Assembly: GCA_030647905.1 (NCBI GenBank)
Contig: JAUSJA010000025.1
Span: 1-64,000, forward strand
Direction: 5' to 3'
From: Gemmatimonadaceae bacterium
GTDB lineage: Bacteria; Gemmatimonadota; Gemmatimonadetes; Gemmatimonadales; Gemmatimonadaceae
DNA length: 64,000 nucleotides
The notes beneath the pieces were generated by a model, which saw nothing but the letters and a program-made list of their open reading frames with translations, was not told the origin of the DNA and searched no databases. Made by a program: the position numbers and the translations under genes. This document shows positions 1 through 64,000 of this stretch, in pieces (position 1 is the first letter of the stretch; each line of letters begins with the position of its first letter).

Positions 1-156
1 AAGCTGGGCTTTCGAGCCGGGGGACCGGCCCAGCCGCCTCGCCTGCGGACGATCGCGGCGCGGGACTTAGCCGCACTCACGCGGGAACTCACCGCAGCGA
101 AGCGCCGGTTTACGCTCCCGACGGAGGCGCCGATGCTCAGCAGCAGCGTGTGTTAG
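1..156 (+). CDS. C-terminal end of an unidentified protein (partial)
   Basis: The first frame is open from the left edge to a TAG at 154-156, giving about 51 residues rich in Arg, Ala and Leu and ending in SSSVC. It contains a plausible amphipathic helix (ARDLAALTRELTAAKRRF). I do not recognise the family. It ends convergently against the gene on the other strand. It lies in the distal part of the element that ends at the tRNA-Arg fragment, so it may be element cargo. It could also be a chance open frame in GC-rich DNA. Confidence 0.3.
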   Translation, partial: KLGFRAGGPAQPPRLRTIAARDLAALTRELTAAKRRFTLPTEAPMLSSSVC

Positions 157-617
157 GAAGCAGCGAAGTGGACCTTCGCCTTCCATTGCTCGGGCGTCAT
201 TAGGTAAGGCTCAAGTAGGCCGATCAATTTCGCGCTTGGCTTCGTTGTGGAGTAGAGCCCACTGATGCGCCAGGAATCGGTGGCCGTATATCCCATTGAG
301 TCGGCAACCGCGACCGCCTCTCGCTGGGTCAGTGCGTAAGTCGCTAGGCATTCTGATGCCTGGATTCCCCAGACATACGCGTGGAGAAGGTTCGGGAACT
401 TGTCGTACTTTCTATTAATCGAGAAGGAACGTGCGCTCACGGCCTTCATTTGGATGGGGACAGCCGTGAACGCTGTCACACCGTCTCCAGTGTCTACGTA
501 AACGATGAGGTCGATTCCTCGATCGCGCAAAGGTGAGGCGACCTCGATGCCTGCCCGTAATAGTTCTGACGTGAGTTGACTACGTCCAACCAGTTCGATT
601 GCCTGAGCGTCAATCAC
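153..617 (-). CDS. PD-(D/E)XK nuclease-fold hypothetical protein
   Basis: 154 residues with no signal peptide or membrane segment. The N-terminal half has an Asp in RGIDLIVYVD (about residues 33-42), followed by a strand ending in IQMKA (about 55-59). That is the D...(Q/E)xK arrangement of the PD-(D/E)XK nuclease superfamily, and it resembles the small stand-alone proteins annotated as group I intron-associated or DUF4365-like endonucleases. The rest is a helical tail. Activity is inferred only from this motif. It is AT-richer than the surrounding genes and sits 0.6 kb from the tRNA-Arg fragment, which fits accessory cargo of an integrated element. It could be a restriction or defence nuclease or a remnant; no partner gene is visible in the window. 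Confidence 0.6.
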   Translation of the reverse strand: MIDAQAIELVGRSQLTSELLRAGIEVASPLRDRGIDLIVYVDTGDGVTAFTAVPIQMKAVSARSFSINRKYDKFPNLLHAYVWGIQASECLATYALTQREAVAVADSMGYTATDSWRISGLYSTTKPSAKLIGLLEPYLMTPEQWKAKVHFAAS

Positions 618-1068
618 GTAGTTGCGAGAGTGAGGTGGTTTGCTTCCTAACTAGTTATTAACCAGCGACGTTATACTGCGAGATTGCGGCATTCACTGCA
701 AGCCGCGGCTGCTAATTCTGCAATGCTTGGCGCCTCCCGCTGGATCAACTCGTTGAGGGTGCCGCACTTAGCGCTTGCTCATGTTGTCCTAGTCGTGCGC
801 TCTGCTGCGAAATCCCTGCAGCCTATTGTCGCAACCCTGCTTCCGAGAAAGAAGCATGGCGCAGGGTGATCCCATCCCATCCCACCGCGAGCTCAATTCG
901 GCTCGAGCAGTACCATGTGCCCGCATCTTCTTGCCGATGCTGTTGAGTAAAGCTGCGCCCAGCTTCATCAACAGCTTGACCGCCCGCTTCTCTGCCTCGT
1001 CAATCAGCGACTGCGGCGTTCGCGTACCGCCGCGCGGGTGGGGCCTTTCCGCGCAAGCTCTGGAGGGT
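618..1068. other. Non-coding stretch inside the tRNA-Arg-linked element
   Basis: No convincing gene on either strand. The open frames here are short, have biased composition and match no family I recognise. The stretch separates the PD-(D/E)XK-like gene from the conserved element end at 1069-1190. Confidence 0.5.
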
Positions 1069-1190
1069 GGGGCCGTTTGTGGGGCCGTTTCTCGCGGTAA
1101 ATTGCGGCTCGAATGACGGGAAAGTCCGGCACCGACGCTCGGTTTCCCTCTAGAGTTCGGCAGTATGTCGTTAAAGGTTAGTGGTTGTTG
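1069..1190 (+). mobile_element. Conserved right end of an integrated element (copy A)
   Basis: This stretch aligns over nearly its whole length, with only single-base gaps, to 53291-53412, which abuts a tRNA-Pro fragment. The best-conserved part, 1118-1150, differs from 53341-53373 at three positions and contains a hairpin (GGGAAA...CCGG with CCGG/TCGG...TTTCCC arms). A second conserved block (TTCGGCAG...GGTTAGTG) runs up to the junction with the tRNA-Arg fragment. Two different tRNA genes share this flank, so it is best read as the attachment-site arm of one element family. No integrase gene is seen beside it. Confidence 0.7.
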
Positions 1191-1236
1191 CTGACTTCGG
1201 ATCAGAAGGTTGGGGGTTCGAGCCCCTCCGGGCGCA
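1191..1236 (+). other. tRNA-Arg(TCG) 3'-half fragment (attachment-site scar)
   Basis: Reads as an anticodon arm with loop CTTCGGA (anticodon TCG), a variable region, a five-pair T arm (GGGGG/CCCTC around TTCGAGC) and the 3' acceptor strand CGGGCGC plus discriminator A. The matching 5' acceptor GCGCCCG and the D arm are missing upstream, where element sequence begins instead. It is therefore not a functional tRNA gene. It is the 3' segment left at the far side of an element inserted in a tRNA-Arg gene lying left of the window. CCA is not encoded. Confidence 0.8.
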
Positions 1237-1379
1237 TTAGATAACGCATTGAACACGCGACGGTTGCCGGCCGTCGTTCTGCTCCTTCTCTTCGAGCGGG
1301 GGTCTCCCTGGCGGAAGCGGTACCTCTCCTCTCGTCAGAGGGTCCCGGATGCCTGCACTTATCGCGATGGTGCTGATTG

Positions 1380-2126
1380 CTAGTCGGGAGGACCGCCACT
1401 CCTGTTTGCCGTCCACACATAGCTGCCCGCGCCGCCCTGGCTAAACGTCCAGCGCATCGTACCGCCGACAACCAGCCCGGTATACCGCTGATCGCCTCCA
1501 GTGCGCCGGAAACTGATGGTCCCATTCACCATGCGAAGGTCGAGCATCGGCTCCCATCCAGTCTCGCGCAAATTGAATCGCCCTTCCTGCGCGCCGCTAC
1601 GTTCTGCGATTTCCATGACGCCGGGCCATCCGTTGAAGGAGACGTTCCAAGTACCATTGATGCTCGCATTGGCCGACGAGGGGGCAGGTGGCGCGGTTGG
1701 GGGAATCGCCGGTGGGGTAGCGGGAGGAGATACCGCCCGGATCGGCACGGGTGGCGCGAAGGCGGTGATCACGGGTGCGGGCGCGTGTGCGACGTCTTTC
1801 GTGAACCTGTACGTATAGACGTACTCGGCGCGACGAATCCCCACCCCGTACGCCGCCGAGAAATACATGACGTCACCGGACGTTGCGGCGGGTGGTGTGT
1901 ACGACTTGGTCGCCCCTTTGCTCCGCTCGCCAGCGTGCAGATCGAACGACGCCGCTGGTCCATACCAGACGTCGCTGCGCGATGGGACGTTGGCCCGCAA
2001 CTCCGCGTTGCCGCCTACATAGAGCCCCCGCGGATCGTTGCTGCCCGCGTCTGAGGCGGTAATGCGAAACCCGATCTCCGTACCGGGGACCATCACGCGC
2101 GGCGGCGGCGTCCATTCGGCTTTCAT
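1380..2126 (-). CDS. Hypothetical protein with Pro-rich linker and C-terminal beta domain
   Basis: 248 residues with two parts. The N-terminal region (about 1-115) is beta-rich. A Pro/Ala-rich linker (about 118-150) follows. The C-terminal region (about 155-245) starts with GTWNVSFNGWPG and has alternating strands resembling small lipocalin-like or DUF-type extracytoplasmic beta domains. There is no signal peptide, so it is either cytoplasmic or truncated at the front. The ATG overlaps the stop of the upstream gene by the sequence ATGA, so the two are translationally coupled. Alternatively they are one gene split by a frameshift, since the upstream product ends in a Ser/Pro tail. Function unknown. 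Confidence 0.55.
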   Translation of the reverse strand: MKAEWTPPPRVMVPGTEIGFRITASDAGSNDPRGLYVGGNAELRANVPSRSDVWYGPAASFDLHAGERSKGATKSYTPPAATSGDVMYFSAAYGVGIRRAEYVYTYRFTKDVAHAPAPVITAFAPPVPIRAVSPPATPPAIPPTAPPAPSSANASINGTWNVSFNGWPGVMEIAERSGAQEGRFNLRETGWEPMLDLRMVNGTISFRRTGGDQRYTGLVVGGTMRWTFSQGGAGSYVWTANRSGGPPD

Positions 2127-2473
2127 GGCGATGATGACGGCGTAGACTTTGGGGTCGGGATGGCCGAACGTGCCCTGGCATTGGCCAGTCGAATCGCCGA
2201 CTGCTTGTTCCAGTCACGTACCATATCGAGCGCCAGCTTCTCGAGCTTCGCTTCGTCGAGAATCTCGGCTGGAATCAGCTTGTTCTCCAGCACATCGGGG
2301 TTCGTGACGTCGGCGAGCTTGTGGGGACCAAACTCCATGAGCGCATTGAACTTCTGCACGTACTCGGCGAACCCGACGGCGATCCGATCGCGATAGCGCC
2401 GCGCCAGCTCCGGGTTCCTGGGCCTTGGCGACCAGAACAACGGATTCTCAGGGAGACTGCGCGCATCGCGCAC
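2123..2473 (-). CDS. Hypothetical helical protein
   Basis: 116 residues from a GTG start, mostly helical (about residues 20-100, rich in Ala, Leu, Lys and Asp) and ending in a short Thr/Pro/Ser tail. The frame stays open about 30 codons upstream of the GTG without an ATG or signal sequence, so the true start is uncertain and the gene may be 5'-truncated. It overlaps the next gene by four bases. I do not recognise the family. It lies between the tRNA-Arg scar and the SusC gene, so it may be the first chromosomal gene after the element. Confidence 0.45.
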   Translation of the reverse strand: MRDARSLPENPLFWSPRPRNPELARRYRDRIAVGFAEYVQKFNALMEFGPHKLADVTNPDVLENKLIPAEILDEAKLEKLALDMVRDWNKQSAIRLANARARSAIPTPKSTPSSSP

Positions 2474-2687
2474 CGCGATGCCGTCCGCGATGGACTTGTA
2501 GCGGGATATCAGGCTGGGACGTGCGGCACCGTACCTCTGTGATCGTCAGCAGCCAGAATCATGGAAACTCAATCGGGGTCACCCAAGTATGGCGCGTCTC
2601 CTCGCGCCACACAAATTCATGGCGCGTCCCATCTCCCCAAACTACCTTGTCAGCCCTGAGGACCTCCCATTCCAAGTGAGAACTCGT

Positions 2688-5621
2688 ATGCGCCCTCTTC
2701 TTCGTTCTCTCCTCCTCTCACTCTCCATCATCGCCACCCCTGTCCTCGCCAGCGCGCAGATGGTCATCGCGGGACGCGTCACCGGTGACGGCGCCCGCGG
2801 ACTCCCCGGCGCACAGATCCTCATCGAAGGCACCACACTCGGTACTGTCGCCGTCGAGAACGGCACCTACCGCCTGGTGATCGCTTCGCCAAGGCCCGGC
2901 ATGGTGCTGCTCGTCCGCTCGCTCGGCTACAAGCCCGCGCGACAGACGCTCGCCCAGACAGCAGGGAGCATCAATCAGGATTTCCAGCTCACGCCCGACG
3001 TTCTCCGACTCAGCGAGGTGGTCGTGACCTCTTCCCGCGGCGAGACCGAGCGCAGCACGCTCGGAACGACGATCGCCACCGTGGGAGGCGACGAGATCTC
3101 GAAGACCAACGCGCTGCAGGTGGATGCCGCGCTCTCGGGCAAGGTGGCGGGCGCACTGGTGCAGCAGATGTCCGGACAACCGGGCGGTGGGACGAGCGTT
3201 CGCATTCGCGGTCTCTCGACGCTCAGCCGGAGCGCCGAGCCACTCTACATCGTGGACGGCGTGATCGTGGACAACGCCTCGACGCCGCTCATAGACCTGG
3301 GCGGCTACTCGTCCAACCGGCTGGCTGATCTCGATCCCAACGAGATCGATCACATCGAGATCGTGAAGGGCGCGGCCGCCGCGGCGCTCTACGGATCGCG
3401 CGCCAACGACGGCGTCGTCCAGATCTTCACCAAGCGTGGCCACCCTGGTGCGCTCCGCACATCATTCCGAACCACCTTCGAGAACGCCGGCCTCGAGCGA
3501 CGCGTCGCGGTAAACCAGGCGCCGGTCAACGAAGCAGGCGTCGCGGTCACACGGCACGACTATCAGGACGATCTCTTCCGCACGGCGCCGAGGTTCTCCA
3601 ACACGCTTTCACTTTCGGGGGGCGACGACCAGACCGCTTTCTTCCTCTCCGGCACGTCGGAGCAGCAGCAAGGGATCCTCAAGGGCACCGATTATCGCCG
3701 CCAGAACCTGCGCCTCAATCTGGACCGCACCCTCAACGACCGCCTCAAGGTCGCGGTCAGCACCGCCTACATAACGAGCAAGGCGAATGTCGCGCCAAAC
3801 GGCGGACTGACGTTCAATCTCGGCCTGCTGACGAGCTTCCTGTTCATGCCCAACAGCTACAACCTCTACCCCGATCCGGTGACCGGCGCCTATCCCAACG
3901 GCTTCTCTCTCGCGAATCCGCTGGAGATGATCGCCAACTGGCACGCGCCACAAACCATCGACCGGTTCATCGGCGGACTCAACATTACGGCGTTTCCGAT
4001 CGACCGGCTGACGATGTCGTATCGTCTCGGGTTCGACGGCTACACGGAGAACGCGCAGCTGTTCATTCCGCGTGGATCATCCGCGCCATCGGTGCCAACC
4101 GGTCTTTCCACGTCGGTGACCGATCGCGCCCGCCTCGTGAACTCGGACATCGATCTGAGCTACGTGATGAACCTGGGGTCGCTCAAGCTGACGCATGGCG
4201 CCGGAATGAACTGGCAGCGCCAGCAGGCGGACATCGTCACAGCGCGTGCGACTGATCTCGCGCTGCTCGCTCAGACCGTTCAGGGGAGCCAGCAGTTCGC
4301 CTCCGAGTTTCGTGACGACCGCCGCACCCTCGGATTCTACGGGCAGGAGCAGATCGGCGTCAGCGAGCGGCTGTTCCTCACCGGCTCGCTTCGCTCCGAC
4401 GCGTCGTCGGCCTTCGGCTCCGACGTGCGACAGCAATGGTTCCCCAAGGTGGGAGCCGCGCTCAATCTTTCTGACTACGATTTCTGGAAGTCGTCCCTCT
4501 CGCGCCTGGCGAACACAGCGCGTCTCCGGGCTGCGTACGGCTATTCGGGTGGTCAGCCAGCGGGCAGCTTCGATCGCCTGTCGAATTACGTCTTCGAGCC
4601 CAACGGTACGCGCTCGGGGACGGTCAACAGCACGCAGCGGGGCAACCAGCAGCTGAAGCCCGAGCGCGCTCGCGAGCTCGAGCTCGGCACCGATCTCGAG
4701 GTACTGGGCGGCCGCGCCGGACTCGAGCTCACGTACTTCAACAAGAACGTGAGCGATCTCATCCTTCCCAAGAGCGTTGATCCTACCACCGGCTTCCTCC
4801 AGCAGCTCGCCAACGTCGGTGAGCTCGAGAACCACGGAATCGAAGCGCTCCTCCGCATGTTCATTCTCCGCGGCTCGACTCTGACCTGGAGCTCGACCGC
4901 CACCTACGCGACCAACAATCCCAAGGTGACGAAAGTCAGTGACGGCGGCGCGTTCTTCATTCCGGAGAGCTTCAACATCATTCGCGTCGCCGCCGGGGAA
5001 GCACCCGGTCACTTCTTCGGCACGACATACGTGCGCGATGCGCAGGGCAACATCCTCACCGCCGCCGGCGTTTCGATCAAGGACGCTTCCGGCAAGATCA
5101 CCGGCATTCCGGCGATCGGGCCGCGGGTGGTCATCGGCAACCCGAACCCGAAGGCGTACTGGTCGCTCATCAACGACCTCGGCGTCGGCAAGTCGCTCTC
5201 GTTCCGCGCGCAGTTCGGCGGCGTGCAGGGCGGCCAGATATTCAATTTCGACCGCCGGCTCCTGGAGACGCCGGCTTTCGGAAGCGGCGCCGCATACGCC
5301 GACGAGCTGAACGGCGTAGTGCCGAAGGGATACTTCCAGGCGCGGCGCAGCATCTTCCAGGAGTACATCGAGAACGGAACCTGGGTAAAGCTGCGCGAGC
5401 TATCCGTCACCTATAGCCTTCCCGCCGGCCTGCTCGGTCGTCTGGGCTCGCGCGGTGCCGCGCTCACACTCGCAGGGCGCAATCTCAAGACCTGGACCGA
5501 TTACACCGGCTGGGATCCGGAGACCAACGCTGGCGCACAACGGACTCTCGTTCGAGGCTTCAGCTTCGCGACCGTTCCCATCCCGCGCAGCGTAGCGCTC
5601 ACCTTCACCACCAACTTCTAA
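2688..5621 (+). CDS. SusC/RagA-family TonB-linked outer-membrane receptor
   Basis: 977 residues from ATG 2688. This start is chosen because a signal peptide begins right there (MRPLLRSLLLSLS, cleavage after ASAQ); the frame is open earlier, but an extra 33 residues would sit in front of the signal. Order of domains: carboxypeptidase-regulatory-like beta domain (about 25-110), TonB plug with the typical GTSVRIRGLSTLS and EPLYIVDGV blocks (about 115-235), and a long beta barrel ending in an aromatic-terminated strand (TTNF). It imports a ligand through the outer membrane, driven by TonB, together with the SusD lipoprotein 16 bases downstream. The substrate cannot be told: no glycoside hydrolase or lyase is adjacent. 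Confidence 0.9.
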   Translation: MRPLLRSLLLSLSIIATPVLASAQMVIAGRVTGDGARGLPGAQILIEGTTLGTVAVENGTYRLVIASPRPGMVLLVRSLGYKPARQTLAQTAGSINQDFQLTPDVLRLSEVVVTSSRGETERSTLGTTIATVGGDEISKTNALQVDAALSGKVAGALVQQMSGQPGGGTSVRIRGLSTLSRSAEPLYIVDGVIVDNASTPLIDLGGYSSNRLADLDPNEIDHIEIVKGAAAAALYGSRANDGVVQIFTKRGHPGALRTSFRTTFENAGLERRVAVNQAPVNEAGVAVTRHDYQDDLFRTAPRFSNTLSLSGGDDQTAFFLSGTSEQQQGILKGTDYRRQNLRLNLDRTLNDRLKVAVSTAYITSKANVAPNGGLTFNLGLLTSFLFMPNSYNLYPDPVTGAYPNGFSLANPLEMIANWHAPQTIDRFIGGLNITAFPIDRLTMSYRLGFDGYTENAQLFIPRGSSAPSVPTGLSTSVTDRARLVNSDIDLSYVMNLGSLKLTHGAGMNWQRQQADIVTARATDLALLAQTVQGSQQFASEFRDDRRTLGFYGQEQIGVSERLFLTGSLRSDASSAFGSDVRQQWFPKVGAALNLSDYDFWKSSLSRLANTARLRAAYGYSGGQPAGSFDRLSNYVFEPNGTRSGTVNSTQRGNQQLKPERARELELGTDLEVLGGRAGLELTYFNKNVSDLILPKSVDPTTGFLQQLANVGELENHGIEALLRMFILRGSTLTWSSTATYATNNPKVTKVSDGGAFFIPESFNIIRVAAGEAPGHFFGTTYVRDAQGNILTAAGVSIKDASGKITGIPAIGPRVVIGNPNPKAYWSLINDLGVGKSLSFRAQFGGVQGGQIFNFDRRLLETPAFGSGAAYADELNGVVPKGYFQARRSIFQEYIENGTWVKLRELSVTYSLPAGLLGRLGSRGAALTLAGRNLKTWTDYTGWDPETNAGAQRTLVRGFSFATVPIPRSVALTFTTNF

Positions 5622-5637
5622 CCGGAGGGGACGCGAA

Positions 5638-6909
5638 ATGAAATTCCATTCTCAGAATCGCCGCGTGACCCTCCGCCCGATTGCCGCGGCTCTCACCGCA
5701 TTGTCGCTCGCCGCCTGCGAGCTCGACATCTCCAATCCGAACGCGGCAACCGAGCAGGGCGTTCTTATCTCGGTCGCCGGCCTCCGCGCTCTCGCCGTCG
5801 GAATGCAGGGACGGCTCGGCAACTCGATGGAGGAGAACATCTACGTTCCCGGCCTGATTTCCGGAGAGCTTGCCAATACGAGTGCCACGCAATCAACGCA
5901 GCGCGAATTCCAGAACTTTCCGACCGCCAGCGCCAATTCGGCGATCGAGGAGACGAACGTTGATCTGCTCGACATTTGGGCGAAGAACTACGGAGTCGTG
6001 AAGCCCGCCAACGACATCCTCGACAACATCGACAACCTCACGTTCGCTCCGGGAACGCGCGCCGGAATGGTCGGCCTTGCCAAGCTGTGCAAGGCAATGG
6101 CGTACGGATTCCTGATCGAAGCGTTCGAGAAGATATCGATAGACGGCGGCGCGACATTCGTCGATCGGCCCACCGCACTGACGGAGATCCTGTCGCTGCT
6201 GGCCAGCGCCAAGACCGATGTCACCGGGACGACGCTGACGACTGATTTCACCGGATCCATTCTCTCTCCCAACTTTGACCTCCTCAACACAATCCGCGCG
6301 ATGCAGGCGCGTTATTCCCTGGCCGCAGGCAACTACGATGCGACCCTCGGCTTCGCCAACGAGGTTCCGGCCACGGCCAGCTCGGTCATCACGTTTGCCG
6401 GCGCCGACATCAATGCGCTCCGCGATCTGTTCCACGGCTCGAAATACTTCGGCGTCATCTCCACCTATAGAACGAACGCCGAGCCCGGCGACACGCGGGT
6501 GGACAAGTTCACCAGGACGACCGCGTTCGCGCCGCTCGGCGGAGCGTCGATGTTCGAGACGAACATCTACCTCACCGACGCGGATCCGATTCCCGTGTTC
6601 TCGCAGGACGAGCTGAGCCTCATTCGCGCCGAAGCGCTGGCAAGGCTCAACCGGCTGCCGGAGGCGATCGTGCAGATCAACGTCGTTCGCAACCGCGCGG
6701 GACTGCCGTCAAAGACCGCTGCCGGCCTTTCCACCCAGGCAGCGGTGCTCGAGGAGATCTTCACACAACGGACGTATTCGCTCTTCGCGATGGGACTGCG
6801 TTGGGCGGATGAGCGCCGTTTCGGGAAGATCGCGCTGGCAAAGGTGCGATATCTTCCTTATCCGTTCACAGTTCGCGCGACCAATCCCGGGACTCCGGCA
6901 AACCCCTAG
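5638..6909 (+). CDS. RagB/SusD-family nutrient-binding lipoprotein
   Basis: 423 residues. A strong ribosome site (GGAGG) lies 5' of the ATG. The signal peptide ends in the lipobox LAAC (Cys about 27), so the protein is lipid-anchored and, by family, exposed on the cell surface as a lid over the SusC pore. The middle has the TPR-like helices of SusD proteins (for example LAKLCKAMAYGFLIEAFEKIS), and the C-terminal part carries SLIRAEALARLNR and RNRAGLPS, both typical of the family. It is co-transcribed with the SusC gene in front. No further gene of a utilisation locus follows on this strand. Confidence 0.88.
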   Translation: MKFHSQNRRVTLRPIAAALTALSLAACELDISNPNAATEQGVLISVAGLRALAVGMQGRLGNSMEENIYVPGLISGELANTSATQSTQREFQNFPTASANSAIEETNVDLLDIWAKNYGVVKPANDILDNIDNLTFAPGTRAGMVGLAKLCKAMAYGFLIEAFEKISIDGGATFVDRPTALTEILSLLASAKTDVTGTTLTTDFTGSILSPNFDLLNTIRAMQARYSLAAGNYDATLGFANEVPATASSVITFAGADINALRDLFHGSKYFGVISTYRTNAEPGDTRVDKFTRTTAFAPLGGASMFETNIYLTDADPIPVFSQDELSLIRAEALARLNRLPEAIVQINVVRNRAGLPSKTAAGLSTQAAVLEEIFTQRTYSLFAMGLRWADERRFGKIALAKVRYLPYPFTVRATNPGTPANP

Positions 6910-7012
6910 CTCGCGCTTCACTCCTGATGCGGCGTACGCGGCACGCGGGATCCCGTCGCCGACCAACGCGGTCATCAGCCGGGCGGCGCGGGAAAAACAC
7001 CGGGGTTGCTTA

Positions 7013-7654
7013 TCACGGCGGCGTCCAGTGGGGCTGAGCGGTGAACAGCCCATCAACAAACCCGACCTTGTAGCCGAGGTACGCGCCGAAGGCGAGGCTC
7101 ACGGCGCCGGACGCAACGCGAATGCCGCGCTGCAGGCCCACGAGCCTCGCTCCCACATAGATCGCGGGCGCGGCGATCGCCAGGGTTACCATGGCCATGC
7201 CGGCCATGGTTCCCAGCCCAAACACGCCGAGATAGAGCAGCGCCCACCGCGGGTCGTCAATGAGGGGGAGGATCAGCAGTGCTGCCGCGGCCGAGCCGGC
7301 CATGCCGTGTACGACGCCGACCAGAAACGGGCGGAGTTGCGGTACGGCGTCGGCAAGGGGGGCGTGACTTGTGAGATTGAGATAACCGAGGACCATCAGC
7401 ATCAGCGCAACGCAGAACTCCATTGAGAGTCCGAGGCGCGGGGTGAACGCAAACTTGAAGAGAACTATCGCGCCCCCAACCACGAAGATCGTGAGGGTGT
7501 GTCCCAGCCCCCACATCACGCCGATCCGGCTCGAGCGCCAGGTCATTCGCTCACGGTTGACGATGGTGGTGACGGCCACGATGTGGTCCGCATCGGTGGC
7601 GTGGCGCATCCCGAGCAGAAGGCTGGCCACGAAGGCAATTGGGAGGCCGTGCAT
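7013..7654 (-). CDS. Nickel/cobalt permease, NiCoT family
   Basis: 213 residues, almost entirely membrane-embedded, with about six helices. The first helix contains LGMRHATDADHI, the HxxxxDH metal-recognition signature of nickel/cobalt transporters of the HoxN/NixA/HupE-like class. It is shorter than classical HoxN (about 330-350 residues) and closer to compact variants. It is the last gene of the hydrogenase operon, starting three bases after the hypF stop. Its likely role is supplying Ni2+ to the HypA/HypB insertion step. Specificity for nickel rather than cobalt comes from this context, not from the sequence. Confidence 0.82.
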   Translation of the reverse strand: MHGLPIAFVASLLLGMRHATDADHIVAVTTIVNRERMTWRSSRIGVMWGLGHTLTIFVVGGAIVLFKFAFTPRLGLSMEFCVALMLMVLGYLNLTSHAPLADAVPQLRPFLVGVVHGMAGSAAAALLILPLIDDPRWALLYLGVFGLGTMAGMAMVTLAIAAPAIYVGARLVGLQRGIRVASGAVSLAFGAYLGYKVGFVDGLFTAQPHWTPP

Positions 7655-7657
7655 CGC

Positions 7658-9949
7658 TCAGTCCCCGCGAGCGAGAAGCGACGCGGCGACGGCCGCCTGG
7701 CCGAAGCTGATGGCGCCGTCGTTTGGCCCGAGCTGGCGCGGCACGAGCACGCACAGGCCGCGCGCCTCGAGGCGCCGGCGGACGCCGGAGAGGAGTCGCG
7801 CGTTCTGGAATGACCCTCCACCCAGCGCCACGATATCGATGCCGGCGCCGTCCGCCACGGCGACGGCGACCTCGGCAGCCGCACTTGCCACGCTCTCGTG
7901 GAAACGTGCCGCGAGCAAGCCAGCGTCAACGCCACGTTGGCGTTGCTCGCCGAGTGCGGCGAGCAGAGGAATGGGATCGAGCATGAGAGAGTCGCCGGTT
8001 TCGCGCACCGGAAACGTCAATGGTTCGGCCGGCTGCGCGCCGGCGAGTGATTCAAGTTCCATTGCCGCCTGTCCTTCGTAGCTGGCGCGCTGCCGGAGGC
8101 CGAGAATGGCGGATGCGGCATCGAAGAGCCGTCCCATCGATGACGCGAGCGGTGCGTTGAGCCGCCGCTCGATCTGGCGCCCGGCAGTGGCTCGGTGGTC
8201 GGGCTTGATGCCGCGGAACGCCAACTCGAACGCGTCGGCAACGCCGGGTTCCAATGACAAGTAGCCAAGCGCCACGCGCCACGGTTCGCGCGCCGCAAGG
8301 TCGCCGCCGGGGAGTGGCACATACCGCAAGTGCGCCGCGCGCCGGTATCCGTTGAGGTCGGCGACCAATGTCTCGGCGCCCCACACGTGTCCGTCGTCGC
8401 CGAGCCCCGTGCCGTCGAAAGCCAGCCCGACCACCGGCGTCGTGACCCCATGCTCGGCCGCCACCGCGGCGATGTGGGCGTGGTGATGCTGCACCGCGAT
8501 GGTTCTCGACAGTCCGAGGTCCTCGGCCAGGCGGGTCGAGAAGTACCCGGGATGCAGGTCGCGCACGGCAACCTCCGGCGCGATGCGGAAGAGCTGCTCG
8601 TAGCGCGCGAGAGCGGCGCGGAAGTGCTCGAGACTCTCGATACTGTCGAGGTCGCCAATGTGAGGGCTCACATGGGCCGCGCTGCCGCGGACCAGCGTGA
8701 AGGTGTTCTTGAGGTGGGGCCCAACTGCCAGGAGCGGCCGGGGAGAAGGAACGGGAAGCCTCAGGGTGAGTGGCGCGTAGCCCCTGGCGCGGCGCAACAG
8801 CACCGGCACGCCGTCAACGACGCGGGCGACCGAGTCGTCAATGCGCGAGAGGATCTCCCGGTCGTGTAGCAGGAACAGGTCGGCGATGTCGCGCAGTCGG
8901 ATTCGCGCCTCGGCGTTTCCGATGGCGATCGGCTCGTCGCTGAGGTTGCCGCTGGTCATCACGAGGGGCCGGCCGACGGCCTCGAGCAGCAGGTGGTGGA
9001 GCGGCGTGTACGCGATCATCACGCCCACGCGGTCGAGCTGGGGCGATACGGATGGCGCGAGGCGCGAGCGGGCAGCTCGCTCGAGGAGCACCACCGGGCG
9101 CTCCGGGCCGCCGAGGAGCCGGGCCTCCTGCGCGGAGACGGCGCCGAGGGCGCGGGCTTCGGCGATGGTCCGGACCATCACGGCGAAGGGTTTGGCATCG
9201 CGTTGCTTGCGTTCGCGGAGCCGGCGCACCGCGAAGTCGTCGGTTGCATCGCACGCGAGGTGGAATCCTCCAACGCCGCGAATCGCGATGATCCAGCCGA
9301 TGCGCAACTGTGTGGCGGCGTCGCGGATGGCCGCGTCGCCCTCCAACAGTGCGATGCCGTCCGCACGAGCGAGCCACACGCGGGGCCCGCACTCGTGACA
9401 GGCCACGGTTTCCGCGTGATGGCGACGGTCGGCCGGCGTGCGATACTCGGTGTCACATTCGTCGCAACGCGGAAAGACCGCCATCGAGGTGCGTTCGCGG
9501 TCGTAGGGCAGCGAGCGGATGACCGTGTATCGCGGACCGCAATTCGTGCAGGTAATGAACGGGTGCCGAAAGCGGCGATCCGCGGTGTCGAACAGCTCCG
9601 CTTCACACTCCGCACATATCGCCAGATCCGGGGTGACCGGGCGGATGCCTTCCGCGTCGGCGCTCTCGACGATTCGGAAGTCGTGCGCGCCGGCCGGCTC
9701 CGCCGGGGCGAGCTCCAGGGAATTGATCCGCGCAACAGGCGGCGCCTCCGTTCGCAGCTCCTGCTGAAAGACGTCGAGCTCCTCCGATCCGCCCTCCACG
9801 TGAATCTCGACTGTTCCGGCGACGTTGCGCACCCAGCCGGCCAGCGCGTGGCGCGCGGCCAGGCGGTACACGAACGGGCGAAAGCCCACGCCCTGCACAA
9901 CGCCCGTCACTCGCAGCAACCGCGCGGTGATCGTGGGCGCGGCCGTCAT
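7658..9949 (-). CDS. hypF: Carbamoyltransferase HypF
   Basis: 763 residues from the ATG at 9949, chosen because it forms an ATGA overlap with the hypB stop; an upstream start would add 16 residues. Domains in order: acylphosphatase (about 8-95, VTGVVQGVGFRPF), a paired zinc-finger region with CAECEAE...CTNC and CDECDTE...CHEC (about 105-190), a YrdC-like carbamoyl-adenylate domain (about 200-385), and a Kae1-like carbamoyltransferase domain with the metal-binding HHAHIAA motif (about 470) and GGGSFQN near the end. It uses carbamoyl phosphate and ATP to make the thiocarbamate on the HypE C-terminal cysteine that becomes the CN ligands of the NiFe site. It is cytosolic and has full family length. 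Confidence 0.95.
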   Translation of the reverse strand: MTAAPTITARLLRVTGVVQGVGFRPFVYRLAARHALAGWVRNVAGTVEIHVEGGSEELDVFQQELRTEAPPVARINSLELAPAEPAGAHDFRIVESADAEGIRPVTPDLAICAECEAELFDTADRRFRHPFITCTNCGPRYTVIRSLPYDRERTSMAVFPRCDECDTEYRTPADRRHHAETVACHECGPRVWLARADGIALLEGDAAIRDAATQLRIGWIIAIRGVGGFHLACDATDDFAVRRLRERKQRDAKPFAVMVRTIAEARALGAVSAQEARLLGGPERPVVLLERAARSRLAPSVSPQLDRVGVMIAYTPLHHLLLEAVGRPLVMTSGNLSDEPIAIGNAEARIRLRDIADLFLLHDREILSRIDDSVARVVDGVPVLLRRARGYAPLTLRLPVPSPRPLLAVGPHLKNTFTLVRGSAAHVSPHIGDLDSIESLEHFRAALARYEQLFRIAPEVAVRDLHPGYFSTRLAEDLGLSRTIAVQHHHAHIAAVAAEHGVTTPVVGLAFDGTGLGDDGHVWGAETLVADLNGYRRAAHLRYVPLPGGDLAAREPWRVALGYLSLEPGVADAFELAFRGIKPDHRATAGRQIERRLNAPLASSMGRLFDAASAILGLRQRASYEGQAAMELESLAGAQPAEPLTFPVRETGDSLMLDPIPLLAALGEQRQRGVDAGLLAARFHESVASAAAEVAVAVADGAGIDIVALGGGSFQNARLLSGVRRRLEARGLCVLVPRQLGPNDGAISFGQAAVAASLLARGD

Positions 9950-10620
9950 CCGGACGTGCTGACCGGGCGAGCGGAATCGCGCAGGAAGTCGAACCATTCG
10001 CCAAGCCCCTGTCCTGTCAGGGCCGACACGCGGAGTACTTCGAGCTCCGGGTTCACGGAAAGCGCGTTGGCGACGGCGCGATCCATGTCGAAGGGAACGT
10101 GCGGTAGCAGGTCGGTCTTGGTCATGACCACACGCCGCGCGTTCTCGAACATCTTCGGGTACTTGAGCGGCTTATCCTCGCCCTCGGTGACGGCGAACAG
10201 GACGATCATCTCCTTTTCGCCCAGGTCCCAGTTCGCCGGGCAGACGAGGTTGCCGACGTTCTCGATGAAGAGCAGCCGCGTCCGCTCGAGCTCGATCGCG
10301 TCGATGGCGGTGAGCACCTGCAGGGCGTCGAGGTGGCAGGCGCCACCGGTGACGACCGCGCTGACGAGGCGCGGGGTGTGCACGGCAAGCCGGTCGGCGT
10401 CGTTCTGCGTCTGCACGTCACCCGTGATGACGGCAATGTCCAGCTCCTCACCGAGGGCGCCGAGCGTGCGCTCGAGCAGCGTCGTCTTCCCCGCACCGGG
10501 CGACGAGACGAGGTTGATCGCCGTCACGCCATGTCCGGCGAGGCGCAAGCGCACCTCCGCCGCAATCTCGTTGTTGCGCGCCATCACACGCTCGCGAACT
10601 TCAATCGTCCGGACGGCCAT
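9946..10620 (-). CDS. hypB: Hydrogenase nickel-insertion GTPase HypB
   Basis: 224 residues. The P-loop SSPGAGKTTL lies at about 39-48. The G-domain metal site is present as GGACHLDAL (Cys-His) with a further Cys in GNLVCP, and MTKTDLLP is the guanine-specificity motif. It has neither the N-terminal CxxCGC nickel motif nor a His-rich storage stretch, so it is the minimal form. It delivers Ni to the large subunit with HypA in a GTP-dependent step. It overlaps hypA by 20 bases and hypF by ATGA, so its translation is coupled within the operon. Confidence 0.95.
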   Translation of the reverse strand: MAVRTIEVRERVMARNNEIAAEVRLRLAGHGVTAINLVSSPGAGKTTLLERTLGALGEELDIAVITGDVQTQNDADRLAVHTPRLVSAVVTGGACHLDALQVLTAIDAIELERTRLLFIENVGNLVCPANWDLGEKEMIVLFAVTEGEDKPLKYPKMFENARRVVMTKTDLLPHVPFDMDRAVANALSVNPELEVLRVSALTGQGLGEWFDFLRDSARPVSTSG

Positions 10621-10858
10621 CGTCGACCTCCAGGTATGCCACGCGCAGCACGTCGCCGGCGCAGCGGACGATGTGCGGCTTCGCTCCGGCGAAGGGCGGA
10701 GTGGCGAACACGGCTTCGAGGCAGAACTCGAGACTCGAGGGCTCGACGCCGGCGCTGTCGCCGACGTCGACGGCGACGGTCACGAGTTGCGGAGCCGCAT
10801 CGCCCAGCTTCGCTTCGGCGATGCGGCCAATTTCCATCGCGAGGCTCATCTCATGCAC
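10601..10858 (-). CDS. hypA: HypA-like nickel chaperone lacking the zinc finger
   Basis: Starts at GTG 10858, giving an N-terminus MHEMSLAMEI that matches the HypA Ni-binding start (Met-His-Glu). The frame yields only 85 residues against about 113-118 for typical HypA. The N-terminal Ni domain is present, including VEPSSLEFC. The section that normally holds the two CxxC zinc motifs is missing: the protein runs from PHIVRCAGD straight into LRVAYLEVDDG. Only two cysteines remain (46 and 66) and there is no CxxC. It overlaps the protease gene by 13 bases and hypB by 20. The zinc site structures HypA and affects its Ni exchange in studied proteins, so this is either a divergent functional form or a weakened copy. 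Confidence 0.8.
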   Translation of the reverse strand: MHEMSLAMEIGRIAEAKLGDAAPQLVTVAVDVGDSAGVEPSSLEFCLEAVFATPPFAGAKPHIVRCAGDVLRVAYLEVDDGRPDD

Positions 10859-11346
10859 GACGCCGCCGGCTCGCGCGGCTCGCAGCGATGCCCCCATTGC
10901 ACCAGGCGGGCGATCACGACGCCGACCGCGGTCTCCACGGCGCGATCCACCGCCGGGCTGAGCTCGAGGCCCATTTGCACCGACTGGGGCTGCACGCCGA
11001 TTGCGACCGTCTCCGCCGGAAGCTTGCCGCGCCACTCGGCGACCGCGAGGACGTCACGCAGGTCCACCTGATGCGGCGAAAGCTTTCGGGTGAGGTAGAT
11101 CGGCAGCCGGTCGCGCTCGAGCACCACGACCTCACCGGGCGTGGCGCCGGCGGCGATGGCGTCAAGCAGCACCAGGCGTTCGGCGTCCTCGATGAGCGGG
11201 AGGAGGGACATTCCCCAGGTGCCACCGTCGGCCAGCTCGACGCCTTCCAGCGTCCACTCGTCGCGAAGGCGCGCGAGCGCCACGAGGCCGAAACCGTCAT
11301 CGCCCATCAGCGGATTCCCAAGACCGATCACCGCGCTGCCGCTCAT
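10846..11346 (-). CDS. hyaD: Hydrogenase maturation endopeptidase (HyaD/HybD family)
   Basis: 166 residues from ATG 11346, which overlaps the cytochrome b stop as ATGA. The N-terminus has GLGNPLMGDDGFG, the family's nickel-sensing active site, with Asp where HybD has Glu. A second conserved Asp lies in VLLDAI, and SPHQVDLRDVLA supplies the conserved His region. The enzyme probes for Ni in the large subunit and then removes its C-terminal peptide, here expected to cut after the His of DPCMACGVH. The open frame extends far upstream over the cytochrome gene, but that extension is a shadow. Confidence 0.9.
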   Translation of the reverse strand: MSGSAVIGLGNPLMGDDGFGLVALARLRDEWTLEGVELADGGTWGMSLLPLIEDAERLVLLDAIAAGATPGEVVVLERDRLPIYLTRKLSPHQVDLRDVLAVAEWRGKLPAETVAIGVQPQSVQMGLELSPAVDRAVETAVGVVIARLVQWGHRCEPREPAASCMR

Positions 11347-12167
11347 GCCTCCTTCTTCGGATTTGGGTGCTCGGGCGTCGGCCACTGATGCGCCGGCACC
11401 TGGTTGATGTCGTAGTCCTCGTAGGGCTCGTCGGTGGAGATGTAGCGGCCGCCGGTGATGATCGACGACACCCTGCCTACGCGCTCGACGTAGTCGGAGC
11501 GGATCGTGAAGTAGACGTGTATCACCACGTAGATGATGAAGGCCCAGGCGAGCACGTGATGAAGGAGCCGCACGCGCTGGAGCCCGCCGAGCAGCAGCGG
11601 CACCCATGCGAAGGCGCGGAAGATGATTCCGCCCGGATTCGATTGTCCGTACATGGTGCTCCCGGTCACGACCATCACAAGCGCCATGAAGTAGAGACCT
11701 GTGTACGCGTACTGCTGCAGGGGATCGTGCCCGACCAGGCTCGGCTGCTTGTCCGGACGGAAAGTCAGGTACGCGCCCGCCGTTCGCAACATGTTGTGGA
11801 CGTTCTTCGGCGTCACGGGGAAGAGCGCCGGCAATCGCTCGAACTGGTTGCCGGCGAAGAGCCAGTAGACGCGCACGATGCCGGCCATGATGAGCACTGC
11901 CGCCGCCGTGAAGTGGATGAAGCGCACGCGGCCCATGAGGAAGTGGGCACTCGCCTCTCCCGAGGTCATGAAGTACGGGCGACCGATGTAGAACCCAGTA
12001 ACGATCAGCACGACGACGCACGCTGCCGCGATCCAGTGGGTGGCACGAATCGGCGCGCTCCACAGATAAACCCAGGTGAAGTTGCCTCGCTCGCGGGAAA
12101 GGGGGCGCCCAAGGCCGAACAAATTGATGCGCCGCCGCCCCGTTGCTGCTCCTCCGGGGGCGGTCAT
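11343..12167 (-). CDS. hyaC: Ni/Fe-hydrogenase b-type cytochrome subunit
   Basis: 274 residues from ATG 12167 (ATGA overlap with the large-subunit stop). Four membrane helices are visible, with His residues in APIRATHWIAAAC, VRFIHFTAAAV and LLHHVLAWAFIIYVVIHVYF positioned to bind two b hemes. It anchors the hydrogenase heterodimer to the membrane and passes electrons from H2 to quinone. It is somewhat longer than E. coli HyaC because of an N-terminal cytoplasmic stretch (about 1-40) and a hydrophilic tail (about 245-274, rich in Asp, Glu, Pro). Its position right after the large subunit is the standard order for group 1 uptake enzymes. Confidence 0.93.
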   Translation of the reverse strand: MTAPGGAATGRRRINLFGLGRPLSRERGNFTWVYLWSAPIRATHWIAAACVVVLIVTGFYIGRPYFMTSGEASAHFLMGRVRFIHFTAAAVLIMAGIVRVYWLFAGNQFERLPALFPVTPKNVHNMLRTAGAYLTFRPDKQPSLVGHDPLQQYAYTGLYFMALVMVVTGSTMYGQSNPGGIIFRAFAWVPLLLGGLQRVRLLHHVLAWAFIIYVVIHVYFTIRSDYVERVGRVSSIITGGRYISTDEPYEDYDINQVPAHQWPTPEHPNPKKEA

Positions 12168-13879
12168 TGCACCTTCACCTCCACGACCTCCCTGCCCTCG
12201 GCGTCGAGGACGTGGACGCCGCACGCCATGCACGGATCGAAGGAATGAATGGTCCGCAGGATCTCGAGCGGCCGTTCGGGGTCCACGAGCGGGTGGTTGT
12301 CCGCCAGCGACGCCTCATACGGACCGGCCTGTCCCTGCGCGTCACGCGGCGAGCAGTTCCATGTGGATGGCACGACGCATTGATAGCGCGCGATTTTACC
12401 GTCTGCGATTTGCACCCAGTGACCGAGTGCTCCGCGCGGTGCGTCGAGATAACCGTAGCCTTCGGCCTTCGCCGGCCACGACTTCGGCTCCCACTTCTCC
12501 TTCGTGAACGTGGCCGGGTCGCCGTCGCGAATGCGGCCGTTGAGCTCCGAGAGCCACTGTTCCATCTTGCGCGCGAGCAGAACCGTTTCAATGCCGCGCG
12601 CGGCGGTCCGTCCGAGTGTGGAGAAGAGAACCTCGGGACCGACCTTGAGCTTTCCGAGGGCCTCGAGGACGAGTTCGCGCACGTCGCGATGGCCGCTCGC
12701 GAACGCGACGAGCATCCGGGCAAGCGGCCCCACCTGCATCGCCCGCCCGTCGTACCGCGGCGACTTCATCCACGTGTACTTGGTCTCGTCCTGCAGGTAT
12801 GTCCACGGCGGCTTGGGGCCGGTGTATTTCGGACTCGTTTCCCCTTCGTAGGGATGCAGCCCAACCGCGTCCCCCTTCTCATACTCGTACCAGGAGCTGT
12901 GGATGTACTCACGGATTTTCTGCGGGTCGTACTCGTGAACCCTGGTGAGATCCTTGTCGAGGATGATCCCGCGCGGAAAGTAGAGCGTGTCCAGGTCCCG
13001 CACGTCACCTTCGGGAAACTCCCCGCAGGCGAGGAAGTTGGGCGTGCCACCGCCAATCGCGCCCCATTCCTTGTAGAAGCCGGCGATGGCGACGAGGTCG
13101 GGCCAGTACACCTGCTCGACGAAGGCCCGCGCCCGCGTGATCATGCCGGTAAGGTCCGTGATGCGCTCGGCGTTGATGGTCGCCGGATGGTCCAGGTTGA
13201 TCGCCGACGCCATGCCGCCCACCAGGAAGTTCGGATGCGGGTTCTTGCCGCCGAACACGGTGTGGAGGCGAATCACGTCGCGCTGCCAGTCGAGCGCCTC
13301 GAGGTAGTGCGACACCGCGAGCAGGTTGACCTCGGGTGGCAGCTTGTACGCTGGGTGGCCCCAGTAGCCGTTCGTGAAGATGCCGAGCTGGCCGGTGCCG
13401 ACGAACTTCTTGAGGCGGACCTGCACGGCGCGCAGCTCCGCCTCTCCATTGTTGGGCCACGGCGACAGGGATTGCCCGATCTTCGCCGCGGCGGCAGGGT
13501 CGGCCGAGAGCGCGCTCACCACGTCCACCCAGTCGAGCGCGTGCAGGTGGTAGAAGTGGATGACGTGATCCTGGATGAACTGCATCCCGGTCACGAGGTT
13601 CCGGATGGTGTTCGCGTTCGCGGGGATCTTGATGTTCAGGGCGTCCTCCACGGCGCGGCAGCTCGCCACGGCGTGGACGGCGGTGCACACACCGCAAATC
13701 CGCTGGGTGAAGGCCCACGCGTCGCGCGGGTCGCGCCCCTGCATGATGATCTCGATACCGCGGAACTGCGTCGACGACGCCCACGCCTTGGCGATCTTCC
13801 CGTTCTCGGACTGCGCCTCGATGCGCAGGTGGCCCTCGATGCGGGTGATCGGATCAACGACAACCCTGGTTCTAGCCAT
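12164..13879 (-). CDS. hyaB: [NiFe]-hydrogenase large subunit
   Basis: 571 residues from ATG 13879, picked for a GGAG seven bases upstream; an ATG two codons earlier is possible. It binds the NiFe(CN)2CO centre that oxidises H2. Both metal-ligand motifs are intact: RICGVCTAVH (Cys62, Cys65) and DPCMACGVH (Cys550, Cys553, His556). The 15 residues after His556 are the peptide that the maturation protease should remove. The protein starts with VVVDPITRIEGHL, typical of group 1. It overlaps the small-subunit gene by eight bases. It is exported with the small subunit, having no signal of its own. Confidence 0.96.
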   Translation of the reverse strand: MARTRVVVDPITRIEGHLRIEAQSENGKIAKAWASSTQFRGIEIIMQGRDPRDAWAFTQRICGVCTAVHAVASCRAVEDALNIKIPANANTIRNLVTGMQFIQDHVIHFYHLHALDWVDVVSALSADPAAAAKIGQSLSPWPNNGEAELRAVQVRLKKFVGTGQLGIFTNGYWGHPAYKLPPEVNLLAVSHYLEALDWQRDVIRLHTVFGGKNPHPNFLVGGMASAINLDHPATINAERITDLTGMITRARAFVEQVYWPDLVAIAGFYKEWGAIGGGTPNFLACGEFPEGDVRDLDTLYFPRGIILDKDLTRVHEYDPQKIREYIHSSWYEYEKGDAVGLHPYEGETSPKYTGPKPPWTYLQDETKYTWMKSPRYDGRAMQVGPLARMLVAFASGHRDVRELVLEALGKLKVGPEVLFSTLGRTAARGIETVLLARKMEQWLSELNGRIRDGDPATFTKEKWEPKSWPAKAEGYGYLDAPRGALGHWVQIADGKIARYQCVVPSTWNCSPRDAQGQAGPYEASLADNHPLVDPERPLEILRTIHSFDPCMACGVHVLDAEGREVVEVKVQ

Positions 13880-15017
13880 CGTCATTCTCCGTTTCGGGTC
13901 CCGTCTCCGGCACCTGGTGGGTCGCCTTGCGGCGCCTGATCTGGGTGAACACAGTGGCGGCTGCGTGCGCCGCGACGCCGGCGGCCGCGCCAATGGCGAG
14001 CGCGGCGCCGATCGTGTCCACGCGCTGCTCGACCGGGAATCCACCCACATTCGGCAGCCGCCCGTAGAAGGGCGTCATCGTGTCCCAGAAGTTCGGCTCA
14101 GTGCAGCCGATGCAGGGATGGCCGGCGCCGATGGGCCAGTTCGTGCGTGTATTCCACTGGAAGATCGGGCACGGCGAGAACGTCGCCGGGCCTTTGCACC
14201 CCACGGAGTACAGGCACCATCCCTTGCGTGCGGAGTCGTCATCGAACGACTCGACGAATTGTCCGGCGTCGAAATGCGCGCGGCGCGAGCACTGGTCATG
14301 GATGCGCTCGCGGTAGGCGAAGAGGGGCCGCCCCTCGCGATCCACGGCCGGCAGGCGTCCGAACGTCAGGTAGTGCACGATGGTCGCGGTGATCACATCC
14401 CCGATGGGTGGACAGCCCGCGATGTTCACGATCGGCCGGTTCTTGATGATGTCACGCACGCCCACCGCGCCCGTGGGGTTGGGGCGCGCCGCCTGCACGC
14501 TCCCCCAGTGCGCGCACGCGCCGACGGCAAGGATCGCGGCGGCGCCCTCAGCCGCTTCCTTCACCAGATCCTCGGCGGTGCGCCCACCCACCACGGTGTA
14601 GATGCCGCCCTCCTTCGTGGGGATCGACCCGGTGACGACGAGGACGTACTTCCCCTTGTTGGCGGCCATCGCACTCTGCTTGGCCCGTTCGACTGCTGCA
14701 CCCGCCCCTGCCATGAGCGTGTGATTGTAGTCGAGCGAGATGAGGTCGAGGAGAAGGTCGCCGATGGTCGGGTCGGCGGTGCGGAGCACGCTCTCGACAC
14801 AGCCGGTGCACTCCTGCAACTGCAGCCAGATGACGCTCGGCCGCTTCACCGATTCGAGCGCCCTGGCGATGCGCGGGCCGGCGGCGATCCCGAGACCAAG
14901 TGCGACAGCGATCTCGCTGCAGAACTTCACAAAATCGCGGCGCGAGACACCGCGCGACTCGAAATGCTGGGCTAGGGTTTCACCTTCGGTCCAAGCGTAC
15001 GCGGAGGGAGTCATCAT
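13872..15017 (-). CDS. hyaA: [NiFe]-hydrogenase small subunit, Tat-exported
   Basis: 381 residues. A twin-arginine signal (SRRDFVKFCS, about 25-34, then a hydrophobic stretch) directs the folded heterodimer to the periplasm, and a C-terminal hydrophobic helix (about 335-362) anchors it. The proximal cluster motif is CTGCVES (Cys70, Cys73), with GACAHWGSVQAARPNP further on. The medial and distal cluster cysteines lie in the CSRRAHF, WCLYSVGCKG, CPIFQWN and HPCIGC stretches. The two extra cysteines that mark oxygen-tolerant enzymes are absent: Gly replaces one in CTGC and Ser the other in WGSVQ. A standard, oxygen-sensitive proximal [4Fe-4S] cluster is therefore expected. Confidence 0.95.
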   Translation of the reverse strand: MMTPSAYAWTEGETLAQHFESRGVSRRDFVKFCSEIAVALGLGIAAGPRIARALESVKRPSVIWLQLQECTGCVESVLRTADPTIGDLLLDLISLDYNHTLMAGAGAAVERAKQSAMAANKGKYVLVVTGSIPTKEGGIYTVVGGRTAEDLVKEAAEGAAAILAVGACAHWGSVQAARPNPTGAVGVRDIIKNRPIVNIAGCPPIGDVITATIVHYLTFGRLPAVDREGRPLFAYRERIHDQCSRRAHFDAGQFVESFDDDSARKGWCLYSVGCKGPATFSPCPIFQWNTRTNWPIGAGHPCIGCTEPNFWDTMTPFYGRLPNVGGFPVEQRVDTIGAALAIGAAAGVAAHAAATVFTQIRRRKATHQVPETGPETENDDG

Positions 15018-15165
15018 CGGAACCTCGGGATGGCGTGAGTCATCCTACGACACGATGCGAGACGCGACTGTCAGGGAAAGGAGGAATGGCCGTACGGGTT
15101 ATCCGCACACCGCGAATCGCCGTGAATCGCCGTGAATCGCCGTGAATCCGGAGTGGAATGTTCCC
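15018..15165. promoter_or_regulatory. Intergenic gap between hypE and the structural genes
   Basis: About 150 bases, the only sizeable gap in an operon otherwise joined by overlaps. A GAGG precedes the small-subunit ATG. The gap holds the decamer repeat at 15111-15150 and could contain a second promoter for the structural genes; I see no clear -35/-10 pair. Confidence 0.4.
15111..15150 (+). repeat. Four-copy tandem decamer (CGTGAATCGC)
   Basis: Four head-to-tail 10-base units. The middle two are identical (CGTGAATCGC), the first has one change (CGCGAATCGC), and the last ends CCG. It lies in the hypE/hyaA gap. It could be a regulatory protein array or simple slippage; the unit equals one helical turn, so all copies face the same side of the DNA. 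Confidence 0.8.
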
Positions 15166-16221
15166 CTAGCAGATGCGGGGGAGCTGGTCCCCCGGCAGGA
15201 GGTCAACGATGCGTGTACCGCCGAGCGAGGTGCGCAGGGCCACCACCCCGGGGTGCCTGGTGATCACGCGGCCGATCTGGAGCGCCCCTGCGCCCAGTGG
15301 GTGCGAGCGCAGCGCCGCCAGCACACGCTCGGCGTCGCCGGCGGGGACGAAGGCGAGCAGGATGCCCTCGTTGGCTACATAAATGGGGTCGAGCCCGAGC
15401 ACTTCGCACGCAGCGCGTACGTCGTCCGGCACGGGAAGCACGGTCTCGTCGATTTCGACACCGACCCCGGATGCTGCGGCGATCTCGTTCAGCGCGCTCG
15501 CCACGCCGCCGCGCGTTGGATCGCGCAGCACGTGCACGTCGACGCGCGCCATGCGCAGGCGCTCGACGAGGCCGACCAGGCAGGCACTGTCGCTGGTGAT
15601 GGTCGTCTCGAACGCCAGCCCTTCACGCGTGGCCATGATCGCCATGCCATGGCGGCCGATGGCGCCGCTCACGATCACCACGTCGCCGGCCCGCGCGCGC
15701 TCCGGCGCCGGGCGGAATCGCGCGTCGGCCGCCCCGATGCCGGTGGTGTTGATGTAGAGACCATCGGCCTTTCCGCGCTCCACGACCTTCGTGTCACCGG
15801 CCACGACGGGCACGCCCGCCAGTCTCGCTGCATCCGCCATCGAGCGAACGATGCGGTCGAGGATGTCGAGAGGAAGCCCTTCCTCGAGCACGAAGCCAGC
15901 CGTCAGGCACACGGGCCGCGCCCCCATCATGGCGACGTCGTTCAGCGTGCCGTGAACGGCGAGCGACCCGATGTCGCCTCCCGGGAACTCCAGCGGACTC
16001 ACGACGAACGTATCTGTCGAGACTACGACCTCGACTCCCGCGACATTCACCACCGCGCCGTCGCCGAGTTGCGCCAGAGCGTCGTTGGCGAGCGCTGGAA
16101 GGAAGCGCTGGCGAAGCAGCGCCGCGCTCATCTTCCCGCCGGAGCCGTGGCCCAGTTGCACGCGGTCGGAAGCATCGAGCGGCGCCGGGCAGGCGAGCGT
16201 GACCGAACCCACGGCCGTCAC
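15166..16221 (-). CDS. hypE: Hydrogenase maturation protein HypE
   Basis: 351 residues from GTG 16221, which overlaps the hypD stop as GTGA. It begins a few residues before the family's [10 protein letters not shown] motif and ends in PRIC, whose terminal Cys carries the carbamoyl group from HypF and is dehydrated to the thiocyanate that supplies CN to iron. ATP-binding features of the PurM-like fold are visible ([29 protein letters not shown]). It works with HypC-HypD in the cytosol. The frame is open far upstream but that region is a shadow of hypD. Confidence 0.95.
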
Positions 16222-17342
16222 GACACCGCTCCTGCCGCCGCGGAGTCGCCGGACCCGCGGTACTTCGCGAGATGATAGTACGCCGCGCACGCACCCTCGG
16301 CGGATACCATGAGCGCACCAAGGGGGCGCTCGGGAGTGCAGCGGGTGCCGAACGCGGGGCATCGCGGCGGCTTGAGCTTTCCCGTGAGCACTTCGCCGGC
16401 GTGGCACTCGGCGGGTTCGTTCACGTGAACATCGCCCAGGCCGAACTTCAGCTCCGCGTCGAAGGCGGCGAACTCCGGCCGGAGCCGCAAGCCGCTCATC
16501 GGGATCTCGCCGATGCCGCGCCATTTCCGGTCGGCGAGCTCGAAGACTTCCTCCACGCGCATGCGGGCCGCCGGCGTTCCCTCACGCCGCACGGAGCGCA
16601 CGTACTGGTTCTCCACGATGTGTCGGCCGGCCTCGAGCTGCTGCACCGCCATCAGCATCCCCTCGAGAATATCGAGCGGCTCGAACCCCGTGACGACGAT
16701 CGGGACGCGATATCGCTTCGCGAGGGGCTCGTATTCCGTCCATCCCATCACCGCGCAGACGTGGCCGGCGGCGAGAAACCCCTGCACGCGGTTGTCCGGC
16801 GATTGCATGATCGCGCTGATCGCGGGCGGGACGGTGACGTGCGAGACGAGCACGGTGAAGTTCGGCACGCCAAGCTCGCGGGCCCGCCAGACGGCCATCG
16901 CGTTCGCGGGGGCCGTGGTCTCGAACCCGACGGCGAAGAAGACCACTTCGCGGTCCGGGTTGCGACGCGCGATCTCGAGCGCGTCGAGGGGCGAGTACAC
17001 GACGCGCACGTTGCCGCCGCGCGCGCGAACCTGTTGCAGGTCGCAGTCGCTGCCCGGCACGCGCAGCATGTCACCGAACGACGTGAAGATCACTTCGGGA
17101 CGCGCGGCAAGCATGAGCGCCTTGTCGATCTGCTCGAGCGGGGTCACGCACACCGGGCAACCGGGTCCGTGGATCATCTCGATCGCGCCCTCGAGCAGCT
17201 CGTCGAGCCCCTGCCGCACGATGGTATGCGTCTGGCCGCCGCACACTTCCATGAGCGTCCACGGGCGCGTGGCCGTGCGCTTGATTCGCTCGATCAGCGG
17301 GAGCGCGATCGTCGCGTCCCGGTACTCGGTGAGGTACTTCAC
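16218..17342 (-). CDS. hypD: Hydrogenase maturation protein HypD
   Basis: 374 residues, GTG start overlapping the hypC stop as GTGA. Conserved motifs are [10 protein letters not shown] (about 33-42), [10 protein letters not shown] (about 69-78), [10 protein letters not shown] (about 152-161) and a C-terminal cysteine set around FGTRCTP and GACAAYY, expected to hold the [4Fe-4S] cluster. HypD is the scaffold on which Fe(CN)2CO is assembled with HypC and HypE. It has full family length and lies in the middle of hypCDE. Confidence 0.95.
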
Positions 17343-17650
17343 GGTGCTCCGCCCGGTGCGGGCGCAGCGGATTGTCCGGCGAGCGCCGCATCGGCCACCT
17401 CGCCAATCCAGTCGAGCTCGTCGAGTCGGCTCATCTCACGGAGCACTTCGAAGGTGCGGCGCGCCTCGGATTCGTCGACCTTCGAGATCGCGAAGCCGAC
17501 GTGCACGATCACGTAGTCCCCCACGGCGGCGTCGGCCTGCACGTACGACAGGCACACCTCGCGCCGGACGCCGCCGAAGTCCACCACGCCCATGGGGAAT
17601 CCGCCGTCGTCACGAAGCTCGACAATCCTCCCGGGAATGCCCAGGCACAT
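17339..17650 (-). CDS. hypC: Hydrogenase assembly chaperone HypC/HupF
   Basis: 103 residues starting MCLGIPG, with the essential Cys2 that carries the iron-ligand complex between HypD and the large subunit. GGAGG lies just before the ATG. The core (about 1-75) is typical; the extra C-terminal tail (about 76-103, Ala/Pro/Gly-rich) makes it longer than the usual 75-95 residues. It is the first gene of the operon, so the operon promoter should lie in 17651-17800. Confidence 0.93.
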
Positions 17651-17884
17651 GGCGCGTCCTCCGCGTGATGATCATGCGAACCAGCTCGCGACGACCGATG
17701 TCCGGGCCCCGCGCCGACTGTCACGCACAACGATGGGAAGCGCCGCGAACGAATGCTTCCGGGATTTACCTGATTATCTGACGGGGATTTCCCGACACAT
17801 GCCGCGATGATCCCCGGCGGCTCCACCGCGGGCCTGACCGTAGCGCTTAGCCTGCGGGTCGCGGGGCCGACGCCGCAACGAATA

Positions 17885-17890
17885 TATAAT
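17885..17890 (+). promoter_or_regulatory. Possible -10 element (TATAAT) before the CDF gene
   Basis: TATAAT sits in a small AT-rich patch (AATATATAATTCTGT) 43 bases before the TTG start. No convincing -35 hexamer is seen 16-18 bases upstream, so this rests on the -10 alone. Confidence 0.35.
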
Positions 17891-17932
17891 TCTGTAAGAT
17901 TCGTCAGGCGGGCTCGAACCCGGAGACACTCT

Positions 17933-18559
17933 TTGACTGACACCAGCCGCTCCGCGCTCGTTCGTCGCGGGCTCCTTCTCAACTATGCAACAATTGGCTA
18001 CAACGTTGTCGAGGCGGTCGTGTCCGTCCTCGCAGGGTTCATCGCGGGCAGCGTCGCGCTTATCGCATTTGGCCTGGATAGCCTCGTCGAGGTGACGTCG
18101 AGCATCGCTGCTCAATGGCGATTGCGAGCCGATTTCGATTCGCAGCGGCGCGTTCGTGTGGAGCGAGCCGCACTGAGAACGATCGGAGCGAGCTTCCTGG
18201 TCCTCGCCGCATACGTCTTCGTCGGAAGCGTCATGGCATTGTACCAAAAGGACACCCCCGAGAAGAGTCCCATGGGAGTCGGGATTCTCACTCTTTCGGT
18301 CATCGTCATGCCCTGGCTTGCGAAACAGAGACGCCAGGTCGCCGTGCAGCTCGGTAGCAGGGCTCTCGAGGCGGATGCCAGGCAAACCTCATTGTGCGCG
18401 TACCTCTCCATGATCGCGCTCGCTGGCGTGGGGCTTACGGCGGTGTTCGGGTTGTGGTGGGCTGATTCGATCGCGGCGCTCGCAATGGTTCCAATCATCG
18501 CGATCGAGGGGTTGGAGGGAGTGCGCGGCGAGGATGCATGCGGAGATGACTGCAACTGA
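17933..18559 (+). CDS. Cation efflux (CDF superfamily) transporter
   Basis: 208 residues if translation starts at TTG 17933, which follows a GGAG by a normal distance; the frame is open upstream, but that part reads like leader sequence. Helices are visible at about 12-30, 35-55, 78-97, 110-125 and 152-190. Asp residues in helix two (FGLDSLVEV) and helix five (WWADSIAAL) sit where CDF proteins bind metal. There is no cytoplasmic C-terminal domain; it ends in an acidic Cys-containing tail (EDACGDDCN) that might bind metal. It resembles the short TMEM163-like branch. The exported metal is unknown. It is divergent from the hydrogenase operon, but a role in nickel balance would be speculation. 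Confidence 0.75.
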   Translation: MTDTSRSALVRRGLLLNYATIGYNVVEAVVSVLAGFIAGSVALIAFGLDSLVEVTSSIAAQWRLRADFDSQRRVRVERAALRTIGASFLVLAAYVFVGSVMALYQKDTPEKSPMGVGILTLSVIVMPWLAKQRRQVAVQLGSRALEADARQTSLCAYLSMIALAGVGLTAVFGLWWADSIAALAMVPIIAIEGLEGVRGEDACGDDCN

Positions 18560-18878
18560 TCGCGCGTCCGAAAGCGGGCGCGGGACGTGTCGCGAACACC
18601 AGGCCATCTCATCGAATCGCCGACTACGTCGGTGAATATGAGCATCCCGCGTATGGCATCCTGACGGTGTCGCAGGGGGACACCTCGCCCAAAGCCGTCG
18701 AATCCTTCCACCCTCGATCTCATGGACGGCACAGCCGGGGAAGGTCAAACGCCTTTCCGGGCAGCGGCCAGCATGAGGACCGCGAAAGCGCTGCTGGTCC
18801 CCGCAGGGGATGGCTGCCAACAGCTCGCGCCCTATCCTCTCTGCTTCGCTGTTGAAGCGGGGAATAATGCCGAGTTTC
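18560..18878. other. Intergenic region between convergent genes
   Basis: About 320 bases between the CDF gene and the end of the multiheme cytochrome gene. No gene is recognised. A small hairpin-like sequence (GGTGTC...GGACACC, about 18665-18684) could help end transcription, but it has no T-run. Confidence 0.4.
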
Positions 18879-20837
18879 TCAGTGCGGATTCCGCTGCGGC
18901 GGCGGCGCGCCGCCCCGGGCCCTCTGGATCGCCGCAAGCGCGGCCTCCGCCTCGGCCATTCGCGGATCCAGCCGCAGCGCCGCACGGAACTCTGCTTCCG
19001 CCAAATCGAGCTGGCGGCGCTGCGCGAAGAACACGCCGAGCGCGATGCGATTGCCCGGCTGATCGGCGTTGTAGCGCTGGCTCGCGACGAACTCCGCGGC
19101 CGCGGCATCGAACGCGCGCCGCTGATCGGCGCTCTTCAGTGAATCGGTAATCGGCGCAAGCAGCCAGGCCGCGCCCTGGCGCACGGCGCGAGTGCTGTCG
19201 GCGAGCATCGGCACGCCGAGTGCAAGCCGCTGCGGGGCGCCGAAGCTCTCCGCGATCTGCAGCGCCGCGAGGCGAACGAGTGGCCGGCTGTCGTGCGCCC
19301 ACACATTTGCCGCCTGGAGCGCGATTGAGCCCGGGCGCTCGGCGAGCCGGCCGAGTGCGGAGGCGCGCACGAACCATGGCTCGGTGGAGTCGTTGGCCAC
19401 ACGGGCGAGCGAGTCGGTCGCGCTCGAGTCGTCTCGATCGTCGGCCGCGAACGCGCCGGCGAAGCGCTGAAATCCCGGCAGCGGAGTCGGATACCAGACA
19501 CGGATCTGCGCGGCGGCCCAGCGTGCGTCGCGATCCGTGTGGCACGCATTGCAGGCGTTCGGGACACCGATGGCCACCGTGAGATCCGGCCGCGGGATGC
19601 GGATGCTGTGATCATGACGCGGATCGACCTGCATGTACGTGGTCGCGGGCATGTGGCAGGACGTGCACGTCGCGCCGGGACCGACGGCGAGGTGATGATG
19701 GTGCGCGGTCGTGTCGTACTTCGCGGCGAGGTGGCACTGCGTGCAGACCTGATTGCCGGGGTTGCGCAATTTCGCTGTGTGCGGATCGTGACAATCAGAG
19801 CAGGTCACGCCGAATGCGTACATCTTGCTCTGCAGAAACGAGCCGTAGTTGAAGACCTCGCCCAGCTGCTGGCCGTCCGGATGGTACAGGCCGGAGAAGA
19901 TGAGCGCCGGGATGTAGTAGTCGAGCAAGTGCGCGCCGGCCGTATAGCCATCGGCGATGTGCACGCGGCGGGCGTGACACTGGGCACACGTCTCGATCTC
20001 GTGATCGGTGCGACGCGACGCGCTGCGCCAGGGAATGCCCGACGTCGAATCGGTGGTCCAATGCGCGCCGCGACGCTCTGTGAGCCGCGCTTCGAGTCCA
20101 TCGTCGTGCCAGACGATTGAGCGCAGCCAGGCGGGATAGCGCCCCCACGCCGCGTGCCGCGAGCCGGGACCATGACACGCTTCGCACGCCACGTTGACTT
20201 CGGCGAACGACGTGCGGAACTGATTGGTGCGCTCGTCGTAGCCTTTTCGGACAGCCGTCGAATGACAGTCGGCGCACATGTAATTCCAGTTGTATTGACG
20301 CCCCGTCCAGTGGAGCTCGTCCGGCGGTCCGGCGGCGCGACCAGGCGTAAGCGAGAACCAGCGTTGCCCGCCCTGGACGGCGGGGCGAGCGTCCCAGGCG
20401 ACGGTGAGCGCCTGCACGCGTCCGCCGGTGAGCTCCACGAGGTACTGCTGGAGCGGATAGACGCCGAACGTCCAGCGGATCTCGTAATCATGCAGCGCGC
20501 CGTCTTCGCCGTCGGTGTTCACGAAGTAGCGATCGCCGCGGCGGAAGAACGTCGACGTGACGGCGCCGCTCGTGAAGCGCGTGCCGTCGAACCGGCCGAG
20601 CACCGCGCCCGGCTTGGCGTCCTGCATGGCGACGGCGTGCTGCGACGATTTCCAGGACGCGTACTCAGCGGCGTGGCACGAGGCGCACGCCGTGGCGCCG
20701 ACGAACCCGGCGCGCGGCGCTCCAGCGGGCTGGGTTGCCTGTTGCCAATGCCGGCCGACGGCGAAGGCCGCAATCGCGATCGCGATCAGGACGACGCCGA
20801 CTGCCGTGACGACCCGGAAGCGCATATTCGATGGCAT
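18879..20837 (-). CDS. Octaheme c-type cytochrome with HEAT/TPR C-terminal region
   Basis: 652 residues from ATG 20837 (an ATG at 20825 and a TTG at 20846 are alternatives). One N-terminal membrane helix (about 8-30) anchors a periplasmic protein with eight CxxCH sites: CASCH, CADCH, CEACH, CAQCH, CSDCH, CTQCH, CTSCH and CNACH, all before about residue 440. The rest carries no heme; it looks like HEAT-type helices (about 450-590), then a TPR-like end (about 600-650). Spacing resembles the cytochrome c554/nitrite-reductase superfamily, but none of its heme sites shows the CxxCK form of NrfA. Role: electron transfer, or a reductase of unknown substrate. It stands alone on its strand. Confidence 0.88.
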   Translation of the reverse strand: MPSNMRFRVVTAVGVVLIAIAIAAFAVGRHWQQATQPAGAPRAGFVGATACASCHAAEYASWKSSQHAVAMQDAKPGAVLGRFDGTRFTSGAVTSTFFRRGDRYFVNTDGEDGALHDYEIRWTFGVYPLQQYLVELTGGRVQALTVAWDARPAVQGGQRWFSLTPGRAAGPPDELHWTGRQYNWNYMCADCHSTAVRKGYDERTNQFRTSFAEVNVACEACHGPGSRHAAWGRYPAWLRSIVWHDDGLEARLTERRGAHWTTDSTSGIPWRSASRRTDHEIETCAQCHARRVHIADGYTAGAHLLDYYIPALIFSGLYHPDGQQLGEVFNYGSFLQSKMYAFGVTCSDCHDPHTAKLRNPGNQVCTQCHLAAKYDTTAHHHHLAVGPGATCTSCHMPATTYMQVDPRHDHSIRIPRPDLTVAIGVPNACNACHTDRDARWAAAQIRVWYPTPLPGFQRFAGAFAADDRDDSSATDSLARVANDSTEPWFVRASALGRLAERPGSIALQAANVWAHDSRPLVRLAALQIAESFGAPQRLALGVPMLADSTRAVRQGAAWLLAPITDSLKSADQRRAFDAAAAEFVASQRYNADQPGNRIALGVFFAQRRQLDLAEAEFRAALRLDPRMAEAEAALAAIQRARGGAPPPQRNPH

Positions 20838-20960
20838 CGCTGGCAAGTAACGGGAATCGGTATAATATGCAGGAGCGCGAGCTCACATGAACGTGCCTGT
20901 CATCACGCGGTTGGCCAGGCGCCGAGGCACATTCGGTTCACACCCCACACACCGGACCCC

Positions 20961-22223
20961 ATGAATACCGCTTCGAAGGGCTTGCTCATCGGCGCACTGC
21001 TAGTGGCGGCGTGCGCGCCCCAGAAGCCTGGAACGCCGGGCCCGCGAATCGCGACACCACCGGAGGTCCGCGCGTTATGGGTCGTCCGCACCACGCTGGC
21101 CCATCCCGACAGCATCAGGTTGATGGTCGCGCGCGCTCACGAGAACGGATTCAACACGCTCATCGTGCAGGTGCGCGGTCGCGGAGATGCGTTCTACAAT
21201 GCGCGCTGGGAACCGCGGGCCGAATCGATCGTCAAGCGCGCGAAGTTCGATCCCCTCGCGCTGACCATCAAGGAAGCTCATCGCCGTGGCATCGCCGTGC
21301 ATGCCTGGTTGAACACGAATTTCCTTGCCAACATGGACAATCCGCCGACTGACCCGCGCCACATCTACAACATGCGGCCGGATCTTCTCGCGGTTCCGTA
21401 CAAACTCGCGCGCGAGCTGTACTCTGTCGATCCGCGCGATTCGCTGTTCCGCGCGAAGATACTGGAGTACTCGAAGGGTGCGCGCGATCGCGTGGAAGGA
21501 GTTTACATGTCGCCGGCTGCGCCGGAAACGAAGGAGCACGTTTATTCGCTATGGATGGACGTTCTCGAGCATTACGACGTCGATGGGATCAACTTCGACT
21601 ATGTTCGCTATCCTGCACCGGATTACGATTACTCGCGCATCTCGCTCTACCGATTCCGTCTGTGGCTGCTGCCGCAACTGAGGGACGACGAGCGCTCCCG
21701 ATTTGCGGCGCTGGAATCTGACCCCCTCGTTTACGTGGACTCCTTTCCGTCGGGATACAACGACTTCCGCCGTGCGCAGGTCACCGAGCTCGTCGAGCGT
21801 ATTTATTACGGCGTCAAGAAGCGCAATCCGAATGTGATCGTGTCCGCTGATGTATTCGCCAACGCGAAGGATGCATACGAGAATCGTTTTCAGGACTGGA
21901 CGAGCTGGCTGCGCCGTGGTTTCCTGGACGTTGCCGCGCTGATGGCGTACTCACCCAACACGCAGATCTTTCGAGATCAGATCCGCGTCGCTGTGGAGGC
22001 CGGTGGGCGCGATCACGTATGGGCGGGCATTGCCGCTTATCGCCAGCCTGCCGACTCCGCAGTGGCGAAGATCCATGCTGCACGCGAGCTCGGAGCCAGG
22101 GGCATCGTGCTGTTCTCGTACAATTCAGCGGCCCGTAAGAGCGAGCTCAATCCTGACGCCGATTATCTGCAGCGTGTCATGAAGGCCGCCTTTCAGGAAG
22201 CGCAGATCACGGGGTTCCGCTGA
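20961..22223 (+). CDS. GH10-like (DUF187/GHL10) family lipoprotein
   Basis: 420 residues from ATG 20961. A short signal with lipobox VAAC (Cys about 17) predicts a lipoprotein. The body has the TIM-barrel pattern of family-10-like glycosyl hydrolases: VRALWVVRTTLAHP, NGFNTLIVQVRGRGDAFY, GIAVHAWLNTNF, DVDGINFDYVRYP, VIVSADVF and ARGIVLFSYNSA. Asp in DGINFDYVRYP and in SADVF are the likely acidic catalytic positions. The family is usually linked to peptidoglycan-type or other polysaccharide cleavage; substrate not known here. It stands alone between convergent neighbours. Confidence 0.82.
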   Translation: MNTASKGLLIGALLVAACAPQKPGTPGPRIATPPEVRALWVVRTTLAHPDSIRLMVARAHENGFNTLIVQVRGRGDAFYNARWEPRAESIVKRAKFDPLALTIKEAHRRGIAVHAWLNTNFLANMDNPPTDPRHIYNMRPDLLAVPYKLARELYSVDPRDSLFRAKILEYSKGARDRVEGVYMSPAAPETKEHVYSLWMDVLEHYDVDGINFDYVRYPAPDYDYSRISLYRFRLWLLPQLRDDERSRFAALESDPLVYVDSFPSGYNDFRRAQVTELVERIYYGVKKRNPNVIVSADVFANAKDAYENRFQDWTSWLRRGFLDVAALMAYSPNTQIFRDQIRVAVEAGGRDHVWAGIAAYRQPADSAVAKIHAARELGARGIVLFSYNSAARKSELNPDADYLQRVMKAAFQEAQITGFR

Positions 22224-22249
22224 ACCTGCGCCCTCCCGCCGCTCACCCT

Positions 22250-24514
22250 TCACTTCGCCGGCGATAGTTCCGCCGCGAGCTGACTCACCAGCGACGCTTC
22301 CCTGCTCAGCGCGCTCGCGATCCGCGCAACCTCGCGGTCCACGTCACCCCACTGCCCCTGCTCGATCGCTTCGCGCACGGCGGGCATGGTCTTCACGCCG
22401 TATCCAGTATAGAAGCCGGGAGCGTAAAGAAGATGCCTGTACCAAGGCCTGCCCTTGAGACCGTCGTTGGATGTGAGTGCGCGCTCGGCCTGCACGAGCC
22501 GCTCGTTCACGGCCTTCAGCGACGCGGCACGTGCCGCACCTGATGCCTGCAAAGGAACCGAAGCCGCTGCTTTGTCGTATCGCGACGCCGCGCTGGCGAG
22601 TGAATCGAGCGCGTTGAGCAGAGGCGCGAAGTTGAATTGAGGCGGTGAACTGCGGCGCGCCGGCCCCACCATGGGCTCGCGCGGATCGCTCACCCGTGCA
22701 TACACGCCAGCGTCAATCGAACGATTGTCGCCGGTGATCTGCTCGTTGCGCGTGTCACGCAGTCGCTGGAGCTCGGTCGCGTAGCCCCTGGCAGTCTCCG
22801 CCAGATTGGTGAACGAGAACGGCAGCAGATCCGCGTCAGCAAGGCGCATCACCGCCACACCGATCGTCTGCGCGAGCGCGCGGCCATACACGAACGACGT
22901 GTCACTGTAGTGCGTGTACCAGTAGAAGTCGTCGTAAATGGAATGATAGATCCCGCCCTCGTCCTCCCCACCGTAGCCGAGATTGAGCGCGGCGATTCCC
23001 AGGTGCTGGAGGAACGGCGAGTAATCGGAACCGGAGCCGAGCGCATCTATATGAAGATCGCCCTCCTTCCACGCATCCTTGCGCTCGTCGGCAGTGCCGG
23101 ACCGAATCGCAGCGGCCTGACTCCGCTTCCACACACTGACGTGCGCCTCGGGATCGTCAATGTCCTTTTGCACGTCGTTGATGAACTTCTCCAGCGTGTG
23201 CGACCCGGCGACGTTGAGAAAGCCGCGGCCGTTGGTGTCACTATTGATGTACACCACGGCTTTCTTCGCCAGGTCATCAGCGTGAGTCTCGGCCCATTCG
23301 GTCGAGCCGAGGAGTCCGGGCTCTTCCCCATCCCACGCGGCGTAGACGATGGTGCGCTTCGGCTTCCATCCCTGCTTCACCAGCTCTCCGAGGGCGCGCG
23401 CCTCCTCCAGCTCGGCGACGAGCCCGGAGATCGGATCCTGGGCGCCATTCACCCAGGCGTCGTGATGATTGCCGCGGACGATCCACTGGTCGGCCTCGGT
23501 GGTGCCGGGCAGCTTGGCGATGACATTGTGGAGGGTGCGCATGTTCCAGTCGGACTTCACCTTGAGATGCACCATCGCCGGGCCGGGGCCGAAGCGGTAT
23601 GTGAGCGGCAATCCGCCGCGCCATGCGGCGGGCACCACCGAGCCTTTCAGTGCAGCGAGCAGCGGCTGCGCATTTCCGTAGGAGATCGGCAGCGTCGGGA
23701 TCTTCGTGATAGTCGGGACCTGGTCGAGCGGAAGCCGCTTCGCGTTTTTCGTCGCGCCGACGCCGGGCGTCATCGGATCGCCGGGATACGTGGGCATGTC
23801 GGCGACGGATCCGCGCTGCACACCCTGAGGCGGACGCATCGGACCATTGGGGAAGACATCTCCGCCCGCGTAGCCGTCGTTGGCCGGATCGGAGTAGATG
23901 ATACAGCCGATCGCGCCATGCTCGGCCGCGACCTTCGGCTTGATGCCGCGCCATGAGCCGCCGTATTTCGCGATGACGATGGCGCCCTTCACCGATATGC
24001 CGCGGCGCTCGAGCTCGTCGTAGTCAGCCGGAACTCCGTAGTTGACGAAGACGAGCGGGCCGGTGACGTCGCCGTCGGCCGAGTAGGCCACGTATGGCGG
24101 GAGCTGCTCGTCCTTCTGGCCGGAGGTCGGGTCAACGTCTATGGCCGTCTCGTCGAGATTGGCGGTGAACTTCGTCGGCGCGACCATCTCGACAACGCGC
24201 TCTTTCGGCGTCGGGAAAAGCACGTCGAAGGTCTCGATCTCCGCCTGCCATCCGTAGGAACGGAACTGGTCGCGGATCCACTCCGCATTCTGCTTGCCGT
24301 ACGCTGAGCCGACGTGATGCGGTCTGGCGGAGAGCAGCCGCATCGCCTCGCGCATCCGCGTCGGCTGCGGAATGGCCTTGAACTTCGCCTCCCACTCGAG
24401 CTGGGTCTTCGATGATTCCGGGGTGAAACCGCGAAGCACATCGTGGTCGGCGGGCAGTGGCGTGAGGGCGAGACCGCCTGCCGAGAGGAGCATGGTGAGG
24501 GCAACTGAGCGCAT
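22250..24514 (-). CDS. M28 metallopeptidase, glutamate carboxypeptidase II-like
   Basis: 754 residues with an N-terminal signal (MRSVALTMLLSAGGLAL). Domains: N-terminal segment, a PA insert (about 140-310), an M28 zinc-peptidase core, and a C-terminal helical dimerisation domain (about 600-750). Zinc ligands and catalytic residues are all visible: His in GNHHDAW, Asp in QDPISG, the Glu pair in DGEEPGLLGS, Asp in YINSDTNG and His in GIYHSIYDDF. The family removes C-terminal residues from small peptides such as N-acylated dipeptides, here in the periplasm or outside. It lies 44 bases from the PmbA/TldD pair on the same strand, so a shared peptide-processing role is plausible. Confidence 0.9.
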   Translation of the reverse strand: MRSVALTMLLSAGGLALTPLPADHDVLRGFTPESSKTQLEWEAKFKAIPQPTRMREAMRLLSARPHHVGSAYGKQNAEWIRDQFRSYGWQAEIETFDVLFPTPKERVVEMVAPTKFTANLDETAIDVDPTSGQKDEQLPPYVAYSADGDVTGPLVFVNYGVPADYDELERRGISVKGAIVIAKYGGSWRGIKPKVAAEHGAIGCIIYSDPANDGYAGGDVFPNGPMRPPQGVQRGSVADMPTYPGDPMTPGVGATKNAKRLPLDQVPTITKIPTLPISYGNAQPLLAALKGSVVPAAWRGGLPLTYRFGPGPAMVHLKVKSDWNMRTLHNVIAKLPGTTEADQWIVRGNHHDAWVNGAQDPISGLVAELEEARALGELVKQGWKPKRTIVYAAWDGEEPGLLGSTEWAETHADDLAKKAVVYINSDTNGRGFLNVAGSHTLEKFINDVQKDIDDPEAHVSVWKRSQAAAIRSGTADERKDAWKEGDLHIDALGSGSDYSPFLQHLGIAALNLGYGGEDEGGIYHSIYDDFYWYTHYSDTSFVYGRALAQTIGVAVMRLADADLLPFSFTNLAETARGYATELQRLRDTRNEQITGDNRSIDAGVYARVSDPREPMVGPARRSSPPQFNFAPLLNALDSLASAASRYDKAAASVPLQASGAARAASLKAVNERLVQAERALTSNDGLKGRPWYRHLLYAPGFYTGYGVKTMPAVREAIEQGQWGDVDREVARIASALSREASLVSQLAAELSPAK

Positions 24515-24558
24515 TAACGGAATCCGTGGGAAAGTGGGGGTGCCGATAGTCTACAGTC

Positions 24559-25938
24559 CTATACCGCGTCCGACAGAGAAGTGAAATTGAAGTCCCGCAC
24601 CTTGATCGGCGGAACTACCACCGCGCCACCGGCTTCGGTACCGGCGAGACGGACCACCTGACCGATCGCCTCGAGGTTGTTGAGCATGAACAGCGGCGAA
24701 TCGTTGAAGCGGAAGTTCTTGATCGCCCTGGAGATCTTCCCGTTCTCGATCAGGAACGTGCCGTCGCGCGTGAGTCCCGTGTAGAGAATCGTACGGGGAT
24801 CCACTTCGCGAAGGTACCAGAGCCGCGTGACGAGGATGCCGCGCTGGGTGGACTTGATCATGTCGTCCAGCGACGTGGTGCCGCCGGTCATGATGAATGA
24901 CGTCGGCGCGCCGGTCGCCTGCTTGCCCATCTTCTTCGCCCAGAAGCGCGAGTAGTACAGCTCCTTCAGCACGCCCTTGTCCACGAACACCTGCCTGCCG
25001 ATCGGCAACCCGTCTCCGTCCCATGGCTGGGAGAGGACCATCGGATCGAACGGATCGGCAATTATGCTGATGCGCGGATCCACGATCTTTTCGCCGATCC
25101 TGTTGCCGCCGCCCTGCTTGCTGAACGGGCTCCGTCCCTCGTCCGCCGAGCGGGCGTCGGCGTAAGAACCGATGAGCTGCACCAGGTCACCGACGGCCTG
25201 CGGCTCGAGGATCGCCGTGTAACGGCCGGGCTCGATGGCGACCGGATTCCTCGAAAGGCGCGCCTTCTCGATCGCACGCGCGCTCACCGCGTTGACGTCG
25301 AGCTGCTTCCAGTCGGGCGCCTCCGCGCCTGCCCAGCCGGAGCCGGTACCATCGGTGGTGCGGACGGTCAGTGTGTAGTTCGCGTTGGTGCTCTTGTGGT
25401 ACGCGAACAGCTTGCTGCTGTTGCCCAGCGCGCTGGTGCTCGTGTTCACCACCAGGTAGCCGGCGGCGGTGAGATCACCGGCTTTGCGCGCCGGCTCGAG
25501 CGCGGTCAATGCCGCCTGCGCGAGACTGGCCGCATCGAGAGACTCGGTGGACGCGAAATCCGCGTTCACCGTCCTGATGTTCTGCGGCCCGAGATTCGGC
25601 ATCGCCTCGGGATCGTCTGGCGAAAGTCTTGCCAGCGCCTCGGACTGCTTCACCGCCGCCCGCAGCGCCTCGTCGGTCAGATTGTTCGTGACGACTGTTG
25701 CGCGCTTGGGCCCGAACGAGCTGGTAACGGCGACGTTGGCGTCGGCGATGCTGCCCGCGGTCGAGACCTGATTCGCGGCGAAGCGGATGTTGTTGGTGAT
25801 ACCGCTGGACACGTTCACACTGATCGAATCGGCGGACGACATCTTCACGACCCGCTCGATCAGCGCCTGCGACTCCTCGCGCGACAGGATGTCTCCCTCG
25901 GCCGCAACGATCGGGATCAATCGCTTCGGGGCTCTCAT
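24559..25938 (-). CDS. PmbA/TldE-like subunit of a TldD-type protease
   Basis: 459 residues from ATG 25938, which overlaps the preceding stop as ATGA; the longer frame upstream is a shadow. It resembles the inactive partner in the TldD/TldE (PmbA) heterodimer: no HExxxH is present, and the C-terminal half has the shared features IGEKIVDPRISI, ELYYSRFWAKKMGKQATG and ILVTRLWYLREVDPR. It should pair with the next protein to form the closed barrel that degrades or trims peptides. It has no signal peptide, unlike its partner. Confidence 0.85.
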   Translation of the reverse strand: MRAPKRLIPIVAAEGDILSREESQALIERVVKMSSADSISVNVSSGITNNIRFAANQVSTAGSIADANVAVTSSFGPKRATVVTNNLTDEALRAAVKQSEALARLSPDDPEAMPNLGPQNIRTVNADFASTESLDAASLAQAALTALEPARKAGDLTAAGYLVVNTSTSALGNSSKLFAYHKSTNANYTLTVRTTDGTGSGWAGAEAPDWKQLDVNAVSARAIEKARLSRNPVAIEPGRYTAILEPQAVGDLVQLIGSYADARSADEGRSPFSKQGGGNRIGEKIVDPRISIIADPFDPMVLSQPWDGDGLPIGRQVFVDKGVLKELYYSRFWAKKMGKQATGAPTSFIMTGGTTSLDDMIKSTQRGILVTRLWYLREVDPRTILYTGLTRDGTFLIENGKISRAIKNFRFNDSPLFMLNNLEAIGQVVRLAGTEAGGAVVVPPIKVRDFNFTSLSDAV

Positions 25939-27560
25939 GCCTTCCTTCCGGTGTTGATGACGTTGATGTTGCGGAATCGCGCTGGCGGCGAGCCATGGCT
26001 GACGGCGTTGATCTGCGGCGGCTGTCCCTTGCCGTCGAAGAAGCTGCCGCCGAGCTGATAGCTCTTCTTTCCGCCGATCATGTCCATCGAGTTCCAGAAG
26101 TCGGGCGTGCGCATCTGGTACGCGACGTCCTTGAGCATGCCGACGATCTTGCCGCCCTTGATCTCGTGGAACACCTGTCCGCCGAACTGAGCGTTGTAGC
26201 GCTGCTGATCGATCGAGAACGATCCGTCTCCGATGATTGCGATGCCGCGGTCGGTCGCCGCGATCAGATCCTCGAAGCTCTGCTCCTTCTCGCCCGGGAG
26301 AAGCGAGACGTTCGGCATGCGCTGGAACTGGATGCTCGACCATGAATCGCCGTACGAGCATCCGTGTGAGCGCGTCGGCTCGCCCTTGGAGTCATACCAC
26401 CACTTGAGCCAGTTCGCCTGCTCGCGGGTGGTCTGGTAGTCGTTGAATACTCCCTTCCTGACGATGAGGAAATCGTCCGGCCTCACTCCTTCGTCATCGT
26501 ACCCGATCGTTGCGAGGCCGCCTTCCTGCGAGCGATCGCCCTGGATGTTCATGAACTCCGGGCCGTACCTGAGCTTGCCGAGCACCTTGTCAGGCGGCGC
26601 CAGGAAGCTCGTGCCCGCGTAGTTGGCTTCGTAGCCGTTGGCGCGGTCGAGCTCGGTGGGATGTCCGATTGACTCATGAATCGTGAGCCAGAGGTGCGAC
26701 GGGTGCAGCACGAGGTCGTAGCGGCCGACGTCCACCGGCTTCGCCTTGAGCTTCTGCGACGCTTCCTCTCCCCACTTTGCCGCGTTGCCGACGAGATCCT
26801 CCGAGAGGATGTACTCGTATCCCCTGCCCATCGGGGCCGATACCGAGCCGCGGTTCTGGAAGTCGGACTGGTCCGGCGCGATCGCGGTGATCTGCATCGG
26901 AGCCCAGCTCTGGATGATCGTCTGCGTGATCACCGAGCCGTTGGTGTCGGCATAGTTGCGCTCGTTCTTCCGGAAGAACAGTCCGCTGAAGACGAACTTC
27001 ACGTTCGTCGCCTTCATCGCGGCGGCGTTCGCCTTGAGAAGGAGATCGGCCTTCTGCTCGATGGGAATGGTCCACGGGTCAATCGTGTACGCGTTCTTCC
27101 ACGAGACGTCCCTGAACGCCGGCGCCGGCGCGAGCTCGACGGCCTTGTCGCGTCCGATGCGCGTGGCCTTCGCCACGGCAACCGCTTTCTTCGCGGCGTT
27201 GGCGACGCCGTCCTTCGTCATAGTGCGCGTGGCGGCGAAGCCCCATGTGCCATCCACGAGAGCGCGAACGCCTGCACCCATCGATTCCGTATCCACGACG
27301 TTGGTGATCTGCTGCTCGCGCGTCTGGACGAAGTTCTGGAGATAGCGTCCGATTCTGACGTCAGCGTAGCTTGCGCCGGCCAGCTTCGCGGCGTTGAGCG
27401 CGTCCATCATCAGGTCGCGTGTCGCCGCATCCAGCACCGGCGTGTCGGGCGCTCTCGGAGCAAGCGGCACGAGGCCGTGCGCTTTTCTGAACGCCGCTTC
27501 GGCGGCGATGGCGCCTGCCACGAGCGTTCCCTGTTTCAGGAAGTCCCTGCGGTTTGTCAT
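25935..27560 (-). CDS. TldD-like metalloprotease with Tat signal
   Basis: 541 residues. The N-terminus MTNRRDFLKQGTLVAGA is a twin-arginine signal, so this member should be exported folded, unlike cytosolic E. coli TldD. The zinc motif HESIGH (within LWLTIHESIGHPTELD, about 285-300) is intact, as are the family's SFLAPPDKVLGKLRYGPEFMN region and the C-terminal GGQVFHEIKGGKIVGMLKD block. It is the catalytic half of a TldD/PmbA pair, coupled to its partner by ATGA. The family removes unfolded peptides and matures some peptide natural products; the context here (M28 peptidase next door) points to peptide turnover outside the cytosol. Confidence 0.9.
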   Translation of the reverse strand: MTNRRDFLKQGTLVAGAIAAEAAFRKAHGLVPLAPRAPDTPVLDAATRDLMMDALNAAKLAGASYADVRIGRYLQNFVQTREQQITNVVDTESMGAGVRALVDGTWGFAATRTMTKDGVANAAKKAVAVAKATRIGRDKAVELAPAPAFRDVSWKNAYTIDPWTIPIEQKADLLLKANAAAMKATNVKFVFSGLFFRKNERNYADTNGSVITQTIIQSWAPMQITAIAPDQSDFQNRGSVSAPMGRGYEYILSEDLVGNAAKWGEEASQKLKAKPVDVGRYDLVLHPSHLWLTIHESIGHPTELDRANGYEANYAGTSFLAPPDKVLGKLRYGPEFMNIQGDRSQEGGLATIGYDDEGVRPDDFLIVRKGVFNDYQTTREQANWLKWWYDSKGEPTRSHGCSYGDSWSSIQFQRMPNVSLLPGEKEQSFEDLIAATDRGIAIIGDGSFSIDQQRYNAQFGGQVFHEIKGGKIVGMLKDVAYQMRTPDFWNSMDMIGGKKSYQLGGSFFDGKGQPPQINAVSHGSPPARFRNINVINTGRKA

Positions 27561-27674
27561 GACTGGGATAAGTTGGTGGGTCCCTGACGTGCTGATCGGA
27601 TCTCAAGATGCACGATGTGACAGTGCTTCGTGAGTGCGGAAGGTGTAAGAAAGTTGTCTGGCGCGAGGGATCCG

Positions 27675-29216
27675 TTACAGACGGTTGACACGCCCCGCCA
27701 CGGGCGGATTCACTCGGCCGCCGAGCGTGCCCGTGATGTGCTTCATCACCAGATCAACCGCCCGGGGCGCCTGATCGCCAGCTACACACGCCACTTTTGC
27801 TTCGGGAACGATGTAGCCGTCGCCACCCTCGCACGCCGGATAGACGTTGAACGAAAGCTTCACGGTGTCGTTCGGTCCGATAACCTTGCCGTCAGTCTTC
27901 GCGATGTCGCCAACGATACGCGAGCCCGAGGGACGCTTCGGATCCCACGAGTACCTGAGGCCCGACACCTGGAGATATCCTCCCTTCCCGACGACTCCCG
28001 CGGAAACGCCGCGCTCGAGCAGCACCCGCAGTCGCGCGCCGGTGATCGGGAATGTCAGGATCCGCGTTTCATCTGAAAACAGAAAGATGGATTCGATCTG
28101 ATAGTTGGTGATCGGTCCGGCCGGAATCACGTCGTCAATCCGCATCGTTCCGGAATTCATGATTGCCGCGTCGGCGCCCGTTCCGAGGCGAATCGCGTCG
28201 GTGACCACGTCGCCGAGCGGCGATTCCTGCACGCGGTTGGCGGCGTCGCGGCCGTCGAGCGCGAACGTGCTTGTCGCAATCACGCGCTCCTGTCCGAGCC
28301 GCTTCACCAGGCTGTCCTGCCATGACGTCACTACCGCCTGCGTCTCGGGATCCATCGGCAGGTCGCGGTCAATCCTTATCAGGCGATCGCCCTGCACCCA
28401 GCCGCTCCGTCCGTGCGCCAGTGTGACGAGCTGGGCCGAGCGCGAGTTTGCGTCGGCCTTGAGCAGCCGTTTGCCGCGGACGATGATGCGATGCCACTCG
28501 TGCTCGTGTCCGCCGAGTATGAGATCGAGATCCGGTTCGCGCTCGAGCAGCGCGCTGTCGGCCTCGAGCGTCTGGTGCGTGAGCCCGTAGACGATCTGCG
28601 CTCCGGCAACCTTCAGCGCCGCGATCGCCGCATGCGCGGCGCTGTCGGCGTTCGAGCACTTCACGTATCGGCGGTAATCGCTGACCAGCGTCACGCCGAA
28701 CACGCCCACTTTCACTCCGCTGATCGTGCTCGTGTCCCATCGCGAAACACCGGGGAACGGCTCACCGTTGGCCTGCATGCAGTTTGCCGACGTCCATTTG
28801 AAACGCGATGCGGCAACGCGCGCAACGAGCGTATCGCGATCCAGCTCGAACTCGTGATTGCCGAACGTGACGAGATCCACCTTCGCGGCATTGAGCTCAT
28901 GCAGCATCTGCTCGCCGCGATACCACTTGCTCAAGAGGCTCGGCGACATGAAGTCGCCGGCGAGAACGAACGTCACCGGCCCCGTGCGGGCGAGAGAATC
29001 GCGGAGCCAGGCGACACGCGACAGTCCGGCCGAACCGTCGCGGAGGGTGTCTCCGAAATACACGTCGTTGATGAGGAGGAAGCGAAGCGGCGGCGTTGTC
29101 GCAGCCATTTCCGGAGCCGGAGGCGCGCCCGGAGGCGCGCCCGGAGCCGGCTGATTGACGGGAGCGCAGGCGGCGAGAAGAATTACCGGGACGAGAACGA
29201 GCGTGCGTCGAATCAT
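27675..29216 (-). CDS. 5'-nucleotidase-family metallophosphoesterase lipoprotein
   Basis: 513 residues. The signal peptide ends in lipobox LAAC (Cys about 17), then a Pro/Ala/Gly linker with a repeated GAPPGAPPA. The metallophosphoesterase domain has LLINDVYFGD (first metal Asp, but with Tyr where most relatives have His), AGDFMSP, GNHEFELD and GGHEHEWH. The C-terminal domain carries SPLGDVVTDAIR and the substrate-stacking region (MNSGTMR..., VSGLRYSWDP), as in UshA/5'-nucleotidases. It probably hydrolyses extracytoplasmic nucleotides or similar phosphoesters. The His-to-Tyr change in the first motif may alter metal use. Single gene. Confidence 0.85.
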   Translation of the reverse strand: MIRRTLVLVPVILLAACAPVNQPAPGAPPGAPPAPEMAATTPPLRFLLINDVYFGDTLRDGSAGLSRVAWLRDSLARTGPVTFVLAGDFMSPSLLSKWYRGEQMLHELNAAKVDLVTFGNHEFELDRDTLVARVAASRFKWTSANCMQANGEPFPGVSRWDTSTISGVKVGVFGVTLVSDYRRYVKCSNADSAAHAAIAALKVAGAQIVYGLTHQTLEADSALLEREPDLDLILGGHEHEWHRIIVRGKRLLKADANSRSAQLVTLAHGRSGWVQGDRLIRIDRDLPMDPETQAVVTSWQDSLVKRLGQERVIATSTFALDGRDAANRVQESPLGDVVTDAIRLGTGADAAIMNSGTMRIDDVIPAGPITNYQIESIFLFSDETRILTFPITGARLRVLLERGVSAGVVGKGGYLQVSGLRYSWDPKRPSGSRIVGDIAKTDGKVIGPNDTVKLSFNVYPACEGGDGYIVPEAKVACVAGDQAPRAVDLVMKHITGTLGGRVNPPVAGRVNRL

Positions 29217-29247
29217 GTGAGTGATTGTTTGTGGGGGTTGAGCGATC

Positions 29248-29733
29248 CTACCAGTTGCCCTGCTTCTTCATGTCGAGGCGGAGGGGATGCTTGCTCTGAC
29301 CCTCGGCCACGATGTAGGGGATGTTCATCCGGTCACCGGAGATCGTGCCGACGATGGGCGGCACTTTCCGCCGCTGCTTCGTGGGCTCCGGCTGAAAGGT
29401 GATCTGGGTGCCCTTGACGGTGAACTTCCCCTTGTAGGTCTCGTTCAGCAGAGGACCGGGTCTCACCGCCGCTCTCGGTTTCACATGCTGGCGGTAATAC
29501 TTGAACGAGGCGATGAAGCGGCCGTCGGGACGGAGGGTGATGAGCGCACGCTCGAGCTTGAACCAGTGCTCCCACCCGTCCTGGGAAGGAACGCGCTCGA
29601 TGCGCGGCAACGGGTGCGCGTTGAGGAGCGTCCCGACGAAGAGTCCCGTGGGTGCGGCGCCAATGGCACTCGCGGCAGTCGGTGCAGCGAGCGCAACGAG
29701 GAACAGGAACGAGCGAAGGAGCATCATGATCAA
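29248..29733 (-). CDS. Secreted hypothetical protein
   Basis: 161 residues with a signal peptide (LLRSFLFLVALAAPTAASA). The start could be any of three Met codons at the front. The mature part is beta-rich, with LIT-LRPDGRFIASFKYY and FTVKGTQITFQPEPT, in the style of small lipocalin-like or copper-resistance-like periplasmic proteins, but I cannot assign a family. It is followed by the 5'-nucleotidase gene on the same strand after 31 bases. Confidence 0.6.
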   Translation of the reverse strand: MIMMLLRSFLFLVALAAPTAASAIGAAPTGLFVGTLLNAHPLPRIERVPSQDGWEHWFKLERALITLRPDGRFIASFKYYRQHVKPRAAVRPGPLLNETYKGKFTVKGTQITFQPEPTKQRRKVPPIVGTISGDRMNIPYIVAEGQSKHPLRLDMKKQGNW

Positions 29734-29747
29734 GATAAGGCAGGTAA

Positions 29748-29812
29748 CCGTTACCCGCTGCCCGCTGCCCGTTGCCCGCTGCCCGTTACCCGGGTAGCGG
29801 GTAGCGGATCTC
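29748..29812. repeat. Short tandem heptamers (CCCGYTG) with inverted copy
   Basis: A run of five to six units close to CCCGCTG or CCCGTTG is followed by their reverse complement (CGGGTAGCGGGTAGCGG). The two arms can pair into a long GC-rich hairpin. It lies right behind the SusD gene (minus strand), so it may serve as its terminator or attenuator. Slippage is also a simple explanation for the repeat. Confidence 0.7.
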
Positions 29813-29814
29813 CA

Positions 29815-31122
29815 TCAGCTCCCGATCAGCGGATTGTTGTTCCTCTCTGCAGCCGGGAGCGGCAGACACACCTGATTCCCGTACGTCCCGCCGAAGTGAT
29901 ATGCCGTTCCCGCCGCCGGTGCCAGCGTGATGTTGTAGCGGATGACATCCCCGAGGTGATGGCTCTCGGCGAAGAGCTCACGCCGGCGCTGATCAATCAG
30001 CTCCGCCAGATACTGTGCCTGTGTCGTGCCGGCAAAAGACGTCTGGCCTCCGCGGGCGCGGGATGCGTTGAGGATCGGTAGCGCAGCGGCGAGGCTGTTC
30101 GCTCTGATCTCCGCCTCGGCGATGATGAGCTGCGCTTCCTCATAAGTGGCCAGCGGGAGCGGAGTCGCAGAACTCGCGTACTTGGTTTGATAGAAATGAA
30201 CGATGCCGGTGGCGCTGGTGAGCGTCGTCGCCGTCACAGGCACGCGCGGATCGCCAAGGTTCCGGTAGAATGTCCCTACGGAGAAGTTGCGGTTGACGGC
30301 ACTGTTCTCCATCGTGATGCGATTCTGCCGCCGCGTAGCGGCATCGGAAGCGCTGATGACTCGCAGATATCCGGAAGGCACCTGCTGGGCGTCCGCCCTG
30401 GCCCCGGCGTAGTCTCCCAGATTCAGCTTCGCCCGCGCGCGGCCAAGGTAGGCCATGTTGCGGATGCTCGCATTGTTCGAGGCCGCTGCGTTCGTAATGG
30501 CCTCGCCGAATCTCGCCACCGCCAGCTTGAAGACACTGTCACGCTGGATCTCGCCTCCATAGGTGAGAGTCTTGTCGATGTTGACGCTGGAGATCGCCAT
30601 CGTGCAGAAGCCCTCTCCGAGCAGCACGTACGCGTAGCCCGCGTAAGCCGCGGCGATGGCCATGAGGTTCGTTCGGTCCGGCCTGCCAGCGCCGGCCGCG
30701 ACCTCCGCGTCGCTCCAGGTCTTCAAAAGAGCGAGAAGGTTCTCGTTCGACTGACGCGCAGTCTGGAGGGGCGTGTAGACTCCCGTGCCAGTGCAGCTGT
30801 TCACGGCGTAGTCGGTATCGTCCTTCGTGGTGTTGCGGCGATCGTACGGCGTGCGGGATGCGGTCTGCTGCTCATAGATGAACTCCTCGCCGATGAGACC
30901 GCCCTGCCCCGTGTAGGAATTGAACGCGCATTCAAGGTCCCCGACGGCGCCATCGGAGAGAAGCTGGGCGTTGGCCGACACCTCCAGTTCCGCCGCCGGG
31001 ATTCTGCTGGCCGGCTCGACCTGGAGTGGATTGTCGAAAACGTCGCACGCGGAGAGGAAGCCGGCGGCGCAGAACACAGCCGTCGCCAGCGTCCAGCGTG
31101 CCTTTCGGTTCAGTGAAGCCAT
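29815..31122 (-). CDS. RagB/SusD-family nutrient-binding lipoprotein
   Basis: 435 residues from ATG 31122, chosen over an upstream Met because the signal (LATAVFCAAGFLSAC) follows directly. The lipobox Cys is at about 26. The SusD pattern includes GEEFIYEQQTASR, a TPR-like middle (LARARAKLNLGDYAGARADA type), EEAQLIIAEAEIR and ELIDQRRRELFAESHHLGD near the end. It sits downstream of its SusC partner in the reverse of the plus-strand pair at 2.7-6.9 kb, and the two SusD proteins are not close copies. The likely ligand is unknown. Confidence 0.87.
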   Translation of the reverse strand: MASLNRKARWTLATAVFCAAGFLSACDVFDNPLQVEPASRIPAAELEVSANAQLLSDGAVGDLECAFNSYTGQGGLIGEEFIYEQQTASRTPYDRRNTTKDDTDYAVNSCTGTGVYTPLQTARQSNENLLALLKTWSDAEVAAGAGRPDRTNLMAIAAAYAGYAYVLLGEGFCTMAISSVNIDKTLTYGGEIQRDSVFKLAVARFGEAITNAAASNNASIRNMAYLGRARAKLNLGDYAGARADAQQVPSGYLRVISASDAATRRQNRITMENSAVNRNFSVGTFYRNLGDPRVPVTATTLTSATGIVHFYQTKYASSATPLPLATYEEAQLIIAEAEIRANSLAAALPILNASRARGGQTSFAGTTQAQYLAELIDQRRRELFAESHHLGDVIRYNITLAPAAGTAYHFGGTYGNQVCLPLPAAERNNNPLIGS

Positions 31123-31161
31123 GATTGTCGAGCTCCGAGTCGAAGGTTTGTAAGGCACGCG

Positions 31162-34100
31162 TTACCAGTCGAGGTTGATTCCGAACACCCACTGCGCGAG
31201 CTGCGGGTTCGTTGTCTGCTCGAACTGTCCGAAGCCTCCGCCGCGCGTACCGCCGAGGAAGAACGCCTCGGGCTCGAGGCCCGGGTAATCAGTCCACGTC
31301 TTGAGATTGCGGCCCGCGACGCTGATGACCGCGCGGTTGAATCGCACGAACCTGTTGCTGATCACCGGCAGCTGGTACGATAAACTCACCTCACGCAGCT
31401 TGGTGTAGCTGGAGTTGTTGATGTAGTAGTCCACCAGCGTGCCGTTGGACTGGAGGCCGGCGATCTTCTTCGGATCGAACTCGAGCGGATAGAAGTTCTC
31501 GCGGCAGCGGACGAAGATCGCGCAGCGCGATCGCATGTTGCCGTCCACTTTCATGAACCCGCCCTTGAAGTCCACCAGGCCGTAGAGGCGCAGGCTGCGG
31601 AAGAATGTCAGCGTGCTGCTCACCGATCCTTCTCTCGTCGGGAGCGAATGGCCGAGGTATACTTCGGGTGCGTCATCGCTCGTTCCGTAGCGCAGGTCGG
31701 GGCCGGCGCACACCATGGTGCCGCCCTTCGAGTCGTCGCAGATCGTCTGGCCGATGTCGTGCTGGCCGGTCGGCAGGAGCACCGAACTGATGACCTTCTG
31801 CTCGAAGTAAGCGCCGATCGGATAACCCACCTGATGGCGGATGAACGACCCGCCGACGACGAAATCGGGCGTTCCGGTCTGGCGCCGCAGCGCCAGAATG
31901 GACTCCGGCGTGCCCAGACTCTCCACCTCGCTGTCGTTGGTCGCGTAGCCGAAGGTCATGTTCCACTTGAATCGGTCGAACTGCACCGGCGTGGCGCGCA
32001 CCATCAACTCGCCTCCCCAGTTGCGGATGGAGCCAGCGTTGAAGGGCTGGGTGTTCGGCAATCCGAGAGACGGGGCGATCTGCCGGTCGAGAATCGCGTC
32101 GGTCGTGTTCTTACGATACCACGTGAACTCGACGCCGAGGCGGTCGCTCAGCGCACCGAGGTCGAATCCGACCTCCAGCTCCTTGCTGCGCTCCGGTCCG
32201 AGATCGGCGTTGCCGAGGAACTGCGGAGTAACCGTTGCGACGTCGTTCGGTCCGCTGGCGCTCGCGTAGGTCTGAAGCGCCGAGTAGGTGATCGGTTGCT
32301 TGCCCGACTCTCCGTACGCGGTTCGCAGCTTCAGCGCGTTGATCCCGCCAAACTTCCAGAAGGGCTCTTCGCTGATCACCCAGCTTGCGCTGTACTTGGG
32401 ATAATACACGCGGTCGAAGTTCTGTCCGAACGCGCTGTTGTCATCGGCCCTGACGGCGCCGGTGAGGAAGAGCCGGTCCCGCCACCCGAACTGTTCCTGG
32501 ATATAGAATCCGAGTGTCGCGTCCTCCTCCACGTCGCCCGACGTCGTCCTGTTGGTCGTCGTGGCAGACAGGGCGGTGAGTCCGACCGTCGGGAAGATGT
32601 CACCCGACGATGCCTGGAACGCGGTGGTGGTGCGATAGTACTGGGCGCCGAACGACGTCGTTGACTTGAGCTCCGGCCGAAGGTTCACGTTGCCCGAGGC
32701 TGAGTAATCGACCGTGTAGTAGTTGATCTGACGGTTGTTGATCGAGCGGCCGCCGAGCGCGCCCGTTCCGAAGATCACGATGCTCAGTGAATCCTGAGTT
32801 CGCGGCGCGAGGAAGTTGTCGCTCTCATTAATGCGGTCGGTGCCGGCGCTGAGGCGATGAGTCAGCCAGCTGGTGAGCGAATGATTGAGCTGAACGCCAC
32901 TCGTGAATCGATTGAGCCCCTGCCAGAACTGCACGAGGGTGTCGTACATGTACGGCAGCCCGGAGTTGAACCCGCGGCGCGGATTCTCGGCTCCGTTGGC
33001 GAGCGGCACGGCGTTCGCCGCGTTCGCCCAGATCGTGCCAAGGGTGCGTCCGCCGCAGCCGGCTTCGCACGGGAGATGTGTCTCTCCGTTCACGTAGCCG
33101 AGGTTCACGTTCATCGTGAAGCGGGAAGTCGGCACGACGGAGAGGTTGACCCTGCCGCTATATCGTTCCACCGTGCTCGTGGGCTCGATTCCCTTGCTGT
33201 CCTCGGCTCCGACGCCGGCGAAGTAGGTGAAGATGTTGGAGCCGCCGCTGGCGCTGAGGTCGTACTCGCGGATCGCGCCGTTCGTGAAGACAGGCGTGCC
33301 GCGCTCGTTTTCACGGTCGATGATGTCGATTGACAGCGTGTCCCGCACTCCAGCGGGAGCGCCCGGGCGCTGCGCCGTGTTGTAGTTCACCGGCCAGCGT
33401 CCTTCGGGATCCTGCAGATAGTTGGTGCCCAGGCGGGTGGCGAGACTCCAGCGCGGCGCACCCGTCGTTCCCTTCTTGGTGATGATCTGGATCACGCCGT
33501 TCGACGCCTCGGTGCCATACAGAGTGGCCGCGGCCGGTCCCTTGATCACCTCGATTGATTCGATGTCATCCGGATTGATGTCGTTGATGCGGGAGATCGA
33601 GGAGGATCCGAAGGACTGGTTCGTCGGCCCGCTCGAGGGAGCGTTCGACACGCGCACGCCGTCCACGTAGATGAGCGGCTCGTTGGAGAGCGACACGCTG
33701 GACGCGCCGCGGATGCGGATGCGCGCTCCGGCGCCGACGTTCCCTGTAGCGCTGTTGACGAAGACTCCCGGGGCGCGGCCGTTCAGGAGATTCTGGATGT
33801 TGTTGATCGGCGCGATCTCTTTCGTTTCGCGTGCGTTGATGATCGTCACGGCGTTGCCGATCTCGCGCTTGGCCTGCCCGCCGCTCGTTCCTGTCACGAC
33901 GACCACGTCGAGGGCGACGGACTGCTCCGTCATGTCGATCCGGAGGTTGTTATCGCCGACGCGCACCGTGCGGGTATCCGGACGATAGCCGATGCGGCGC
34001 ACCTCGACCGTCGCCTGGTTGCCGGAGGCACCGACGATCCGGAATCGTCCGCTGGCGTCGGTTGTCACGCCGAGATTCGACCCTTGGATGCGGACCTGTG

Positions 34101-34275
34101 CCCCGGCGAGCGGCTGGCCACCCGCGCCGAGGACGATGCCACCGACGACACCCTCCTGCTGCGCTTCGGCTGTCGGCGCTGCGATGACAGCCATGACGGC
34201 GAGAGAGAGAGTAGCGAGGGATAGTGCCCGAGGGAGGATTCGGGTAAATCCGTAACGGAACAATACGCGCTTCAT
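31162..34275 (-). CDS. SusC/RagA-family TonB-linked outer-membrane receptor
   Basis: 1037 residues from ATG 34275, which has GGGGTG four bases upstream; a GTG two codons earlier is possible. The signal peptide ends in AEAQ. Then come a carboxypeptidase-regulatory-like domain (about 43-125), a plug with ARIRIRGASSVSLSNEPLIYVDGV and SIEVIKGPAAATLYGTEASNGV, and the barrel ending in NLDW. The long extracellular loops contain several Cys (for example EAGCGG and SRCAIFVRCREN). It acts with the SusD gene 40 bases downstream. The peptidase, TldD and nucleotidase genes before it are not obviously part of the same unit. Confidence 0.9.
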   Translation of the reverse strand: MKRVLFRYGFTRILPRALSLATLSLAVMAVIAAPTAEAQQEGVVGGIVLGAGGQPLAGAQVRIQGSNLGVTTDASGRFRIVGASGNQATVEVRRIGYRPDTRTVRVGDNNLRIDMTEQSVALDVVVVTGTSGGQAKREIGNAVTIINARETKEIAPINNIQNLLNGRAPGVFVNSATGNVGAGARIRIRGASSVSLSNEPLIYVDGVRVSNAPSSGPTNQSFGSSSISRINDINPDDIESIEVIKGPAAATLYGTEASNGVIQIITKKGTTGAPRWSLATRLGTNYLQDPEGRWPVNYNTAQRPGAPAGVRDTLSIDIIDRENERGTPVFTNGAIREYDLSASGGSNIFTYFAGVGAEDSKGIEPTSTVERYSGRVNLSVVPTSRFTMNVNLGYVNGETHLPCEAGCGGRTLGTIWANAANAVPLANGAENPRRGFNSGLPYMYDTLVQFWQGLNRFTSGVQLNHSLTSWLTHRLSAGTDRINESDNFLAPRTQDSLSIVIFGTGALGGRSINNRQINYYTVDYSASGNVNLRPELKSTTSFGAQYYRTTTAFQASSGDIFPTVGLTALSATTTNRTTSGDVEEDATLGFYIQEQFGWRDRLFLTGAVRADDNSAFGQNFDRVYYPKYSASWVISEEPFWKFGGINALKLRTAYGESGKQPITYSALQTYASASGPNDVATVTPQFLGNADLGPERSKELEVGFDLGALSDRLGVEFTWYRKNTTDAILDRQIAPSLGLPNTQPFNAGSIRNWGGELMVRATPVQFDRFKWNMTFGYATNDSEVESLGTPESILALRRQTGTPDFVVGGSFIRHQVGYPIGAYFEQKVISSVLLPTGQHDIGQTICDDSKGGTMVCAGPDLRYGTSDDAPEVYLGHSLPTREGSVSSTLTFFRSLRLYGLVDFKGGFMKVDGNMRSRCAIFVRCRENFYPLEFDPKKIAGLQSNGTLVDYYINNSSYTKLREVSLSYQLPVISNRFVRFNRAVISVAGRNLKTWTDYPGLEPEAFFLGGTRGGGFGQFEQTTNPQLAQWVFGINLDW

Positions 34276-34485
34276 TGTCACCCCACGTTGGTGGATTATC
34301 TGGCCCGGCTCCGGCGGAGGGAAGCAGCGGGTGGACAGGCTTCGCGGCCTATACTAGGGCGGCGATTGATTCTGAGCAAGGCGCGCTTCGGGGCGCGCTT
34401 CGGGGCGCCTCCTACCAGTCACCTGGCGGAATTATCGCGTCGGCTCCTTATGGTCCGGCTTGTTTGTGGCGAAAATGGTGGCACA

Positions 34486-35370
34486 GTGAGATTCAACCGA
34501 GTTCTCTTGATCGTGAATCCGGCGTCGCGCCGCGGCGGACGGGTCCTGGCGAAGGCCGAAGGGGCATTCGCGAAGGCCGGTGTGACCGCGGACGTGGTGA
34601 TGACCGAAGCGCCGGGCCATGCCGCTCAGCTCGCTGCGCGTCTCGGGAGCTCGTACGACGCAGTATTCACACTCGGCGGCGACGGCACGGCGATCGAGGT
34701 GATCGGCGCGCTCGCTCATGCGGGGCCGCCGGTGGGGATTCTTCCCGGTGGAACCGGCAATGTCGTCGCGCGAACGCTGGGGACGCCGGCCAGCATCGGT
34801 CGCGCGGTGGCGAGTCTTCTCGATGGTGACGAGGCGCGAATAGATCTCGGTCTGTTGAGCACCGGGCAGCGCTTCGCCATCGGGATGGGAGTGGGCCTGG
34901 ACGCGACGATGATCGCCCACGCGCCGGGTGCGTTGAAGCGCCGGATCGGATTTTTCGCGTACGTCGTGGGTGCGCTCAGGGCGTTCATACGGCTGGAGAA
35001 GTTCACCGTCCGGCTGACCGTGGATGGCGAGACGATGGAGATGCGGGCGTCCGCCGTGCTGATCGTGAATTTCGGCGCCGTGATGAACGACCTGCTGGCA
35101 TTCGGTGATGGGATACAGCGGGACGACGGGTTGTTGGACGCGTGCGTCTATTCGCCGGGCAACGTCGTGGATGCAATGCGGATCCTGTGGAGGATGATGC
35201 GGAAGGATTTCAGGCCGGATCCGTGCGTGTACTATGGATCTGGCGCGAGTTTTCGGATCGAGACCGTCCCTCCGCGGCTCGGTCAGGCGGACGGGGAGCT
35301 GATCGGGAATTCGCCGTTTTCGGTGACCGTCGAGCCCCTTGCGGCGCGGGTGTTGGTGCCGAAGCGGTAG
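34486..35370 (+). CDS. Diacylglycerol kinase-family lipid kinase
   Basis: 294 residues from GTG 34486; ATG 34450 is an alternative, but the chosen length fits the family (about 290-310). Key features are LLIVNPASRRGG at the start, the ATP-binding FTLGGDGTAIEV, LPGGTGNVVARTLG and the later GDGIQRDDGLLDACVYSP. It phosphorylates diacylglycerol, sphingosine-like or undecaprenol-type lipids at the membrane; the exact lipid cannot be told. It is the last gene before tRNA-Pro and so marks the left chromosomal flank of the island array. Confidence 0.85.
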   Translation: MRFNRVLLIVNPASRRGGRVLAKAEGAFAKAGVTADVVMTEAPGHAAQLAARLGSSYDAVFTLGGDGTAIEVIGALAHAGPPVGILPGGTGNVVARTLGTPASIGRAVASLLDGDEARIDLGLLSTGQRFAIGMGVGLDATMIAHAPGALKRRIGFFAYVVGALRAFIRLEKFTVRLTVDGETMEMRASAVLIVNFGAVMNDLLAFGDGIQRDDGLLDACVYSPGNVVDAMRILWRMMRKDFRPDPCVYYGSGASFRIETVPPRLGQADGELIGNSPFSVTVEPLAARVLVPKR

Positions 35371-35387
35371 GCGGTTATGTTAAGCGT

Positions 35388-35410
35388 GGCGAGCATGTTA
35401 ACGGCTCGCC
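35388..35410 (+). terminator. Hairpin between the lipid kinase and tRNA-Pro
   Basis: GGCGAGC pairs with GCTCGCC across a nine-base loop. It lies 18 bases after the kinase stop and 12 bases before the tRNA. It has no T-run, so it is only a candidate terminator. Confidence 0.4.
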
Positions 35411-35422
35411 ATTGCTATCAAT

Positions 35423-35496
35423 CGGGGCGTAGCGTAGCCCGGTAGCGCGCCTGCTTCGGGAGCAGGAGGTCGCTGGTTCAAATCCAGTCGCCCCGA
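35423..35496 (+). tRNA. tRNA-Pro(CGG)
   Basis: 74 bases folding as a complete cloverleaf: acceptor CGGGGCG/CGCCCCG, D arm with GGTAGCGC, anticodon arm CCTGC-TTCGGGA-GCAGG (anticodon CGG, codon CCG), T arm GCTGG-TTCAAAT-CCAGT (outer pair G-T) and discriminator A. CCA is not encoded. Its 3' half from the anticodon arm is repeated three times downstream, showing that this gene is an integration target that has been used repeatedly. Confidence 0.95.
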
Positions 35497-35557
35497 CTTA
35501 TTAAGAAGCCGTTGGAAGTCAACTCAACAATCCCCCGCGAAGATAACGGAGCTGCGG

Positions 35558-36115
35558 CTACTTCATCGGCAGCATCACGTGTGCATACGGCGTCTCCGCC
35601 CACATGACATATGCTCCTTTTGAAGTTGGCTTCACCGGAAGTCCAGCAAGGCTACTCCGGTGCGGGTAGGCGATCATGATGTTGGCGAACACGTGATGCC
35701 AGTCGTTGTCCGGCTTCGGACCCTTTGCCGACGGTGTCGTGTTGCTCACCCACTGGTCGCCGGTCAGCATGTACGAGACTCCCATTGCCTTCAGCGCGGG
35801 CTGCTTACGCGCCCTCATGGCGGCCAGGAACTCGGCGAAATTCGCGTCCATACACATTGCGTTGTTCAGGACGTACTTGGACTTCGGGCTGTTCGGCATG
35901 CACGTCCAGCCGTTTGTTCCCTGCCGCAGAAGCGTCATTTTTCCGCTCGCGTCGGCCCGATCGATGATCGTTGCGTCCTTCGCAATCGATGCGGGAGCGG
36001 CAGCCATGGCGCTCGCAATCTTGGCAGCGTTTGTTGATTGAGCTCGCAGTGCGGAGGGACAAAGCGCCGCCAGCAATGTCGTTGCCAACGGAATGGAAAG
36101 GGCGTTGCGAACCAT
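35558..36115 (-). CDS. Secreted hypothetical protein (island 1 cargo)
   Basis: 185 residues. The start at ATG 36115 is fixed by a strong AGGAGG five bases upstream. The signal peptide ends near SALRAQS. The mature protein contains GTNGWTCMPNSPKSKYVLNNAMC and a Met/Trp-rich C-terminal half (LTGDQWVSNTTP, DNDWHHVFANIMIAYP). It has two Cys that could form a disulfide and no catalytic motif I recognise. It is the only gene in island 1. Confidence 0.7.
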   Translation of the reverse strand: MVRNALSIPLATTLLAALCPSALRAQSTNAAKIASAMAAAPASIAKDATIIDRADASGKMTLLRQGTNGWTCMPNSPKSKYVLNNAMCMDANFAEFLAAMRARKQPALKAMGVSYMLTGDQWVSNTTPSAKGPKPDNDWHHVFANIMIAYPHRSSLAGLPVKPTSKGAYVMWAETPYAHVMLPMK

Positions 36116-36353
36116 CGACACCTCCTTCGCGAATGGGCGGTAAAGTGAGAGCCGTATGCGCGTGGCAGCATCACGCGCTAAGAACGTCGCATCAATGCAG
36201 AGCGCGCGCTAGGAGGCGCTGTATGTCCATTCCGGAAGTCTGACTTCTGACGCTCACTTCGGGGTGCCCCGCCGCGCCCGCGGTGGCGAACCCGGACGAG
36301 GGACACGACCTGCATCAGCCGCAGCATATCCGGCTCCGGGACACCCAAATTGA

Positions 36354-36402
36354 CCTGCTTCGGGAGCAGGAGGTCGCTGGTTCAAATCCAGTCGCCCCGA
36401 CT
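36354..36402 (+). repeat. tRNA-Pro 3'-half direct repeat, copy 1
   Basis: 49 bases identical to 35450-35498 of the tRNA-Pro region, from the anticodon arm CCTGCTTCGGG through the 3' acceptor strand and GACT. The 5' half of the tRNA is absent upstream. It acts as the attachment-site scar between islands 1 and 2. Confidence 0.9.
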
Positions 36403-36509
36403 ATTGAGCTCAAGGCCCTGTCGCTATTTACGCGGTGGGGCCCTTTGCTGGCTGCAGCCCGTTTCCTCGTTCTTTACCCGTGTTGCGCGGGTTGCATCCG
36501 AACGCGGTA

Positions 36510-36743
36510 TTACGGCCCACCTTGTGGCGGCCGGCGTTGGCGCGGCGGCTCGATCGTCATCGCGTCCGCCTGCACGGCTCCCGGCCTGACCTCGGTGTGC
36601 CGGACTCGGCCGCCGAGAAGTCCGGTGTAAATCATCGCCCCGCTGACCACCGCCGTTCCCACGAGCATCACTAGCGTCGCGCTGCCGGGTACCGGCCTCC
36701 GTCGCCAGCGCACGAGCGAACCAAGCGCGATGCCCGCGATCAT
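36510..36743 (-). CDS. Small membrane protein, possibly a DUF2231 C-terminal remnant
   Basis: 77 residues whose ATG overlaps the MFS stop as ATGA. One or two membrane segments are visible (MIAGIALGSLV and about 23-43, SATLVMLVGTAVVSGAMIYTG), followed by LLGGRVRHTEVRPG. That last stretch resembles the end of DUF2231-type membrane proteins, which are normally about twice this length, so it may be the tail of one that lost its front. Translational coupling to the transporter suggests it is still expressed. It lies close to the left edge of island 2. Confidence 0.5.
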   Translation of the reverse strand: MIAGIALGSLVRWRRRPVPGSATLVMLVGTAVVSGAMIYTGLLGGRVRHTEVRPGAVQADAMTIEPPRQRRPPQGGP

Positions 36744-38113
36744 CGAGATAGGGAACCGAGGGCCGCCCAGTTACGTGGCGCGTCGTCAACGCTCCGGAGA
36801 ATCCACCAGCTGAGCACTACCATAAGGAGGAGCGCGGCTACGCCGTACCCCTGGCCGACCTGCACGGGCATGTGCAGGCGACGAACCGTCAGCGTCGTCA
36901 CCGCCGCCCAGATCACCGGCCCGGAGATCGCGGAAAACCGGCCGACCATGCCGTACAGCCCATAGAACTCGCCAACGCGATCAGGAGGCGTGAGCCGGAG
37001 CATGAGTGGCCGGTCAGCGCTCCATACGCCACCAAGCGCGACGCCCGCCATCGCGGCAACCACCCAGAGTGTCGCGAGCGGCAGGCCGAGGAGCCCCATC
37101 GCGCTCGCAAGGCTGAACGTCACGATCCACAGATACAGCACGATGTCGAGCGTCCGCTTCGGTCCGATGCGGTCCACGATCCATCCCCATACGAATCCGC
37201 CGATGACTGCGAACGTGATCGCCGACATCATGATGAGCTGCGCGGTTTGTTCCGCTGCGTCCTTCGCCTGTCCGGCGTTGATCGCGACGTTCACGGCGTA
37301 GAGCGTCATGACGGAGATGACGGTGTTGATGGCGTCGGTGTAAAAGACGCGTCCCACGAGAAATCGCACGAGGCCGGGATAGCGCTCCCCTTCGCGCAGT
37401 GTGCGGATTGTCTGCTTCGTGCTCGATGCGATGATGCCGAGATCGAACACCTTGCCCGGATTCGGGTTGCCGCGTTCGCGCACGAACACGAAACACGGGA
37501 TCGAGAACACGAGAAAGGCGAGCGCGATCAGCGTGAACAGCAGCGCTTTGTCGCTCGTTCCGAGCGTGAGTCCAATGCCGACGGCGATGTAGGAGCCAAG
37601 GTACCCGATGCCGACGCCAATCCCGCCGATCCGGCCGCGGTTCGCTTCCGTCGTGACTTCGACGAGCAGCGAATCATAGAACTGCAGGCCGGCCTGATAC
37701 GCCGCATTCGCGATCACGAACGCGATGACGGTACCCGCGTAACCGGCGCGGCCAAGTAGCAGCGTGAACCCGACGCAAAGCACCGTGCTTACAATGAGAA
37801 AGGGCATCCGGCGGCGCGCCCGGTCGCTCATCGCGCCCAGCAGCGGGGATAAGATGAAAATGATCCCCATCGAAAACGCGGTGATCAGCGCGTAGACCGA
37901 ATCCGCGCGCTCGGGCCCGACCTGGTCGCGGATCCAGAGCGAGAAGAAGAGGGACACGACCCCCATGGAGAAGATCGTGTTCGCGAGGTCGTAGAGCACC
38001 CACGATGCGATGGCGCGAAATGGTGCCGGACGTTCGAGCCCCGCGGGATGAGTCGCTTGCGTCGCACCCGCGGCGGCGCCGGCCGCGGGGACGGGACCAG
38101 CCGGCGAATTCAT
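36740..38113 (-). CDS. MFS transporter, UMF1/Atg22-like
   Basis: 457 residues from ATG 38113 with twelve membrane helices. The first helix region SWVLYDLANTIFSMGVVSLFFSLWI and DRARRRMPFL after helix three are typical of the UMF1/Atg22-like branch of the major facilitator superfamily, and LRFLVGRVFYTDAINTVISV marks the start of the second half. The substrate is not predictable; relatives are proposed amino-acid or small-solute exporters. It lies at the left end of island 2, with the small membrane protein coupled behind it. Confidence 0.85.
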   Translation of the reverse strand: MNSPAGPVPAAGAAAGATQATHPAGLERPAPFRAIASWVLYDLANTIFSMGVVSLFFSLWIRDQVGPERADSVYALITAFSMGIIFILSPLLGAMSDRARRRMPFLIVSTVLCVGFTLLLGRAGYAGTVIAFVIANAAYQAGLQFYDSLLVEVTTEANRGRIGGIGVGIGYLGSYIAVGIGLTLGTSDKALLFTLIALAFLVFSIPCFVFVRERGNPNPGKVFDLGIIASSTKQTIRTLREGERYPGLVRFLVGRVFYTDAINTVISVMTLYAVNVAINAGQAKDAAEQTAQLIMMSAITFAVIGGFVWGWIVDRIGPKRTLDIVLYLWIVTFSLASAMGLLGLPLATLWVVAAMAGVALGGVWSADRPLMLRLTPPDRVGEFYGLYGMVGRFSAISGPVIWAAVTTLTVRRLHMPVQVGQGYGVAALLLMVVLSWWILRSVDDAPRNWAALGSLSR

Positions 38114-38357
38114 GCGCGCAACCATACGGACGGCCACCCACGCGCACAAGGACGAGGGGCTTAGTGGCTAATCGGCAGACGGCGCGCGCACGGAATCAAC
38201 TCGACAGCGGATGTCTTTATTGCAAATGCTCAGGGTCGCTACATCGGCCACGTGTGTCACTACCGCGAGTGTCATCCGCGGCCGCTCTGCCGAGCACGAC
38301 ACTGCGGGGCGCTGACCCCGCGGTCGGGGGAATGGCGCCCCCGTATTGGGGAGGACG

Positions 38358-38879
38358 TCAGTGTTTGCCGAGCACAGTGAGGGACCCGCGCATGCCGAGC
38401 GCCTCATGTGGATCGCACACGAGCTCGTACGTCCCCTCGGTGAACCGCGAGTCTACCACGATGGTGTATGTCTGCCCCTTCGTGGTGAGATAGGGGCTGA
38501 TGGCGGCGGCGCCGAGTTTCGCACCTTTCGGCTGCTTCTTGAAATGCACGTTGTGCATCGTCGCGGAGGCTTGTACGAACCGTAGCGTGTCGCCGCGGTG
38601 GGCCGTGAAATTCGCCGGCTCGAACGCGAACGGCATGGCGCCCGGTCGTTCGACAAACCTGACCACGATGACATGCGGCACCGGTGCGCCGGGTGCGACA
38701 TTCTGCGCGCCGACCGGCAGCGCGAGGGCGAGGCCACTGGCGAGGCAGGCGCTGATTACGAAATGGATGCGAGAGATAGGTTCCTCCTCGAAACGCTTGA
38801 TCGGCGAGACGCCTGATCGGTTGAAGGGAACGGACTTGGTCTCCCCCATGTGGAATGGAAGGTATGTCATGCCCACCAC
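38358..38879 (-). CDS. Plastocyanin-like cupredoxin
   Basis: Up to 173 residues. A signal peptide is evident at about 37-59 (HFVISACLASGLALALPVGAQ), so the true start is probably internal, but no well-placed start codon is visible; the boundary is uncertain. The mature domain has the type-1 copper set: His in MHNVHF, then Cys-His-Met in CDPHEALGMRG. It should be a periplasmic blue-copper electron carrier. It stands 108 bases downstream of the second cupredoxin-like gene on the same strand and belongs to the island 2 redox module. Confidence 0.85.
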   Translation of the reverse strand: MVGMTYLPFHMGETKSVPFNRSGVSPIKRFEEEPISRIHFVISACLASGLALALPVGAQNVAPGAPVPHVIVVRFVERPGAMPFAFEPANFTAHRGDTLRFVQASATMHNVHFKKQPKGAKLGAAAISPYLTTKGQTYTIVVDSRFTEGTYELVCDPHEALGMRGSLTVLGKH

Positions 38880-38987
38880 CTGTTCAATAGGCGTCGTCCT
38901 GAAGTTCGGTGCGGGAATCCACCACGGCAGGCGTTCCCCCGGTCCGGCAAACCTCTCGCGACGAATCTCCTGCTGCGCGCGCGCGGG

Positions 38988-39630
38988 TCACCTCCAGCGG
39001 TGCTGCTCCGCCGACCGCGGTTCCACCGGGAGGCCGTACTCCAGTGTCAGGTCGACGCGCACGGCGCCGTTGGCGGCAACTGAGACCACCTGATCCTGCG
39101 TCCGCAGTCGCCGATGCCAGGTGCGGAGGTGATAGGTACCGGGCGCCACGCCATCAAGCTTGAACCGGCCCTCGTCGTCCGTGACGGCGCGATACGGCGA
39201 CGCCACCACGACGACATAGCCCACCATCTCCGGATGCACGTGACAGAAGATCACGTAGGCGCCTTCATCATCGAAGGTGAAGCTGCGCCGCTCACCCTGA
39301 GGGTACGTGCCGAGGTCGAAGCCGCCGCCGTGCCTGCTGGGGTGAAAGACGTTGTGCATCACGGGATCGCTGTTCGGGAAGGACACGGTCGACCCCGGGC
39401 TCACGGCGATGACGCGCGGCACGAACCGCAGGCCGCGTTGATCGATCTGGGCGCTTAGCGGTGCGATAGCCGGCACTCGGGCCGACGCGGCGCGAATCAG
39501 ATAGACGACGACCCCACCCATTCCTGCGGCTGGAGCGGTGACCGTTCCGGAAACCATGCCGTCCTGCGCGGCCAGACGCGCGTGCGGGAGAAAGAGTGCG
39601 CCCGCGAGGACGACGCTCGCCATCAGGCGA

Positions 39631-39638
<8 letters not shown>
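38988..39638 (-). CDS. Cupredoxin-like protein with carboxypeptidase-regulatory domain
   Basis: 216 residues; the start at ATG 39638 overlaps the response-regulator stop by eight bases. The signal peptide ends near RLAAQD. A cupredoxin-like domain (about 60-150) keeps DPVMHNVF and CHVHPEMVGYVVV as copper-ligand stretches, and is followed by a small regulatory-like beta domain (about 150-200, DDEGRFKLDGVAPGTYHLRTWH). Relatives are annotated as methylamine-utilisation or plastocyanin-like proteins. It is directly coupled to the two-component genes, so it is likely made with them. Confidence 0.8.
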
Positions 39639-41006
<1,368 letters not shown>

Positions 41007-41031
<25 letters not shown>

Positions 41032-43325
41032 GTTGCACCCATGGGTTGGAGGGGGATGGTGACGACGAACCGGCAGCCGCCGTCGGGCGGTGTGTCGACG
41101 GCGATGACGCCACCGTGGCGATCGACGATGCTGCGGCACACGGTGAGACCGAGGCCAGTGCCGTGCCCAGGTCCTTTCGTCGTGAAGAAGGGATCGAAGA
41201 CGCGCTCGCGGAGCTCGGGAGCCAATCCGTGACCGGTATCTCGCACCTCAATCTCCACCGCTTCCCCGTCGGCGCTGCACCGGGTGGAGAGCGTCACGGT
41301 TCCGTCTGGCGGCGTAGCATCTGCCGCGTTGAGCAGCAGATTGACGATGACCGTTTCGATGGCCTTCTCGTACCCGATGACGTCGGGTACGCCGGGCTCG
41401 ACATGGAGCTGCAGATGCAAACGGCGCATGGCCATTGTTCGGTTGAGGAGCGCCACGGTGCTTTCGGCAAGCGCGCCGAGCGCGACCGGCCCCGCTTCTC
41501 CGCGGTCGTCGCGCGCGAAGCGGAGCAGGCTCGTCGTCAGCTCTCGCAGCCGCGCCACGTGTTGCTGTAGCACGTCGAGGTCCGTAGCCAGCGGTGTGTC
41601 GCTCCACTTGTCCCGTACGTCGCGCTGCATGCACTCGATGCGGTTGCCGATGATGGCCAACGGGTTGTTGATCTCGTGCGCCAGCCCAGCCGCCATGACG
41701 CTGATGGCCGCCAGACGCTCGGAACGCCGCATCTGATCCTCGAGGCGGGACTGCAACCGGTTGTCGCGGACGATGAGGGAAGAGCCGAGCGCGCCACCGT
41801 CCACGCCGGCGATGAGCGTGGCCGTGAGACTGATCTGAATGGGCGTGCCGTCCTTGGCGAGCACTTCGGTGAGGAAGTTCACCACCGCGTGCTCCCGCTC
41901 CAGCTCGCGTCGCATCACCGCCTGCTCACGGCGGGCCCGCTCGCCGCTGGGACGGAGCACCGCGTTGATCTCCCGGCTGATGGCCTCCGACCCAGAGTAG
42001 CCGAGGAGCCGCTCGGCGCCGTCGTTCCAGATGGTGACGACGCCGGAGGGGTCGAGCCCAATGATGCCGTCGGCGGAATGCTTGAGAATGTCGGCCAACT
42101 CGGCATGGGTGTGCTCGAGCAGGCGCGTTCGCTCGGCGATGAGCGCTTCTCGCTGGGCGCGATGCCGCGCGACCTGCTCAGCCACCCGCGCGAAGTCATT
42201 CGCGAGATCCTCGAACTCGTCGTTCGTCTCGACGTTCGGCTGCCGCACCGGCTCGCCGCGGGCGAGCTGCCATGCGGCGTCGCGGATCCGGAAGATCGGT
42301 TTGGTGAACTCGTTCGCCGCGAGCATGGCGAGGCCGAGCACGAGCAGCGCCACCAAGCCGGCGGCGAGGAAAACAAGCAATACGAACGAGCGCGCTGGCG
42401 CCGCGACCGTGGCGATGGGCACCACGCGATAGAGCGAGAGTCTGGCCCCGGAGGGCGTGCCCAGCGAGAGAGGACGGAAACTGACCAGCTCCCGGTCGGG
42501 CGTCATCAACGTGCCCGCGCGCCCCGAGATGATGGCCGACGCGACGTCGTCCGGAAAGTCGCTGCGCACACTCAGCCGATCGTGCGCGGCCAGGAGGGTC
42601 GCCCAGTCGCGTTTGCGCAACGAGTGATAGAGAAAGTGTCCGTCGCCGTCGACGAGTCCGGTGATGCCGCCGAATCCCGCCGACGCATGATCGAGGTGCG
42701 AAAAGAGCGCCGAAGCGTACGCCTCGCCGACCACTGCGCCGCGGAATTCGCCGTTCGGCGCGTGCACGGGGAACAGGAGGGCTACGGCCGGCATCGGCTT
42801 CCGAAGCCCGGGTTCTTCGGGACCCGCCACCTCGATGGCGAAGAGCAGCCGCGTGTGCGGCCGCAGTGAGCTGGCGCGCCAGGCGTAGTACTCGCCCCCG
42901 TCCATCTCCTCGGCGTCCAGCGACGGACCCGACGCGCGAACGAGCAACCGGTAGCGGCCGTCGGCGTCGATGAGCTTCACCTGGTACAGCGTCGGCTCGG
43001 AGGCAAGGAGCGTCTTTACGACACGTTCGGCGTCCAGGCGCTCGCGCGGGGGGATGGCGCCGTCGTGGAGCAACGGCCCGAGCACGACGTTGGCGATGAG
43101 GTTCATGTGACCTTCCGCCGAGCTGAGAGAGAGCGCGGTCTCGGTCTCTGCCATCTCGAGGTCGTGCTCGAGCGTATTGCGCGCCGTGGCCTCGATCTGA
43201 AACACCGTCTCGCGAGCGCCGATGAACGACACGACGGCCAGCGGTCCAAGCGCCACGAGCGCGAATGCGATCGCGAGCTTGACGCGGATGCTCAACCGCG
43301 GAAACAGCTTGTTGACGTTGATCAT
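41007..43325 (-). CDS. Membrane sensor histidine kinase (Cache-HAMP-PAS-HisKA-HATPase)
   Basis: 772 residues from ATG 43325. Helix one (about 17-38) and helix two (about 318-342) frame a large periplasmic sensor region of the double-Cache type. A HAMP domain (about 343-395) and a PAS domain (about 415-525) follow. The dimerisation domain has MAAGLAHEINNPLA with the phospho-accepting His, and the ATPase domain has NLLLNAADAT, DTGHGLAPELRERVFDPFFTTK and GTGLGL. It should sense an extracytoplasmic signal and phosphorylate the sigma-54 activator encoded downstream. The ligand is unknown. Confidence 0.92.
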
Positions 43326-43833
43326 CAACGGCCGTCGGTTGCAGCGGGGCGCGGTGCACACAGCATTTTAGGCACCAGCTCGGAAGGGGTTACTCGTCGG
43401 TACGTGGCGCGGTGGCGATTGGAAAGCCGGGAACACTGACATGATATCGGGTGAAGTGCCCTTCCGCGAGGACGGCGCATCACGCAGCGCGACGCGCCAG
43501 TCGTGACGCGGCAATCGTGATGGGCTGATCGCGACGCGGCGACGGTGCGCCACGCCCTGTCACAGTGCGTCACGAATTGTCCCAACGGCGAACGCAGCGC
43601 GGGCTTGACTGGGGACGCACGCTCAAGGTGCAACGCATTGTCCGGCCAGCGCTTACGCCATTGTGCGCCCGCCTGCCGGCTGACCTCGCACCGTGGCGCG
43701 GCACGTGCCTGTGTAGCGCTCAGCGGGGCCGCGCGTTCGCGTGACACCGCGGATCATCGTGGCTAACGGGGACGGAGGGGGGCGGGTGCCGGCACGACAG
43801 AACTCTGACGGAGGCGATCACATACCGATAACG
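43326..43833. promoter_or_regulatory. Divergent control region of the island 2 redox module
   Basis: 508 bases between the kinase (left) and the ferredoxin gene (right), with no gene of its own. It contains perfect 9-base inverted sites TCGTGACGC (43501-43509) and GCGTCACGA (43567-43575), a perfect palindrome GGCACGTGCC (43700-43709) and further GTGACGC/CGCCACGC-like sequences. These are candidates for binding sites of the neighbouring sigma-54 activator. Sequences with the GG-N10-GC spacing of sigma-54 promoters exist, but none is a strong match. Confidence 0.45.
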
Positions 43834-44754
43834 ATGCAGCGACGTGATTTCTTACGGGCCGGCTTGGTGGCGGCGGGCGGCGTGGTGGCTGGTGTGGGGG
43901 CCACGAGCTCGCTGAGGGCGGCCGATGTTGTGGACGGCGCGAAGGCGCCGGCGACGTTGACGCTCACCGCGGATGGAGAGTTGGTGGTGTCGTCGGCGCT
44001 GAGCGACGCTGGCACCAGGCCAACTTCCGACGAGGTGCGCCAAGGCGTGCCCGGACGCCGCTGGATGATGGTCATCGATCTCGCGGCATGCGACGGCTGC
44101 GGCAAGTGCACCAAGGCGTGCGCCAGGAGCCACTTCGTGCCGCCGGACCGGGAGTTCATGCGGGTGTTCTCGATGGAAGACCCATCGACCGCGGCGCCAT
44201 ACTGGTTCCCGCGGCCGTGCTTTCACTGCGACAACGCGCCCTGCACGCGCGTGTGTCCGGTTGGGGCCACGTTCAAGCGCCAGGACGGGATCGTGTTGAT
44301 CGACAACGAGCGTTGCATCGGTTGCCGGTTCTGCATGGCCGCCTGCCCGTATTCGGTGCGCGCGTTCAACTGGAGCCGCCCCGACAATCCGCCGGCGGCC
44401 GTGGCGCGCGGTTACTCGCCGGAATGGGGGTATCCGCGGCGCGTCGGCACGGCCGAGAAGTGCGACTTCTGCGCCGACATGGCGCGCGAGGGCAAGCTCC
44501 CACATTGCGCCGCCCAGTGCCCCATGGATGCAATCTGGTTCGGCGATGAGAACGAGGACGCGGTGACGAACGGAAAGGGCGAGACGGTGAGGCTCTCCGC
44601 GCTGCTCCGCGATCGCGCGGCCTTCAGGTACATGGAGGAGCTCGGGACGAAGCCTCGCGTCCACTACCTGCCGGCGCACAACCGGCGCTACCCGGCGCCA
44701 GGTGAACCCGGCGCCAACACCGGTCACCAAACGAGAGGAGCCGAGCAGCCATGA
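43834..44754 (+). CDS. Four-cluster ferredoxin subunit (NrfC/PsrB/DmsB type), Tat signal
   Basis: 306 residues from ATG 43834, where a twin-arginine signal starts (MQRRDFLRAGLVAAGG). Four cysteine sets are seen: CDGCGKCTKAC, CFHCDNAPCTRVCP, CIGCRFCMAACP and CDFC...CAAQCP, enough for four [4Fe-4S] clusters. Such subunits pass electrons between a molybdopterin or multiheme catalytic partner and an NrfD-type membrane subunit. Here the NrfD gene follows with an ATGA overlap, but no catalytic subunit is present. The protein should face the periplasm. Confidence 0.92.
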   Translation: MQRRDFLRAGLVAAGGVVAGVGATSSLRAADVVDGAKAPATLTLTADGELVVSSALSDAGTRPTSDEVRQGVPGRRWMMVIDLAACDGCGKCTKACARSHFVPPDREFMRVFSMEDPSTAAPYWFPRPCFHCDNAPCTRVCPVGATFKRQDGIVLIDNERCIGCRFCMAACPYSVRAFNWSRPDNPPAAVARGYSPEWGYPRRVGTAEKCDFCADMAREGKLPHCAAQCPMDAIWFGDENEDAVTNGKGETVRLSALLRDRAAFRYMEELGTKPRVHYLPAHNRRYPAPGEPGANTGHQTRGAEQP

Positions 44755-46727
44755 ACGCAATGCCCCTTTCCGATTTTCAGATTGAAACCGTCCCCTCGCT
44801 CGCACGTCCGGCGCGGCGCACGGTGACCGACGTCGAGCGGGATCTGCTGGCGACGCTCGATCCTTTGGGTGGCCGCGGCCGCCTCTGGATCGCGAGTCTG
44901 TTGGCCGTATGCGGCATCGCCTTCATCGCATGGATCCAACAGCTCCGCTACGGGCTGACCGTGACCTCGATGCGCAACTACGTGTCGTGGGGCGTGTACA
45001 TGACGAACTTCGTGTTCTTCATCGGTATCAGCCACGCGGGCACGCTGATCTCGGCCATCCTGCGCGTTACGGACGCCGGTTGGCGGCGGCCCATCACGCG
45101 CATGGCCGAGGCGATCACCGTCATCGCGCTCCTCATCGGCGCGAGCAGCGTTGTGATCGACATGGGACGCCCCGACCGTCTTCTGAATCTGCTCATCCAC
45201 GGCCGGCTACAGTCGCCGATCCTTTGGGACCTGGTGTCGGTCACGACGTACCTGACTGGGAGCTTCCTCTATCTGTACGTGGCGATGATTCCGGACATGC
45301 CGATGCTGGCAGAGCACGCTCGCGAGCGTGGTCGCTCTCCGAAGCTCGTGCGCCTGTACGAATTGCTGTCGCTCGGATTCAGGGAAACGCCTGCCCACCG
45401 GCGCCTTCTCGCGCGCGCCCTCGGCGCGATGGCCGTGATCATCATCCCGGTGGCTGTGTCGGTACACACCGTCGTGTCGTGGGTGTTCGGCATGACGCTG
45501 CGGCCAGGCTGGCACAGCACCATCTTCGGTCCCTACTTCGTGGTCGGGGCGATTTTCTCCGGCACGGCGGGGATCATCACGGCGATGATGATCTTCCGCC
45601 GCGCGTACCATCTCGAGCGCTATCTCCTGCCGGAGCATTTCCACAAGCTGGCGAAGATCCTGCTCGTCCTCTCGCTGCTCTACGCCTATTTCACGCTGAG
45701 TGAATACCTCACGGCGTGGTATGGCGGGCTCGAGTCAGATGCGCGGCTGCTCGATCTGCTCGCCGGCGGTACCGCCTTCGGCCGATCGTTCTGGCTCTGG
45801 GCAGCATTCGGCCTGTTCGTTCCGATCGGACTGCTGCTCTTCCCCAGCCGCCGTTCGCTGGGAGCGATCATGACCGCCTCGGTGCTCATCAACATTGGCA
45901 TGTGGTGGAAGCGGTTTCTGATCGTCGTGCCGACGCTGGAGACGCCGTTCATCCCGGCGCAGGCGGCGGGGATCGCGCCGCGCTACTTCCCGAGTCTCGT
46001 GGAATGTCTGATCACGGCGGGAGCGTTCGCCGGCTTCCTGCTGCTCTTTACGCTGTTCTCGCGCCTGTTCCCGATCCTCTCGATCTGGGAGACCGTCGAG
46101 GATGCCGAGGAGGTGAAGCAGGCCACGGTTAGGACCGGCCACGCGCTCGCGGGAGCGGGACACGCACACGCACGCATGAGTCCGGCGACGCTCGGGATCG
46201 CATTGCTGCTCGCCGCCGGCGCTGCCGCGGCGGCACCCTGGTCGGCGGCGCACGCACAGACCGCGCAAGGCAAGGCGGTCATCGAATTGACGCGCACAAC
46301 CGAGGGTGAAGAGGAGATGCTCGTGGCGAAGGTCACCGCCAACGGACTGCCGGTGAAAGGCGCCACGGTCGCCTTCTCGGTGAGGCGCACGTTTGGCTTG
46401 ATGACACTCGGCGAGGATCAGACGCTGGACGACGGCACGGCGGCCGTGGCATTTCCCACAGCATTGCCGGGTGACGCCAAGGGCGAGCTGACGTTCCGTG
46501 TCGCGCTGCGATCGCCGCCGGAGCTGGACAGCTCGGCGGCTGACGTGAAGCTTGCCGGCGCGCCGGCCCGACCCTGGCCGTCCGTTCCGCCGCGCGCGCT
46601 CTGGTCGTCGCGCGTCCCATTGGCGATCCCGGCCACGTTCGCCTTCCTTGTGCTCTGCGTTTGGAGCACGTACGCGTTCGTCGTCAGACAACTGGCCGCG
46701 TTGCGCAAGCTGAAACAGGAGAGTTGA
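44751..46727 (+). CDS. NrfD-type quinone-interacting membrane protein with extra C-terminal domain
   Basis: 658 residues against about 320-430 for usual NrfD/PsrC proteins. Residues 1-450 hold about ten membrane helices, with family motifs VSWGVYMTNFVFFIGISHAGTL (about 78-99) and VSVHTVVSWVFGM (about 236-248), where quinone sites lie in relatives. After a His-rich linker (463-475, GHALAGAGHAHAR) comes a hydrophobic signal-like segment (about 479-502, ending AHAQ), a beta-sandwich-like domain (about 505-600, with LPVKGATVAFSVRRTFG) and a final helix (about 622-645). A Met at 476 (46176) could be a separate internal start. It should exchange electrons between quinol and the ferredoxin subunit. 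Confidence 0.88.
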   Translation: MNAMPLSDFQIETVPSLARPARRTVTDVERDLLATLDPLGGRGRLWIASLLAVCGIAFIAWIQQLRYGLTVTSMRNYVSWGVYMTNFVFFIGISHAGTLISAILRVTDAGWRRPITRMAEAITVIALLIGASSVVIDMGRPDRLLNLLIHGRLQSPILWDLVSVTTYLTGSFLYLYVAMIPDMPMLAEHARERGRSPKLVRLYELLSLGFRETPAHRRLLARALGAMAVIIIPVAVSVHTVVSWVFGMTLRPGWHSTIFGPYFVVGAIFSGTAGIITAMMIFRRAYHLERYLLPEHFHKLAKILLVLSLLYAYFTLSEYLTAWYGGLESDARLLDLLAGGTAFGRSFWLWAAFGLFVPIGLLLFPSRRSLGAIMTASVLINIGMWWKRFLIVVPTLETPFIPAQAAGIAPRYFPSLVECLITAGAFAGFLLLFTLFSRLFPILSIWETVEDAEEVKQATVRTGHALAGAGHAHARMSPATLGIALLLAAGAAAAAPWSAAHAQTAQGKAVIELTRTTEGEEEMLVAKVTANGLPVKGATVAFSVRRTFGLMTLGEDQTLDDGTAAVAFPTALPGDAKGELTFRVALRSPPELDSSAADVKLAGAPARPWPSVPPRALWSSRVPLAIPATFAFLVLCVWSTYAFVVRQLAALRKLKQES

Positions 46728-46729
46728 AA

Positions 46730-47173
46730 ATGTCCCTGAAGCACAGAGTCGCTAATTCCGTCGTGCGTGCCCTCGCCATTTCCGCCGCACTCGCCCTGAT
46801 ATCGTTGATGGCTTCCACGCCGGCCCAGGCGCAGGGGTCAGGGAACGCGAAACCGTGGGTCGCGCCACAGCGCGCGAGCCAACGGGCGAACCCGCTCCCG
46901 CCGACGGCCGACGCCTTGAAACGCGGCCGCAATCTGTTCCACCGCGACTGCGAGCAGTGTCACGGGAAGGCCGGCCACGGCGACGGACCGCTGGCAGTCT
47001 CGCTGCTGCCGCGCCCCGCCGACCTCGCGCCGGCGCGCGTGCAGTCCCAATCCGATGGCGCGCTCTTCTGGAAAATGTCGACAGGCCGAGGCGTGATGCC
47101 GAAAGTCACGCTGAGCGAGAATGAGAGGTGGGCGTTGGTCAACTACCTTCGCACGCTGGCGGCACAACGGTAG
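46730..47173 (+). CDS. Monoheme periplasmic cytochrome c
   Basis: 147 residues from ATG 46730, two bases after the NrfD-like stop, with AGGAG before it. The signal peptide ends in PAQAQ. One heme site, CEQCHGKAGHGDGPLA (about 83-98), and the Met of GRGVMPKVTLSENE as likely axial ligand match class I cytochrome c. It is a soluble periplasmic carrier. Its position makes it the natural link between the ferredoxin/NrfD pair in the inner membrane and the porin-cytochrome encoded next. Confidence 0.9.
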   Translation: MSLKHRVANSVVRALAISAALALISLMASTPAQAQGSGNAKPWVAPQRASQRANPLPPTADALKRGRNLFHRDCEQCHGKAGHGDGPLAVSLLPRPADLAPARVQSQSDGALFWKMSTGRGVMPKVTLSENERWALVNYLRTLAAQR

Positions 47174-47335
47174 GAAGGCGGGTCGCACAGGATTGCACGC
47201 AGACCCTTCACAATTCAGCTCAAAGGCATAATGACCGGCCACCGACTTGATCCATGCTGTTCCAGCAGTCATCGCCCAGTAGTCATCACCCACGGTGCGC
47301 CAGCAGGCGGCTCACCCTTCCCGGAGGATTTACGT

Positions 47336-48634
47336 ATGCAGATACACTGTCTTGGCAACATTCTTCGCCGCCGGTGGATTCTCGCTCTGGTCGCGGCGGG
47401 CCTTACAATCATCCCCGCCAACAGCTACGCGTTTCCCGCATTCGCGCGCCAGACCGGACTGGCTTGCTCCTCGTGTCACTTCCAGAAATACCCCGCGCTC
47501 ACCGCGTTCGGCCGGGCATTCAAGGCGAGCAGCTTTACCATGATGGGCGCTCAGGAGACGGTCAAGGGCGAGGGGCTGTCTCTGCCATCAGTTCTGAACG
47601 GCAGCATCTTCTTCAAGATCCGCTACCAGCAAACCAACGGCACCGAAGTTCCCGGGGAGCGCACGACCAACACCGGCGAGCTCCAGTTCCCTGACGAGTT
47701 TGCGCTGCTGCTGGGCGGGCGCGTGGGCGAACATGCCGGCTTCATGATCGAAGGCCAGCTGGCCGACGCCTCGGCGCCCTTTGTTGCCGGCTTCAAGATG
47801 CCCTTCACCTTCATGTTGGGTACCACCAGCATTCGGGCCGATGTTATTCCCTTCACCACCGACGCACTGGGCGTCGCCTACGGCTTCGAGCTGCTGAACA
47901 CCGGCGCCGTGCGCAACGTCCGCGTCAACGAGAATCGCAACGCGATTTCGGCGCAGCAGTACATCGGGACCGCTACGGCGGCCGAGGGCATCGCCTTCGT
48001 GCTCGCCGACCCAATGTGGTTCGTCAACGTGACCAGGTGGTCGCCCAACCACTTCGCTGGCGCCGGAGGGGTGGCAAATGGCGCGCCCACCGCGACGTAT
48101 CTGCGTGCGGCGTTCACGCCGACCGTGGGCCAGTGGGACCTGGGCATCGGGATTCAATCGTGGAGCGGTTCCGCAGGGACGGCCAATGAGGATGGAACGG
48201 GAGTTGACATCTTCGAAACCAGCGCCCTCGCGTTTGACGCTCAGGCTCAGGGCGCGGTCGGGGGACTGCCGCTGGGGGTCTATGTTACCCACGGCAAGTC
48301 CGACGCGAGCGCCCCGGGCGCAGACAAGAACCTGTTCAACTCGAGGACGAGAGACCGTTCCGCTTCGACGGTGACGGCCGAGCTAGGCGTCACGAAGAAT
48401 CCCCACCTGACGGTGCTTGGCGCGTATCGCAACGCTGACAACGGTCGCGCCGAGGCGAACAGCACTGACAACGCATTCACCTTCGGCGTGAATTGGATGG
48501 TCGCGCAGAATGTCGGCCTGCACTGGATTTTCAACAAGTTCACCGGCAGTGCTTATGACGCAGGGCAAGGACCGATGAAGCCCGGCGGTAGCGGCAACAT
48601 GTTGAACACGTTGATGCTCTCCGCAGGGTTCTGA
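47336..48634 (+). CDS. Outer-membrane beta-barrel protein with N-terminal heme-c motif
   Basis: 432 residues from ATG 47336, which has GGAGG at the right distance. The signal peptide ends near NSYAF. A single heme motif CSSCHFQ lies at about residue 45, within the stretch FARQTGLACSSCHFQKYPAL and then FGRAFKASSFTMMG. The rest (about 80-432) is a series of amphipathic strands ending in an aromatic residue (LSAGF), as in porins of about 16 strands. Heme next to a barrel suggests electron passage at the outer membrane. Relatives are often labelled only cytochrome c or hypothetical. Last gene of the plus-strand redox operon. Confidence 0.8.
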   Translation: MQIHCLGNILRRRWILALVAAGLTIIPANSYAFPAFARQTGLACSSCHFQKYPALTAFGRAFKASSFTMMGAQETVKGEGLSLPSVLNGSIFFKIRYQQTNGTEVPGERTTNTGELQFPDEFALLLGGRVGEHAGFMIEGQLADASAPFVAGFKMPFTFMLGTTSIRADVIPFTTDALGVAYGFELLNTGAVRNVRVNENRNAISAQQYIGTATAAEGIAFVLADPMWFVNVTRWSPNHFAGAGGVANGAPTATYLRAAFTPTVGQWDLGIGIQSWSGSAGTANEDGTGVDIFETSALAFDAQAQGAVGGLPLGVYVTHGKSDASAPGADKNLFNSRTRDRSASTVTAELGVTKNPHLTVLGAYRNADNGRAEANSTDNAFTFGVNWMVAQNVGLHWIFNKFTGSAYDAGQGPMKPGGSGNMLNTLMLSAGF

Positions 48635-48718
48635 TCGACTTGGACAGATAACTGGGCTGGCCTTCCGACTCCCTACGGACCAGCTGTTCCGCATGGGGTC
48701 GGAGGGCGAGCGCCACCG

Positions 48719-48753
48719 GTCCGGCAGAATGTAGTAGTTGGTTAGTGTATTGC
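48719..48753 (+). mobile_element. Conserved right end of an integrated element (copy C, short)
   Basis: 34 bases (GTCCGGCAGAATG...TATTG) identical to 53378-53411, then one differing base before the tRNA-Pro repeat. The hairpin block seen in copies A and B is missing here. It marks the right end of island 2. Confidence 0.75.
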
Positions 48754-48798
48754 CCTGCTTCGGGAGCAGGAGGTCGCTGGTTCAAATCCAGTCGCCCC
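48754..48798 (+). repeat. tRNA-Pro 3'-half direct repeat, copy 2
   Basis: 45 bases identical to tRNA-Pro from CCTGCTTCGG to CGCCCC, then A in place of the last acceptor G. It is not a tRNA gene, since the 5' half is absent. It is the scar between islands 2 and 3. Confidence 0.9.
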
Positions 48799-48914
48799 AG
48801 ATTGCAGCTGAAGAGGAGAAACTATTTTCTCATGTAGCCCAATCAGATGCTCCGCTCTCTAAAGAACGAGCGTCGCGGCGCCGATGCAAGCAATTCGGAT
48901 GATCATGGCGCTCT

Positions 48915-50618
48915 CTATTGAATCGTTAGTGTGTATGCTCCCACCGCCGTCGTCGGGACAGAGCGGGTGAAGATCGCGTAGTAGTTCGTCTGCGTGACAG
49001 TGAACGTGATCCGCGAATCCTTCGTTGTCGCATCTATGTTGTCGTTCTGCGCCATGACCAGTCCGTCGAGTCGAACGAGCTGCAGGAATGAATCCAGTGT
49101 GGTCGACGTCATGTTGATCGTGATCGACGTGCCGGCTTTCAGAAAGATGTAATAGCGGTCGGAATAGATTGGTGTCGCAGCTGCGTCGGCGAGATTGCAA
49201 TCCGTCGTAGCGGTATTCTGCGTCGTCGTAATGTTCCTTACAACAAAGACCTGCTCGCAGTTGGCTACGTCGGCCGGGGCAGTCGTCGAAGTGATCGTGT
49301 AGTCTCCCACCACGAGCGAGTCGAATGTGTTCGGAGCCAGCAGATAGTTGCCCGCAGGCAGGAGCGCCTTGATGCCGGAGTTCGTCCCTGTCTCGAGTTC
49401 ATCGTCGTTCTCGCCGATGGTCGTTCCATCGGGCATTGCCAGATGGAGGTACGTGTCGAAGCCTGCCGACTGGCGGAAAAAGTACGCTCCCGCCTGCGGA
49501 ACGCTGGTGGTGAAGAAGTCGACGAAGCTGCGGTCCGGGAGCTGACAATCGCTCGACGAAAGCGTGCCGCTGCTGCTGGTCCCGAACGTGTGTGTCGACC
49601 GGACGGTGCAGAGGCTGGAGATGGCTCCGGCAGTGAACGTCACAGATGGAAGACCAGTAACCGTGGCAGACAACGAGTTCACCCCGGCTGAATTGCCAAG
49701 AGTCCAGCTGCCCACGGTAGCCACGCCGGCCGCATTTGTCACGGCCGTCGCACCGGTGATCGACCCGCCGCCAGACACGACCGCAAAGCTTACGGATATT
49801 CCGGACTTCGGGTTGCCGTAAGCGTCCTTTACGATGACAGACGGAGGAATCGGGACTGCGCTGCCAGCGGCGGCGGTCTGATTGTCGCCTCCATTTTTTG
49901 CGAGTGAAGCCGCAGCTCCCGCGGTGGATATCGCCGTGAAGGCAACGCTATCGAGTGTTCCGGAAGTTGCGTTGAGAACGTTCGCTCCTGCTACCGGGCC
50001 AAGCGTCCACGAGCCGACGGTCGCAATGCCGGAAGCGTTGGTGGTGACTATCGCTCCGGTAACTGATCCACCGCCGCTGACTACCGCGAAGGTCACGGAT
50101 ACGCCGGACTTCGGGTTGCCGTTAGCGTCCCTTACGATGACAGAGGCAGGAATCGGGACTGCACTTCCAACTGCAGCAGTCTGATTGTCGCCTGCATTCC
50201 TGGCGAGTGAAGCCGCAGCTCCCGCGGTGGATGTCGCCGCGAAGGCAACGCCATCGAGTGTTCCGGAGGTTGCTCGGAGGACGTTCTCTCCTGGCACCGG
50301 GCCAAGCGTCCACGAGCCGACGGTCGCAATGCCGGATGCATCGGTGGTGATCGTCGCTCCTGAAACCGATCCACCGCCGCTGGCTACCGCGAACGTTACC
50401 GTCGCGCCACCCATCGGTGACCCGTTCTGGTCTTTCACGATGACGGAGGGCGGCGGCGTGACGACCGCGCCTGCAACCCCGGTGACGGAGGTCGAGGAGT
50501 TCGCTGCAAGCGTCGTCGCAACCGAGACCGAGGGCTCCGTTGTTGACTCGCCTTTGCAGCTGATGCTGGCGACCAGGAGAAAAGCGGAGGCTAGCCGGGT
50601 CGCACGGACAGAAAGCAT
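48915..50618 (-). CDS. Lipoprotein with three Big_1-type Ig-like repeats and C-terminal PPC-like domains
   Basis: 567 residues from ATG 50618. A signal with lipobox SISC (Cys about 21) predicts a lipoprotein. Three bacterial Ig-like repeats of about 95 residues follow, each with SVIVKD..NG.P..G..V.FAV.SGGGS and GIATVGSWTLG; repeats one to three are very similar in DNA as well. The C-terminal part (about 330-567) holds two pre-peptidase-like beta modules (LPDRSFVDFFTT..., DRYYIFLKAGTSITINM). There is no catalytic motif. Likely a surface adhesion or scaffold protein. Confidence 0.75.
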   Translation of the reverse strand: MLSVRATRLASAFLLVASISCKGESTTEPSVSVATTLAANSSTSVTGVAGAVVTPPPSVIVKDQNGSPMGGATVTFAVASGGGSVSGATITTDASGIATVGSWTLGPVPGENVLRATSGTLDGVAFAATSTAGAAASLARNAGDNQTAAVGSAVPIPASVIVRDANGNPKSGVSVTFAVVSGGGSVTGAIVTTNASGIATVGSWTLGPVAGANVLNATSGTLDSVAFTAISTAGAAASLAKNGGDNQTAAAGSAVPIPPSVIVKDAYGNPKSGISVSFAVVSGGGSITGATAVTNAAGVATVGSWTLGNSAGVNSLSATVTGLPSVTFTAGAISSLCTVRSTHTFGTSSSGTLSSSDCQLPDRSFVDFFTTSVPQAGAYFFRQSAGFDTYLHLAMPDGTTIGENDDELETGTNSGIKALLPAGNYLLAPNTFDSLVVGDYTITSTTAPADVANCEQVFVVRNITTTQNTATTDCNLADAAATPIYSDRYYIFLKAGTSITINMTSTTLDSFLQLVRLDGLVMAQNDNIDATTKDSRITFTVTQTNYYAIFTRSVPTTAVGAYTLTIQ

Positions 50619-50695
50619 TCTCACGCGGTCCGCGATCGGTGCCTCTTCCTCATGACTCGAGCTGCGTATCCCGCGTTTGCCGTATGAACCGGCTC

Positions 50696-51961
50696 CTAAC
50701 ACAACGGCGAAAAGCAGAACAGTGGACGCTTCCCGACCCCACTCCTCGTGTCCCCGTCGGGCTCGGTCAATGCCAGCAGAACGGTGTTACTGAAGTCCGA
50801 CCAGGCGGCCTGACCGTAGACGTTGTGGTACCGGACGCGTGCTCTTACCAGATCGCCGATCCTGAAGTCGACGAAAGGAGTCTGACTGGCGCCGGGACCG
50901 GCTACCAGCTCCGTCTTGTGATAGACGAAGGAATCCGACCCGGGCGCCTGCACCCAGAACTCCGCCTCGGCTCCCCACGCTGCGGTCGTGTTATTCCATC
51001 GAAGCTTTGCCTGTCCGTCCGCGGAACCCACGACCTTCAGGCCAGTCGGTATGTCAGTCAGGGGGTTCGCGTAGGTCTGACCTGCCGGCGTCAGGCTCCC
51101 ATCCTCATTCGCCAGATAGTTAGCCTCGCCAGCCCACGATTCGTAGCTCCAGTAAACGGCCTCATTGATTCTAGGGTCCCTCATGAGGCGACCCATCGCC
51201 TGCTTCAAGTATTCCTGATACTGCGGCGCGGATATCTTCCAGCGGTGAAATGCCCATGCGCCGAGTACCATGTTCGCGCCGTGGGAGACGGACCAGGTCG
51301 CCAACTTGTCGACCCTCGACCACCAGCCGTCCACATCGCCAACGTCGAACGGCAGCCCGAAATCGTGGAACCGCCATTCGTCAACGGATGGCGCCGCTCC
51401 GAAACGCTGCACATACGCGCTGTAGAACTGATCGGCATAGCCGACCGAGTGCATGCGTACGCGGCATGGCTCTTCTACCGGCTCCGGGCAACAGCGGTCA
51501 TTCGGCTCCGCAAAGCCGGCGGGAGAGAACCGTGCTGTTGGATCCGCGCCGCGCACTGTCGTGACGAAGTAGTGATAGATACCCGCGTACTCGTAGGCCG
51601 GGATGCAATACTGGTCAGGCTCATCGCCGTTGATATAGAGCCGGCCGGGGTTGGCCCTCGCGAAGTCCAGAACGGGCTGTTCGGGCCATAATCCGCCGAA
51701 TTGCCGGTTTAGCCGAGTGTCGAGAGCGAAGTTTTGCGTCTGGATCGGACTGGAGCTGTAGTTCCGCGACCACGCGACAAAGAACTTGTTGAATGGGACG
51801 TTATCGGTCCGCGCGACACTCGGGAGCTTGGGGCCTGTGGGTTGGAGCTTGGGGCCTGTGGGTTGTTGATCGGCGCACCCGGACAGGATTACGCATAGGA
51901 GTGCTGCGGGGATCATCGCGGATCGAACGCATTTCGACCGCAATAACTTCGGGTGATGCAT
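50696..51961 (-). CDS. Lipoprotein of unknown function with glycosidase-like core
   Basis: 421 residues. The signal ends in lipobox LSGC (Cys about 29), followed by a seven-residue repeat (QPTGPKL twice). The core (about 60-300) has Trp/Tyr/Asp-rich stretches such as GRLYINGDEPDQY, WRFHDFGLPFDVGDVDGWWSRV and NEAVYWSYESW, reminiscent of TIM-barrel glycosyl hydrolases, but I cannot assign a family. A fibronectin III-like end (about 310-395) follows. There are several Cys, likely disulfides. It precedes the Ig-repeat lipoprotein, probably in one operon. Confidence 0.65.
   Translation of the reverse strand: MHHPKLLRSKCVRSAMIPAALLCVILSGCADQQPTGPKLQPTGPKLPSVARTDNVPFNKFFVAWSRNYSSSPIQTQNFALDTRLNRQFGGLWPEQPVLDFARANPGRLYINGDEPDQYCIPAYEYAGIYHYFVTTVRGADPTARFSPAGFAEPNDRCCPEPVEEPCRVRMHSVGYADQFYSAYVQRFGAAPSVDEWRFHDFGLPFDVGDVDGWWSRVDKLATWSVSHGANMVLGAWAFHRWKISAPQYQEYLKQAMGRLMRDPRINEAVYWSYESWAGEANYLANEDGSLTPAGQTYANPLTDIPTGLKVVGSADGQAKLRWNNTTAAWGAEAEFWVQAPGSDSFVYHKTELVAGPGASQTPFVDFRIGDLVRARVRYHNVYGQAAWSDFSNTVLLALTEPDGDTRSGVGKRPLFCFSPLC
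51840..51881. repeat. Two-copy 21-base tandem repeat in a lipoprotein gene
   Basis: Two head-to-tail copies of a unit containing GCTTGGGGCCTGTGGGTTG encode the duplicated QPTGPKL stretch directly behind the lipobox. It is in frame, so it only lengthens the linker. Confidence 0.7.
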
Positions 51962-52560
51962 AGCTATCCTCTGAGTCTGCCATAGAAACGGCCGACCGTC
52001 ACTGTAGTTCTTACGCTTGAGGTGAGTGCGCCCAAGCTAAGAGGGATTTTCGATCTTACAAGGCTGGATTACGACACGTATTTGTGCATCCGGTCAGGAA
52101 GAACGATCCAGCGTTCATGAATGCGCTTGAAGGGTTATCTGGGAATCGCCTGGCGCGCGAAATTCTGACAACGGCAGAGCTCGATTTGCGAATGTTCCAG
52201 CAGCTTTACTTTTAGTGATTCAGGATGTGTTCGATCGACCATACCGGTGCAAACTAGCTCGGGACATTGCTCAACGGTCGGATATGTCGAACCGAGCCCT
52301 TTACAGAAGATTGCGAGCTATCGGATGAAGAAGGGTCAAAGGAAATGTATCGCGCGGACATGGCTAACAGAGCTCTTACTCATCAGAAACGCGCAGCGGT
52401 GAGACTCAATCCCCGTCGATCCGAGTCGACGGCGGAACGTAGAACGGAAGCCGGGCCGCGTCTGTTGATAGTCAAACTTCGATCGCGGGTATGTCGTCCC
52501 AACCCAACGATCTCGTTGCGCGGTCTCGTGAGTGATGTACCGAAGCGGAAGATTAGCGGT
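51962..52560. other. Gene-poor, AT-richer stretch in island 3
   Basis: About 600 bases with no recognisable gene on either strand. A plus-strand open frame from 52267 leads into the hydrolase pseudogene, but its first 98 codons match nothing and look like chance. Composition is AT-richer than the flanks. Confidence 0.45.
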
Positions 52561-53290
52561 ATGAAGGAGAGCATATCGATAGAAGTGAGCGACGGCACGC
52601 AGATGGGCGCGTACGTTTCAAGACCGCCGGGTAATGACCCTCGCCCCGCCATGATGGTCTTTCAGGAAGCGTTGGGTGTGAACTCGCAGATCCGCGGAGT
52701 AGCTGACCGGTGGGCGGAGAAGGGATTCGTTGCGATCGGCCTGATCTATTTGATCGAGTGAGCCCCGGCTACGAAACCAGTGCGCTCGACATCGAGCAGA
52801 TCATGCCTCTCGTTCGATGACGGATTGGCTGCCGACGCAACTGCAGCGCACGCATGGCTGACCGAGCAGTCCTTCGTCGACTCGTCGCGAATAGCCGCTG
52901 TGGGATTCTGTATGGGTGGCCGCGCCACATTCATTGCCAACAGCGAACTGCCACTCGCTGCGGCGATCTCGTATTACGGCGGCTCCATCGCGCCCGCGCT
53001 TCTGGACCGTGTGCCTCGACTCCATGCTCCGCATCTCTTTTTCTGGGGCGGGCAGGACAAAGGAATTCCTGCTGAGCAGCGACGCGCGGTGACGGACGCT
53101 CTTGAGGCTGCCGGAAAGCTTTTCGTCAGTGTCGAGTTCTCGGATGCTAATCACGCATTCTTCAACGAGCAGGTCTATCGGTACAATGAGGCAGCTGCCA
53201 GGCAATCGTGGGCCAGGTCACACGCGTTTCTGCTGAACATTTCTAGCACGGTGGCCGGGGAGACGCATAAAAAAGTGAACGCGAGGTTCC
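52561..53290 (+). pseudogene. Dienelactone hydrolase-family gene, two frameshifts
   Basis: Starts MKESISIEVSDGTQMGAYVSRP. The alpha/beta-hydrolase features FQEALGVNSQIRGVADRWAEKG, GFCMGGRATF (catalytic Cys) and DANHAFFNEQVYR (catalytic His) are all present, but in different frames. The first break is near 52740, where the missing part continues as PDLFDRVSPGYETSALDIEQIMPLVR in another frame. The second is near 52820, before DDGLAADATAAHAW. The end runs into the element's conserved right end. Without the breaks it would be a near full-length cytosolic hydrolase of about 230-240 residues. Two sequencing errors are an alternative. Confidence 0.8.
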
Positions 53291-53412
53291 GGGGTGAGTT
53301 TGGGGGTGAGTTTCTTCCGGCAGAGTGCGGCATTGAAGTCGGGAAACTCCGGCACCGACGGCCGGTTTCCCTCCAAAGTCCGGCAGAATGTAGTAGTTGG
53401 TTAGTGTATTGA
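53291..53412 (+). mobile_element. Conserved right end of an integrated element (copy B)
   Basis: Matches 1069-1190 beside the tRNA-Arg fragment over about 122 bases. The best block is 53341-53373 (30 of 33 bases identical), which can fold as GGGAAAC-CCGG / CCGG-TTTCCC. Its last 34 bases before the junction base are identical to the end of island 2. It begins with a repeated GGGGTGAGTTT motif. Confidence 0.78.
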
Positions 53413-53461
53413 CCTGCTTCGGGAGCAGGAGGTCGCTGGTTCAAATCCAGTCGCCCCGACT
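53413..53461 (+). repeat. tRNA-Pro 3'-half direct repeat, copy 3
   Basis: 49 bases identical to 35450-35498. It is the last copy in the window. The following bases resemble those at 36403 onward (left end of island 2), so another element may begin here. Confidence 0.9.
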
Positions 53462-53482
53462 ATGTAGATCGATGCCCTGCCG

Positions 53483-54730
53483 TTACTTCAAGTGACTGCG
53501 CGCGAACTGCGTGACCTGGTGAACGAACGCCTCGAGTCGTGTCCTGATGTTCGTGATGCGTTGGCCGTCGAAGTTGACGTCGAGCCACGGCAGTTGCCCG
53601 AAATCCCGCCGCATCCGCGCCGAAATGCCGCTCACCACGATGCCGGGCATGCAGGAGAAGGGCATCACGTTCACAATCCCGGAGACGCCGTGCTGCGCGT
53701 AGTCCACCACTTTGGCGACGGTGAGCAGCGTCTCCGTGCCAAGCAGTGGGTCGAAGTATGGGCGCGCCATCTCGAATAAGTCGCGCATCGGCGGATCGGC
53801 CGGGTGACGCAGCAGCTGTTGCAGCCGCGCGAACATCTGGCGCTCGACGCGCTCCTGGTAGGCGCTCAGCGCCTTGGTGCCAAGCAGGCCGACCCATGAG
53901 CCGAAGAGGACGTCGCGCTCCATCTTCGTCTCATCGGTGAAGTGCAACCACTCCGTGAGTGTGCCGGTGACGACCTCTGCACCCGCCGCCTCGAGTTGCA
54001 GGATGAAATCCTGATTGCTGTGGGAGTTCAGCATGACGTAGATCTCTCCGAGCATGGCCACCACCGGCCGCGGCGTCGAGCGGTCCACGTTGACTTTGGC
54101 GAAGTCGGTGGCGATGCGATCGAGCGCCTGCAAAAGCAGCTTGCCGCCTCCCCGCTTCACTGTCTCCTCGATCACCTCCAGCCCCCGCTGGTACGCCTCG
54201 TCGGTCGCTCCTTTGCGGAGTTCGTACGGCCGGAACTCATAGCGGAGCTTGAGCAGGAGGTCGACGGCGACGATTCCTTCCCATACCAGCAGACGCAACG
54301 CTTGTGGGTGTTTGCCAAAGCCGCGGTACGAATTCTCCGAAGTCGGCGAGAGGATCTCGACGTCAGCAAAGCCTTCACGATCGAGCAGCTCCCGCTGCAG
54401 GATGCGGTACTGCCCGAAACGACAGGGCCCGGGGCTGGCGGGGATGATGAGCGCCGAGTTCGCAGGATCGATCATCCCGTTGCGACAGGCACGGATGATA
54501 TCTCCGGTGGCCAGGAAGCACGGAAGGCACTCGCGCCCTCCACAGAGATCGAGGCCGATGGCGAGGGTCTCGTCGTCCGGCGGAGGGAGTACCTCGCATG
54601 CGATGTCATGGTGGCGAAGCGCGCCGCGGATGGCCACGACGTGGTCCGACATGAAGGGCAGGTACACCGTTCGGTTCTCCGCTTCCCCTCGCATCACCGG
54701 CAGCTGGCCGCGAGTGGACACCGCGCTCAT
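53483..54730 (-). CDS. 2-hydroxyacyl-CoA dehydratase-like, iron-sulfur cluster protein (activase partner)
   Basis: 415 residues from ATG 54730, overlapping the activase stop as ATGA; the longer open frame upstream is a shadow. Cysteines occur in LDLCGGRECLPCFLATGD, SPGPCRFGQYR and MPFSCMPGI, the positions used for cluster binding in 2-hydroxyacyl-CoA dehydratase and double-cubane-cluster proteins. It ends 22 bases from the tRNA-Pro repeat. In such systems the activase hydrolyses ATP to push a low-potential electron into this partner. No CoA-transferase or second dehydratase subunit is nearby, so the substrate is open. Confidence 0.8.
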   Translation of the reverse strand: MSAVSTRGQLPVMRGEAENRTVYLPFMSDHVVAIRGALRHHDIACEVLPPPDDETLAIGLDLCGGRECLPCFLATGDIIRACRNGMIDPANSALIIPASPGPCRFGQYRILQRELLDREGFADVEILSPTSENSYRGFGKHPQALRLLVWEGIVAVDLLLKLRYEFRPYELRKGATDEAYQRGLEVIEETVKRGGGKLLLQALDRIATDFAKVNVDRSTPRPVVAMLGEIYVMLNSHSNQDFILQLEAAGAEVVTGTLTEWLHFTDETKMERDVLFGSWVGLLGTKALSAYQERVERQMFARLQQLLRHPADPPMRDLFEMARPYFDPLLGTETLLTVAKVVDYAQHGVSGIVNVMPFSCMPGIVVSGISARMRRDFGQLPWLDVNFDGQRITNIRTRLEAFVHQVTQFARSHLK

Positions 54731-57723
54731 GCCATCCTCCGCAGGTTGAGACTGTCGAGAAAGGCCTCGCAGCGCGTGATCATTCCCGCGTCGCCGGTGT
54801 GGTCGTCGACTTCGAGCTCGAGGAACGGCTTGCTGCCCAACGTCTCGCGGAAGAACGAGATCAGGAAGGCGTCGGGTCCGCAGTTGAAGTTCGTCAGGTA
54901 CACCGCCTGCAACCGCGGATCGTCGCGCACAATCGCACCTGCCCGTAGGATGTCCTGACCCGAGCGCCAGTACATGTCGTCGTACCGCTCCGGCACCGGC
55001 ACCGATTCGATCGGCAGGAAGTCCATGGGGATGGGGAGTACGCCGAGGCGTCGCAACTTGTAGGGGAGGTCGAGGTTCGCCCCAGGATCGTTCGCGGTGT
55101 AGGGTCGTCCGACGACGACGACCGCCGGCATCTCGCTGTTGAGGGCGTCGAGCGCCTCGCGGCCGCGAGTGCGGATCGCGACGGTGAAGCGCCGCAGCGC
55201 GTCCCATCCCGCCCGCACCGCGTCATCGGCTACCGCCTTCGATGCGCCGGTCAGCGCGTGCGCGAGCGCGCGCAACTGGCCCCGGGCGGCGCGTGCGTTC
55301 GCCAGGTGCAATGCCAGATTCACGACGCGCGGCCCGTTGGGGCCTTCCGGCATGTTGGCCATCAGCAGGTGCGGCGTCGCCGAGATCAGTGGGCAGTAGT
55401 GATTGTGCGGCTGCCCCGGCGCGGCATTTTCCCGCGTCATCAGGCTGGGCAGGAAGAGCACATCGATATCGCGAGCCGTCACGTCGAGGAGGTGCCCGAA
55501 GGCCAGCTTCACCGGGAAGCACGACTCGGCCACGGCACTCTTCTGCGTGAGCTTGACCAGCTCGGGATTCGTTGGTGCGGACAACACGACATCGCACCCC
55601 AGCCGTTCCAGGAAACCGCGCCAGAACGGGAAGAAGTCGAAGAACGTGAGGTTGCGCATGACACCGACGCGCAGCTTTCCGGGCGCGCGATCACGAGGCG
55701 GCGGTTCCGTCCAGCCATCCAGCAGCAGGCGCTCCCGCTCCGCAAAGAGGTCGGGAATCTCGCGCCACGACGTGCTTATGCCGCGCCCGGCCTCCTCGAA
55801 CTTGTCGCACCGCGCTCCGTAGAAGAACGGCGTCTCCCCCTCGATGACGACCTTGTGCACTTCACACAGATTCGGGCACGCCCTGCACTCGAAGACGGAG
55901 CTCTCGTATCGCCGCTGCGAGAGGTCGAAGCCGCGGAATCGTGTCGGTGCGACATCGACGCTCTGGCGTCGCTCCATCTCCTCGCGCGCGAGGATCGCCA
56001 CGCCGATGGCGCCGGTGACGTCGTGGTTTGGTGGCACCGTGATCGCGCGCCGCGTGATTGACGAGAACGCCGAGACCACCGCCGCATTCGAGGCGACGCC
56101 ACCCTGGAGGAACACCCGCGACCCGATCGGCCGTCCGTTGACGACGCGATTCAGGTAGTTCTCAACGATGGAGTAGGCCAGGCCCGCGGTGAGATCCGGG
56201 ACGCGCGCGCCCTGCTGCTGGTGGTGCACGATATCCGATTCCATGAAGACCGTGCACCGCTCGCCCAGCGCGGCGGGACACGGCGAAGAGAACGCAAGTT
56301 CACTGAACTGCTCCTCGATCCGGATCTTGAGGCGGTCGGCCTGCTCCTGCAGGAAGCTCCCGGTGCCGGCAGCGCAGGCGTTATTCATCGTGAAGTCAGT
56401 CACCGCCCCGTTGTGCAGCCGGATGAACTTGCTGTCCTGTCCGCCGATCTCGAAGACGGTGTCGACGCCCGGATCGATCGAGACGGCCGCGCATGCCTGG
56501 GCCGTGATCTCGTTGCGCACGACGTCAGCGCCGATGAAGTCGCCGGTGAGGTATCGTCCCGATCCGGTGGCGCCCACGCCACGCACGTTGACCCGTGCCT
56601 CGGCGTCGGCCGCGACGAGGCGGAGTCCCTCGCGCACCGCCTCGAGCGGTCGGCCGGCAGTCATGAGGTAACGGCGCGCCAGCACGCGATTCCTGGCGTC
56701 GATGAGGACCACGTTGGTACTGACGGATCCGACGTCGGCGCCGAGCCAGGCGTCGAGCTTCTCGCCCGGTGGCAGCGAAGCGACATCCAGGTGCGAGCCG
56801 TCGCCGCTGGACGGGCGAACGAGGACCGGCAGGCTGGCCCGGTCTGACGATCCGGCTCGCATCGCCTCCTGCAGTCGATCAAACCCGACGAATGGCCGCG
56901 TCGCAGCACCCCGCTCGGCTTCGTCCATCGCAACGTAGGCGGCGCCGAGGGCGGCCATGATCGTGTGGTGCTCGGGAACGATGATCGACCCCTCGGGGAC
57001 GCCGAGCACCGTTTCGAAGGCCCGCTTCACGGCCGCGTTGTAGGCGACGCCACCCTGGAAGAGAATCGGGGCGACGAATCGCTTGCCTTTGCCGATGACG
57101 GTGGTGAAGTTGCGCGCCATCGCGAGACAGACGCCCATGAGGATGTCCGACATCGGCGTCCCCACCTGCTGCAGGTGGATCATGTCGGACTTGGCGAAGA
57201 CGGTGCACCGGCCGGCGATGCGCGCGGGGCTCCGGCTCTCCATGGCGATGCGGGCGAACTCGCCGTCGATGGCGATGCCGAGTCGCTCGGCCTGCTGGTC
57301 GAGGAAAGCCCCTGTCCCCGCGGCACAGAGGGCGTTCATCGAGAAGTCCTCGAGCATCATCTGGCGGCTTCCCTCATCCCAACGCAGGGAGAGAAGCTTC
57401 GAGTCCTGCCCGCCGATCTCGATGATGGTTTGCGCTTCGGGGTGAAATTCCCCAACGGCACGGGTCTGCGCGACCAGCTCGTTCACGTGCACACCGCCAA
57501 TGACGTCGGCGATCGGACCACCTCCCGAACCGGAGAGGCCGATCATGCGCACGCCTGAAGGGTCGACGTCCTTTCCGATCTCCGCGAGAGTCTGGAGCAG
57601 CGCCCCGCGAGGGCGGCCGGACGACCGCACGTATCGCCAGCCGAGCAACCTCCGGCTCCTGTCAAGCGCCACGACCTTCACCGTCGTGGATCCGACGTCA
57701 ATGCCAAGACAGACCGCTTCCAT
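54727..57723 (-). CDS. Acyl-CoA dehydratase activase, two BadF/HgdC ATPase domains plus DUF2229
   Basis: 998 residues from ATG 57723, with AGGAG five bases upstream. Two complete ASKHA ATPase domains lie in tandem: residues about 3-270 (LGIDVGSTTVKVVALD, EIGGQDSKLL, NALCAAGTGAFLDQQ) and about 325-590 (WLGADVGSVSTNVVLID, EIGGQDSKFIRL, NNACAAGTGSFLQEQ). In the family the Cys of N(A/K)xCAAGTG binds a [4Fe-4S] cluster shared by two domains, so this fusion could form the cluster within one chain. A DUF2229-like region follows (about 640-998), with CRACPNLCEV and FNCGPDAFLISFF. It is the ATP-driven electron donor for the partner downstream. Confidence 0.88.
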   Translation of the reverse strand: MEAVCLGIDVGSTTVKVVALDRSRRLLGWRYVRSSGRPRGALLQTLAEIGKDVDPSGVRMIGLSGSGGGPIADVIGGVHVNELVAQTRAVGEFHPEAQTIIEIGGQDSKLLSLRWDEGSRQMMLEDFSMNALCAAGTGAFLDQQAERLGIAIDGEFARIAMESRSPARIAGRCTVFAKSDMIHLQQVGTPMSDILMGVCLAMARNFTTVIGKGKRFVAPILFQGGVAYNAAVKRAFETVLGVPEGSIIVPEHHTIMAALGAAYVAMDEAERGAATRPFVGFDRLQEAMRAGSSDRASLPVLVRPSSGDGSHLDVASLPPGEKLDAWLGADVGSVSTNVVLIDARNRVLARRYLMTAGRPLEAVREGLRLVAADAEARVNVRGVGATGSGRYLTGDFIGADVVRNEITAQACAAVSIDPGVDTVFEIGGQDSKFIRLHNGAVTDFTMNNACAAGTGSFLQEQADRLKIRIEEQFSELAFSSPCPAALGERCTVFMESDIVHHQQQGARVPDLTAGLAYSIVENYLNRVVNGRPIGSRVFLQGGVASNAAVVSAFSSITRRAITVPPNHDVTGAIGVAILAREEMERRQSVDVAPTRFRGFDLSQRRYESSVFECRACPNLCEVHKVVIEGETPFFYGARCDKFEEAGRGISTSWREIPDLFAERERLLLDGWTEPPPRDRAPGKLRVGVMRNLTFFDFFPFWRGFLERLGCDVVLSAPTNPELVKLTQKSAVAESCFPVKLAFGHLLDVTARDIDVLFLPSLMTRENAAPGQPHNHYCPLISATPHLLMANMPEGPNGPRVVNLALHLANARAARGQLRALAHALTGASKAVADDAVRAGWDALRRFTVAIRTRGREALDALNSEMPAVVVVGRPYTANDPGANLDLPYKLRRLGVLPIPMDFLPIESVPVPERYDDMYWRSGQDILRAGAIVRDDPRLQAVYLTNFNCGPDAFLISFFRETLGSKPFLELEVDDHTGDAGMITRCEAFLDSLNLRRMA

Positions 57724-57861
57724 TCGACTCCTGCCAGGTATGGCGGACGCATTCCGGAGGTCTTCGAATAGTCGAAGCGGCTCCCCGGGGCAATACGGCA
57801 TTCTGCCTTTAAGAAGGTCGGTGCCCTCTTCAGTTGCGGCCATACGTCATGTGACGTAGGC

Positions 57862-59010
57862 GTGCGGGACAACCGCGCTCGCCTTCCTCAGGCGCCGGCA
57901 GTCGGCGCGGCGGTGGCGCTTGCGGGCCGGTCCGGCGCTGCTGCCGCCATGAAAATAATACAGAGCATGGGGATGCCGGGCGGCCGCGCACTCGCCGCGA
58001 AGGGGAGCGGCGCAAAAGCGGCTGCGGCTCCCCCCGCCGCCCCCGCCGCCAACGTCTGGGTCAACTACGATTTCGTGCCCGGCGAGAAGGTGATCTTCTA
58101 CTCTGATTTCACCGACGATCAAGTTGGCAACTTCCCGGAGCGGCTGCAGTTCGTAGAGGGGAACATGGAAGTCACCGAGCTTGGCGGCCGGCGAGCTTTG
58201 CGGGCAACCAGCCAGAGCAAGCTCACCATACCTCTGCCCGAAGTCCTGCCCCAACGCTTCACCATCGAGATCGACGTCATCAACCGCCCATCGGTTGACG
58301 GAGCGGATTTTCATATTAGTGGCCTCGTCGGCCCCACGGATAACGCCGGAACTTCCATAATTGGCTGGGGGAGCGATGGCGTTGCGCTGCTCGGCGGGGG
58401 CGGAGGCGAGGTCAAGCTTACCAAAAACGATGCGAACCGGCTCCGGTACCGCGGCAAACCGGCACAACTCCGGATCCTCGGCGACGGGAAATACATCAAG
58501 GTGTATCTCGACGAGAAGCGCATGGCAAACGTTCCCAACGCCAACTTCGCGCGGTCAAAGGTGCTGCATCTGATCATCGACGCGGGGAGCGATGAGAACC
58601 CGGCCTACATCGGGCGTATCCGCGTCGCCGAAAGGAGTAAGTCCCTCTACGATGATCTTGCGGCGAAAGGTCGTGTCGCAACTCAGGGCCTTCTCTTCGA
58701 TACCGGGAGCGACCGGCTGCGCCCGGAGTCAACACCGACACTGAAGCAGATTGCGGCAATGCTCGAGCAGCATCCCGAGTTGCGACTGCGGATCGAGGGG
58801 CACACCGACAACGTCGGTGCGAAGGACGCCAATCGGAAGTTGAGCGACAAGCGCGCAGCGGCTGTGAAGACGGTGCTGGTTGGGGACTACTACCACGTGA
58901 ACGCGGGGCGGCTCGAGTCGAAGGGGTTCGGCGACACCAAGCCGGCGGGGACGAACGCCACGCCCGAAGGACGCTCCAACAACTCGCGGGTGGAGCTGGT
59001 GAAGATGTAA
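57862..59010 (+). CDS. OmpA-family protein, N-terminus apparently lost
   Basis: 382 residues from GTG 57862; ATG 57949 is an alternative. The C-terminal OmpA-like peptidoglycan-binding domain (about 265-382) has LFDTGSDRLRPESTPTL, IEGHTDNVGAKDANRKLSDKRAAAV and the end RSNNSRVELVKM. The middle (about 65-255) starts VWVNYDFVPGEKVIFY and looks like a concanavalin-like beta sandwich. Proteins of this architecture normally start with a signal peptide and a longer leader, but none is seen and the frame is open upstream to 57772 without a good start. The 5' end may be deleted, or the gene may be a fragment. Confidence 0.75.
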   Translation: MRDNRARLPQAPAVGAAVALAGRSGAAAAMKIIQSMGMPGGRALAAKGSGAKAAAAPPAAPAANVWVNYDFVPGEKVIFYSDFTDDQVGNFPERLQFVEGNMEVTELGGRRALRATSQSKLTIPLPEVLPQRFTIEIDVINRPSVDGADFHISGLVGPTDNAGTSIIGWGSDGVALLGGGGGEVKLTKNDANRLRYRGKPAQLRILGDGKYIKVYLDEKRMANVPNANFARSKVLHLIIDAGSDENPAYIGRIRVAERSKSLYDDLAAKGRVATQGLLFDTGSDRLRPESTPTLKQIAAMLEQHPELRLRIEGHTDNVGAKDANRKLSDKRAAAVKTVLVGDYYHVNAGRLESKGFGDTKPAGTNATPEGRSNNSRVELVKM

Positions 59011-59207
59011 GCTCGAAGTGACTCGCGTGGAAGGCGCGCTCGGCGTACGTCCACGCGTTCATCTGCTGCTGCCCGGTACCCGCGGTGCCGGAGTCTACCG
59101 AACCTTCGAAACCTTCCCTGCCTCCTACCGATAGAGGGTCGGCGTCCGACGATCACAACTCTCTTCATCGACTGGATTTATTCGACTGAAGCCGACGCCG
59201 GTGCCGC

Positions 59208-59864
59208 TTAGCGGTTCCTTCGTCTGGTAGTGAATCGGCCGGGATCAGCCCGCGGAAAGTCCAGCATCACCGGCCTCCAGGTCTTCGGATCGCTGATCAT
59301 CCCGTTCGCGTCGCTCACTACCTCCATGTGGACCGGAGTCACTCGTATCAGCAGGTAGTCGTCACCGTGGTTCCGATCGCGGTAAAACCCCGCCCATTCC
59401 TCCTTCCAGTGTTTCTCCTTCTGGGCGGGGTCCGAGACGAGCACAGCCCGGCCGTCGAGTGAGACATAGCCGGGGTTCCCCGACTCGAACCACAACAAGG
59501 TCACGCGGCCGTCGCGCCTGAGCTGGCTCACCTTGCGAGTGAGCGCGTTGGTGGCAACCCAGACAGTGAACGAGGAATCCGGCGCGAATGGGTCCACGAT
59601 CCTCGCCTGCGGCTCACCCTTTTCCCCCAATGTCACGAAGGTACCGAACCGCGCCTTCTGAATTATCGATCTTGCCGCGGCAAGAATCTCTTCGCGAGTC
59701 GGCGGCGCCTTCTGCTGAACCTGAGCCGCAGTGACATGCGGAATGCAAACAAGACCTAAAAGCGCTGCAGTGACTGAAGGCCCTCTCCACCACCTCTCTC
59801 CCGGAAGGAAAGCCCGAAAATGAAGTATCTTGGTAAAGAGACTCAAATGAGGAACAGCCTGCAT
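59208..59864 (-). CDS. Pyridoxamine 5'-phosphate oxidase-like (FMN-binding split barrel) protein
   Basis: 218 residues from ATG 59864, whose start codon overlaps that of the divergent rocD gene by two bases; the real start may lie further in. A hydrophobic segment (about 30-48, VTAALLGLVCIPHVTAAQ) looks like a signal peptide and suggests export, which is unusual for this fold. The domain (about 60-205) has FGTFVTLGEKGEPQARIVDP, RDGRVTLLWFESGNPGYVSL and the late WRPVMLDF, like general-stress-protein-26 flavin binders. Role: flavin, F420 or heme binding; the exact ligand is not known. Confidence 0.75.
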   Translation of the reverse strand: MQAVPHLSLFTKILHFRAFLPGERWWRGPSVTAALLGLVCIPHVTAAQVQQKAPPTREEILAAARSIIQKARFGTFVTLGEKGEPQARIVDPFAPDSSFTVWVATNALTRKVSQLRRDGRVTLLWFESGNPGYVSLDGRAVLVSDPAQKEKHWKEEWAGFYRDRNHGDDYLLIRVTPVHMEVVSDANGMISDPKTWRPVMLDFPRADPGRFTTRRRNR

Positions 59865-61077
59865 GCCAACACAGATCACGGAGAACACTGAATCGCTCGT
59901 CGCGCTGGAGGAACAGTGGGGCGCGCACAACTACCATCCGCTCGACATCGTCGTCGAGCGCGGCGAAGGTCCATGGCTCTTCGACGTCGACGGCAAACGT
60001 TACCTGGATTGCCTGAGCGCGTATTCGGCGGTCAATCAGGGACACTGCCATCCCCGCATTCTCGAAACGATGCGCGCGCAGGCGGAACGCGTCACTCTCA
60101 CATCGCGCGCGTTCCGGAACGATCAGCTGCCGCTGTTCTGCGAGGAGCTTGCGCAGTTCTGCGGGATGGACTCCGTCCTGCCGATGAACACCGGGGCGGA
60201 AGCGGTCGAGACAGCGATCAAAGCCGCACGCCGCTGGGGCTATCGCACGAAGCAGATTCCGCAGGATCAGGCGCAGATAATCGTCTGCGCGAACAACTTC
60301 CACGGCCGAACGACTACCATCATCGGATTCTCGTCGGAGAAGAGCTATCAGGACGGCTTCGGCCCGTTCACTCCCGGGTTTGTCACGGTGCCGTTCGGCG
60401 ACATCGCCGCAATGGAAGCAGCCGTCAATCCGAACACCTGTGCGATTCTCATCGAGCCGATCCAGTGCGAAGCCGGAATTCTCGTTCCGCCGGACGGATA
60501 TCTCCGGGCCGTGTCCGATCTCTGCAAGCGCCACGACATTCTCTTCCTCGCAGACGAGATACAGACCGGCCTCGGACGCACGGGCAAGCCGTTCGCCTGC
60601 GATCACGAGTCGGTCAAACCCGACGCGTACATCCTCGGCAAGGCTCTGTCCGGTGGATTCTATCCCGTCTCTGCATTCGTGACACGGCGCGAAGTGATGG
60701 ACGTGTTCGACCCGGGAAGTCACGGAAGCACCTATGGCGGCAATCCGCTGGGATGCGCAGTTGCGCGGACGGCACTCGACGTGATCAGAGAAGAAAAGCT
60801 CGCCGAGCGCTCCGCGGAGCTCGGCGAATGGTTCATACGAGAGCTTCAGACGATCGAGCACCCGAATATTCGCGAGATTCGAGGGCGCGGGCTTCTCGTC
60901 GGTGTCGAGCTCACCGTGTCCGCGCGACCTTTCTGCGAAGCACTCATGGAGCGCGGGTTGCTGTGCAAGGAGACCCATGACTTCGTCGTCCGGATCACGC
61001 CCCCGCTGGTCGTAACCCGGGAAGATCTGGAGTGGGCGGTGCAGCGAATCCGCGAGACATTCGCTGCGATGGACTAG
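59863..61077 (+). CDS. rocD: Ornithine aminotransferase
   Basis: 404 residues, full family length. Class III aminotransferase features: YHPLDIVVERGEGPWLFDVDGKRYLD, PMNTGAEAVETAIKAARRWGY, NNFHGRTTT, EPIQCEAGI, LFLADEIQTGLGRTGK and the PLP lysine in LGKALSGGFYPVSAF. SAYSAVNQGHCHP and NYHPLDIV distinguish RocD from other class III enzymes. It converts L-ornithine and 2-oxoglutarate to glutamate-5-semialdehyde and glutamate in the cytosol, linking arginine breakdown to proline and glutamate. No other arginine-pathway gene is adjacent. Confidence 0.93.
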   Translation: MPTQITENTESLVALEEQWGAHNYHPLDIVVERGEGPWLFDVDGKRYLDCLSAYSAVNQGHCHPRILETMRAQAERVTLTSRAFRNDQLPLFCEELAQFCGMDSVLPMNTGAEAVETAIKAARRWGYRTKQIPQDQAQIIVCANNFHGRTTTIIGFSSEKSYQDGFGPFTPGFVTVPFGDIAAMEAAVNPNTCAILIEPIQCEAGILVPPDGYLRAVSDLCKRHDILFLADEIQTGLGRTGKPFACDHESVKPDAYILGKALSGGFYPVSAFVTRREVMDVFDPGSHGSTYGGNPLGCAVARTALDVIREEKLAERSAELGEWFIRELQTIEHPNIREIRGRGLLVGVELTVSARPFCEALMERGLLCKETHDFVVRITPPLVVTREDLEWAVQRIRETFAAMD

Positions 61078-61096
61078 TGTACTGCAATGCGAGTCA

Positions 61097-61289
61097 GACC
61101 TCTATCTTCCCCGTTTCAAGCTTACCTGGAAGCGTGAGCTCAACCCGGACCTCACCAACGAGCGTGGGGATCGGAATCATTTCGGCGCCTCCGGCGATCA
61201 GGGTTGACCGGCCGTTCCTGTTCGTGATCCGGGAACGTTTTTCAGGCACGATCCTGTTCATGGGAAAGATCGTGAAGCTACCCGCTTAG
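61097..61289 (+). pseudogene. Serpin (serine protease inhibitor) remnant
   Basis: Two typical serpin pieces lie side by side in different frames. DLYLPRFKLTWKRELNPDL (61097 on) is the strand normally found about 70-90 residues before the reactive loop. Then, after a jump near 61150, TSVGIGIISAPPAIRVDRPF and FLFVIRERFSGTILFMGKI form the reactive-loop region and serpin signature up to a stop at 61287-61289. The first two thirds of the gene and the segment between the pieces are gone. It directly follows rocD. It is too short to work as an inhibitor. Confidence 0.85.
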
Positions 61290-61391
61290 GACGGCGCACC
61301 CGGACCGGCACATGCGCGGCCACCAGCACTCGCACCCGTGGAGATTGCCAGGGTCTGATGCGATTCCAGTGTTCCCTACCTCGTGGATATC

Positions 61392-61426
61392 GAAAGCCCC
61401 TGCGACAACCAGCCGCAAGGGCTTTC
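61392..61426 (-). terminator. Rho-independent-like hairpin behind the DUF4382 gene
   Basis: GAAAGCCCCTGCG pairs with CGCAAGGGCTTTC over 13 positions with one mismatch around a nine-base loop. It lies 22 bases past the stop of the minus-strand DUF4382 gene. It is followed only by TTTC-type sequence rather than a long T-run, so efficiency is uncertain. It could work in both directions. Confidence 0.6.
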
Positions 61427-61447
61427 CATTACCCTCGATTGTGACTG

Positions 61448-62338
61448 CTACTTCGGGAGCACTATGATCTTCCCGGTTACTGCGCTCCCCGCCGTGATGG
61501 TCACGCCACCCGCGAGAAGAGCCGGCTTGTAAACCGACGCAGCGGGAGGCGTCGCGCGGACGACGTACGTCCCCGGAGGCAGGAAAGCCAGCGTGAAGTT
61601 GCCGCTCGCATCGGTGACACCGGTGCTCACGATGTTGTTGCTGTTCGTGTCGGTCAGCGTGGTCCCATTCTTCAGAACCTCGACCGTCGCACCCGCGATC
61701 ACGGTGCCGGTGGTGTTGTCACCGCGTACGGTTCCGGCGACGCTCCCCGTGCTCTGCTGCGAGACCGCGTGAATCACCGGCTTGAAGAGAAGTCCGTTCT
61801 GCGAGATGGAATTCCCCCGCATGACGAAGCTGCGGCCAACGTCGAAGTCAATCAGCATGTTCGTGCTGCCGGGCCCGACGACGACCGGATTGTCGAGGAT
61901 GATCTTGATTCCGTTCTTTCCCGCCGACGGCCACTTCACATCAGGCTTCGTCCCATCGTTCAGCGTCACGCTCGACTTGTCAGTGTCGAGGATCAGCCTG
62001 AAGCCGCGATAGTTTCCATTCGGCAGCGTAGCCGAGCCGAGGTTGGCGGTCTGCCCCTTTGTGAGACTGAGCAGGTTGATCGCCGAGTTCGGCGACACCA
62101 GGGTCTTCCAGCCAGCGGAATCGCTACTTGCCGCTTCGGCAGAATCCACGTCGGCGATCTTGCCGTCGATTCTCAAGATGAAAACGTCGACGCTCTTGAC
62201 CTCGCTGAACGGAAAAGGCGCGTCGGTCAGCATGATATTGAGCTGTCCGGAATCGCTGGCGGTCCCTGAATCAGAGCAGGCCAGCACAGCCCCGGCGGCG
62301 AGCGCCGTGGCGGTAAGTAGTCCAAGTCGTGTGTGCAT
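61448..62338 (-). CDS. DUF4382 lipoprotein with carboxypeptidase-regulatory-like domain
   Basis: 296 residues. The signal ends in lipobox VLAC (Cys about 21), then a Ser/Asp/Gly linker. The DUF4382 domain (about 32-190) begins LNIMLTDAPFPFSEVKSVDV and includes INLLSLTKGQTANLG and LPNGNYRGFRLILD. A regulatory-like beta domain follows (about 198-290, GSVAGTVRGDNTTGTVIAGATVEV and FLPPGTYVVRATPP). A structural or binding role at the cell surface is likely; no enzyme motif. Single gene with a hairpin behind it. Confidence 0.85.
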   Translation of the reverse strand: MHTRLGLLTATALAAGAVLACSDSGTASDSGQLNIMLTDAPFPFSEVKSVDVFILRIDGKIADVDSAEAASSDSAGWKTLVSPNSAINLLSLTKGQTANLGSATLPNGNYRGFRLILDTDKSSVTLNDGTKPDVKWPSAGKNGIKIILDNPVVVGPGSTNMLIDFDVGRSFVMRGNSISQNGLLFKPVIHAVSQQSTGSVAGTVRGDNTTGTVIAGATVEVLKNGTTLTDTNSNNIVSTGVTDASGNFTLAFLPPGTYVVRATPPAASVYKPALLAGGVTITAGSAVTGKIIVLPK

Positions 62339-62431
62339 AAGCGGTTACCTCACAAAAACGCTTCGGAAGCAGGTGTGTTTCTCTGGTTAATAAACAGCAG
62401 ATTCCAGGCCACCACCCCCGCTTTTTGCCCC

Positions 62432-63919
62432 TCACGCACTGACCGGCGGACGGCGTCCACTCCACGGGCGCGCCGCTTCCAGCTGCCCGGCAAGTTGGAA
62501 GAGCGTCGCCTCGTCGCCGTAGCGACCAGCCACCTGCACTCCGATCGGGAGGTTGCTCGAGTTCCAGTAAAGCGGCACAGACATCGCCGGCTGGCCCGTG
62601 ACGTTGAACAACGGCGTGTAAGGGATGACATCGAAGATCTTGCCCGCCGCCTTATCGAGCGCACCGAGCAGCCGAAGCGCCGTACCCGCGCGCAGCCGGC
62701 CCAGCACTCGCAGCAAGGTCCGCTCGCTCGCGGGCGGCTGCCGCGCGCCAATCTTGAACGGCGGCTCCGCCATGGTCGGAGTCAGCAACACGTCCACTGT
62801 CTCGAAGAACCGCCCCACTCCACGCCCGGCCGTGCGCAGGTAATGCTCGGCCAGCACGAACTCGCCGGCCGACAGCTTGCCGCCGATGAGGTGCAAGCCC
62901 CATGTCGTGAACTCGACGTCGGCTGGAGTGGCAGCGTGTCCCACGAGTCGCTTCGCTTCAATGAGATCTGCGTGCACCTCGCCGCAGACTATCGTGAGGA
63001 ACGCGCGATTGAATGCGTCGCGATCGAGAACTGGACAAGCTTCGACGACTTCATGGCCGAGTGACTCCATGAGACGCACTGCATCGTCGAGCGCGGCGAT
63101 GCAGTCGGGATGGACGCTGTGTCCGAGCAGCGGCTTGCTCGTGAAGGCAACGCGAAGCCGGCGGGGAGCCGTGTGCACCTCGTCGAGGTATGGGCGCGCT
63201 GGGGGAACCGGCCAGTATGGAGCGCCGGCATCGGGGCCCGAGATTGCGTCGAGCATCGCCGCGCTGTCGCGCACCGAGCGGGTGAGGCAATGCTCCACAG
63301 CCGCGCCCTGCCACACTTCTCCGTTCACCGGACCCGCCGGCGTGCGTCCCCGCGTCGGTTTCATTCCGAAGATGCCGCAGCATGACGCCGGCATGCGAAT
63401 GGATCCTCCGCCGTCTCCGCCGCTGGCCCATGGCACCATTCCGCTCGCTACCGCCGCAGCCGATCCGCCCGACGATCCACCGGTGGTGCGCGTCAGGTCC
63501 CACGGATTGTGCGCGGGGCCGAGCAGCTCCGACTCGGTGAACGGGGTGAGCCCGAATTCCGGCGTGTTGGTTTTTCCGACGACGATGACGCCGGCCGCGC
63601 GGTAGCGGGTAACGATCTCGGTGTCGTGCGGTGGAATCCACCCCTTGTAGAGCCGGCTTCCGCTGGTCACCGGCTCGCCCGCGTACCACGAGAGAAGATC
63701 CTTCAGCAGAAACGGCACGCCCTTGAACGGGCCGTCCGGCAGCGGGCCGTCGGCCTGCTCGAGAGCGGCATCGTACATCTTGTGCACGACCGCATTGAGC
63801 TTCGGATTGAGCGCCTCGATGCGCTCGATGGTCGCCGCTACGAGCTCCCGCGGTGAAACCTGACGGGTGCGCACCAGCTCGGCGAGCGAGACCGCATCGT
63901 GCGACGAGAAGTCGTTCAT
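62432..63919 (-). CDS. Amidase signature-family hydrolase
   Basis: 495 residues, no signal peptide. The Ser-cisSer-Lys triad is visible: Lys in [10 protein letters not shown] (about 73), and the two serines in [29 protein letters not shown] (about 150-175). [22 protein letters not shown] follows, as in the family. It resembles 6-aminohexanoate-cyclic-dimer hydrolase and other general amidases more than GatA. It hydrolyses an amide or carbamate in the cytosol; the substrate is not known. It starts [20 protein letters not shown]; no operon partner inside the window. Confidence 0.88.
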
Positions 63920-64000
63920 CGGGATGTTGGGTGGAAGTGTTTCAGGCGCCGCCCGGCGGGCCCGGTACCTGCCATGAGCCGGTCAGGTCAATGGACCAGT
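63920..64000. other. Right edge of window, no feature seen
   Basis: 81 bases upstream of the amidase gene. It should contain the amidase promoter, but no clear elements are visible. Confidence 0.3.

Follow-up and report, generated by a model that had tools for sequence, protein, structure and literature searches.

How does the same stretch of bacterial DNA come to stand directly in front of fragments of two different tRNA genes? The question is raised by a 64,000-nucleotide stretch (the window) of contig C25, one of the 37 contigs of a 3.1-Mb draft genome of a Gemmatimonadaceae bacterium, in which an earlier note, made from the letters alone, had pointed to a likeness between the 122 bases preceding a fragment of tRNA-Arg(TCG) and those preceding the third of a series of tRNA-Pro(CGG) fragments. 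This likeness was borne out: a gapped alignment of positions 1069-1190 with 53291-53412 has 93 identities in 119 aligned columns, and the global alignment score of the pair (51) lies far above those of 2000 Markov-resampled pairs (mean -25, s.d. 6.6, maximum -2). Within it, a 33-base block is identical at 30 of 33 bases, as had been claimed, when 53341-53373 is set against 1118-1150 (a shift of one base relative to the naive offset), and a BLAST search with a tRNA-free end as the query recovered a match at 1075-1183 (E 3.9e-16). From the analyses described below we conclude that mobile islands with a tyrosine integrase have these 122 bases as the distal arm, or one half, of their attachment site.

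The features of the window are listed in Table 1. A tandem array of three island remnants lies at the tRNA-Pro gene; in two of these the arm is truncated, and the tRNA-Pro(CGG) fragments that terminate the three are identical to the intact gene over 48, 45 and 48 bases, respectively. An intact tRNA gene followed downstream, in the same orientation, by its cognate displaced 3' fragment is thus a feature of this array, as it is of two complete islands in other genomes described below (L137 and L136). A search of contig C25 for tyrosine recombinases (PF00589) gave no match. The counterpart of the Arg end lies elsewhere in the same genome (G000), where GGGGGCTGTTT/TGGGGCCGTTT repeats and, beyond these, the C-terminal stump of an integrase, QVDEETLLAVMNEPRKL, come after an intact tRNA-Arg(TCG) gene (C34:19440-19513, locus L005). 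Since both the matching repeats and the integrase stump are found there, the Arg end in the window is very probably the other end of this integrase-deleted island, which we infer to span at least 20 kb across a contig break. The left end on C34 appears to extend past the contig edge. Both copies of the arm in the window are read as belonging to remnants from which the integrase has been deleted.

Table 1. Features of the window (contig C25) and, in the last two lines, ends of the same family that lie outside tRNA genes in other genomes.
Feature	Position	Strand	Basis or remark
Two direct repeats TGGGGCCGTTT, candidate arm-type sites, distal arm of Arg island	1068..1090	+	Copies identical; like the repeats on contig C34
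Conserved scaffold of attachment arm, including block 1118-1150	1091..1190	+	Match to model R1, E 1.2e-26; alignment
Displaced 3' fragment of tRNA-Arg(TCG), anticodon arm to 3' end	1191..1236	+	46/46 identical to positions 29-74 of intact gene C34:19440-19513
Intact tRNA-Pro(CGG), restored target of Pro array	35423..35497	+	ARAGORN; Rfam tRNA
Integrase-less remnant 1 of tandem array	35498..36401	+	Terminal tRNA-Pro fragment 36354-36401; arm reduced to last few bases
Integrase-less remnant 2	36402..48798	+	Truncated arm 48719-48752, then tRNA-Pro fragment 48754-48798; no PF00589 match on C25
Integrase-less remnant 3	48799..53460	+	Full arm, then tRNA-Pro fragment
Two direct repeats GGGGTGAGTTT, candidate arm-type sites	53290..53313	+	Alignment of ends
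Conserved scaffold of distal arm, with block 53341-53373 inside	53314..53412	+	BLAST, alignment, model match
Displaced 3' fragment of tRNA-Pro(CGG)	53413..53460	+	48/48 identical to positions 28-75 of intact gene
Non-tRNA ends	L056:7191-7072; L057:3181-3062; L058:13486-13606; L059:2975-2856		
Non-tRNA ends, continued	L062:1942-1823; L130:2812-2693; L131:15205-15325		

A BLAST search with the bare end as query identified it in nine other genomes within the genus and, beyond it, in some from the family and order. An alignment of 22 ends was then used to build a sequence-only model for a wider search, in which only the end itself and none of the tRNA was included. Of 394 genomes of the class, 51 contained matches to this model, and in a phylum-wide sample, which overlaps that set, all matches fell inside the same class. 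Among the 72 distinct ends collected, 50 adjoin a tRNA 3' half, as compared with 33 of 2000 random 100-mers drawn from the same loci as controls (1.7%). The tRNAs concerned are Pro(GGG) at 15 ends, Pro(CGG) at 13, Pro(TGG) at nine, Gln(CTG) at five, Ala(TGC) at four, Arg(TCG) at three and Arg(ACG) at one. At 48 of the 50, the tRNA match begins within 3 nt of a single register, at position 32 of the anticodon loop, a regularity that is partly by construction for the training ends, which were trimmed at the core motif; the Gln ends, which lie outside the training set, show the same register. This supports the part of the earlier proposal in which a site-specific recombinase places the end of one element family at the anticodon arm and has more than one tRNA as its target. 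The remaining 22 ends lack a recognisable tRNA half; some of these are decayed, and seven are close relatives of one another at palindromes outside tRNA genes.

The aligned ends share a common layout, with two repeats at a spacing of 12 bp, ending in GTTT, followed by a scaffold with CGGCACCGACG as its central motif and CGGCAGAATGTCGT beyond that. The two repeat copies of an end agree at 6.1 of 7 variable bases, where 5000 shuffles gave a mean of 3.0 and a maximum of 3.96. Furthermore, in five islands for which both ends could be compared, repeats from opposite ends of an island resemble each other more closely than do repeats from separate islands (1 of 120 permutations was as good), so that these islands have, on either side of the core, the matching arm-type repeats that characterise a lambda-type attP. 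Judged by their sequences, the repeats behave like protein-binding sites.

Initial Pfam searches around the ends found few integrases, because most ends have none nearby. In a genome of the same genus (G270), TGTGTCAGTTT repeats come after an intact tRNA-Pro(CGG) gene, and beyond them lies the C-terminal end of a tyrosine recombinase of 415 aa, with its stop codon 79 bp from the tRNA; these repeats recur in distal ends located 6.7 and 12 kb away. The nearer of these closes a complete island of 6.7 kb (L137:8000-14668), and a second complete island, of 8.5 kb, lies at a tRNA-Ala(TGC) gene in another genome of the genus (G269, L136:82-8528). Both carry an excisionase-like gene and an integrase of about 415 aa that ends 79-100 bp from the intact tRNA, with arm repeats at both ends. 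The tyrosine integrase that the window islands have lost is present inside the islands of relatives (P0001, P0002), and the G270 protein, P0001, matches PF00589 (5e-11) and a PHROG integrase family (4e-27). By eye, the cargo of these two islands includes no obvious conjugation or phage structural genes.

Relatives of this integrase were identified in 148 of the 394 class genomes, and the named ones are encoded in Gemmatimonadota MAGs. Most of the best relatives have a stop codon 66-150 bp from the 3' end of an intact tRNA gene, which may be Pro(CGG/TGG/GGG), Arg(TCG), Ala(TGC) or Gln(CTG), and in five of the loci examined a helix-turn-helix gene, probably an excisionase, lies directly upstream. 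In a phylogenetic tree, four integrases from the same genus form one group (support 98/97), whose members stand at Pro(CGG), Pro(TGG), Arg(TCG) and Ala(TGC). Searches with P0001 recovered no relatives from phage and plasmid collections and a single, distant one from IMG/VR. Integrase relatives look very numerous in one family, f7 (genera g83 and g89; for example genomes G402, G319 and G453), where a first look gave as many as about 50 candidates in a single genome. We also noted a broken tyrosine recombinase gene (L051:13433-14179, G276:C11:153570-154124), whose C-terminus looks integron-integrase-like by eye, and which lies about 600 bp inside one end of the arm family and points away from that end.

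Taken together, the arm is very probably the distal attachment arm of a Gemmatimonadota family of tyrosine-integrase islands, in which the integrases have changed their tRNA target while the arm scaffold and the loop register were kept. From the anatomy, tRNA association, register, matched arms and integrase position observed here, we infer how binding, catalysis and the order of events might run. A full island begins with the intact, restored tRNA gene, followed by arm-type direct repeats, an integrase gene pointing at the tRNA and an excisionase-like helix-turn-helix gene, and continues through the cargo to two further arm-type repeats, the conserved scaffold and the displaced tRNA 3' half. 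The integrase would bind the arm repeats, together with the anticodon stem as core sites, and is predicted to exchange strands across the 7-bp anticodon loop; the attP of the circular form would carry the tRNA 3' half and so restore the target gene. Integrase lineages have switched among at least seven tRNA isoacceptors, retaining the scaffold and the register as they did so. Searches for a syntenic empty tRNA site found none for the window islands or the G270 island. For the closely related ends outside tRNA genes there is one pair of an occupied and an empty site (G265:C15, 26693 and 1468), the same 246-bp sequence with and without the end, 98% identical, with the identity starting exactly at the core; this branch may use either secondary sites or a new target.

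The earlier note had instead favoured a single promiscuous recombinase that would recognise, in any anticodon loop, a short core of CTTCGG. The hexamer is indeed present in both loops of the window, as the note said, but it occupies positions 31-36 in Pro and 32-37 in Arg; since the end is aligned to loop position 32 while CTTCGG is shifted by one base between the two, the hexamer does not set the register. When the neighbours of the arm were tabulated, as had been proposed, tRNA 3' halves recurred as expected, whereas CTTCGG loops did not prove general, being absent at 34 of the 50 tRNA-abutting ends (where the loops include ATGGGGT, TTTGGGA, CTCTGGA, TTTGCAA and CTACGGA). Nor does one recombinase tolerate the various tRNA arms: many divergent integrases were found, each beside its own tRNA. 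The register, together with the Pro(GGG), Pro(TGG), Gln, Ala and Arg(ACG) targets, already refutes the CTTCGG core, and we give this reading next to no chance. It is also very improbable that the block is a conserved non-coding RNA, a terminator or a general dispersed repeat that lies near tRNA fragments by chance. Although the window copies can be drawn as a hairpin and some copies of the arm lie away from tRNAs, RNAalifold found only three consensus pairs across the 22 aligned ends, none with a compensatory change, and an Rfam scan of the window matched the intact tRNA-Pro and returned no family for the arm. Instead of being dispersed away from tRNA fragments, the ends stand at tRNA halves in 50 of 72 cases, in a near-fixed register, and their arm repeats co-vary. 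An integron cassette with an attC site was considered and rejected, as P0001 scores 12.9 bits against a TIGR02249 cut-off of 265 and the end has no conserved fold.

A further possibility refines the attachment-arm reading rather than opposing it, namely that the integrase-less units with this end are non-autonomous cassettes, moved in trans by the integrases of relatives, and not dead remnants. Several bounded units lack an integrase (L061, of 2.1 kb, L069, L070 and L068), some of them with arms kept on both sides, and an integrase stump is retained beside a left arm. The seven ends outside tRNA genes also bear on this: they have TTTACCC-type repeats, stand at CCTGCTCnnnGAGCAGG-like palindromes with unrelated genes upstream, and form a closely related subgroup, 84-99% identical, within one genus. 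Against this, accretion and decay of islands at tRNA genes would account for the same pattern, some ends are truncated (as at 48719-48752), and an identical unit at two places with empty sites was not seen. We therefore regard movement in trans as unlikely. Somewhat more doubtful still is the fuller proposal that integrase-less units form a functional, cassette-like pool mobilised in trans by radiated integrases, with arm specificity and tRNA target evolving as separate modules on a constant scaffold, and with one recent branch having left tRNA genes for CCTGCTCnnnGAGCAGG-like palindromes.

Returning to the attachment-arm reading, the family is, as far as could be searched, undescribed, and a literature search on genomic islands in Gemmatimonadota returned nothing on this one. 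The earlier remark that no described family has this signature may hold for the family by name; the signature itself (a tRNA gene, a displaced fragment and an anticodon-loop crossover) is classical (PMC4383910). The literature gives good accounts of tRNA-gene islands that show displaced fragments, crossovers centred on the anticodon and tandem arrays (PMC4383910, which cites the sublocation scheme of Williams 2002). It also describes attB sites whose overlap and core sites match the anticodon loop and stems, and a single integrase family diversifying across many tRNA genes (PMC8371274). We therefore file the family under a known kind of island, as ordinary tRNA-gene island biology with target switching. 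Less usual are the conservation of the distal arm, which is strong enough for the arm to be recognised when the integrase is absent, and the high proportion of units lacking an integrase. The arm thus provides a sequence handle for integrase-less islands that integrase-based finders overlook, and the integrases are candidates for use in a phylum poor in genetic tools. How tyrosine integrases change target has been called not fully understood (PMC8371274), and the family offers a compact natural series for this change, with one conserved arm, varying repeats, at least seven tRNA targets and one genus on four tRNAs.

Amongst known systems, the closest likeness is to the anticodon-centred tRNA and tmRNA islands of Islander (PMC4383910), which share the intact tRNA gene, displaced 3' fragment, tyrosine integrase, anticodon-loop crossover and tandem arrays. 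The islands of the window differ in having lost the integrase, so that Islander's integrase filter would reject them, and in a distal arm that is recognisable alone across a class. The arrangement also resembles a lambda-type attP with its P and P' arms, in that arm-type direct repeats flank a 7-bp overlap with inverted core sites and a helix-turn-helix gene lies beside the integrase; arm binding, host-factor binding and directionality are putative here. We know of no counterpart of the scaffold. Finally, integrases of the archaeal pT26-2 type, which use 14 tRNA genes (PMC8371274), likewise represent one integrase family spread over many tRNA genes, but are suicidal, with the att site inside the integrase gene, whereas in the islands described here the integrase stands whole beside a restored tRNA.
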